This document shows positions 1 through 36,538 of a DNA stretch of 36,538 nucleotides, piece after piece; the first letter of the stretch is position 1, and each line of letters begins with the position of its first letter. The translations under genes were made by a program, and so were the position numbers. This stretch comes from a bacterium (lineage in GTDB: Bacteria > Sysuimicrobiota > Sysuimicrobiia > Sysuimicrobiales > Segetimicrobiaceae). The stretch is taken from positions 1 to 36,538 of the forward strand of contig DASSXJ010000250.1 in the NCBI GenBank assembly GCA_035703895.1, given 5' to 3'. A model generated the notes under the pieces. That model was given only the letters and a program-made list of their open reading frames with translations, had not been told where the DNA came from and made no database searches.

Positions 1-57
1 TGCCTCCGCCCGTACTGCCTCCGCCCGTATGGCCTCCGCCCGTATGGCCTCCGCTGC
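1..57 (-). repeat. 15-nt tandem repeat coding Gly-rich motif
   Basis: About 3.5 copies of a 15-nt unit (GCCTCCGCCCGTAT plus one base on the plus strand) run to the window edge. On the minus strand they encode GGHTG/GGSTG repeats of the Gly-rich protein. The copy number in the whole gene cannot be known, because the repeat continues outside the window. Confidence 0.85.
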
Positions 58-658
58 CACTTGTCCCATCACCACCACCATAACTGCCACCCGCGGCAGC
101 CCCGGACGTCGGCCCTGAGCCCGTTGACGATCCTGTGCCAGAACCCCCTGAGCCCCCGCCGGATGTGGCCCCGGACGATACACCACTCGTTGTGCCGCTC
201 GTGGACGCGCCGCTGCCGGTGCCACCTTTCATCGATGCCTTGCCACCGATAAGCAGTGTCACGAATACCGGGGATGCCGGACTGTCGGGCTTGGAGGACT
301 GAGCCCCGCTCAGCGGATCTACGGTCTGATTGCTCGCCCCCGTTGAAGACGCGGAGACAGCGCCGGTTTCATTCCACCAGTTTTTTGCGTCACCGATCCT
401 TTGACGCACCCATATTTGCCACTGGGTACCCGTCGTTCCATCCTGAGGCGCGGCCAAATCGCTTCCCGCGGCAGCGGACGCGCCCGTAACGGCGGCCTCG
501 GGCTGGCTAAGATGTTTAGCGACATGGTATAGGCCATGTTTTGCTGTGGACTGATGACGTTTGGAGTCGTGCTGGAGCAGAGGACTCGCGAGCAGTGAAC
601 CGATGGACAGCGAGAGCACACCGAAGATCGCAGCGATGGCCAGATAGCGGCGGGCCAA
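1..658 (-). CDS. Gly/Ser/Thr-rich exported protein, C-terminus beyond window
   Basis: The frame is open from a TTG start at 656-658 to the window edge (about 219 residues, no stop seen). The start is chosen because a GGGGG Shine-Dalgarno lies 7 nt upstream and no ATG or GTG is in frame before it. The N-terminus has two arginines and a hydrophobic stretch (about residues 5-24), which looks like a signal peptide or anchor. The middle (about residues 70-90) has a Trp-rich segment, QWQIWVRQRIGDAKNWWNET. After about residue 130 it is almost purely Gly/Ser/Thr and ends in GGHTGGG-type repeats. I do not recognise a family. The c-di-GMP riboswitch upstream suggests a surface, matrix or appendage role, by inference only. 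Shadow frames on both strands, including a His-run peptide on the plus strand, come from these repeats. Confidence 0.75.
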   Translation of the reverse strand, partial: MARRYLAIAAIFGVLSLSIGSLLASPLLQHDSKRHQSTAKHGLYHVAKHLSQPEAAVTGASAAAGSDLAAPQDGTTGTQWQIWVRQRIGDAKNWWNETGAVSASSTGASNQTVDPLSGAQSSKPDSPASPVFVTLLIGGKASMKGGTGSGASTSGTTSGVSSGATSGGGSGGSGTGSSTGSGPTSGAAAGGSYGGGDGTSGSGGHTGGGHTGGGSTGGG

Positions 659-673
659 TCCCAGTCCCCCTTT

Positions 674-740
674 CGGTAACCCGGCTGACCCACAAGAATG
701 GGTCCCGTGGCTTTGCGTCCCTGGGTCGCCCCAGGTTTGC
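674..740 (-). promoter_or_regulatory. cyclic-di-GMP-I (GEMM-I) riboswitch aptamer
   Basis: Read on the minus strand, the element starts GCAAACC, forms a short stem capped by a GCGA (GNRA) tetraloop, then has the near-invariant GGGACGCAAAGCC. A second hairpin (GACCCA/TGGGTC) follows, and the aptamer closes with GCCGGGTTACCG. This matches the class I c-di-GMP aptamer (Vc2 type) in order and spacing. The aptamer ends only about 15 nt before the TTG start of the Gly-rich gene, next to its Shine-Dalgarno, so control is probably at translation. A candidate -10, TAAAAT, lies at 857-852 (minus strand) with a poor -35. Confidence 0.93.
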
Positions 741-894
741 TCTTATCGATTTGGAGACCAGGGCGCGTCAGAACACCCGTTCCTGGTGCTCCCTTACAGA
801 CAGGTGGAGGAGTTGGTAACGCCTATGAGTGATCTATGGATGAAGTAGAACATTTTACGAACAGCCGAGCAGATGACGATGATTGACGCGCCTA

Positions 895-903
895 TGATAG
901 AAT
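895..903 (+). promoter_or_regulatory. extended -10 promoter for the carboxylase operon
   Basis: TG at 895-896, one base, then TAGAAT at 898-903, giving a TG-n-TAGAAT extended -10. The TTGACG at 883-888 is too close (9 nt) to act as its -35. Transcription would begin near 910, ahead of the first carboxylase gene. Confidence 0.5.
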
Positions 904-979
904 ATCTTCCGGTCCCGCGTCAATGCAGAACCGAGGGAAGATGTTGGAGGTTCAATGGAAGTTTGCCGGAGCGCGCGGT

Positions 980-2587
980 ATGCCACCCCTCGAATCTCAG
1001 ATTGACACGCAGTCCGCAGAATTTGCCGCCAACCGCGCGCACCACGAAGGCCTCGCCCGCACTCTCGCTGAGCGGCTCGCCAAGGTGCGGGCGGGCGGGG
1101 GCGAGCGCGCACAGCGGCGGCAGCGCGAGCAAGGCAAGAAGACGGCGCGGGAACGAATCGATCTGCTGCTCGACCCGGCGTCGCCGTTCTTGGAGACCGC
1201 TCCGCTCGCCGCGTGGAACATGTACGGCGGTGAAGCCCCATCGGCCGGGCTCGTCACGGGTATCGGACGGGTCCGCGGCACTGAGTGCATGCTCGTGGCC
1301 AACGATGCCACCGTCAAAGGCGGGACGTACTATCCCATCACGATAAAGAAACACCTCCGCGCGCAGCAGATCGCCCTCGAGAATCACCTCCCCTGCGTGT
1401 ATCTCGTGGATTCGGGAGGTGCGTTTCTCCCGCTGCAGGCGGAGGTGTTCCCCGACCGGGAGCACTTTGGTCGAATCTTCTACAATCAGGCGCAGCTCTC
1501 CGCCCGAGGCATTCCCCAGATCGCGGCGGTGATGGGATCCTGCACGGCAGGGGGGGCCTATGTGCCGGCGATGGCCGACGAAGCGGTGATCGTCCGCGGA
1601 ACCGGGACGGTGTTCCTGGGGGGACCGCCGCTTGTGAAAGCGGCGACGGGAGAAGAGGTCACGGCGGAGGAGTTGGGCGGAGCCGATGTCCATGCCCGCC
1701 GCAGCGGGGTCGTCGATTACTACGCCGAGGACGACGCACACGCCATCCGGACCCTGAGGGAGATCATCGGTTCGCTCAACCGGGTCAAGCGCATCGATGT
1801 CGACGTCGCCCCTGCGGTGGAACCCCGATACGATCCCAGCGAGATCTACGGCATCCTCCCACAGGACCTTCGGCGCCAGTTCGACGCGCGCGAGATCATT
1901 GCCCGGGTGGCGGACGGCAGCCAGTTTCAGGAGTTCAAAGCCCTCTACGGAACGACGCTCATCACCGGGTTTGCCCGCATCCACGGGTTCCCCGTGGGCA
2001 TCATCGCCAACAACGGGGTGCTGTTCGTGGAAAGCGCAGAGAAGGGCGCCCACTTCATCGAATTGTGCGGCCAGCGCCGCATTCCGCTGATCTTCCTGCA
2101 GAACATCACCGGGTTTATCGTCGGCCGTCAGTATGAGGCCGCGGGAATCGCGAGGGCCGGGGCCAAGATGGTGCATGCGGTCGCAACCGCCGGCGTCCCT
2201 CGCTTCACCATCATCATCGGCGGATCGTTCGGTGCCGGAAACTACGCGATGTGCGGCCGGGCCTACGACCCCCGCTTCCTCTGGATGTGGCCCAACGCGC
2301 GGATCTCGGTGATGGGCGGCGAGCAAGCCGCCACCGTGCTCCTCACAGTCAAACGCGATCAACTGCAGCGAGAGGGGAAGGAGCTGTCTCCGGAGGAGGA
2401 GGACGCGCTCGTTGCGCCCATCCTCGCAAAGTACGAGGAGGAGGGCAGCGCCTACTACAGTACGGCGCGGCTGTGGGACGACGGAATCATCGATCCCGCT
2501 GAGACGCGAACGGTCCTCGCCTTGGCCCTTTCCGCGGCGCTCAACGCGCCTATCGAAGGCATGCGGCCGGGCGTTTTCCGGATGTAA
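980..2587 (+). CDS. mccB: 3-methylcrotonyl-CoA carboxylase beta (carboxyltransferase) subunit
   Basis: Carboxyltransferase subunit that moves CO2 from biotin to 3-methylcrotonyl-CoA in leucine and isovalerate breakdown. The protein (535 aa) carries the two crotonase-fold halves of the family: an N-half with [12 protein letters not shown] and [15 protein letters not shown], and a C-half with [24 protein letters not shown] and the [10 protein letters not shown] segment typical of MCC rather than propionyl-CoA carboxylase. In-frame ATGs also lie at 923 and 941. I choose 980 because [15 protein letters not shown] matches the usual MCC N-terminus and a GGAG site sits 8 nt upstream. It ends 2 bp before the biotin carboxylase gene. 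Geranyl-CoA carboxylase is a less likely alternative. Confidence 0.9.
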
Positions 2588-2589
2588 CA

Positions 2590-4092
2590 GTGCGCAAGGT
2601 CCTCGTCGCCAATCGCGGAGAGATTGCGGTCCGGATCATTCGCGCGTGCCGCGAGTTGGGGCTCGAGGCGGTCGCCGTGTACTCGGACGCCGACCGAAGC
2701 GCGCTGCACGTCCGGCTTGCCGACGCCGCGCTGCCGATCGGAGCCGACGATCCCCGGGACAGCTATCTCAACGTCGGACGCCTCATCGATGCGGCGCGGA
2801 CCTCTGGAGCGGACGCGGTGCACCCCGGGTACGGGTTCCTCGCGGAGAGTCCCGCATTCGCCAGTGCGGTCACGGAGGCAGGATTGACGTTTGTCGGGCC
2901 CCCTCCCGAAGTGATCGCAAAACTCGGCAACAAGATAGAGGCCCGGCGGTTGATGGCACGCGCCGGCATGCAGGTGATCCCAGGCTACGACAGCCCAGGG
3001 GCCACCGATGATGCGCTTGCGGCCGCCGGCCTCCGGCTCGGCGTCCCATTGCTGATCAAAGCCACCGCGGGAGGAGGGGGCCGCGGCATGCGGCTGGTCA
3101 CTCGCCAGGACGAGTTGCGTCCGTCGCTGGCCGGAGCCAGACGCGAAGCGCTCGCGGCATTCGGTTCCTCGGATCTCTTTCTGGAGCGCCATCTGCCGGA
3201 GGTTCGCCACATCGAGATCCAGGTGCTCGCGGACCGGGCGGGAGCCATCGCCACCTTGGGCGAGCGGGAATGCAGCGTGCAGCGCCGGCACCAGAAGCTG
3301 ATCGAGGAAGCGCCATCACCATTCGCTACGCCCCACCTCCGTGCCTCGCTGAGCCGGGCCGCGACGATCGCGGCCCAGGCGGTTGGTTACGTCAATGCGG
3401 GCAGCGTGGAGTTTCTGGTGGAACCATCCGGAGCGTTCTACTTCCTCGAGGTCAACACGAGACTCCAGGTGGAGCACCCGGTCACGGAGTGGACCGCCGG
3501 CATGGATCTCGTGAAATCCCAACTCCACATCGCCGCCGGAGCACCGCTTGCGCTCGATCCCGTCGAGCTGCGAGGCCACGCGATCGAGTGCCGCGTGTAC
3601 GCTGAAGATCCTGCCCGCGACTTCGCACCGTCCCCGGGGCCGGTGCTTGCGCTGGAAGAACCGATGGGTCCCGGAATCCGGGTGGATTCCGGATTGCGCG
3701 CCGGGTGGCGCGTGCCCACGGCCTACGACCCCCTACTGGCAAAGGTCATCGCGTGGGATCGGACCCGTGGGGACGCCATCGCCCGTATCGGCGACGCGCT
3801 GCGGCGGTATGTCATTCTGGGTTGCGGAACGAACCTTCGATTCTTGCAAGACGTTCTACGGCATGATGCCTTTCGCCGAGGGGACACCACGACCAATTTT
3901 CTGGAGCGCCACTTTGCGCACTGGCAACCGGACGTTCCGAGCCTGGCGCTTGCGGCCGCCGCGGTCGCCGAGGTATTGAGCGAGACGCCGGGGGGGTCGC
4001 CGGACGCCCACGAGCGGGGGGGCCCGGGACGCGCCCCGGCCGACCCCTGGGACCGCCTGGGACGGTGGCGCATGGGGACGGCAGGTGCGTGA
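2590..4092 (+). CDS. accC: biotin carboxylase subunit of the acyl-CoA carboxylase
   Basis: ATP-dependent carboxylation of biotin on the carrier protein, forming the MCC holoenzyme with its neighbours. The 500-aa protein starts MRKVLVANRGEIAVRIIRAC, has the ATP-grasp glycine loop (GGGGRGM) and the catalytic EVNTRLQVEHPVTE signature, and ends after the biotin carboxylase C-domain with a tail reading DPWDRLGRWRMG. In fused MccA proteins that tail is followed directly by the BT and BCCP domains. Here they are a separate gene in the +1 frame overlapping the last 8 nt. The start is GTG at 2590, 2 bp after mccB. Alone it resembles AccC of acetyl-CoA carboxylase. The neighbours point to the methylcrotonyl substrate. 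Confidence 0.9.
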   Translation: MRKVLVANRGEIAVRIIRACRELGLEAVAVYSDADRSALHVRLADAALPIGADDPRDSYLNVGRLIDAARTSGADAVHPGYGFLAESPAFASAVTEAGLTFVGPPPEVIAKLGNKIEARRLMARAGMQVIPGYDSPGATDDALAAAGLRLGVPLLIKATAGGGGRGMRLVTRQDELRPSLAGARREALAAFGSSDLFLERHLPEVRHIEIQVLADRAGAIATLGERECSVQRRHQKLIEEAPSPFATPHLRASLSRAATIAAQAVGYVNAGSVEFLVEPSGAFYFLEVNTRLQVEHPVTEWTAGMDLVKSQLHIAAGAPLALDPVELRGHAIECRVYAEDPARDFAPSPGPVLALEEPMGPGIRVDSGLRAGWRVPTAYDPLLAKVIAWDRTRGDAIARIGDALRRYVILGCGTNLRFLQDVLRHDAFRRGDTTTNFLERHFAHWQPDVPSLALAAAAVAEVLSETPGGSPDAHERGGPGRAPADPWDRLGRWRMGTAGA

Positions 4093-4600
4093 AGTCGTCC
4101 TCGTCGTGGGGGGCGCGGTGGTGCGATGCTCGGTCGACCGCCAACAGGACCAGTTCGTGGTGCGCGTCAACGGGATCACCCACCATCTCCACCTCCTCGA
4201 CGCGGAGCACGGCCTGTTCCATCTATCGAGCGCGGGGCGCGCGCAGATCGTCCGGACTGCACGCGGGGAAACCAGAAATTTCCTCCATATCGACGGGCAC
4301 ACCCTGGAGTACCAACGTTCGGCCACCGCGGGGGCCCCTGGATCTGGCTCGCGCGCGGTCACGCCCGACATCCTCGCCGCCCCGATGCCCGGCGCCGTCA
4401 CCCAGGTCCTGGTGAAGACCGGGGACCGCGTCGTGCGGGGGCAGCCGCTAGTGATTATCGAGGCGATGAAGATGGAGCATGTCATCCGCGCGCATCGGGC
4501 GGGCAGCATTCGGGCCGTTCATGCGCGCGCCGGCGACCAGATCGACGGTGGAGTCGGGGTGGTCGAGATGATGGAGAATGTGGATGAGGCTCCTCGATAA
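4085..4600 (+). CDS. biotin carboxyl carrier protein (BT-like region plus biotinyl domain)
   Basis: Carries the swinging biotin between the biotin carboxylase and carboxyltransferase subunits. The 171-aa protein has a beta-rich N-half (residues 1-80) resembling the BT linker domain of fused MCC/PCC alpha subunits. A Ser/Gly/Ala linker follows, then a biotinyl domain (about 92-165) with APMPGAV and the biotinylation motif EAMKMEH, whose target is Lys129. It starts at GTG 4085, inside the end of the biotin carboxylase gene (8-nt overlap), and is probably made by translational coupling. A frameshift splitting a once-fused alpha subunit is the alternative. Confidence 0.88.
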   Translation: MREVVLVVGGAVVRCSVDRQQDQFVVRVNGITHHLHLLDAEHGLFHLSSAGRAQIVRTARGETRNFLHIDGHTLEYQRSATAGAPGSGSRAVTPDILAAPMPGAVTQVLVKTGDRVVRGQPLVIIEAMKMEHVIRAHRAGSIRAVHARAGDQIDGGVGVVEMMENVDEAPR

Positions 4601-5507
4601 GGTGCCGCGCAAGGTTCGCATCGTGGAAGTCGGGCCGCGCGACGGGCTGCAGAACGAGCCGGCCGTTCTGCCGGTGGACGCCAGGCTGGCGTTCATCGAG
4701 GAGCTTGCCGCGGCCGGCCTCCCTGTGGTGGAGGTGGGAGCGTTCGTCCGGTCCGACCGGGTGCCTCAGATGGCCGGCACCGATGAGATCTTCCGGCGGC
4801 TCCCCACTGGTGGGTCAACGGTATTCTCGGTATTGGTGCCCAATACGCAAGGCATGGTGCAGGCGGCTCAATGTGGCGCGCGTGAGGTCGCCGTGTTCAC
4901 GGCCGCATCGGAAGCGTTCGTGCGCCGGAATATCAACATGACGATCGACGAGTCCCTCCGCACGTTTCGAGAGGTCATTGCAATCGCGAAGCCGTTGGAA
5001 TGCCGGGTGCGGGGGTATGTGTCCACGGCGTGGTGGTGTCCGTATGCGGGCCGGGTCACGGGTGAGGACGTCCGGCGGGTTGCCGTCGCACTCTATGAGA
5101 TGGGATGCTACGAGATCGCATTGGGCGACACGATCGGCGCTGCGACCCCTGGAGAGGTGATCGCCCTCTTCGACCTGCTCAGTCGCGACCTCCCCCCCGA
5201 TGCCCTCGCCGGTCACTTCCACGACACCCGGGGCACGGCGCTGGCAAACGTCCTCGGAGCCCTGGAATGCGGTATCGGCACCATCGATGCCTCTGCGGGC
5301 GGCCTCGGAGGATGCCCGTTTGCGCCCGGAGCGTCGGGAAACCTCGCGACCGAGGACCTCCTCTATATGCTCCACGGGATGGGGATAGAAACCGGAGTGG
5401 ATCTGCCAAGGGTCGCTCGGGCCTCCGGCCGCCTCGCCGGTTTCCTAGATCACCCGCTTCGATCCCGATATCTCCAAGGAGGTTCTCCGGAGCCTACCAA
5501 AGGCTGA
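4578..5507 (+). CDS. mvaB: hydroxymethylglutaryl-CoA lyase
   Basis: Cleaves 3-hydroxy-3-methylglutaryl-CoA to acetoacetate and acetyl-CoA, the last step of leucine catabolism. This 309-aa TIM-barrel protein has the family metal site: VEVGPRDGLQNEP (metal Asp), GHFHDTRG (two metal His) and the mobile catalytic loop GLGGCPFAPGASGN with its cysteine. It overlaps the BCCP gene by 23 nt. In-frame alternatives are ATG 4584 and GTG 4602, and the latter would avoid the overlap. The methylglutaconyl-CoA hydratase and isovaleryl-CoA dehydrogenase needed for a full route are not in the window. Confidence 0.92.
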   Translation: MWMRLLDKVPRKVRIVEVGPRDGLQNEPAVLPVDARLAFIEELAAAGLPVVEVGAFVRSDRVPQMAGTDEIFRRLPTGGSTVFSVLVPNTQGMVQAAQCGAREVAVFTAASEAFVRRNINMTIDESLRTFREVIAIAKPLECRVRGYVSTAWWCPYAGRVTGEDVRRVAVALYEMGCYEIALGDTIGAATPGEVIALFDLLSRDLPPDALAGHFHDTRGTALANVLGALECGIGTIDASAGGLGGCPFAPGASGNLATEDLLYMLHGMGIETGVDLPRVARASGRLAGFLDHPLRSRYLQGGSPEPTKG

Positions 5508-5576
5508 GACTCGGGATCTGCCACGTCCATGCCTCCTGGAGGCAAATTGGGCCTTCCTGAGGCAATCTAGCCAATC

Positions 5577-5603
5577 CCTACAGGCCCGCCACGCGGTGTA
5601 GGG
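5577..5603. terminator. hairpin between convergent genes
   Basis: CCCTACA (5577-5583) pairs with TGTAGGG (5597-5603) around a 13-nt loop, in the gap between the lyase gene and the convergent glycosyltransferase gene. A second near-palindrome, TGCCTCCTGGAGGCA, lies just before it (5530-5544). Neither is followed by a T run, so a terminator role is only plausible from position. Confidence 0.3.
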
Positions 5604-5624
5604 AATGACGAACATCTGTTCGCG

Positions 5625-6374
5625 CTACCCTATGGCCGGATTGCCACGGGGGCCAGCGGCGTACGTGACGCGCTGCACGATGGGGGCCCGGACCGTGGAG
5701 AGCATGAACAAATGCCTCAGGTAGTCGATGTGCTGAGCCTGGGTGAGCTTGCTCTTGCCGGCCCCCCGCGCGCCGAACCGATAGGGGACCTCAACGACGC
5801 GCCCGACGTGTCCGCGAACCAAGATCTCCAGGAGGATTTTGAATCCGATCGGCTGGAGGTGGACGCCGTCCACCACGCTGCGCCGGAAGGCGAAGAAACC
5901 CGACAGGGGGTCGGAGACCGACCTGGCGCGACGCACGAGCAACCAAGCAAGCGCCGTGGCGACGCGGGAGACGATCCGGCGGGCGAGGGTGAAATCGTAA
6001 CTGCCACCGGGGAGGTAGCGGCTGGCGATCGCAAGATCGGCCCGCGTTCGCTCAAGGCCGTCCATCAAGACCCGCATCGCTTCGGGAGGATGTTGAAGGT
6101 CTGCGTCGAGCACACAGATCACGTCTCCTGTGGACAATGCGATCCCGTCCGCGACGGCGGAGGCGAGGCCACGACGATTGGTGCGATGGACGATGCGCAG
6201 ACGCGGCGCACTCTGGGCCAACTCGGCAATGACCCGCTCGGTCCCGTCCGTGCTGTCGTCGACAAAGACCACTTCGAAGTTTAGACCGGCAAGCGCCGAG
6301 GTCACCCGCCCGACGAGCATGCCGATATTCTCGGCTTCGTTGTAGGTCGGCACGACAACGGATAGCAATGGCAT
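5625..6374 (-). CDS. GT2-family glycosyltransferase, polyprenyl-phosphate mannose synthase-like
   Basis: Likely transfers a sugar from a nucleotide donor to polyprenyl phosphate at the inner membrane face. The 249-aa protein has the GT-A fold: SVVVPTYNEAENIG at the N-terminus, FVDDSTDGT, then DADLQHPPEAM with the DxD metal motif. Its length and DPLSGFFAFRR segment match Dpm1/Ppm1-type enzymes, and it lacks the C-terminal membrane helices of longer relatives. A GGAGGA site lies about 11 nt before the ATG. It is the only minus-strand gene between the carboxylase cluster and rpmB. The sugar and acceptor cannot be told from the sequence. Confidence 0.85.
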   Translation of the reverse strand: MPLLSVVVPTYNEAENIGMLVGRVTSALAGLNFEVVFVDDSTDGTERVIAELAQSAPRLRIVHRTNRRGLASAVADGIALSTGDVICVLDADLQHPPEAMRVLMDGLERTRADLAIASRYLPGGSYDFTLARRIVSRVATALAWLLVRRARSVSDPLSGFFAFRRSVVDGVHLQPIGFKILLEILVRGHVGRVVEVPYRFGARGAGKSKLTQAQHIDYLRHLFMLSTVRAPIVQRVTYAAGPRGNPAIG

Positions 6375-6711
6375 GGTCTAAAGGATTCCTCCACGCGCTC
6401 TCTCCTCCTGTTTGCTCTCGGAATCGTCCTGTCGGACGATACTACGGAATCGTTCGAACGGACGAAGGCCGTGGCTTCCGCTCCGGGAATATGCCCAAAT
6501 CGGGCCGCGAGGCACAATCGCGTTGCCGAAACGATCGCTCTCGCGGCTTCATCATTGGCACCGCGCGCACAGCCCTCACATACCCGTATCTGTTCCTGCC
6601 GCTAGGGGAACGACCCGCACCACCCGCCCGCGGGGCGGTACAACACGGAAGACCGTTGGCGGAACACGCATCGGCTTCGGGCATCGCCCAGGATGGCAAG
6701 GTGGACGGGTG
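6375..6711. other. intergenic region without a convincing gene
   Basis: About 340 nt separate the glycosyltransferase start from the next plausible plus-strand gene. It contains a 7-bp perfect hairpin (ATCGTCC 6423-6429 with GGACGAT 6434-6440) and a nearby palindrome CGTTCGAACG at 6451-6460. Both lie upstream of the minus-strand glycosyltransferase and could be an operator. Open frames on both strands here have arginine- and proline-rich shadow composition and no family resemblance. Confidence 0.4.
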
Positions 6712-6819
6712 AAACCTGCTGAGGAAGAGTGGCGCCTGCGCGTGATCCCGTCGCGAATTCACATTGAGCGTCGGCGTCAACCGGGATCGGTCCGCCCGGG
6801 CAGGCGTCATCATGGCTGA
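6712..6819 (+). CDS. possible 35-residue basic leader peptide
   Basis: A GTG start at 6712 has a good AAGGTGG site 6-7 nt upstream. The frame runs VKPAEEEWRLRVIPSRIHIERR and ends in TGA inside the start of the next gene, overlapping it by 8 nt (ATGGCTGA). The acidic-then-basic helix and the coupled junction suggest translation. There is no recognisable domain, and such a short frame can arise by chance at this GC content. Confidence 0.3.
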   Translation, partial: KPAEEEWRLRVIPSRIHIERRRQPGSVRPGRRHHG

Positions 6820-7273
6820 ACTCCTCAATCCCGAGAACATCGCCCAGGAAGTCGAGACAACCCTCGGAGACATCGAACGACGATTGTTGGAGCTGGTCCA
6901 GGACGGCGCTCGCGGTGCGGAGGAGCTGGGAGACGTGCTGCTGGGCTTGAGCCATGTGGTGTTTCAGATCCGCCAGATCTACCTGCGGCTCCAGGAAGTG
7001 CAAGGCCGCCGCGATGTGGGGTTCGAGATGACCGCACGGCTCGAGGCGGTCCGGAAACACAGCCTCTGGCTCTACCGCAAGGCCCGATTGGAGCAATGCT
7101 TCTTTGCAAAACTGCGCCTCGAACGTGGGCTGCGGGATGCGATCTATCGCCAGATCGTGGAGACCTACCAAGAAATGTCCGCCCTCGATGACGTGGAGCG
7201 CGAGCTGAGGGGACGGCAGGAGGACGCATTGGCCCAGGAGTTGTTGCGGGAGCCCACAGAACTCTCCATGTAG
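6812..7273 (+). CDS. helical protein of unknown function
   Basis: I do not recognise the family. The 153-aa product starts MAELLNPENIAQEVETTL and is predicted almost entirely alpha-helical, with heptad-like leucines, many Glu/Arg and a central QIRQIYLRLQEVQGRR stretch. There is no signal peptide, membrane segment or metal motif. An upstream TTG at 6764 is in frame, but the ATG at 6812 gives a cleaner N-terminus and overlaps the end of the 35-residue frame. It is followed by greA under a separate promoter. It is probably cytoplasmic and may form a coiled coil. Confidence 0.7.
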   Translation: MAELLNPENIAQEVETTLGDIERRLLELVQDGARGAEELGDVLLGLSHVVFQIRQIYLRLQEVQGRRDVGFEMTARLEAVRKHSLWLYRKARLEQCFFAKLRLERGLRDAIYRQIVETYQEMSALDDVERELRGRQEDALAQELLREPTELSM

Positions 7274-7301
7274 TCCCCGCCTCCGCATGTTCCTCACCCC
7301 G

Positions 7302-7341
7302 CTCGATGTTTCTTTGATAGAATACATTCCTGAGCATCGAG
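7302..7341 (+). promoter_or_regulatory. inverted repeat around the greA -10
   Basis: CTCGATG (7302-7308) and CATCGAG (7335-7341) are perfect inverted arms, 26 nt apart, bracketing the greA extended -10. They could be operator half-sites or a 5'-leader hairpin. No regulator gene adjoins it. Confidence 0.3.
7315..7323 (+). promoter_or_regulatory. extended -10 promoter for greA
   Basis: TG at 7315-7316, one base, then TAGAAT at 7318-7323. It is nearly identical to the element before the carboxylase operon (TGATAGAATA in both). No good -35 is present. The start codon is about 45 nt downstream. Confidence 0.55.
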
Positions 7342-7368
7342 AAATCGCACCAGGATATGGAGGACAGC

Positions 7369-7860
7369 ATGCCCCATGAGATCTCGCCCAGCCAACCGAC
7401 GCTGCTGACCCAGGAAGGTCTGGCGCAGCTCGAAGCCGAGTTGCAGCACCTGCGGTCAACGAAACGCCGGGAGGTCGCCCTGCGCATCAAGCGGGCGGCG
7501 GAGCTCGGGGATCGTTCTGAGAACTCCGAGTACGAGGATGCCAAGAACGAGCAGGCGTTTGTGGAGGGACGCATTCAAGAGCTCGACCGGCTCCTCCGGA
7601 ATGTCGAGGTCATCGATGGGCGGTCTGCGAAGCGTCCCGACGTCGTCGCGGTCGGGTGCACCGTGGAGATCGTCGACACCGCTACCGGCGAGCGTTTCAC
7701 GTACACCATCGTTGGCCCCGTCGAGGTCGACCTCGCCCAGGGACGGATCAGCCACGTGTCTCCCGTCGGAGCCGCCCTGATGGGCCGCGCCCCCGGCGAC
7801 ACCGTCCGCGTGGAGGCCCCCGCGGGCACGCTGCACCTCAAGGTGAACCGGATCCAGTAG
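7369..7860 (+). CDS. greA: transcription elongation factor GreA
   Basis: Binds the RNA polymerase secondary channel and stimulates cleavage of backtracked RNA. The 163-aa protein has the N-terminal antiparallel coiled coil with the acidic tip (GDRSENSEYEDAKNEQAF) and a C-terminal FKBP-like domain (about 90-163) containing SPVGAALMGRAPGD. Length and motifs match GreA. An ATG at 7357 is in frame, but GGAGG at 7359-7363 sits correctly for ATG 7369. It has its own promoter, and the TGS GTPase gene follows after 16 nt. Confidence 0.95.
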   Translation: MPHEISPSQPTLLTQEGLAQLEAELQHLRSTKRREVALRIKRAAELGDRSENSEYEDAKNEQAFVEGRIQELDRLLRNVEVIDGRSAKRPDVVAVGCTVEIVDTATGERFTYTIVGPVEVDLAQGRISHVSPVGAALMGRAPGDTVRVEAPAGTLHLKVNRIQ

Positions 7861-7876
7861 CCTGCGGGATCTCGCC

Positions 7877-8848
7877 ATGCCCGCCAATCTGACCCCGCAG
7901 TATCTCGAGGCCGAACGTCGGTTCCGCCAGGCCACCACTCCGGAAGAACAACTCATCGCGCTCGGTGAAATGATGGCCACGATCCCCAAACACAAGGGGA
8001 CCGAGCACATGCGGGCGGACATCCGCCGGCGGATGGCACGAGTGCGCACCGAGGCCGCCCGCAAGCGGTCGGCAGGGCGGGGGCCCACCTGGCAGCACGT
8101 GCCCCGCGAGGGAGCGGGGCAGATCGTCCTGGTGGGGCCCCCTAATGCGGGGAAGTCGCGCCTGCTCGCCGCGCTCAGCAACGCCAGCCCGATCGTCGCG
8201 CCCTACCCGTTCGCGACACGGATTCCCCTGCCCGGCATGGTGGCCTTCGAAAACGTGCAGATCCAGCTTGTCGACCTCCCGCCGATCGCCCCCGAGACCG
8301 CGGATCCCTGGCTCTTTGCGTTGATCCGGCAAGCCAACGCGGCGCTGCTCGTGGCCGACTTGGCGAGCGACGACCTCCTCTCGTCCATCGAAGAGACCCT
8401 CGAGCTCGTGAGTCGCTTCAACGTGCGGCTTGTGCGGACCGGCGTATCAGAGGAGGGTGTGCCCACGCTCCTGATCGCCGCCAAAACGGATGTCCCTGGG
8501 GCGTCTGAGCGTCTGGGAATGCTGCGCGAGTTGGTCGCGGACCGCTTCCCTCTGCTCGCGGTGTCCGCTGAAACGGGAACGAATATCGATGCGCTCCGCG
8601 CGGAGATGTTCGCGCTGCTCAACGTCATTCGCGTCTATACGAAGGCTCCCGGCCACCGCGCGGACTTGTCCGCCCCATTCGTGTTGAAGCGCGGCGCCAC
8701 CGTGCAGGAAGCGGCGGCGGTGGTGCACAAGGACTTTTCCGAACGGCTCAAGTTTGCCCGGATTTGGGGCGCGCGCGCCTTCGACGGGCAGATGGTACAG
8801 CGGGAGCACATCTTGGAGGACGGAGACATCCTCGAGCTTCGCACCTAG
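7877..8848 (+). CDS. DRG/Obg-like GTPase with C-terminal TGS domain
   Basis: Probable ribosome- or RNA-associated GTPase. The 323-aa protein has an N-terminal helical basic region (1-75), a G domain with a P-loop GPPNAGKS (87-94), a Thr-containing switch I (YPFATRIPLPG), and a G3 that reads DLPPI instead of the usual DxxG. Its G4 is AKTD (202-205) in place of NKxD, and G5 is SAETG. A TGS domain follows (about 240-323) and ends EDGDILELRT. Domain order is that of the archaeal/eukaryotic DRG group rather than bacterial Obg, which has an N-terminal Obg fold. The degenerate G3 suggests altered hydrolysis. It may share transcription with greA. Confidence 0.85.
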   Translation: MPANLTPQYLEAERRFRQATTPEEQLIALGEMMATIPKHKGTEHMRADIRRRMARVRTEAARKRSAGRGPTWQHVPREGAGQIVLVGPPNAGKSRLLAALSNASPIVAPYPFATRIPLPGMVAFENVQIQLVDLPPIAPETADPWLFALIRQANAALLVADLASDDLLSSIEETLELVSRFNVRLVRTGVSEEGVPTLLIAAKTDVPGASERLGMLRELVADRFPLLAVSAETGTNIDALRAEMFALLNVIRVYTKAPGHRADLSAPFVLKRGATVQEAAAVVHKDFSERLKFARIWGARAFDGQMVQREHILEDGDILELRT

Positions 8849-8886
8849 CAATCCCAAAGAAGTCCTCGACAACTGGGGGTGGCTTG

Positions 8887-9330
8887 ATGGCGCGGGTGGA
8901 AGGAGCGCTGTTGATCCGGGCGCCGCTTGCGGCAGTCTATGACCTCGCCAAGCGCGTTGAGGATTTTCCACGATTCATGCCTGACCTCGAGCGGATCACC
9001 GTCTTGGAGCGAGACGGAGGGGTCCCGGTGCTCACCGAATGGGTGGGGCTCGTCGAGGGCAGGCGGATTCGTTGGGTGGAGGAAGACGCCTGGGACGATA
9101 CCCGGCACCTCTGCCGCTTCCGTCAGCGCGAAGGTGACTTCGAGCGCTACGAGGGCACATGGACATTCACTCCGGAGGATGGGGGGACACGGACCACGAT
9201 CGTGGTGGATTTTGAGTTCGATATCCCGTTGATCGGCGGCCTGCTCAGCCAGTTGCTGCGGGTGAAGATGAAGGAGAACCTCGAAAAGATGCTGACCGCC
9301 CTGCAGGGTCAACTGGAATCGGCACACTGA
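8887..9330 (+). CDS. SRPBCC/START-like protein (COQ10-type)
   Basis: The 147-aa product has the signature of small START-fold proteins: a hydrophobic ligand pocket with VYDLAKRVEDFPRFMPDLE near the N-terminus, a run of antiparallel strands (EGTWTFTPEDGG, TTIVVDFEFDIP) and a long C-terminal helix. Relatives include polyketide cyclase/aromatase-like proteins and the CoQ-binding COQ10 family. The ligand cannot be told. ATG 8887 is chosen over a far upstream in-frame start that would lie inside the GTPase gene, and GGGGGTGG lies ahead of it. No signal peptide is seen. Confidence 0.8.
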   Translation: MARVEGALLIRAPLAAVYDLAKRVEDFPRFMPDLERITVLERDGGVPVLTEWVGLVEGRRIRWVEEDAWDDTRHLCRFRQREGDFERYEGTWTFTPEDGGTRTTIVVDFEFDIPLIGGLLSQLLRVKMKENLEKMLTALQGQLESAH

Positions 9331-9430
9331 ACCGCGGAGATCGCGCAGGACGCATTGACGCGACGATGCGCGCAGAGGGAAAACCTTCCGCCCCGCCGAA
9401 GTCACGTCTGACTGCGCATCGGGAGGTCAC

Positions 9431-10549
9431 GTGCAGACAACATCACCGTCAACGATCCCGATCGCTCGCCCCCTGATCTCCGACGATGAGAAACGCCGGA
9501 TCCTCGAGGTGTTGGACTCCGGACAGTTGGTGGCCGGACACTGGGTCCGAGCGTTCGAGCGTGCGTTCAGCGCCTACCTCGGGGCGGCCCATGGCGCCGC
9601 GACGTCCTCGGGAACGGCGGCGCTCGAGGTCGCGTTGGAGGCGGCGGAGGTTCGACCCGGCGCCCGCGTGCTGACGACGCCGTTTTCCTTCGTCGCCACG
9701 ACGAACGCGATCATCAAACGAAACGCTGTTCCGGTTTTCGCGGACATCGATCCGAACACATTCAACCTCGATCCGGCACGTTGCGCCGATGTGGTGACGC
9801 GGACCCCGGGCGTCGAAGCCATGTTGCTCGTGCACCTCTACGGCCTCCCGTGCGCCATGGACGCGATGATGGATCTGGCGCGCCGGCATCATCTCATCGT
9901 GATCGAGGACGCCGCACAGGCTCATGGGGCGGCCTTCCAGGAGCGCAAAGTCGGGACGTTCGGCGCGGCCGGCACCTTCAGCTTCTATCCCTCGAAAAAC
10001 CTCACCACCGGTGAGGGCGGGATGGTCGTCACCGACGATCCCGGCCTCGCCGAGCGCGCGCGCATGCTGATCGATGTCGGGCAGTCGTCGCAGTACACGT
10101 ATGAGATGATTGGAGGCAACCACCGCATGACCGAGATCGCCGGGGCCCTCGGCGTCGGCCAGCTGGCGAAACTGGACGAGCGCAACGCCCGACGGCGGCA
10201 CAACGCGGCCCGACTGACGAGCGGGCTGCGGGACCTCGACTGGCTGGTGGTCCCCGTTGAGCCCAAAAACTGCCGACACGTATTCCATCAATACACGTTG
10301 CGGGTCCCCGGTGTGCGAGACCGGCTCGCCCGTCACCTGGAGGCCCAAGGGATTGGAACCCGCGTCTACTACCCATCGCCGATCCACCGGAGCCCTCTCT
10401 ACCGCCGGCTAGGTTTTGGAGACGCTCGTTGCCCGGAAGCCGAGCGAGCGGCAGCGGAGGTGCTGAGCATTCCGGTGCACCCTGCGCTCGGGGAGGAAGA
10501 GGTTCACCGGATCGTCCAAGCGATCCGCGCCTTCAACCCCCGGCACTAA
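9431..10549 (+). CDS. DegT/DnrJ/EryC1/StrS-family sugar aminotransferase
   Basis: PLP-dependent transamination of a keto-sugar nucleotide is the family's usual reaction. The 372-aa protein has the type I fold with TSSGTAALEVAL (phosphate binding), VIEDAAQAHGA (Asp160 against the PLP nitrogen) and SFYPSKNLTTGEGG with the Schiff-base Lys189. The C-terminal domain contains GIGTRVYYPSPIH and an HQYTLRV segment, as in WbpE/WlbC-type enzymes. It starts at GTG 9431 after GGGAGG. A Gfo/Idh/MocA dehydrogenase follows 10 nt later, the classic pair for making an amino sugar for surface polysaccharide. The substrate is inferred from the family only. Confidence 0.9.
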   Translation: MQTTSPSTIPIARPLISDDEKRRILEVLDSGQLVAGHWVRAFERAFSAYLGAAHGAATSSGTAALEVALEAAEVRPGARVLTTPFSFVATTNAIIKRNAVPVFADIDPNTFNLDPARCADVVTRTPGVEAMLLVHLYGLPCAMDAMMDLARRHHLIVIEDAAQAHGAAFQERKVGTFGAAGTFSFYPSKNLTTGEGGMVVTDDPGLAERARMLIDVGQSSQYTYEMIGGNHRMTEIAGALGVGQLAKLDERNARRRHNAARLTSGLRDLDWLVVPVEPKNCRHVFHQYTLRVPGVRDRLARHLEAQGIGTRVYYPSPIHRSPLYRRLGFGDARCPEAERAAAEVLSIPVHPALGEEEVHRIVQAIRAFNPRH

Positions 10550-10559
10550 GGAGGTGCCC

Positions 10560-11489
10560 ATGGCTAGGCTGGTCCGAGTCGGCGTCGTCGGCCTAGGGCA
10601 GTGGGGCCAGCATCACGTTCGAGTCTATCACCATCTCCCCGATGTGACCCTCGCCGGGGTCGTGGATACATCCCCCGGAGAGGTCAGTGCGTTTGCGAAG
10701 CGCTATCAGACGGTCGGGTACGAGGACTACCGGATGTTGTTCGGCAAGGTGGAGGCGGTGAGCCTCGCGGTCCCCACCGCACTCCATTACGAGATCGCCC
10801 GCGAGTTCTTGCAGCGAGGCGTGCACGTGCTCGTGGAGAAACCGATCACCACGACGACCGAGCAGGCCGGCGAGTTGGTGGCGCTGGCGCAGCGGGCCGG
10901 TGTCACGCTGCTCGTCGGGCACGTAGAACGCTTCAAGCCCTCCGTGCACGCTCTGACCGACCTCGTCACGGAACCGCTGTTCGTGCAGGTGCGGCGGGTC
11001 CGGCCTTGGGATCCATCCCGGGTGATGGATGTCGGAGTCGTCCTCGATCTGATGATCCACGATCTCGATATCATCCTCAACCTCATGCGGTCTCCCATCG
11101 CCCGCGTGAGCGCGATCGGGGCGGCGATCAACGGCGACGACGAGGACTTGGCCGTCGCCCATCTGACGCTCCAGAACGGCTGCCTGGCCAGCTTCGTGGC
11201 GAGCCGGGTGTCTCCGGTCAAGGCGGCCGAGTTGGAGATCACGCTGCCCGATGGACTGATCCACCTCAACTACCTACGCCAGCAGATTACGGTCCGGCGG
11301 CATGGGTCTCAGCGCCGGACCATCGTGAAAGGGGAGGAGCCGCTACGCGCCGAGCTCACACACTTCGTCGACTGTGTACGCGGTGAGGCGACGCCCCTGG
11401 TCCCCGGCGAGCATGGATTGCGGGCCCTCGAAGCCGCGCACGCGATCCTGGAAAAGATGACCGTCATCACGTCTCGCGTCGCCGTGTAG
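10560..11489 (+). CDS. Gfo/Idh/MocA-family NAD(P)-dependent oxidoreductase
   Basis: A 309-aa dehydrogenase with an N-terminal Rossmann domain (VGVVGLGQWGQHH, a GxGxxG-type loop) and the conserved EKPITTT containing the catalytic-site lysine. A second alpha/beta domain has GHVERFKPSV and the MIHDLDIIL metal/substrate helix. ATG 10560 has a near-perfect AAGGAGG five nt upstream, so the in-frame GTG two codons earlier is rejected. It likely provides the keto-sugar for the aminotransferase just upstream, as WlbA does in amino-uronic acid synthesis. Another sugar is possible. Confidence 0.9.
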   Translation: MARLVRVGVVGLGQWGQHHVRVYHHLPDVTLAGVVDTSPGEVSAFAKRYQTVGYEDYRMLFGKVEAVSLAVPTALHYEIAREFLQRGVHVLVEKPITTTTEQAGELVALAQRAGVTLLVGHVERFKPSVHALTDLVTEPLFVQVRRVRPWDPSRVMDVGVVLDLMIHDLDIILNLMRSPIARVSAIGAAINGDDEDLAVAHLTLQNGCLASFVASRVSPVKAAELEITLPDGLIHLNYLRQQITVRRHGSQRRTIVKGEEPLRAELTHFVDCVRGEATPLVPGEHGLRALEAAHAILEKMTVITSRVAV

Positions 11490-11523
11490 CGTCCGACCAG
11501 AAAGACCGGCCGGCCACCGGCTC

Positions 11524-12522
11524 ATGACGTCGCGGCTCCCCATCGGCAAGGTCCCGGCTGAACTGCTCGGCACGCTCGTCTACCCGCACCTCGGGGCGCG
11601 CCGCCCCGACATCCTCGTCCATGCCCAATTGGGGGAGGACTGCGCGGTCATCGAGTTTGGGGACGAGGTCGCCGTCCTCACCACGGATCCCATCACCGGT
11701 GCCGGGCCGGATCTCGGCTGGTACGCGGTCTTCATCGCCACCAACGATCTTGCGGCGACGGGCGCCGAACCCGTCGCGCTCCTCCTCACCCTACTGCTCG
11801 CCCCGGCGGACGCGGCCACGAATCTCCGCCGCGTGATGCGGGACGCCTCCGCGGCCGCGACACAGTTGGGCGTGGAGATCGCCGGCGGCCACAGCGAGGT
11901 GACGAGCGGCATTGATCGCACGATCGTCATCGTGACCGCGTTGGGGCGCGCGCGCAAAGACCGGGTGCTGCGGAGCGGGGGAGCTCAGCCGGGCGACACG
12001 CTGCTGCTGACCAAAGGTGCGGGCATCGAAGGCACGTCGATCTTGGCGGCTGCCCTCGAAGAGCGGCTCAAACCCGTCCTCGGGGAGGAGGCCCTCGCTC
12101 GGGCCCGGGCGTACCGGGACCAGATCAGTGTGCTTCCCGAGGCCCGGGCGGCGGTGGGCGCCGGCGCACGGGCCATGCACGACGTCACAGAAGGCGGCAT
12201 CCTGGGGGCGGTCTACGAAATTGCCGCGGCCTCGGGGATCGGCGTCCATCTCGATGCCAACCGGGTCGGGGTCCTTCCTGAGACCGCGTCCATCTGCGGC
12301 GCGCTGGGACTCGATCCCCTCGGCCTGATCGGGAGCGGGGCGCTCCTTGTGGCCACCCCAGACGCCCCACGCACGGCCGGTGCAATCGGACGTGCCGGAA
12401 TCCCGGCCGCCGAGATCGGCATGTTTGTCGCGCGCGATCGTCTCGTCACGCGAGACGGCGTCACCACCCCGCTGCTCCCACCGGGCAGAGACGAGTTGTG
12501 GCGGGCCCTCGGCCCGGGATGA
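11524..12522 (+). CDS. AIR synthase-family protein, HypE-like
   Basis: The 332-aa protein belongs to the PurM/SelD/HypE/ThiL superfamily of ATP-dependent enzymes. It has IGKVPAELL at the N-terminus, GEDCAVIEF (nucleotide and metal loop), TTDPITGAG, NDLAATGAEP, GGHSEVTSGIDRT and the C-domain MHDVTEGGILGAVYE. These resemble HypE most closely. The C-terminal Pro-Arg-x-Cys tail that HypE needs to carry the thiocyanate is missing, since this protein ends ALGPG. SelD's Gly-rich Cys/Sec loop is also absent. No hydrogenase gene is nearby. It ends just before the TPP riboswitch promoter, so it is not under that switch. The reaction is unknown. Confidence 0.8.
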   Translation: MTSRLPIGKVPAELLGTLVYPHLGARRPDILVHAQLGEDCAVIEFGDEVAVLTTDPITGAGPDLGWYAVFIATNDLAATGAEPVALLLTLLLAPADAATNLRRVMRDASAAATQLGVEIAGGHSEVTSGIDRTIVIVTALGRARKDRVLRSGGAQPGDTLLLTKGAGIEGTSILAAALEERLKPVLGEEALARARAYRDQISVLPEARAAVGAGARAMHDVTEGGILGAVYEIAAASGIGVHLDANRVGVLPETASICGALGLDPLGLIGSGALLVATPDAPRTAGAIGRAGIPAAEIGMFVARDRLVTRDGVTTPLLPPGRDELWRALGPG

Positions 12523-12550
12523 CGGCCCACATCGGCGACGCCCGTTACTG

Positions 12551-12559
12551 TGGTATAAT
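12551..12559 (+). promoter_or_regulatory. extended -10 promoter of the thiamine operon
   Basis: TG at 12551-12552, one base, then the consensus TATAAT at 12554-12559. No TTGACA-like -35 is at the right distance. Transcription would start near 12566, just before the TPP aptamer. Confidence 0.7.
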
Positions 12560-12577
12560 GCGTCTCGACCACCATAG

Positions 12578-12668
12578 TGTGGGGGAGCTTGGGGAACCAG
12601 GCTGAGAGGATGGCTAACCCTGCCATCGACCCCGGAACCTGATCTGGGTAATGCCAGCGGAGGGAGAC
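12578..12668 (+). promoter_or_regulatory. TPP riboswitch (THI element)
   Basis: The element contains the conserved GGGGGAGC 5' arm, GGCTGAGAGG, GACCC, ACCTGATCTGGGTAATGCC and AGCGGAGGGA in canonical order. Binding of thiamine pyrophosphate should favour the terminator that follows within a few bases and shut off the salvage operon. Confidence 0.97.
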
Positions 12669-12674
12669 TTGAGG

Positions 12675-12703
12675 CGCCGCCCCGGTTCCGGGGGCGGCGT
12701 TTT
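12675..12703 (+). terminator. intrinsic terminator / riboswitch expression platform
   Basis: A perfect 9-bp GC stem, CGCCGCCCC (12675-12683) with GGGGCGGCG (12691-12699), has a 7-nt loop and is followed by TTTT. Its position directly behind the TPP aptamer and before the first transporter gene indicates transcriptional attenuation. Confidence 0.9.
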
Positions 12704-12728
12704 GCTTGTGGCGGCCCAAGACCTTGCG

Positions 12729-13532
12729 ATGACGGCAAAACTCGAGATCGTCGATCTGACGAAGCGGTTCCCCGCGACGCGCTCCTCGCCCGCCGGCGGA
12801 GCTGCGGGTCCAAAGGCCGGATGGCTGGAGGTCCTAAGCCGAGTCTCGCTGCACGTCGGGCAGCGGGAGTTCGTGACGCTGCTCGGGCCCAGTGGATGCG
12901 GAAAGAGCACGCTCTGTAACATCGTGGCCGGGTTGATCCCGCCGGACGGCGGGCGGGTGTTCCTGGATGGGACGCCGCTCGGCCCGCGCCGCGGTCAGGT
13001 GGCGTACATGCAGCAGAAAGACCTCCTCCTTCCGTGGCGGCGGGTGATCGACAACGCCATCCTCGGATTGGAGATCCAGGGAGTCGCCCGCCTGGAGGCT
13101 CGGGATGAAGCCCGGGACCTGCTGCGGCGGTTCGGGCTCGAGCGCTTCGAATCGTACTACCCGGCGTTGCTCTCCGGCGGCATGCGCCAGCGCGTCGCCC
13201 TGGTCCGGACGCTCCTCTGCCGCAAGGACGTCATCGTCCTCGACGAACCGTTTGGCGCCCTCGACGCGATGACCAGGGCTGCGATGCGGGGGTACCTGCT
13301 GCGGCTCGTAGAAGAGTTTGGGCGGACGATCTTGTTCATCACGCACGACATCGAGGAAGCCGTCCTCCTCTCCGACAGGATCTACGTGATGAGCGCGCGC
13401 CCCGGACGCATCCGGGCCGAGATCGCGCTCCCGCTCGTCCGTCCCCGAGACCCCGCACACGAGATCGTGGTACGCACAAAAACGGAGATCGCCGCCGTCC
13501 TTCAGGCGGAGATGGCGGAGGCGTTCGCATGA
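12729..13532 (+). CDS. thiZ: ABC transporter ATP-binding protein, thiamine-pyrimidine importer (ThiZ-like)
   Basis: Powers import of a pyrimidine thiamine precursor, probably formylaminopyrimidine. The 267-aa protein has Walker A GPSGCGKST, a Q-loop (YMQQKDLLLPW), the signature LSGGMRQR, Walker B VIVLDEPFGALDA and H-loop ITHDIEEA. These match the nitrate/taurine/ThiZ subgroup. ATG 12729 is chosen because upstream in-frame codons fall in the terminator. An upstream GTG at 12708 is possible. The stop overlaps the permease start (ATGA). The substrate is inferred from the TPP riboswitch and the downstream ylmB and tenA homologues. Confidence 0.9.
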   Translation: MTAKLEIVDLTKRFPATRSSPAGGAAGPKAGWLEVLSRVSLHVGQREFVTLLGPSGCGKSTLCNIVAGLIPPDGGRVFLDGTPLGPRRGQVAYMQQKDLLLPWRRVIDNAILGLEIQGVARLEARDEARDLLRRFGLERFESYYPALLSGGMRQRVALVRTLLCRKDVIVLDEPFGALDAMTRAAMRGYLLRLVEEFGRTILFITHDIEEAVLLSDRIYVMSARPGRIRAEIALPLVRPRDPAHEIVVRTKTEIAAVLQAEMAEAFA

Positions 13533-14359
13533 GGGCGGTGGCCTCCGAGACCCGCGACGCCGTCGCACCGCCGCGGGGGATCAAGGTCCTCTCGTCGATC
13601 GGCCCTGTGCTGGCACATGCCGGGCCCCCGGCCGTTCTGCTCGCTGCGATTTTCGGACTCTGGGAGTGGGGGGTCCGCACATTCGGCATCCCGTTCTACA
13701 TCTTGCCCGCCCCCAGCCGGATCGCGACGCTCGTCGTCACGGAACGCGCGCTGCTCGCCGGCGAGGCGGCCGTCACGCTGCTCGAGATCTTCCTCGGATT
13801 CGGGATCGCGTTGGTCATGGGGATCGGGCTGGCCCTGCTCATCTTCGCGTCCCGAACGGTCGAGCGCGCGGTCTACCCGCTGGTGATCGCGAGCCAGACG
13901 GTGCCGGTGTTTGCCATCGCGCCCCTGTTGATCGTCTGGCTGGGATACGGGATGCTCTCCAAGGTGGCGATGGCCGCGCTGATCGTGTTCTTCCCGATCG
14001 TGGTCAACACCGTCGACGGTCTTCGCGCGGCCGATCCCGACATCATCAATCTGCTCCTGATCCTCGGCGCCACCCCCGCCCAGGTGCTCGTAAAACTCCG
14101 CGCCCCCGCGGCGCTGCCCTTCGTGTTCTCCGGGATCCGGATCGCCGTCGCCACCAGCGTGATCGGGGCCGTGATCGGCGAATGGGTGGGCGCCACGCAG
14201 GGCCTGGGATTCCTGATGATCCACGCGAACGCCCAACTCCATATCGACCTCGTGTTCGCGGCGATCGCGGTGCTGAGCCTGATGGCCGTGGGGCTCTTCC
14301 TCGCGGTGTCGGGCATTGAGTGGCTCGTGCTGCCGTGGCGCCGCCTCGGGGATTCGTAA
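13529..14359 (+). CDS. thiX: ABC transporter permease, thiamine-pyrimidine importer (ThiX-like)
   Basis: A 276-aa inner-membrane permease of the BPD type (SsuC/TauC/ThiX group) with about six hydrophobic segments from residue 30 onward. It has the cytoplasmic EAA-type loop LLLILGATPAQVLVKLRAPA and the family stretch IGAVIGEWVGATQGLGFLM. It overlaps the ATPase gene by 4 nt and precedes the binding-protein gene by 33 nt. It should form a homodimer with two ThiZ-like subunits. Confidence 0.92.
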   Translation: MRAVASETRDAVAPPRGIKVLSSIGPVLAHAGPPAVLLAAIFGLWEWGVRTFGIPFYILPAPSRIATLVVTERALLAGEAAVTLLEIFLGFGIALVMGIGLALLIFASRTVERAVYPLVIASQTVPVFAIAPLLIVWLGYGMLSKVAMAALIVFFPIVVNTVDGLRAADPDIINLLLILGATPAQVLVKLRAPAALPFVFSGIRIAVATSVIGAVIGEWVGATQGLGFLMIHANAQLHIDLVFAAIAVLSLMAVGLFLAVSGIEWLVLPWRRLGDS

Positions 14360-14392
14360 CGAGGGAGTCGTCGGGGCGAAGGAGGAGGAGGC

Positions 14393-15361
14393 ATGAAGCG
14401 AGTGGGATGGATAGGCGGGGTGCTCGCCGTCGTCGCGATCATCGCCGCGGGGATGCCCGGCACGGCGGCGGCTCCGACGTCATTGGTGTTTATGCTGGAC
14501 TGGTTCCCGAACCCCGATCATGTGCCCCTCTACGCCGCGCAGCAGGAGGGGTACTTTACCCAGGAAGGCGTGCGGGTCACGCTGCAGGTTCCGGCAAACA
14601 CCGACGATCCCCTCAAGCTGGCAGCGGCCGGCCGGGTCGACGTCGCGGTCAACTATGAGCCCAACGTCATCCTTGCCCGCGCGCAGCGCCTCCCGGTCCG
14701 CAGCATCGGGGTCCTGATCGGCCAACCCCTGACCACCATCATGTTCCTGAAGAGTTCAGGCATCCGGTCCCCGAAAGACCTGGTGGGCCGGCACGTCGGG
14801 TTCGCCGTGACAGGGTTCGCGGACGCCATGGTCGACCAGGTGATGCGGAGCGCCGGGGCGTCGACTACGGGAGTCAAGATGGTGAACGTGGGGTTCGATC
14901 TCGTGCCGGCGCTCCTCTCGCATAAGGTCGACGCGGTCGTCGGTGCCTATCGAAATTACGAACGCGTGCAGATCGAGCTGCAGGGCCAGCCGGTCGCGAT
15001 GTTCGAACCCGAACGGTATGGGGTGCCGACGTTCTACGAGCTCGTGCTGATTACCAGCGATACGGCGCTGGTCCGGCACCGGGAGGCGCTGCAGCGGTTC
15101 GTGCGGGCGGTGGGCCGAGGCATCGCGTTTACTTTGAAGAATCCCGATCGCGCCTTCGCCGCGTACGTCCGTGCCAACCCCACGATGAAGCTCGACGACG
15201 AACTGAATCGGAAATCGTTCCGTGCGACACTGCCGACGTATGCGCGGACGGAGACGCAGGCCCGCGACCGTTGGGAGCTGTTCGATCAATGGCTGGCCAC
15301 GCGCAAGGTGATCCCGAGCGCGGTCCCGGTGGACGACCTGTACACGAACCTCGCGCGGTGA
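14393..15361 (+). CDS. thiY: NMT1/THI5-like periplasmic binding protein (ThiY-like)
   Basis: Captures the pyrimidine precursor for the ABC importer. The 322-aa protein has an N-terminal signal peptide (KR followed by a hydrophobic core, with a likely AxA cleavage near residue 26) and no lipobox cysteine. A soluble binding protein fits a cell with a periplasm. Family motifs are LDWFPNPDHVPLYAAQQEGYF at the start of the mature protein, DVAVNYEP and YGVPTFYELVLI. A strong GGAGGAGG site precedes the ATG. Formylaminopyrimidine is the known ligand of the Bacillus homologue and is inferred here from context. Confidence 0.93.
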   Translation: MKRVGWIGGVLAVVAIIAAGMPGTAAAPTSLVFMLDWFPNPDHVPLYAAQQEGYFTQEGVRVTLQVPANTDDPLKLAAAGRVDVAVNYEPNVILARAQRLPVRSIGVLIGQPLTTIMFLKSSGIRSPKDLVGRHVGFAVTGFADAMVDQVMRSAGASTTGVKMVNVGFDLVPALLSHKVDAVVGAYRNYERVQIELQGQPVAMFEPERYGVPTFYELVLITSDTALVRHREALQRFVRAVGRGIAFTLKNPDRAFAAYVRANPTMKLDDELNRKSFRATLPTYARTETQARDRWELFDQWLATRKVIPSAVPVDDLYTNLAR

Positions 15362-16641
15362 CGGCGGTGTCTCACGAGGCGGCATCGAAGGTGAGCGCGC
15401 TTGACCGGTTCCTGACCAGCCATCAAGAGGACCTCTACGCACTCACCGAACGGCTCGTGGCGTTCGAGACGCCGTGTCCGCCCGGCCGGAACACTGAGGC
15501 CATTCAGCGGTTCCTCGCCGCGACGCTGGCGGAGTGGGGGGCGGAGGTCCAACTGTTCCCCCTGTATCCCGAAGACGCCGAGATCGTCGCGCGCCTCCCC
15601 GGAAGGGGGGGAGGGCGGGCGCTGTTGATCAACGGTCATGTGGATGTCGCCACGACGGCCCCCGGAGAGGCCTGGTCGCATCCACCGTATGCGCCCGTGC
15701 GGCGAGACGGTCGCATCTACGGACGGGGGACGGCCGATATGAAGGGCGGGATCGCGGCGGCCCTCACGGCCCTCCGCGCGTGCTTGGAAGTGGGCGAACG
15801 TCCCAGGGGCGATGTGATCGTGCACCTCGTCACCGGCGAGGAGATGGGCGAGGGAGGAACGCTCCTTGCGCTCGAGCACACCCCGCCGGTCCCGTTTGGA
15901 CTCGTGCCCGAGCCGACCGCGGGCGAGCTCTCACTCGGCCAAGGCGGTGTCGTCACCGGGTGGATTACGATCCAGAGTCCCCAGACGCACCACGACGCCG
16001 TCCGCCGGCGGATGATTCATGCCGGCGGCGGGCTCGCAGGAGCCAGTGCGATCGAGAAGATGATGAAGGTGCTCGCGGCCCTCCAAGAGTTGGAACGCCA
16101 CTGGGCCGTGATGAAGTCCCACCCCGGATTTCCCTCGGGAACGACCACCGTGAACCCCGCCGCGATCGAGGGCGGCCGGCATCCGGCGTTTGTCGCCGAC
16201 CGGTGCGCGCTCTGGGTCACCGTCCACTTCTACCCGGGGGAGGCCGCGGAGGACGTGACCGCCGAGATCGAGCGGACGGTGCGCGCCGTCGCGGCCGCGG
16301 ACCCCTGGCTGCGCAGCCACCCGCCGACGTTCCAGTGGGGAGGTCGATCGATGATCGAGGATCGCGGAGAAGTCTTCCCAGCGTTTGAGACCGACCCGGA
16401 GCATCCGGGGGTCGCCGTCCTCGAGCAGGCACACCGTGACGTGTTCGAGATCGCTCCCCCGAAGCGGATGTCCACGGGCGTCTGCGATGCGGGGTGGCTC
16501 GCGGCACGGGGCATTCCATCGGTCGTCTACGGTCCCGGTAGGTGGGAGCAGGCGCACGCCATCGACGAATACGTGGCGACCGCCGATCTCCTCGCGTTCG
16601 CCCGCGTCTACGCCCGTCTGATCCGCGTATGGTGTGGGTGA
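15358..16641 (+). CDS. M20-family formylaminopyrimidine deformylase (YlmB-like)
   Basis: Probably removes the formyl group from N-formyl-4-amino-5-aminomethyl-2-methylpyrimidine after import. The 427-aa protein belongs to the ArgE/DapE/ACY1 metal hydrolases, with INGHVDV (metal His94, Asp96), YGRGTADMKGG (bridging Asp127), TGEEMGEGG (catalytic Glu and metal Glu), a PEPTAGE segment and a C-terminal His in QAHAIDEY. The start GTG at 15358 overlaps the thiY stop (GTGA). The importer upstream and TenA downstream make the YlmB role much more likely than acetylornithine deacetylase. Confidence 0.87.
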   Translation: MTAVSHEAASKVSALDRFLTSHQEDLYALTERLVAFETPCPPGRNTEAIQRFLAATLAEWGAEVQLFPLYPEDAEIVARLPGRGGGRALLINGHVDVATTAPGEAWSHPPYAPVRRDGRIYGRGTADMKGGIAAALTALRACLEVGERPRGDVIVHLVTGEEMGEGGTLLALEHTPPVPFGLVPEPTAGELSLGQGGVVTGWITIQSPQTHHDAVRRRMIHAGGGLAGASAIEKMMKVLAALQELERHWAVMKSHPGFPSGTTTVNPAAIEGGRHPAFVADRCALWVTVHFYPGEAAEDVTAEIERTVRAVAAADPWLRSHPPTFQWGGRSMIEDRGEVFPAFETDPEHPGVAVLEQAHRDVFEIAPPKRMSTGVCDAGWLAARGIPSVVYGPGRWEQAHAIDEYVATADLLAFARVYARLIRVWCG

Positions 16642-17309
16642 TGAGCCTGTTCGCGCAATACCAGGCCCTGGCCGCTCCGATCCGCGAACGGATTACCTCT
16701 CATCCCTTCATCCGCGGACTCGGTGACGGATCGCTCTCGGAGGAGCGGTTTCAGTACTACATGCGACAGGACTACCTCTTCCTGATCGAGTACCGCCGGG
16801 TCCTGGCCCTGGCCGCCGCGCGCGCCGACGACCTGGCCGTCGCCGGCCGGTTCGCCGACCTGCTGACCCTCACGCTGAACGTCGAAATGGACCTGCACCG
16901 GCAGTTCGCGTGGAAGGCGGGGATCTCCCCGGAGGCGCTGGAGGATACCCGGCCCGCCCCGACCACACTCGCCTACACCAACCACCTCCGCCTCGTGGCC
17001 GAGACCGGGGATCTCCCGGCGATCGTCGCGGCCATTCTCCCGTGCGCCCATGGTTACTGGGAGATCGCCACCGTCCTCCGCAGCGGAGCGGGCTGGGACC
17101 GTCACCCCCTCTACGGGGATTGGATCCGGATGTACACGTCGGACGAGTACGAAGCGATGGCCGCGTGGGTGGCCGACCTGTTCGATCGGATCGTCGAGGG
17201 AGCGTCCCCGGAGCGCGAGGCCGCGCTTCGTGACGTGTATCTCAGGAGTCAACAGTACGAGTATCTGTTCTGGGAGATGTCCCAGCGAATGGAGGAGTGG
17301 CCGGTATGA
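16641..17309 (+). CDS. tenA: aminopyrimidine aminohydrolase TenA
   Basis: Hydrolyses 4-amino-5-aminomethyl-2-methylpyrimidine to HMP, feeding ThiD. The 222-aa all-helical protein has the family's catalytic Cys135 in LPCAHGYWEIA, Asp44 in RQDYLFL and Glu212 in LFWEMS. The cysteine position and overall length equal those of the Bacillus enzyme. The ATG at 16641 overlaps the stop of the deformylase gene (TGATG). In-frame starts up to 100 nt upstream are rejected because they fall inside that gene. Confidence 0.95.
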   Translation: MSLFAQYQALAAPIRERITSHPFIRGLGDGSLSEERFQYYMRQDYLFLIEYRRVLALAAARADDLAVAGRFADLLTLTLNVEMDLHRQFAWKAGISPEALEDTRPAPTTLAYTNHLRLVAETGDLPAIVAAILPCAHGYWEIATVLRSGAGWDRHPLYGDWIRMYTSDEYEAMAAWVADLFDRIVEGASPEREAALRDVYLRSQQYEYLFWEMSQRMEEWPV

Positions 17310-17827
17310 GGGGGCACGCGGATCGGGATCGAGGACAGCACCTGAGACGGCTCGTGCTGGCAGCGATGTTTGCGGCGCTGGCGACGCTGCTCGGGTCACT
17401 CAGCATTCCCGTGGGGCCGGCCAAGGTCGCGCCGTTTCAGCACACCATCAACGCGATCGCCGGCATCTGGCTCGGTCCCTGGTATGCGGCCGGGGCCGCG
17501 CTCGTCACGGCGTTCCTCCGTCACAGCCTGGGATGGGGCACCTTGTTCGCGTTTCCGGGGAGCCCGTTCGGCGCGCTGGTGGTCGGCTACGCGTATCGTA
17601 TAATTCGGAACGATGCGGCGGCCCTGTGCGAACCGATCGGGACCGGTCCGATCGGCGCGACGATCGCGGCAGTGTTCTTTCAGCCGCTGGTCGGCTCGCA
17701 TCACACGCTGTGGTGGTTTCAAATCGCGTTCCTCTCCAGCAGCATCCCAGGGGCCATTCTCGGGTACGTGGTGGTCCGCGCGCTTCGGCGGGTTCCGGCC
17801 GCGAGCGAATGGGCCGCGCAGCCATGA
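17306..17827 (+). CDS. thiW: thiazole transporter substrate-binding (S) component ThiW
   Basis: Membrane S component of an energy-coupling-factor transporter, expected to import hydroxyethylthiazole for ThiM. The 173-aa protein has a short basic N-terminus, then about five hydrophobic segments starting LVLAAMFAALATLLGSLSIP, with the ThiW-type KVAPFQHTINAIAGIWLGPWYAA and a conserved GSHHTLWWFQIAF region. The shared EcfA/EcfT module is not in this window and must be encoded elsewhere. ATG 17306 overlaps the tenA stop (ATGA). Confidence 0.93.
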   Translation: MRGHADRDRGQHLRRLVLAAMFAALATLLGSLSIPVGPAKVAPFQHTINAIAGIWLGPWYAAGAALVTAFLRHSLGWGTLFAFPGSPFGALVVGYAYRIIRNDAAALCEPIGTGPIGATIAAVFFQPLVGSHHTLWWFQIAFLSSSIPGAILGYVVVRALRRVPAASEWAAQP

Positions 17828-17853
17828 CGCTCGGCAGATCTGAGGAAGCCACC

Positions 17854-18138
17854 ATGGTCCTCAAAACCGAGCGGATGCTGTGTCATCTCTGAGCTCGGCG
17901 GGTGGCAGGAGCCCTGGAAGGGCTTCCCGGGATCCTCGAGGCCCAGGTGAACCTCCACACGAAGGACGTGCGGGTGCGGTACCGCCCCGGCACAGTCACC
18001 CGCAAGGCGTTGCAAGATGCGATCGCGCGAGTAGACGTCCGCCTGCGGGCCCGCCACCGGCTGCACGTGTGGATCGCCCGACTCAGCGGGGGGTGGCACG
18101 AGACCGCCGGCCGGCCTCGCGAGGGCGGCCGCGGGTGA
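17854..18138 (+). CDS. HMA-domain protein with in-frame TGA at the second metal ligand: candidate selenoprotein
   Basis: Reading through TGA 17890-17892 gives 94 residues with the heavy-metal-associated ferredoxin-like fold. Strand 1 is VLKTERMLC. The metal loop M-L-C-H-L-TGA replaces the usual MxCxxC. The remainder of the fold follows: VAGALEGLPGILEAQVNL, then KDVRVRYRPG, then ALQDAIARVDVRLR. The TGA falls exactly on the second cysteine, so selenocysteine (CxxU) at residue 13 is the natural reading. ATG 17854 has a GAGG site 8 nt upstream. ATG 17824, in frame and overlapping the thiW stop as ATGA, is an alternative. The end overlaps thiM as GTGA, the junction type used across this operon. 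A SECIS-like hairpin follows the TGA. Alternatives are a nonsense mutation or sequencing error (Cys TGC to TGA), or reinitiation at GTG 17902, which would lose strand 1 and the metal site. A metal-trafficking role is inferred. Confidence 0.65.
17908..17927 (+). promoter_or_regulatory. candidate bacterial SECIS hairpin
   Basis: GGAGCCC (17908-17914) pairs with GGGCTTCC (17920-17927), leaving one bulged U in the 3' arm and a UGGAA apical loop. The loop begins 22 nt after the TGA and has G in its second position. Bacterial SECIS elements lie inside the coding region, with the apical loop roughly 16-37 nt behind UGA and a G in the first loop positions, so the geometry fits. GC-rich sequence folds easily, so this is supportive, not proof. 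Confidence 0.5.
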
Positions 18139-18944
18139 CCAGCATCACCGCGGACCGCGCGGCGGCGCTGCTGGCCCGGGTGCGCGCACGCCATCCGCTC
18201 ATCCACCACATCACCAACTTCGTCACCGCCGGAGACGTGGCCAATGTGACGCTGGCGTTGGGCGCCGCGCCGGTGATGGCCCACGCCGCGGAGGAGGTCG
18301 AGGAGATCGCCGCTCAGGCGGGCGCGGTGGTCCTCAACACCGGCACGCTCACGGTGCCCGCCGTGACCGCCATGGTGCTGGCGGGGCGCCTGGCGAACAC
18401 GCGCGGGATCCCGGTCGTGCTCGACCCTGTGGGCGTCGGAGCGACGAGGTTCAGAACCGAGCAGGTCGCGCGGATCCTCAAGGACGTCCGCTGCGCGTGC
18501 ATTCGCGGCAACGCGGGCGAGATCGCGGCGCTGGCGGGACGACCCGGTGGGGTTCGCGGGGTGGACGCCGCCGGACCCATTGAAGATCTCGAAGGGCTCG
18601 CGCGGCGTCTCGCCCGCACGACGGGAGGGGCGATCGCGGCGACGGGGAGCCAAGATCTGCTGACCGACGGGACGGCGACGGTGCGGATCGACAATGGGCA
18701 TCGGCTGCTCGCGCGGATTACGGGGAGCGGGTGCATGGCCACCGCCGCCGTGGCCGCCGCGGCCGCGGTCGAACCGGATCCGCTCGCCGCGGCGACCGCC
18801 GGGCTCGTCTGGTTCGAAGTGGCGGCCGAGCGGGCGGCGGAGCACGCGGCCGGCCCCGGCACATTTCGAGCGGCGTTGATCGATGCCGTGGCCGCGCTCG
18901 ACGGGCCGGCGATCACGTCGCGCGCCCGGATCGTCGTGGCATGA
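18135..18944 (+). CDS. thiM: hydroxyethylthiazole kinase ThiM
   Basis: Phosphorylates 4-methyl-5-(2-hydroxyethyl)thiazole, imported by ThiW, for condensation by ThiE. The 269-aa ribokinase-like protein has HHITNFVTAGDVANVTLALG near the N-terminus, VLDPVGVGATRFR, RGNAGEIAAL, and the ATP/anion-hole motif ITGSGCMATA containing the catalytic-site cysteine. GTG 18135 overlaps the stop of the HMA gene (GTGA). Far upstream in-frame starts would run antiparallel to none but inside the HMA gene and are rejected. Confidence 0.95.
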   Translation: MTSITADRAAALLARVRARHPLIHHITNFVTAGDVANVTLALGAAPVMAHAAEEVEEIAAQAGAVVLNTGTLTVPAVTAMVLAGRLANTRGIPVVLDPVGVGATRFRTEQVARILKDVRCACIRGNAGEIAALAGRPGGVRGVDAAGPIEDLEGLARRLARTTGGAIAATGSQDLLTDGTATVRIDNGHRLLARITGSGCMATAAVAAAAAVEPDPLAAATAGLVWFEVAAERAAEHAAGPGTFRAALIDAVAALDGPAITSRARIVVA

Positions 18945-19579
18945 CGCGGGGGGACTGGCGCGTCTACGTCATCACCGACGCCCGCCACGCGCGCGGGCGC
19001 TCCCACCGGGAGATCGCCGAAGCCGCGATCCGCGGGGGAGCCACCGCGGTGCAGCTCCGCATGAAAGAGGAACCGGCACGGGTCATCCTCGATGTCGCGC
19101 GCGGGATTGGCCCGGTGTGCCGGACGGCCGGCGTCGCGTTCATCGTGAACGACCGGCTCGATGTGGCGATGCTCGCGGGGGCGGACGGCGTCCATGTCGG
19201 CCAGGACGACCTCCCCCCAACGGACGCGCGGGCAGTGATGGGACCGCGGGCGCTGATCGGCGTCTCGGCGGCCACCGTCGAGGAAGCGATCGCCGCGGAG
19301 CGGGCGGGCGCCGACTATCTGGGCGTCGGGGCGGTGTACGGCACGGCGACCAAGTCCGATGCCGGGGCGCCCGTTGGGTTGGCGCGCGTGACCGAGATCC
19401 GCCGGGCGGTCCGTGTGCCGCTCGTGGGGATCGGCGGCATTACCGTCGAGAATGCCGCCGCGGTCATCCGGGCCGGCGCTCACGGGGTGGCGGTGATCAC
19501 CGCGGTGACGCTCGCAGAGGACATGGCCGACGCAGTCCGGCGGCTCCGGGAGGCGGTGGATGGCGCGAGCGCCCGATAA
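18941..19579 (+). CDS. thiE: thiamine-phosphate synthase ThiE
   Basis: Condenses HMP pyrophosphate with thiazole phosphate to thiamine monophosphate. The 212-aa TIM barrel has VYVITDARHARGR, AVQLRMKEE, FIVNDRLDVAMLAGADGVHVGQDDLP (pyrophosphate and Mg binding), DYLGVGAVYGTATK and VGIGGIT at the phosphate site. ATG 18941 overlaps the thiM stop (ATGA). It overlaps thiL by 20 nt. Length and motifs are those of single-domain ThiE, not a ThiDE fusion. Confidence 0.95.
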   Translation: MTRGDWRVYVITDARHARGRSHREIAEAAIRGGATAVQLRMKEEPARVILDVARGIGPVCRTAGVAFIVNDRLDVAMLAGADGVHVGQDDLPPTDARAVMGPRALIGVSAATVEEAIAAERAGADYLGVGAVYGTATKSDAGAPVGLARVTEIRRAVRVPLVGIGGITVENAAAVIRAGAHGVAVITAVTLAEDMADAVRRLREAVDGASAR

Positions 19580-20576
19580 CTCGGTGGCAGCGGTCGGGGA
19601 ATTCGCCCTGATCGATCGCCTCCGCCGGCTCGTCCCGACTCGCGGCCGAGGGGTGACGGTCGGTCTCGGCGACGATGCCGCGGTCCTGACGTTTGCCGGC
19701 CCCGTGCTGGCCACGTGCGACATTCAGGTCGAGGGGGTCCACTTCACCTGGGACCTCTGTACGCCGGAGGACGTCGGCTGGCGGGCCATAGCCGTCAACC
19801 TGAGCGACATCGCCGCCATGGGCGGCACGCCCCGATTCGTTCTCATCTCTATGGCGCTCCAGCCGACCACCCCCGTCGAGCGCGTGGAGAAGATGTATCG
19901 CGGGATCGCCGAGATCTCCGGCGCGTACGAGGTGGTCATCGCCGGCGGAAACCTCTCCTCGACTCCTGGACCGCTCGTCGTTGACGTCACCGCGCTTGGG
20001 GATGGCGGCCGCGCGCTGACCCGGGCCGGAGCGCGTCCAGGCGACGGGGTGTGGGTCACCGGCACAGTAGGCAAAGCGGCGGCCGGCCGATTTCTGGCAC
20101 AGCATCCGGCCGTCCGGGTGCCCGGTCGGGAGACGCTCGTCGCCGCCTACTGCCGGCCGGCGCCTCGCGTGGACGCCGGAAGGACGCTCGGAGGGGTGAG
20201 CGATGTGAGCGCCATGATCGACACGAGCGATGGGACGGCGGGCGATCTGCTGCATCTCGCCGAGGCATCGGGGGTCGGCGTCCGTCTCGAGATAGACCGG
20301 CTCCCCGCGCCGCCCGGCCTCGCCGAGGCCGCGCACGAAGCAGGAAAGGACCCGGAGGCATGGACGCTTGCCGGTGGAGAGGACTATGAACTCCTGTTCA
20401 CGGCGGGCGCGGCGTTCGATACGCAGGCGGCCGGCCTCGCGGCACGCCTCATGATTCCCCTCACCCGCATCGGGGAGATTCTGGTCGCGGCTGAGGGCTG
20501 CTGGATCTCCGAGCGAGGCGACCGGCGGCGCCCGCTTGTCGCTCAGGGCTGGGATCACTTTCCGCGTGGGAGGTGA
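19560..20576 (+). CDS. thiL: thiamine-monophosphate kinase ThiL
   Basis: Last step: phosphorylates thiamine monophosphate to TPP, the ligand of the riboswitch at the head of the operon. The 338-aa PurM-like protein has [23 protein letters not shown] (metal Asp pair), [40 protein letters not shown] and [10 protein letters not shown]. It starts inside the end of thiE and its TGA overlaps the thiD start (GTGATGA). Confidence 0.95.
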
Positions 20577-21385
20577 TGACGGTGCCGGTACCGCGGGCGC
20601 TTACGATCGCAGGGTCGGATTCCGGGGGCGGGGCGGGGATCCAGGCAGATCTCAAGACCTTCTCCGCCCTCGGGGTCTACGGCATGACGGCGATCACCGC
20701 GCTGACCGCTCAAAACACCACCGGTGTCCTGGGCATCGTGGAGATGTCGCCGGAGTTCGTCCGCCAGCAGATCGACGCCGTCGTCACGGACATCGGGGTC
20801 GACGCCGCGAAGACCGGGATGCTAAGCTCCGCTCCGATCATCGAGGCAGTCGCCGATAGGATCCGCCGGCACCGAATCACCCAACTCGTGATCGACCCTG
20901 TGATGGTCGCGAAGAGCGGCGCGCCGCTGCTGCGTCCGGAGGCGCGAGAGGCGCTGCGGCGGGTGCTCCTGCCGCTGGCGCTGGTCGTGACGCCGAACCT
21001 CCACGAGGCCGCGGCTCTCGTCGACCGCAAAGTCGAGACGCTGCGGGAGATGGAAGACGCCGCCCATGCGCTGCACGCGCTCGGCCCGCGGTATGTCGTC
21101 GTCAAAGGCGGTCACCTCGCGGGCGCCGCCATCGATCTCGTCTTCGACGGAAGCCGGGTCGTGCGCCTGGAGGCAGCGCGGATCGAGACGCGCCACACGC
21201 ACGGCACGGGGTGCGTGTTCTCCGCCGCGATTACTGCGGGGTTGGCGCGGCGCATCGAGATCCTCCAAGCGATTCGGGACGCCAAGGCGTTCGTCACCGC
21301 CGCAATCCGGGAAGCGCTCCCGCTGGGATCGGGACACGGTCCCGCCAATCCGATGCACACGGTGATCCGCACCCCGCCTGGCTAA
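20576..21385 (+). CDS. thiD: HMP / HMP-phosphate kinase ThiD
   Basis: Phosphorylates hydroxymethylpyrimidine twice to the pyrophosphate used by ThiE. The 269-aa ribokinase-family protein has [51 protein letters not shown] and the catalytic [16 protein letters not shown] 20573 is also possible, and ATG 20576 overlaps the thiL stop. It is the last gene of the operon, and no clear terminator follows. Confidence 0.95.
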
Positions 21386-21555
21386 GTTGTAGGACCGGCG
21401 CAAGACAGTCATCCCTAACCCGATCACAACTGCGGACATACTCCCGCGGGCGCCAGAAATTCATTCGCATTGCAGGTGCGCCACTTGAACATCTGTGCCT
21501 TCTAACCCTCGTTTCCCTCGCATCTTTAGCACGCTCATGACCCATCAGCCGCCGG
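21386..21555. other. intergenic region after the thiamine operon
   Basis: About 170 nt, less GC-rich than its neighbours. No gene, RNA motif or hairpin with a T run is apparent. The downstream part merges into the hslO promoter. Confidence 0.4.
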
Positions 21556-21583
21556 TTGAGAGTCGGGGGAAATATGCTATAGT
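21556..21583 (+). promoter_or_regulatory. promoter of hslO
   Basis: TTGAGA (21556-21561), a 16-nt spacer, and TATAGT (21578-21583) with an upstream TG-n (21575-21577). This is the most complete sigma-70-type promoter on the plus strand of the window. The leader to the ATG is about 57 nt. Confidence 0.65.
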
Positions 21584-21646
21584 ACGGTAGGCTCCGTGTC
21601 TTCAAAGGCGCGGCGCCCTTCACGTAGAGCGACATGAGGGACCGGT

Positions 21647-22546
21647 ATGCAGGACACCCTACTTCGAGCTACAGCAGCTGACGGAAGAATTCGCGCGATC
21701 GCGGCGGTTTCGACGCAGACGGTAGAAGACGCGCGGATTCGGCACGCCACCTCGGCCACCGCCACCGCCGCCTTGGGGCGCGGTCTGACGGCTGCCGCCC
21801 TCCTCGGGGCGGGTCTCCGTGATGGTCAATCGGTCCTCCTCCGAGTGCTCGGGGACGGGCCGATCGGCGGAGTGATCGCCCAGGCGGATGCCGAAGGTCA
21901 CGTGCGCGGTTACGCCATGCACCCGCACGCGGATCTCCCTCAGACCCACCACCGGAAGCTGGATGTCGGCGGGCTCGTCGGTCGCCGCGGGATGCTCCAC
22001 GTCACCCGAGACGTGGGCCTCCGCACGCCGTACCATGGCAGCGCGCCGCTGGTGTCCGGGGAAATCGCCGAGGATCTGGCGTCGTATTTTGCCACTTCAG
22101 AACAGATTCCCTCGGTGGTCGCCCTGGGCGTGCTGGTCGCGCCCGATCTCAAGGTGCTCGCCTCGGGCGGGCTCTGTGTTCAGGTGCTTCCCGGCGCACC
22201 CCCCAAGGTGATCGCCGATGTGGAGGCCAGGGCGCGCCAGCTTCCCCCGATCACCCAAATGATGAGCCAGGGCCGGACGGCCGAAGAGATCCTCAGCGCG
22301 TGCCTGGGAGATCTCGAATCCCACATCGTGCAGCGGACGCCGTTGGCGTTTCACTGCCAGTGCAGCCGCGAGCGGGTCGAAGGGGTGCTCAGCATGCTTG
22401 GGACCGAGGAACTCGAAGCGCTGCTTGCGCAAGAAGGTCGCGCCGAGGTGACCTGCCGCTTCTGTGGGGATCGCTACGTGCTTGACGAGGACGAGGTACG
22501 AACGTTGATCGCCCGACTCAAGGGCCAGGCCCCCCGCGTGATGTGA
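21647..22546 (+). CDS. hslO: redox-regulated chaperone Hsp33
   Basis: Holdase chaperone activated when its zinc-bound cysteines are oxidised. The 299-aa protein has the N-terminal core (LLRATAADGRIRAIAAVSTQ, GPIGGVIAQADAEGHVRGY, YFATSEQIPS) and the C-terminal redox switch with CQC followed about 30 residues later by CRFC, the standard CxC...CxxC zinc site. An ATG with GAGGGA upstream marks the start. It is monocistronic and converges on rpmB. Confidence 0.96.
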   Translation: MQDTLLRATAADGRIRAIAAVSTQTVEDARIRHATSATATAALGRGLTAAALLGAGLRDGQSVLLRVLGDGPIGGVIAQADAEGHVRGYAMHPHADLPQTHHRKLDVGGLVGRRGMLHVTRDVGLRTPYHGSAPLVSGEIAEDLASYFATSEQIPSVVALGVLVAPDLKVLASGGLCVQVLPGAPPKVIADVEARARQLPPITQMMSQGRTAEEILSACLGDLESHIVQRTPLAFHCQCSRERVEGVLSMLGTEELEALLAQEGRAEVTCRFCGDRYVLDEDEVRTLIARLKGQAPRVM

Positions 22547-22565
22547 AGGACCCGGCCCCAGGGCC

Positions 22566-22757
22566 TTAAGCGACTCGAACGACCTTCCCCGCTTTAAGAC
22601 ACGCCGTGCAGACTCTCGCCCGGCGGCGGACGCCGTTGATCACCGCCCGGACGTGTTGCAAGTTCGGAGCGAACCGGCGCTTTGTCTTGTGGTGGGAGTG
22701 ACTCACTGAGTAGCCGGTGCGAGGTTCCTTGCCGCACACGGCGCAACGTCGGGCCAT
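22566..22757 (-). CDS. rpmB: 50S ribosomal protein bL28
   Basis: Small ribosomal protein of 63 aa, [20 protein letters not shown] at the start, with [22 protein letters not shown] near the end. Two CxxC pairs (CAVC, CTAC) make this the zinc-binding form of L28. A much longer in-frame extension upstream is rejected, because the L28 N-terminus and a GGGAGAGA Shine-Dalgarno fix the start at 22757. It is divergent from recG, an arrangement seen in Firmicutes-type genomes. Confidence 0.97.
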
Positions 22758-22795
22758 CACGATCTCTCCCCTCTGCGGGAAACGTTCCTCACGGA

Positions 22796-22825
22796 AGTGT
22801 ACCACATCACCTCCGGCAGGGACAA
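22796..22825 (-). promoter_or_regulatory. promoter of rpmB
   Basis: On the minus strand: TTGTCC (22825-22820), an 18-nt spacer, TACACT (22801-22796) with TG-n directly before it. This is a further extended -10 example. The predicted start is about 30 nt before the rpmB ATG. Confidence 0.6.
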
Positions 22826-22912
22826 CGTGTGGCGTGTAGAATTGGCGCGGAGAGGCACTCCTGGCCAGGCGCGCCCCGAACACCGCAGTGACCGACGCAG
22901 GAGGCGGGCGGC

Positions 22913-25093
22913 ATGGCGAGTTCGCGCAAAATCCGACCGGTAGATCCGGCGCTCTCATCCCGCCCCGCGATCGTGCCTCCATCCCCCAGGCCATCGGGCG
23001 CAGACACCCCTGTCCAGTATGCACGCGGGGTGGGACCGGCGCGCGCACCGCTCCTCGAACGGCTCGGCATCCGGACGGTTGGAGATCTCTTGTATCACCT
23101 TCCCCGGCGGCTCGATGACCGGAGCCATCTGCATCCCATCCACGACCTCCGCCACGGGACCGCGGAAACCGTACAGGGGGTGATCGGGCAGCTCCGCCAG
23201 TTCAGACCACGGCGCCGGCATGGGTTGGTGATCACGAGGGCCTCGATCGTCGACGAGACAGGTGTGCTGCACGCGGTCTGGTACAACCAACCCTACCTTG
23301 CGCGGCAGTTGACCGGGGGACGGCGCGTCGTCCTGCACGGACGGGTGCAGCGCCAGTCCGGGGAGATCCAGATGATCGCGCCCGAATTCGAACTCGTGGA
23401 GGAGGGAGAAGAGACCCTCCACGTAGGGCGGATCGTCCCCGTCTACCCCAGCACCGACGGGCTGAGCCAGCGAGTGTTGAGGACCATCATGCTCCGCGCC
23501 CTCGAAGATCATGCGCCATCGGTGCGGGAGTGGCTCCCCGACCGGTTGTGCCACCGCCATGGTCTCCCGGACCTACGCGCGGCATTGACGCAGGCGCACT
23601 TCCCGGACACGATCGAAGCCCAGGGGGTGGCGCGCCGCCGGCTGGTCTACGAAGAATTGCTGCTGTTGCAGATGTTGCTGCTGAGCCAGAAGGCCCAGGC
23701 GGAAGCCGAGCCTCGGACGGTCTACTACGGAGACGCCGGCGACCTCATCGTCCGCTTTCACCGAGGCCTCCCGTTTCCACTGACACGGGCGCAGCGGTGC
23801 GCCATCACCGAGATCACCGCAGATCTCGTCAAGCCGCATCCGATGAACCGGCTCCTGCAGGGGGACGTGGGATCCGGCAAAACCGTGGTCGCCGCGACCG
23901 CGCTCCTCCAATGCGCCGGCGGCGGCGCCCAAGGGGCGTTGATGGCTCCCACCGAGATCCTCGCAGGGCAGCATTACCTGACGCTGCGACGGCTGCTCGA
24001 ACCCCTCGGCGTCACGGTGGTCCTCCTCATCGGCGGTCTCGCGCGCGGCGCGCGCGTGAACGCCCTCCAACAGATCAGCGACGGCACCGCCGACATCGTC
24101 ATCGGCACCCATGCGCTGATCGAAGACGACGTCACGTTCGACCGGCTGGGGCTTGTGGTCGTTGACGAGCAGCACCGGTTCGGGGTAGGCCAGCGTGCGG
24201 CCCTTCGGAACAAAGGCGGCCGTCCGGACGTGCTGGTGATGACCGCCACCCCCATCCCGCGGACGCTGGCCCTGACGCTGTACGGGGAGCTCGACGTGTC
24301 GACCCTCGACGAACTTCCCCCCGGGCGGTCGCCGATTCGGACCTACGCCCGGCCGACTTCGCGGCGGCCCCAGGTGTACGAGTTTGTCCGGACCCAGATC
24401 GAAAAGGGCCGGCAGGCCTACATCGTGTGCCCGCTGATCGAGGAGTCGGACAAGCTCCAGGCCGAGGCCGCGACCGACCTGGCGGCGCGCCTCCAGAGCG
24501 GGGTGCTCGGCACCCTTCGAGTCGGGGTGCTGCACGGCCGAATGCGGGTGGAGGAACGTGATGCGGCGATGCGGGCGCTGCGCGGCGGCGAGATCGATGT
24601 GCTCGTGGCCACGACGGTCATCGAGGTCGGGATCGACATCCCGAACGCGTCGGTGATGGTCATCGAAGACGCCGACCGCTTTGGGCTGTCGCAGCTGCAT
24701 CAACTGCGTGGACGGGTGGGACGCGGGGCCCATCAAGCGTACTGCATCCTCATCGCCGACCCCAAACCCGGCGACGACGTCGCGGCCGCGCGGCTCGAGG
24801 CGATGGTCGACACGACGGACGGGTTCCAGATCGCGCAACGGGACCTAGAACTGCGCGGCGCCGGAGAGCTCCTCGGCAACCGCCAAGGCGGCGGACTCCG
24901 GCAGCATGGGATCACAGACCTTCGCGTTGCAGATTTATTGAGGGATCACGCGTGGCTCGAGCGCGCGCGCCGGGACGCGGCAGAAATCCTCGCGGCGGAT
25001 TGCGGCCTCGAGCGGGCCGAACACCGCGCCCTCGCCGAGGCGCTGGCGCATCGATTCGGCGACGCCAGGGTCGAGAACGCACGGGTGGGATAG
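22913..25093 (+). CDS. recG: ATP-dependent DNA helicase RecG
   Basis: Branch migration helicase that remodels stalled forks and Holliday junctions. The 726-aa protein has an N-terminal wedge/OB region (about 30-230: [40 protein letters not shown]). The SF2 core has Walker [40 protein letters not shown], the [11 protein letters not shown] motif and [14 protein letters not shown] / [12 protein letters not shown]. The C-terminal region matches RecG ([12 protein letters not shown]). A TAGAAT at 22837-22842 could be its -10. rsmD follows 3 bp later. Confidence 0.97.
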
Positions 25094-25096
25094 CCG

Positions 25097-25666
25097 ATGC
25101 GCGTCAGCGGCGGCACCGCGCGTGGGAAGCACCTGAGCACAAAGGGCAGGGGCGGAGTCCGTCCCACGTCCGGCAAGGTCGCCGACGCGCTCTTCAACTC
25201 TCTCGCGGCGCGCGTCGTGGACGCGCGGGTTCTCGATCTCTTCGCGGGAACGGGGCGGTTGGGGATCGAAGCGCTGAGCCGGGGCGCCCGGGAAGCGGTG
25301 TTCGTGGAACGCGATGCCCGCAACGTCGCCGTGATAAAGGAGAACCTGGCGTCGGCCGGCGTTGCCGCGCGCGGCGCGGTCCGGCGCGGCAACGCCCTCA
25401 TCGAGATCGCCGTGCTCGCGGAGGCGGGGCGGCAGTTCGACCTCATCATGCTCGACCCGCCGTACGGCCGCGGGCTGCAACGGGAGATGCTTGGGCGAGT
25501 GGCGGCCACGACGGCCCTCGCCCCGGGAGGCCTCATCATCGCGGAAGGCCACTGGCGTGACACCCCCGGAGAGGTGCCGGGGCTCGAGCAGGTCAAGTCG
25601 TCGCGGTACGGAGAGACCGCGGTGTGGGTCTACACGCGCCCTGCGAAGAAGGAGGACGCCGTTTGA
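25097..25666 (+). CDS. rsmD: 16S rRNA (guanine-966-N2)-methyltransferase RsmD
   Basis: SAM-dependent methylation of G966 in 16S rRNA. The 189-aa Rossmann methyltransferase begins MRVSGGTARGKHL, as RsmD does, followed by RPTSGKVADALFN, the SAM motif VLDLFAGTGRLGIEALSRGA and the catalytic DPPY in LIMLDPPYG. It sits between recG and coaD, as in many Gram-positives. Its stop overlaps the coaD start (TTGA). Confidence 0.94.
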   Translation: MRVSGGTARGKHLSTKGRGGVRPTSGKVADALFNSLAARVVDARVLDLFAGTGRLGIEALSRGAREAVFVERDARNVAVIKENLASAGVAARGAVRRGNALIEIAVLAEAGRQFDLIMLDPPYGRGLQREMLGRVAATTALAPGGLIIAEGHWRDTPGEVPGLEQVKSSRYGETAVWVYTRPAKKEDAV

Positions 25667-26169
25667 GAGAGAACAGGCTCGCCATTGCCCTGTATCCAGG
25701 GAGTTTTGACCCGGTCCACAACGGACACCTCGATATCATCGATCGCGCATGCAGGATGTTTCGCCGGGTCGTAGTGGGAGTGGCCAAGAACATGGAGAAG
25801 GCTCCGATGTTCCCGGTCGCCGACCGGGTGTCGATGCTGCAAGCGGCGACGGGGCGGGCATCGGTCGAGATCATGAGCTTCGAGGGGCTGACCGTCGACT
25901 TCGCGCACCGGCTGGGGGCGGCCGTCATCGTGAAGGGGCTTCGGGCGATGATGGATTTCGAATACGAACTCAAGATGGCGGCGATGAACAAACGCCTCCG
26001 GCCCGACATCGAGACGGTGTTCATGATGACGGCCCCCGAGTTTGCCTACCTAAGCTCAACGCTGATCCGGGAGGTCGCGGGGTTCGGCGGCTCGGTGTCC
26101 GGCCTCATCCCGCCGGTAGTGGAACGGCGGTTGACACAAAAGTTTTCAAGGTCACAGCGCAAGAGGTGA
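25663..26169 (+). CDS. coaD: phosphopantetheine adenylyltransferase
   Basis: Makes dephospho-CoA from 4'-phosphopantetheine and ATP. The 168-aa nucleotidyltransferase has ALYPGSFDPVHNGHLDII (the HxGH-type site), VKGLRAMMDFEYEL, MNKRLRPDIETVFM and the SSTLIREVA motif. The start is TTG 25663, overlapping the rsmD stop, with an AAGGAGG site upstream. Longer in-frame starts lie inside rsmD. Confidence 0.96.
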   Translation: MRENRLAIALYPGSFDPVHNGHLDIIDRACRMFRRVVVGVAKNMEKAPMFPVADRVSMLQAATGRASVEIMSFEGLTVDFAHRLGAAVIVKGLRAMMDFEYELKMAAMNKRLRPDIETVFMMTAPEFAYLSSTLIREVAGFGGSVSGLIPPVVERRLTQKFSRSQRKR

Positions 26170-26173
26170 ACAG

Positions 26174-26716
26174 ATGGCCACACCCGGTCGATCCTCTCCA
26201 TCCCACCCGGTGATTGACTGCCTGGATCGTCTCGAGGCTCTGCTTGCGGGAGGGCCGCCGTTGTTCCCGCCCGGCCGGCGGGCCGCGTGGGACGACGAGG
26301 CGCGGGAGTTGGTGCGCACCCTGCGGGATGCGCTCTCCACCGACGCCAAGCGGGCGGCGACGCTGGGGATGGAGGCTGAATCCGTGCTCCGCCGCGCGCA
26401 GGACGAAGCGCGGAAAATCGTCCTCGAGGCCGAAGACCACGCTCGCCGGGCCCTCGAGGATGGGACGCTCGCGCGCGCGGCCGAGCAACAGCTCCAGCAG
26501 ATCCGCGAGCAGGCGGTGCGGGAGGCGGACGAGACCCGGCGCGGTGCCGACATGTATGCGATGACCGTGCTGGAACGCCTGGAACGGGAAGTCGCGCGCA
26601 TCCTGGCCACCGTCCAACGAGGGAAGACCGTGCTGAGCGAACGAACGGGCGGACGGGCGCCCGCCACGGCAGGAAGCGCGCCGCGCCTTGACAACGGCAA
26701 ACTGGCATCGGTATGA
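26174..26716 (+). CDS. coiled-coil protein of the coaD-rpmF cluster
   Basis: A 180-aa, mostly helical, charged protein. Residues about 65-150 form a long coiled-coil-like stretch (AESVLRRAQDEARKIVLEAE, REQAVREADETRRGADMYAM), resembling DivIVA or F-type ATPase b-subunit segments. There is no membrane helix or nucleotide site. Short proteins of this kind lie between coaD and the DUF177 gene in several Gram-positives, where they have been called ATPase-like. The function is unknown. The gene starts 4 nt after coaD. Confidence 0.75.
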   Translation: MATPGRSSPSHPVIDCLDRLEALLAGGPPLFPPGRRAAWDDEARELVRTLRDALSTDAKRAATLGMEAESVLRRAQDEARKIVLEAEDHARRALEDGTLARAAEQQLQQIREQAVREADETRRGADMYAMTVLERLEREVARILATVQRGKTVLSERTGGRAPATAGSAPRLDNGKLASV

Positions 26717-26723
26717 TTGCTGG

Positions 26724-26752
26724 GTGTGCCCGGACTAACCGTCCGGGCACAC
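26724..26752 (+). other. perfect 12-bp hairpin in the operon leader of DUF177
   Basis: GTGTGCCCGGAC (26724-26735) and GTCCGGGCACAC (26741-26752) form a perfect stem with a TAACC loop, 8 nt after the stop of the coiled-coil gene and 17 nt before the next start. No T run follows, so it is not a standard intrinsic terminator. It may be an RNase processing site, a transcript-stabilising stem or a protein-binding element. Confidence 0.7.
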
Positions 26753-26768
26753 GTCGTGAGGTGGCGGT

Positions 26769-27341
26769 GTGCGTGTCAACATCGGCGAGCTCCTGGCTGA
26801 TCGGCGCGCCGTTCGGATCGTGGCGTTTTCCGAACGCTTCGAGTCGCCCGCTGAGGATATCACGCTGGTCGATCCGGTTGTCGGTGAGCTGTCGCTGATC
26901 GGCACAGGGCTGACGGTCTGCCTCACCGGCAGGGTGCACACCGTGCTCAACTTGGTGTGCGGCGCCTGTCTCCGACCGTTCTCGCAGGAACTTGATTTTT
27001 CGGTCGACGAAGAGTTCGGGCGCGTCTCGTCTCCCTCGCGAGGACCGGCGGACGGTAGTGCGGCCCGTGGTGAGTCGGCGCTGGGCTCGGAAGACTTCGT
27101 GATTCCCGTCGGACCCGACGAGATGGTGGATCTCTCCGAGGTCGTCCGGCAGCACCTCGTGCTCGCCCTGCCGATCGCGCCGCGATGCCGGATAGAGTGT
27201 CAAGGGTTGTGCGCGTCGTGCGGCGCGGATCTGAATGTGGAACAGTGCGGCTGTCTACCGAATCAGATCGACCCACGGTTGCAGGTGCTCCAACAATGGC
27301 CGTCGGCGTCCCGGAACCGGCCGACCGGGGAAAGGAAGTGA
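26769..27341 (+). CDS. DUF177/YceD-family protein
   Basis: A 190-aa protein of the YceD family, usually encoded before rpmF and linked to 23S rRNA accumulation in other bacteria. It has MRVNIGELL, a beta-rich first half with CGACLRPF, an acidic/Gly-Ser insert (residues about 88-105), VDLSEVVRQHLVLALPIAP, and a C-terminal zinc-like cluster (CQGLCASCGADLN...CGC). The start is GTG 26769 after GAGG. rpmF follows 3 nt later. Confidence 0.9.
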   Translation: MRVNIGELLADRRAVRIVAFSERFESPAEDITLVDPVVGELSLIGTGLTVCLTGRVHTVLNLVCGACLRPFSQELDFSVDEEFGRVSSPSRGPADGSAARGESALGSEDFVIPVGPDEMVDLSEVVRQHLVLALPIAPRCRIECQGLCASCGADLNVEQCGCLPNQIDPRLQVLQQWPSASRNRPTGERK

Positions 27342-27344
27342 GGG

Positions 27345-27545
27345 ATGGGGCTGACCAAGCGACGGTTCAGCAAGGCCCGAACCGCCAGCCGCCGCGCAGG
27401 GTTTAAGATCCGGCCGGTGACCCTTGTCGAATGCCCGCAATGCCACGCCCGCATGGTTCCCCACCGCGTGTGTCCCACGTGCGGCTACTACGCAGGACGG
27501 CAGGTGGTCGAAGTGAAGGCACGCGAGGAGAAGCCGAACGCCTGA
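27345..27545 (+). CDS. rpmF: 50S ribosomal protein bL32
   Basis: A 66-aa ribosomal protein of the large subunit, with the basic N-terminus GLTKRRFSKARTASRRA and a zinc ribbon of CPQC and CPTC 14 residues apart. ATG 27345 has GGAAGTGAGGG upstream. It lies between DUF177 and plsX, the position conserved in many bacteria. Confidence 0.96.
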   Translation: MGLTKRRFSKARTASRRAGFKIRPVTLVECPQCHARMVPHRVCPTCGYYAGRQVVEVKAREEKPNA

Positions 27546-27564
27546 ACGGCGGCGACTGACGCGC

Positions 27565-28632
27565 ATGCCGGAACCACGACTGCGGGTCGCCGTGGATGCG
27601 ATGGGCGGCGATTACGCGCCACGGGAGGTCGTGGGGGGTGCCGTCCAAGCCGCGATGGACCTGGGGGTCGAAGTGCTGCTGGTGGGCCCCACCAACCAGA
27701 TCGAACGTGAACTGCAATCGCTCGGCGGCGGGGCGCTCCCGGTCACCGTGGTAGAAGCGCCAGAGGTGATCGACATGGGCGAGGCGCCGGCCATGGCCCT
27801 TCGCCGGAAGCGCCAAGCCTCGATTCTCGTCGCCGTCGAGACGATGCGACGGGGAGACGCCGACGCCGTCGTGGGCGCGGGCAATACGGGGGCCGCGATG
27901 GCCGCGTCCCTGCTGCGTCTCGGACGCATCGAGGGGATCGATCGACCCGCGATCGCCGCCGTCCTGCCGACCCTCCGCGGTCGCGCCATCTTGGTCGATG
28001 TCGGCGCGAACGTGGATTGCCGTCCCAAGCACCTGCTGCAGTTTGCCGTGATGGGAAGTGTCTACGCCAACAGGGTCCTCGGGATCGCAGAGCCCCGCGT
28101 GGGGTTGATGAGCAACGGCACCGAGGAGACGAAGGGGAACGAGGTAGTGATTCGCGCGGCTGAACTCCTCCGTTCCTCGGGGTTGCGCTTCACCGGGAAC
28201 ATCGAGGGTCGGGATTTCTTTGGTGGGGTCGCGGATGTTGCCGTCTGCGACGGGTTTGTCGGCAACCTCCTGCTGAAGTTTGGCGAAGGGTTGGCGCTCG
28301 GGATCTTCACGCTGCTGCGCGAGGAACTCAGCCGCGGCCTCCTCGTCCGCCTGGGCGTGGCGCTCGCCACCCCGCGGCTGCGGGCGCTTGCGCGGCGAAT
28401 GGACTACACCGAATACGGCGGCGCCCCCCTGCTCGGGGTCAACGGCATCTGCATCATCACCCACGGGAGCTCGAAGGCGAAGGCGATCCGCAACTCCATC
28501 GCGCTCGCCGCCGAGACGGTCCGCGCGAGGATGGTGGAGGCGATTCGGACCGATATCGCCCGTCTCTCCTCCCTGAACTCGATAGCCCTCACCGAGATGC
28601 CCACGACCGGCGTGCCGGGGGAGACCCTGTGA
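27565..28632 (+). CDS. plsX: phosphate acyltransferase PlsX
   Basis: Converts acyl-ACP to acyl-phosphate for phosphatidic acid synthesis. The 355-aa protein begins RVAVDAMGGDYAPREVVGGA, then VLLVGPTNQIERE, AGNTGAAMAASLL, NVDCRPKHLLQFA, GLMSNGTEETKGNE, and ends with YTEYGGAPLLGVNG. Unlike in many Firmicutes, no fapR repressor gene precedes it. It starts the lipid part of the operon. Confidence 0.96.
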   Translation: MPEPRLRVAVDAMGGDYAPREVVGGAVQAAMDLGVEVLLVGPTNQIERELQSLGGGALPVTVVEAPEVIDMGEAPAMALRRKRQASILVAVETMRRGDADAVVGAGNTGAAMAASLLRLGRIEGIDRPAIAAVLPTLRGRAILVDVGANVDCRPKHLLQFAVMGSVYANRVLGIAEPRVGLMSNGTEETKGNEVVIRAAELLRSSGLRFTGNIEGRDFFGGVADVAVCDGFVGNLLLKFGEGLALGIFTLLREELSRGLLVRLGVALATPRLRALARRMDYTEYGGAPLLGVNGICIITHGSSKAKAIRNSIALAAETVRARMVEAIRTDIARLSSLNSIALTEMPTTGVPGETL

Positions 28633-28693
28633 CCACGCCAGAAGCGGCGCCGACAGCCAAGACGCACCACACCAACGTCCAAGGGGGCGTGAC

Positions 28694-29689
28694 GTGGACA
28701 TAGGATCCACGATCGTCGGTCTGGGCCGGTACCTTCCCGAGCGGATCCTGACGAACGCGGACCTGGCCGCGACGATTGAGACGACCGACGAGTGGATCCG
28801 GACGCGAACCGGCGTCGAGGAACGGCGGATCGCCGCATCGTCCGAGGCCAGTTCCGATCTGGCCTACGGAGCGGCGCGGGAGGCCATCGCGGCGGCCGGG
28901 ATCACCCCCTCCCAGATCGATCTCATCGTGGTGGGGACGACCACGCCCGACATGGTCTTCCCAAACGTCGCCTGCCTGCTGCAGCAGCGCCTGGGGACGC
29001 GGACGATCGGATGCCTCGACGTCTCGGCGGCGTGCTCAAGTTTTGTCTACGGACTGAGCGTCGCGCATGGGGCGATCGCGTCGCGGCAGGCCGAGACCGT
29101 CCTAGTCGTCGGGGCCGAAACGCTGTCCCGCATCACCAACTGGCGGGACCGCGCCACCTGTGTCCTCTTTGGAGATTGTGCGGGCGCCGCGGTGCTGCGG
29201 CCGGCCCGGTCCGGCCGCGGGTTTCTCTCGTTCTGTTTGGGAGGCGACGGCAGCGGGGGAGAGGCGCTGTGCTTGAGGGCGGGCGGCAGCCGCCGGCCCG
29301 CCTCCCGGGAGACGGTCGAGCGCGAGGAACACTACATTTCCATGAACGGACCCGAAGTCTACCAGTTCGCCGTCCGGGCGATCCCCGCGGCGGCAGGCGA
29401 GGCGCTGCGGCGCGCGCAGCTCGGGCCGGCGGATGTCGACTTCGTGATCCCGCATCAGGCGAACATCCGGATCATCGAATCGGCGGCGCGGCGGCTGCGC
29501 GTGCCTCTCGACAAATTCTTCATCAACGTCCAGCGGTACGGCAACACCTCGGCCGCCTCCATTCCGGTGGCGCTCTACGAGGCGGTGCAGCAGGGTCGTG
29601 TCGAGGATGGCCAGCTCGGCGTGTTGGTCACCTTCGGCGCCGGGTACACGTGGGGCGCATGCACGATTCGGTGGGGAGGAGCGGCGTGA
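28694..29689 (+). CDS. fabH: beta-ketoacyl-ACP synthase III
   Basis: Starts fatty acid chains from acyl-CoA and malonyl-ACP. The 331-aa thiolase-fold protein has the catalytic triad Cys114 in SAACSSFVYG, His254 in IPHQANIRI and Asn284 in YGNTSAAS, plus TTDEWIRTRTGVEERR near the N-terminus. The start is GTG 28694. Its stop overlaps the fabD start (GTGA). A 60-nt gap from plsX holds no clear signal. Confidence 0.96.
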   Translation: MDIGSTIVGLGRYLPERILTNADLAATIETTDEWIRTRTGVEERRIAASSEASSDLAYGAAREAIAAAGITPSQIDLIVVGTTTPDMVFPNVACLLQQRLGTRTIGCLDVSAACSSFVYGLSVAHGAIASRQAETVLVVGAETLSRITNWRDRATCVLFGDCAGAAVLRPARSGRGFLSFCLGGDGSGGEALCLRAGGSRRPASRETVEREEHYISMNGPEVYQFAVRAIPAAAGEALRRAQLGPADVDFVIPHQANIRIIESAARRLRVPLDKFFINVQRYGNTSAASIPVALYEAVQQGRVEDGQLGVLVTFGAGYTWGACTIRWGGAA

Positions 29690-30618
29690 GATTCGCCGCG
29701 GTCTTCCCCGGACAGGGCGCCCAGTACGTCGGGATGGGGCGCGAGATGGCCGAACAGTATCCCGAGGCCCGGGCGGTGTTCGAGCGCGCCACGGCGGCCG
29801 TGGGGTTCGATCTGTTCTGTCTTTGCGCGGAAGGGCCTCTGGAGTCCCTTCGCGCCACGGCGAACACCCAGCCGGCCATTCTCGCATCGAGCCTGGCGTG
29901 CTATGCAACCCTCCCGGTCGCGCCTGAGATCACGGCCGGGTTGAGCCTCGGCGAGTACACCGCGCTCGTGTGCGCCGGAGCGCTCGAACTCGAGGAGGCG
30001 GTGAGGCTGGTCCGGCTTCGGGGCATCTTTATGGAAGACGCCACCCGTGGGCGGGAGACCATGATGGTGGCGGTGATCGGCCTGAGTCCGCAGCAGGTTC
30101 GCGCGCTGTGCGAGGCGCACGGCCATGTCGGCGTGGTCGAGCCCGCGAACTTTAACAGCCCCGGACAGGTGGTGATGGGCGGGGACGCGGCGGCGGTGCG
30201 GGCCGCGGCGGCCGACGCTTCCCGCCTGGGCGCCCGCCGCGCTGTCGAACTCGCGGTGGGCGCACCGTTTCACACGAGCCTGATGCGTCCGGCTGCGGAG
30301 CGGCTCGCGGCCGAGCTTGAACGTGTGCCCATCAAGCCCGCCCGGATCCCTGTCGTCGCCAATGTCTCGGCCCGGGCGGTCCGGGACCCGGATGAGATTC
30401 GCCGGGCGCTCCTGGCCCAGGTGGCGTCTCCCGTCCTGTGGGAACAGTCGGTGCGCACGATGTACGACGCCGGGATCCGGTGCTTTGTCGAGATCGGACC
30501 AGGCACGACGTTGGGCGGGATGATCCGGAAAACGGTGGACGCGGCCACGTGCCACATCGAAAACCCGGCGTCCCGCGAAGAAGCGCTCGGCATGCTCCTG
30601 GGAGAGCAGGTCCGATGA
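29686..30618 (+). CDS. fabD: malonyl-CoA:ACP transacylase
   Basis: Loads malonyl onto ACP. The 310-aa protein has AAVFPGQGAQYVGMG, the active Ser87 in GLSLGEYTALV, Arg112 region LRGIFMEDA, His196 in GAPFHTSLM and the C-terminal EIGPGTTLGGMI. GTG 29686 overlaps the fabH stop. Earlier in-frame codons lie within fabH and give an unrelated Arg-rich shadow. Confidence 0.96.
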   Translation: MRFAAVFPGQGAQYVGMGREMAEQYPEARAVFERATAAVGFDLFCLCAEGPLESLRATANTQPAILASSLACYATLPVAPEITAGLSLGEYTALVCAGALELEEAVRLVRLRGIFMEDATRGRETMMVAVIGLSPQQVRALCEAHGHVGVVEPANFNSPGQVVMGGDAAAVRAAAADASRLGARRAVELAVGAPFHTSLMRPAAERLAAELERVPIKPARIPVVANVSARAVRDPDEIRRALLAQVASPVLWEQSVRTMYDAGIRCFVEIGPGTTLGGMIRKTVDAATCHIENPASREEALGMLLGEQVR

Positions 30619-31361
30619 GCCTGCCGGAGCATGTGGCCCTCGTCACGGGCGCTTCCGGGGGCATCGGATCGGCGGTCGCCGTCCGCCTCGCGCGCGAAGG
30701 CGCGGGGATCGTGATCCATTACGGCCGGAACGCCGAGGGGGCCGAGCGCACCCGCCGGAAGGTCGAAGAGGCAGGCGGAGGCGCCACGATTCTGCAGGGC
30801 GATCTCACGGTGCCCGAGGCGTGCCGCACGGTCGTCGAACAGGCCGCGGAATGGCGGGGACGGCTGGACATCCTGGTGAACAACGCCGGCCTGACCCGCG
30901 ACGGGCTCGTCGTGCGCATGCGAGATGAGGACTGGCACGACATCATGGCGATCAATCTCCACGCCACGTTCTACTGTACGCGGGCCGCCTTGCGCGACAT
31001 GCTGCGGCAGCGCCGCGGCCGGATCGTGAACATCAGCTCCATCGTCGCGGAGGTTGGGAACCCTGGACAGGCGAACTACATCGCCGCCAAGTCCGCCGTG
31101 ATCGGCTTTACGAAGGCCGTCGCAAAGGAGGTCGCCGGGCGGGGGATCACGGTGAACGCGGTCGCGCCCGGGTATATCGAAGCGGGACTCACCGCGACGC
31201 TCACGGATGAGCAGCGGGCTCGGTTTGTCGATCACATTCCGATGGGGCGCACCGGCCGACCTGAGGAAGTGGCGGCCGCGGTGGCGTTCTTGGCGTCAGA
31301 GGAAGCCGGCTATATCACGGGGCAGATTTTGAACGTGGATGGCGGGCTGGTCATGAAGTAG
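30615..31361 (+). CDS. fabG: 3-oxoacyl-ACP reductase FabG
   Basis: NADPH-dependent reduction of 3-ketoacyl-ACP. The 248-aa SDR has the cofactor loop TGASGGIGSA, NNAG, the catalytic Ser141/142, Tyr155 and Lys159 (NISSIVAEVGNPGQANYIAAK), and the end INVDGG-type GQILNVDGGLVM. ATG 30615 overlaps the fabD stop (ATGA). Confidence 0.95.
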   Translation: MSLPEHVALVTGASGGIGSAVAVRLAREGAGIVIHYGRNAEGAERTRRKVEEAGGGATILQGDLTVPEACRTVVEQAAEWRGRLDILVNNAGLTRDGLVVRMRDEDWHDIMAINLHATFYCTRAALRDMLRQRRGRIVNISSIVAEVGNPGQANYIAAKSAVIGFTKAVAKEVAGRGITVNAVAPGYIEAGLTATLTDEQRARFVDHIPMGRTGRPEEVAAAVAFLASEEAGYITGQILNVDGGLVMK

Positions 31362-31384
31362 GATGATCAGGGGGTGGTTGGGGG

Positions 31385-31642
31385 ATGGCCGCACCAGCAC
31401 CAGTGTTTGACCGCGTCAAGGCGATCGTCGCGGAGCAGTTGGGCGTGGAAGCCGATGAGGTGACGCCTCAATCGAAGTTCGTCGAGGATCTCGGAGCGGA
31501 TTCCCTCGACGTCGTCGAGCTCGTGATGGCGTTGGAGGATGAGTTTTCACTCGAGATCCCCGACGAAGAAGCCGAGAAGATCTCCACCGTCGGCGATGCC
31601 GCCAAGTATATCGAGAGCCACGCCGAGGTCGCGAAAGAGTAG
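31385..31642 (+). CDS. acpP: acyl carrier protein
   Basis: An 85-aa acidic four-helix carrier with the phosphopantetheine site Ser40 in [13 protein letters not shown] and [19 protein letters not shown]. It is a few residues longer than usual at the N-terminus (MAAPAP). A G-rich leader (GGGGGTGGTTGGGGG) lies just before the ATG. Confidence 0.97.
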
Positions 31643-31673
31643 GCGTCTCGGCAGCGACAGGGCCGGGAACCAC

Positions 31674-32912
31674 ATGCGCAGGCGAGTGGCCGTGACCGGG
31701 GTCGGTATGGTCACCCCCATCGGGACCGGGAAAGATGCCTTCTGGGCAGGCCTGATGGAAGGGCGGTCGGGGGTGCGGCGCATCACCGCGTTCGACCCGG
31801 CGCCCTACGAGACCCAGATCGCGGGGGAAGTCCCGGACTTCGATCCCGCGACGTACATGGACCGCAAGGAGGTCCGGCGCAACGACCGGTTCGTCCAGTT
31901 TGCTTTCGCGGCCACACGGCTCGCCCTGGACGACGCCGAGTTTGCCATCACCACTAAGAACGCGGAACGGGTCGGGGTGATCATCGGATCGGGCATCGGC
32001 GGAGCGAAAACCTGGGAGGAGCAACACCAGGTCCTGCTGGAGCGGGGGCCGGCGCGGGTGAGCGCGTTCTTCGTTCCCATGATCATCATCAATATGGCGT
32101 CCGGCATCATCAGCATTCTTACGGGAGCGAAGGGACCGAACGTCTCTGTCGTCTCCGCGTGCGCCACGGGGGGACATGCGATCGGGGACGCCTTCCGGAC
32201 GATCCAACACGACGAGGCGGACGCAATGATCTGCGGCGGGAGCGAGGCGGCGTTAACCCCCCTGAGCCTCGCGGGCCTCGGCGCGTCGAAGGCGATGAGC
32301 ACCCGCAATGACGCGCCTGAGCGGGCCGTGCGCCCCTTCGACGCCCACCGCGACGGGTTTGTGCTCGGCGAGGGAGCGGGGGTCCTCCTCCTGGAAGAGT
32401 GGGAATGTGCCGAGCGGCGAGGGGCCAGGATCTACGCCGAAGTCGTCGGCTACGGGAAGAGCGCAGACGCGTTCCATATCACGCAGCCCGATCCGGAAGG
32501 CGATGGGGCGGCGCGGGCGATGCAGATCGCCCTCAAGGACGCCGGGCTCCTGGCGGGGCAGGTCGACTATATCAATGCCCACGGGACGAGCACTCCGTAC
32601 AACGACAAGTTGGAGACGTTGGCGATCAAGCGCGTATTTGGAGCGGAGGCCCACCGCATCCCCATCAGTTCGACAAAGTCGATGACCTCCCACCTCCTCG
32701 GCGCCGCGGGAGGGGTCGAAGCGATCGCCTGCGCGCTCGCGATCGAGCGGGAGATGCTGCCCCCGACGATCAATTACGAGTTCCCCGATCCAGAGTGCGA
32801 TCTGGACTACGTCCCCAACACCCCGCGGTCCGCTCACATCGACGTCGCGATGTCGAACGCCTTTGGGTTTGGCGGCCATAACGCGACCCTGATCTTGAAG
32901 AGGCCGACCTAG
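31674..32912 (+). CDS. fabF: beta-ketoacyl-ACP synthase II
   Basis: Chain-elongating condensing enzyme. The 412-aa protein has [16 protein letters not shown], the nucleophile Cys163 in [13 protein letters not shown], His303 in [11 protein letters not shown], and the second His340 in [13 protein letters not shown], ending [17 protein letters not shown] 31674 is chosen since earlier in-frame codons run into acpP. Confidence 0.96.
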
Positions 32913-32914
32913 GG

Positions 32915-33694
32915 GTGGACGTCCCCGCGCGTCCGCTTGCCACGGCGCCGCCCGGACTTTCCGCCGGAGGGCCCGCGCCCTTCACGCCCGAACGCGAGGC
33001 GCTCCTCTCGGAACTCGAGGAAAAGCTGAACATCAAGTTCCGCGATCGATCCCTGCTGCACCTGGCCCTTGTCCACGGCTCGGCGGGCCCCGAGGGTCGG
33101 AGCCGCCACGGGGAAAACTATGAGCGCCTGGAGTTTCTGGGAGACTCGGTGCTCAACCTCGCCATCAGCGACCATCTGTACCGCATGTTTCCGACGCGGT
33201 TGGAAGGAGATCTGGCCCGCCTCCGGGCCGGCATCGTCAGCGAGCCCGCCCTCGCCCGCGTCGCCCGCGGCCTCGATCTGGGGCGATACGTGGTCCTGGG
33301 CCGCGGGGAGGAAAAGGGCGGGGGCCGGAGCCGCCCCGCACTCCTCGCCGACGCCTTGGAGGCCGTGCTGGGTGCCGTGTATGTCGACTCGGGCTATGGG
33401 GTGGCGCACTACTGCGTCACCCGCTGGTTCGGAGATGAATTGAGCCGGCTCGAGGAGCCGGGCGAAGGGGACTATAAGAGTCAGCTGCAAGAACTCGTGC
33501 AGCAGCTGGAACGCCGGCTCCCACGGTATCGGATCACCGGACAACGCGGGCCGGAGCACGACCGGGCGTTCGTCGCCATCGTCGAAGTGAACGGCCGTGT
33601 GCTGGGGGAGGGCCGCGGCCGGAGCAAGAAGGAAGCCGAACAGGTGGCGGCGCAGCGCGCCCTGGAGACTCTGAGGCGGAGCCGGGCGGGGTGA
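32915..33694 (+). CDS. rnc: ribonuclease III
   Basis: Double-strand RNA endonuclease for rRNA and mRNA processing. The 259-aa protein has the catalytic signature ERLEFLGDSVLNLAIS, the second metal-site region LLADALEAVLGAVYVD, and a C-terminal dsRBD (about 185-255: YKSQLQELVQQ, GEGRGRSKKEAEQVAAQRAL). The N-terminal 25 residues (Pro/Ala-rich) exceed the usual length. GTG 32915 starts 2 nt after fabF. Its stop overlaps the HIT gene. The smc-ftsY pair that often follows rnc is absent. Confidence 0.96.
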   Translation: MDVPARPLATAPPGLSAGGPAPFTPEREALLSELEEKLNIKFRDRSLLHLALVHGSAGPEGRSRHGENYERLEFLGDSVLNLAISDHLYRMFPTRLEGDLARLRAGIVSEPALARVARGLDLGRYVVLGRGEEKGGGRSRPALLADALEAVLGAVYVDSGYGVAHYCVTRWFGDELSRLEEPGEGDYKSQLQELVQQLERRLPRYRITGQRGPEHDRAFVAIVEVNGRVLGEGRGRSKKEAEQVAAQRALETLRRSRAG

Positions 33695-34221
33695 AGCACC
33701 TCTGGGCGCCCTGGCGGATCCAGTATTTCAAAGGCCCCCCTCCGGAAGGCTGCATCTTCTGCGTCCTTCCTCGCGACGGGCGCGATCGAGAGCATCATAT
33801 CGTCTACCAGGGACAGCGGGTGTTTGTGATCCTCAACACGTTTCCGTACAACTCCGGACACGTGATGGTCGTGCCTCGCCGGCACGTGGCCGACCTGGGC
33901 GCGCTCGAGGACGGCGAAGCCCTTGAACTGATTCATCTCACGACGGCGGCGATGGAGGCGATCCGGGCGACGTACGGGGCCGAGGGTTTCAACGTCGGCG
34001 TGAACATCGGCCGGGCGGCGGGGGCCGGCATCGTCGACCACGTCCACCTCCACGTCGTCCCGCGGTGGGTCGGAGACACAAACTTCATGCCCGTGCTCGG
34101 CGAGACGAAGGTGCTTCCCGAGGACCTCTCGGTCACCCGCGACAGGCTCGCCAAAGCTCTTCCCGAAGCACTTGCCCGCCGGGCCACGAAGCCGGGAGTG
34201 AGCTCCGAAAGCCCCGGGTAA
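33691..34221 (+). CDS. HIT-family hydrolase/phosphorylase (AP4A phosphorylase-like)
   Basis: A 176-aa protein of the histidine-triad superfamily with the catalytic HVHLH (His117/119/121) and a CIFC pair (21-24) that probably binds zinc. It also has NTFPYNSGHVMVVPRRHV. Its start MKHLWAPWRIQYF is typical of the diadenosine tetraphosphate phosphorylase-like branch. The nucleotide substrate is inferred. GTG 33691 overlaps the rnc stop. Confidence 0.9.
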   Translation: MKHLWAPWRIQYFKGPPPEGCIFCVLPRDGRDREHHIVYQGQRVFVILNTFPYNSGHVMVVPRRHVADLGALEDGEALELIHLTTAAMEAIRATYGAEGFNVGVNIGRAAGAGIVDHVHLHVVPRWVGDTNFMPVLGETKVLPEDLSVTRDRLAKALPEALARRATKPGVSSESPG

Positions 34222-34222
34222 C

Positions 34223-35383
34223 GTGGAACAGGCCGCGTCCCCCGCCGACCTCCGCCGGCTGTTCCTCCTGCGGCCGGACGTCGTCTTCCTCAACCACGGC
34301 TCATTCGGGGCCTGCGCCGCCCCCGTATTTGACGTCTATCAGCGGTGGCAGCTCGAACTTGAGCGGCAACCCGTCGAGTTTCTCCACTACCGGTTCAAGG
34401 ATCTGATGCGGGCCGCGCGGGAGTCGCTCGCGGGGTTCCTCCGGGTGGACGCCGACGATGTCGTCTACGTGCCGAACGTCACGACCGGCCTGAATATCGT
34501 GGCCCGGTCGCTCGCGCTGCGGCCGGGGGATGAGGTGCTGACCACGGACCATGAATACGGAGCCCTCGACCGGACGTGGAGGTTCATCTGCGAGCGGCGA
34601 GGCGCCCGCTACGTGCAGGCGCGCCTCCCCCTCCCGCTGGAATCTCCAGACGATGTTGTGGACACGATCTGGGCGCAGGTCACAGCGAGCACGCGCGTGT
34701 TGTTCTGCAGCCATATCACCTCACCCACCGCGCTCATCTTTCCGGTCGAGACGCTTGTGCGCCGGGCGCGCGAGGCGGGCATCGTGACCGTCATCGACGG
34801 CGCGCACGCCCCCGGCCAAATTCCGCTCGACCTGGGGGCCCTCGGGGCGGACTTCTACGGGGGCAACTGCCACAAGTGGATGTGCGCCCCCAAGGGATCG
34901 GGCTTCTTGTACGCCCGGCGCGAGAGGCAGTCGCTGCTCAAGCCGCTCGTGGTGAGCTGGGGCTGGCCGTCTTCCTTTGTCGACGAGCAGCAGCGGCAGG
35001 GAACTCGCGACATCGCCGCGTTCCTCTCCGTGCCCGCCGCGATCGACTTCCTGCGCGAGCACAATTGGCCGGCGGTGCAGCAAGCGTGCCACACGCTCGC
35101 CCGGACCGCCCGGTCGGCCCTGGAGGCCGTGAGCGGCCTTCCCCCGCTCGCGGCCGACTCCGCCGCGTGGTACGCGCAGATGGTGAGCGTACCGGTTCCG
35201 CTCGCGGATGCCGAGCGCGCGCGGGCCCGCCTGTGGCACGAGTTCAACATCGAAGCCCCCGTGACCGCCTGGAACGGCCGGAGCCTCGTGCGGGTATCCG
35301 TCCAAGGCTACAATGCCCAGGCGGATATCGAGGCGCTCGTCGCGGCCGTGGCGCGCCTCATCGCCGAGGAAGAACGAAGATAG
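34223..35383 (+). CDS. class V-fold PLP aminotransferase, isopenicillin N epimerase-like
   Basis: A 386-aa PLP enzyme. The N-terminus has FLNHGSFGACAAPVFD, followed by VPNVTTGLNIVARSL, TDHEYGALD, SHITSPTALIFPVE, DGAHAPGQIPLDL with the PLP Asp, and the Schiff-base lysine in GNCHKWMCAPKG. The family includes isopenicillin N epimerase, cysteine desulfurase-like and sulfoxide lyase enzymes, and the substrate here cannot be assigned. GTG 34223 starts 1 nt after the HIT gene. Confidence 0.88.
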   Translation: MEQAASPADLRRLFLLRPDVVFLNHGSFGACAAPVFDVYQRWQLELERQPVEFLHYRFKDLMRAARESLAGFLRVDADDVVYVPNVTTGLNIVARSLALRPGDEVLTTDHEYGALDRTWRFICERRGARYVQARLPLPLESPDDVVDTIWAQVTASTRVLFCSHITSPTALIFPVETLVRRAREAGIVTVIDGAHAPGQIPLDLGALGADFYGGNCHKWMCAPKGSGFLYARRERQSLLKPLVVSWGWPSSFVDEQQRQGTRDIAAFLSVPAAIDFLREHNWPAVQQACHTLARTARSALEAVSGLPPLAADSAAWYAQMVSVPVPLADAERARARLWHEFNIEAPVTAWNGRSLVRVSVQGYNAQADIEALVAAVARLIAEEERR

Positions 35384-35392
35384 TCGGGGCCG

Positions 35393-35401
35393 TGCTATCA
35401 T
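35393..35401 (+). promoter_or_regulatory. extended -10 promoter with possible leaderless start
   Basis: TG (35393-35394), one base, TATCAT (35396-35401). The next ATG is at 35408, 6 nt after the -10, so the predicted transcript would begin at or next to the start codon. No Shine-Dalgarno fits in that space. Confidence 0.45.
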
Positions 35402-35407
35402 GAGCGT

Positions 35408-36274
35408 ATGCGACGGCGTGTGCGCCTCGGCGTCGGCATCGCGGCACTGGCCCTCTGGGTGGGCGGGCTTGGCGGGGCTGCCGGGTCGCAGCCGGCGTCC
35501 GCCGGCTCGGATGGTATCTGGCCGGCGTTCCTAAGCGATCGCGCCGCGCGCAGGCTTGGCATAGGCCCGGGGGATCTCCTGGAGGTTGCGCTCCGGCCCA
35601 CGGGTCCGTGGCAAACGGTCAGGGTGGTTCAAGTGTATCGCCCGGTCCGCTACCCGACCGATGTGGGGCGATCCCGGATCGATATCCGCCTCCACCTGCC
35701 CGACCTCCAAACCCTGGTCGGCCGCGGCGATGAGGTCGACAGCATCGTGGTGCGGCTCCGAACCCCAGCGCGCGCCGCCGCGGTGACGGCACGCCTAAAC
35801 GCCGCCGCGTTCGGGGTCCGCGCGTACACGTCGGCCGATCTCGCAGCCCGCAACTCGAGCACCTTCGAGGTGATCACCCGCTTCCACCGGGCGATCGGGG
35901 TCGTGACCATCCTCGCGAGCTCCGTCTTTCTCTTGGCGATCATGACCCTCAAGAGCGAGGAGATGCGCCGTCAGGTGGGGGTGCTGCGCCTCATCGGGAT
36001 CTCCCCGCGCACGGTCGCCGGGACGATGCTGGTCATCGCCACTGGCGTCTCGTTGCTCGGGACGGGGGTGGGCACCGGGATCGGCTATGTGCTCTCGCTG
36101 GCGATCAACACCTACTACCAGCATCTCTTCGACACGGACCTGATGTTCTCAACGATCACGCCTGGCCTCCTCGGATTCGCCACCGCGCTCTCGGTGGTGC
36201 TCGGGATCGCCGCGGGAGCATTCACGGCGTGGCGCCTGCTGCGGCCCGCCCCGCTGGAACAAGCCGGCCGCTAG
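35408..36274 (+). CDS. FtsX/MacB-like ABC transporter permease, shortened
   Basis: A 288-aa membrane protein with an N-terminal hydrophobic segment (8-26), a small extracytoplasmic domain (about 40-150), and three C-terminal helices. The first is VTILASSVFLLAIMTL, followed by the FtsX-type loop RRQVGVLRLIGISPRTV. The arrangement is that of MacB/LolC-like permeases but the periplasmic domain is much shorter than usual. The promoter element directly before it and the second permease gene 9 nt downstream suggest a separate two-permease operon. The ATPase may lie outside the window. Confidence 0.8.
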   Translation: MRRRVRLGVGIAALALWVGGLGGAAGSQPASAGSDGIWPAFLSDRAARRLGIGPGDLLEVALRPTGPWQTVRVVQVYRPVRYPTDVGRSRIDIRLHLPDLQTLVGRGDEVDSIVVRLRTPARAAAVTARLNAAAFGVRAYTSADLAARNSSTFEVITRFHRAIGVVTILASSVFLLAIMTLKSEEMRRQVGVLRLIGISPRTVAGTMLVIATGVSLLGTGVGTGIGYVLSLAINTYYQHLFDTDLMFSTITPGLLGFATALSVVLGIAAGAFTAWRLLRPAPLEQAGR

Positions 36275-36283
36275 GGACCACGG

Positions 36284-36538
36284 ATGCCGCCGATCGTCTT
36301 TCTCGCCCTGCGGACGCTTGTGCGCGCCCCGGCCAGAACGGCGCTGGTCGTGCTGGGGTTGAGCGTCACGGGAGCGCTCCTCCTCGACATGACGATGCTC
36401 GCCGGTGGTTTGGAGGCCAGCCTCGGCACGGTGCTGAACCGGCTGGGGTTCGCCGTCCGCGTCGTGCCGCGAGGCACCCTCCCGTTCTCCGGGACGGCAG
36501 AGATCGCGGACGGCGATCGCCTCGCATCCGCGATCGCG
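36284..36538 (+). CDS. second ABC permease, N-terminal part
   Basis: The frame is open from ATG 36284 to the window edge (85 residues). It starts MPPIVFLALRTLVRAPARTA, then a hydrophobic helix (about residues 20-42), then an extracytoplasmic stretch. This is the usual beginning of FtsX/MacB-family permeases. AGGGA lies upstream of the ATG. It is probably the partner of the preceding permease. Confidence 0.65.
   Translation, partial: MPPIVFLALRTLVRAPARTALVVLGLSVTGALLLDMTMLAGGLEASLGTVLNRLGFAVRVVPRGTLPFSGTAEIADGDRLASAIA

Follow-up and report, generated by a model that had tools for sequence, protein, structure and literature searches.

An A20 GEMM-I riboswitch aptamer upstream of an exported Gly-rich repeat protein gene in a member of the Segetimicrobiaceae

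The analyzed stretch of DNA (the window, 36,538 nucleotides) is the whole contig C250 of a genome of 4.38 Mb that is 97% complete. On its minus strand, at positions 750–671, it carries a GEMM-I riboswitch aptamer directly upstream of a gene for an exported Gly-rich repeat protein. The assignment of this element to a known RNA class, as a true GEMM-I aptamer, is practically certain, and within the bacterial family GEMM-I aptamers repeatedly stand before genes for exported Gly-repeat proteins. As a complete explanation, we lean slightly toward a riboswitch with A at position 20 that most likely binds c-di-GMP and would switch off the translation of the Gly-rich exported protein. Three features are less usual: the aptamer has an A20 pocket while six sibling aptamers in the same genome have G20, its output gene is an orphan, and across the family GEMM-I is linked to exported Gly-repeat proteins.

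Identity of the aptamer and its ligand pocket

The search with RF01051 proposed in the original prediction gave 73.9 bits for the aptamer in a cmscan of the window (gathering score 35, E 2e-14), far above chance. The conserved GEMM-I block GGGACGCAAAGCC is present at 721–709, P2 is capped by a GCGA loop of the GNRA type, P3 and GCCGGGTTACCG are also there, and the alignment contains no broken pairs. The interval originally given for a c-di-GMP-I/GEMM-I aptamer (674–740, with no strand stated) falls inside this minus-strand element, in which every one of the quoted sequence blocks and the GNRA-capped stem were recovered. The TTG start codon (658–656) does follow the aptamer, at a measured distance of 13 nt from its 3' end instead of about 15 nt.

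The Rfam ranking of the aptamer was topped by RF03168 (c-di-GMP-I-UAU) with 71.7 bits (gathering score 65.9, E 7.5e-14), and the two best models differ on the subtype. In the cmscan alignment, A741 stands opposite U and C676 opposite U of the UAU consensus. If the Rfam names GGC and UAU are taken as bases 20, 47, and 92, as the consensus suggests, the window has A at base 20 and C at base 92, where the model has U at both; the RF03168 assignment was therefore dropped despite its first rank.

According to the cmscan alignment and direct reading, the ligand-contact triad consists of A20 (741), A47 (714), and C92 (676), in place of G20-A47-C92. Specifically, A47 and C92 are the bases expected in GEMM-I, the G20 of c-di-GMP-I subclass a is replaced by A, and the combination of A20, A47, and C92 is that of GEMM-Ib. 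Both the general GEMM-I model and nearly all neighboring aptamers have G at base 20. The description of the aptamer as near-canonical c-di-GMP-I thus holds for the fold, whereas base 20 marks a GEMM-Ib-type variant, for which we infer c-di-GMP rather than read it off the sequence. One study describes A47 as universally conserved and G20 and C92 as less so, and reports, from earlier binding data, weaker c-di-GMP binding for G20 mutants of Vc2 (PMC9049102). A G20A GEMM-I aptamer binds cGAMP (PMC6274999, PMC7288161), and the Geobacter GEMM-Ib riboswitches prefer cGAMP (PMC6456294, PMC8835794). With the Geobacter riboswitches the window aptamer shares A at position 20, the base on which the two were compared.

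GEMM-I aptamers were found in all 41 genomes of the class searched, with at least one and up to 13 per genome. Among 79 aptamers read in the bacterial family, three have A20. All three belong to the window's genome, which holds nine aptamers. A pattern search of 43 genomes of the class added one A20 aptamer each in genomes G009, G011, G017, and G039; a pattern match in G015 lay inside a coding sequence and was discarded. The share of A20 is 3/9 in the window's genome compared to 4 among about 197 other aptamers in the class (Fisher p 0.002). In a scan of named genomes, A20 was found in the same sequence context across many phyla among the matches listed, including many Clostridia and Chloroflexota, and A20 as such is therefore not new. 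One of the three A20 aptamers of the genome (L126, G000:C30:25319-25393) also carries A47G, at a base reported as essential; it may be degenerate or bind another ligand.

Predicted switching in the leader

A consensus scan upstream of the aptamer yielded a candidate promoter, TTGACG-18-TATCAT (923–894, minus strand, 10/12 matches), and a weaker candidate at 879–852 on the same strand. These two sites compare to 0.2 expected from shuffles, and their function is predicted only. Downstream of them, two mutually exclusive helices are predicted, which compete for the strand CCUGGUCUCC (762–753, minus strand) directly 5' of the aptamer. With the upstream 5' arm GGAGCACCAGG (792–782, minus strand), this strand pairs to an anti-P1 hairpin of -20.0 kcal/mol with a pairing probability of about 0.75–0.98. 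With the downstream strand GGGGGACUGGG (670–660, minus strand), which contains the Shine-Dalgarno sequence GGGGGA (670–665), it forms a P1 extension of 10 contiguous pairs. For the transcript 886–600, the predicted energies are close to each other, with -95.7 kcal/mol for the anti-P1 state and -93.3 kcal/mol for the P1-extension state. A P1 extension of 10 pairs was reached in 0.4% of shuffled flanks; the z-score of the leader fold, at only -1.0, speaks against the switching model.

Both helices are kept in four related G20 leaders (G000:C310, in the window's genome, and G001, G002, and G004), and a GGUCUCC strand is used by both helices in all five leaders. In the four relatives the hairpin recurs with A-U/G-C exchange, for example from ACCAGG/CCUGGU to ACCGG/CCGGU, and the P1 extension comprises 5–6 unbroken pairs compared to the 10 of the window. 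The advantage of the anti-P1 state amounted to 1.8 kcal/mol in the window, 3.1 in G000:C310, 7.3 in G001, 2.3 in G002, and 2.4 in G004. As anti-P1 is favored by about 2–7 kcal/mol in all five leaders, ligand binding would tip the balance toward the P1 extension.

Based on these models, translational control by the leader is likely. In the absence of ligand, the strand 762–753 would be held in the upstream anti-P1 hairpin. The ligand, most likely c-di-GMP and bound more weakly than at G20 aptamers, would stabilize the aptamer and P1; the strand 762–753 would then be taken into the 10-bp P1 extension, the other strand of which holds the Shine-Dalgarno sequence. With the Shine-Dalgarno sequence hidden, translation of the exported Gly-rich repeat protein would fall. 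This OFF direction on binding is the simplest reading of the models and the weakest step of the mechanism, and we favor it by a modest degree. The predicted ligand-free fold already pairs the greater part of the Shine-Dalgarno sequence with coding sequence (probability of being unpaired 0.05–0.6), so the contrast between the two states may be small.

The same pairing bears on the opposite direction, in which the ligand would turn translation ON, for example through an aptamer fold that releases the Shine-Dalgarno sequence from pairing with the coding sequence or with UCCUCC (811–806, minus strand). The latter is a possible second mask in the fold of 815–640 and is absent from the MFE structure of the longer transcript. 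An ON switch would suit the ligand-free folds, where the first part of the coding region or UCCUCC occupies most of the Shine-Dalgarno sequence, and it would match Vc1 of V. cholerae, which increases expression of the secreted GbpA (PMC4744006). Reading by eye also suggested an ON layout in the leaders of G009 and G011, where a 5' strand GGUCCCUC is able to mask GGGGGACC while overlapping P1. Nevertheless, the P1 extension of the window itself includes the Shine-Dalgarno sequence in 10 unbroken pairs, and ON control is considered unlikely. In this respect the window also differs from Vc1: it has a clear Shine-Dalgarno-masking helix, and Vc1 is without one (PMC4744006). The two RF01051 members share the aptamer fold, the GNRA loop, A47, and C92; particular to the window are A20 and a Gly-repeat output without known relative.

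No ORF with a nearby start follows this leader in the four G20 relatives, so the platform may not have arisen first for translation. These paralogues, in four genomes of the genus (L119 at G000:C310:929-1007 on the plus strand, L064, L055, and L070), are followed by a conserved element GAGCTAGTGCACCTCCCCCCC...AGGCCGGGAACCCCTCCCCGGCCTTGTCT that ends in a terminator hairpin. It is present in one copy per genome and within the family only there, with one match of two mismatches in G026. The element resembles a small RNA under riboswitch control and contains a C-rich stretch similar to an anti-Shine-Dalgarno sequence. The merRNA of Bdellovibrio, a c-di-GMP riboswitch in a non-coding RNA (PMC3627812), is a precedent for these four paralogues and not for the window copy.

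Candidate ligands of the A20 aptamer

Hypr GGDEF domains are recognized by a Ser that replaces Asp at one position (PMC6456294). The window's genome encodes 12 GGDEF domains, and every readable motif among them has Asp; a few of the domains, L019 and L021 among them, are too degenerate to read. Likewise, the readable GGDEF motifs of G009, G011, and G017 have Asp throughout. A SMODS cyclase domain was found in none of 43 genomes of the class, while an E. coli positive control was matched. Unlike the Geobacter case, a recognized cGAMP synthase (Hypr GGDEF with Ser, or SMODS/DncV) was thus not found in the 97%-complete genome; such a synthase would be supporting context for a GEMM-Ib assignment and is not a property of the RNA itself. 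As neither Hypr-type GGDEF nor SMODS domains were seen, c-di-GMP is, with fair confidence, the likelier ligand of the window aptamer. The window aptamer probably binds it with lower affinity than the genome's G20 aptamers do.

A sensor of 3',3'-cGAMP (GEMM-Ib), which would give the genome a second, separate cyclic-dinucleotide input, would explain why the triad equals that of GEMM-Ib and the G20A aptamer (PMC6274999, PMC7288161). The enrichment of A20 in this genome and its retention in the orthologous leaders of G009 and G011, although other bases changed, point the same way. Besides the negative searches for Hypr-serine and SMODS domains in the genomes named above, the wide spread of A20 in this context over phyla, among the matches listed, speaks against cGAMP. 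Furthermore, the aptamers of one Gly-repeat protein family carry G20 in two genera but A20 in another, which argues for a single signal. Taken together, cGAMP sensing appears quite improbable.

More broadly, the G20 and A20 sets within the genome may read two cyclic dinucleotides (with an unrecognized cGAMP synthase) or two c-di-GMP thresholds, with A20 placed before exported Gly-repeat genes at least twice in the family; this joint proposal is tentative and rather doubtful. The window aptamer is almost identical to the G20 aptamer of G000:C310. Such matched G20 and A20 aptamers in one genome form a natural experiment on the effect of A20 outside Geobacter, namely whether it shifts the ligand or the affinity alone. 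A decaying duplicate, that is, a copied leader of the G000:C310 type with A20 as drift and regulation lost, would fit this near-identity and the lack of an aptamer at the corresponding place in relatives, but it is very unlikely: the whole of the pairing, the GNRA loop, and the bistable leader are preserved, as are A47 and C92, and the relatives have a shorter P1 extension.

Exported Gly-repeat proteins downstream of GEMM-I aptamers

The regulated gene candidate, an ORF at 658–2 (minus strand, TTG start, 219 aa, incomplete), is open to the contig end. Its N-terminus MARRYLAIAAIFGVLSLSIGSLLA is signal-peptide-like, and the open frame ends in Gly-rich repeats. The GC content at the second codon position of the Gly part is 0.91, and no stop occurs across the 219 codons. 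The end of the gene is missing: base 1 of the window is base 1 of the contig and lies at a 15-bp tandem repeat (2–54, 3.5 copies, coding for GGG[HS]T repeats), the likely cause of the contig break. The original prediction had suggested obtaining the rest of the gene, but no other contig of the genome overlaps window positions 1–130.

Orthologues of the protein were found in none of 40 relatives; two weak matches contained stop codons, looked like chance, and were rejected. No relative was found in Pfam, PDB, phage records, or viral contigs, and the PDB matches, mostly antibody chains with E 0.07 or worse, were discarded. The prediction of an unrecognized exported protein with Gly repeats is in agreement with these results. 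Two outcomes had been named as speaking against the predicted switch, namely a missing Rfam match and a non-conserved downstream gene; the Rfam match is significant, whereas the gene is without orthologue in the 40 relatives. Control of the divergent carboxyltransferase gene is unsupported, since the gene and the aptamer are on opposite strands and the eight relatives examined have no aptamer upstream of the orthologous gene.

In the bacterial family, an exported Gly-repeat gene (start within 450 nt, hydrophobic N-terminus, and at least 18 Gly per 60 residues) follows 13 of 81 aptamers, representing about ten distinct genes, compared to 0 of 997 control positions taken from already retrieved sequence stretches and not from whole genomes. 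The window gene is of this family type, with a signal peptide, a short N-terminal part, Gly-rich repeats, and an aptamer ≤450 nt upstream; its N-terminal part has no homology to other family members. The proposed c-di-GMP effector output is thus supported in that the Gly-repeat type recurs under GEMM-I, while with A20 the c-di-GMP part of the claim is not read off the sequence. GEMM-I is hereby tied to exported Gly-repeat proteins that recur in a little-studied class and that, as a group, have apparently not been described before. A role of the window protein in the matrix or in surface attachment is plausible, if somewhat short of an even chance. The likeness to GbpA, an exported surface/attachment-type protein controlled by Vc1 (PMC4744006), is accordingly only plausible for the window protein.

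Several of the exported Gly-repeat proteins found in this way belong to one family, in which both aptamer types occur. Its proteins start with a signal peptide, followed by an N-terminal domain that spans ~85 residues and has no Pfam match, and then by repeats like GGGNNGGG or TGGTTGG. Some members are preceded by tandem G20 aptamers in G005, G008, and G010, by a single G20 aptamer in G007, and by A20 aptamers in G009 and G011. At L076 (G005:C57), L096 (G008:C39), and L107 (G010:C4), a tandem GEMM-I pair stands before an exported Gly-repeat gene, and a third aptamer lies farther upstream, in the L107 cluster before a separate ORF for an exported protein. A specific link between A20 and Gly-rich outputs was dropped: three of six A20 rows have such an output (p about 0.05, one row unassigned), which was treated as uninformative.

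A family of exported proteins with an N-terminal domain not known to Pfam is encoded at L255-L261, L265, L275, L282, and L267. Most members end in Gly/Thr/Asn-rich repeats, and GEMM-I aptamers are found near some and not near others.

Elsewhere in the window, a TPP riboswitch (12571–12683, plus strand, 57.1 bits) precedes an operon for an ABC transporter whose binding protein is NMT1/THI5-like, which is consistent with the uptake of a thiamine precursor.
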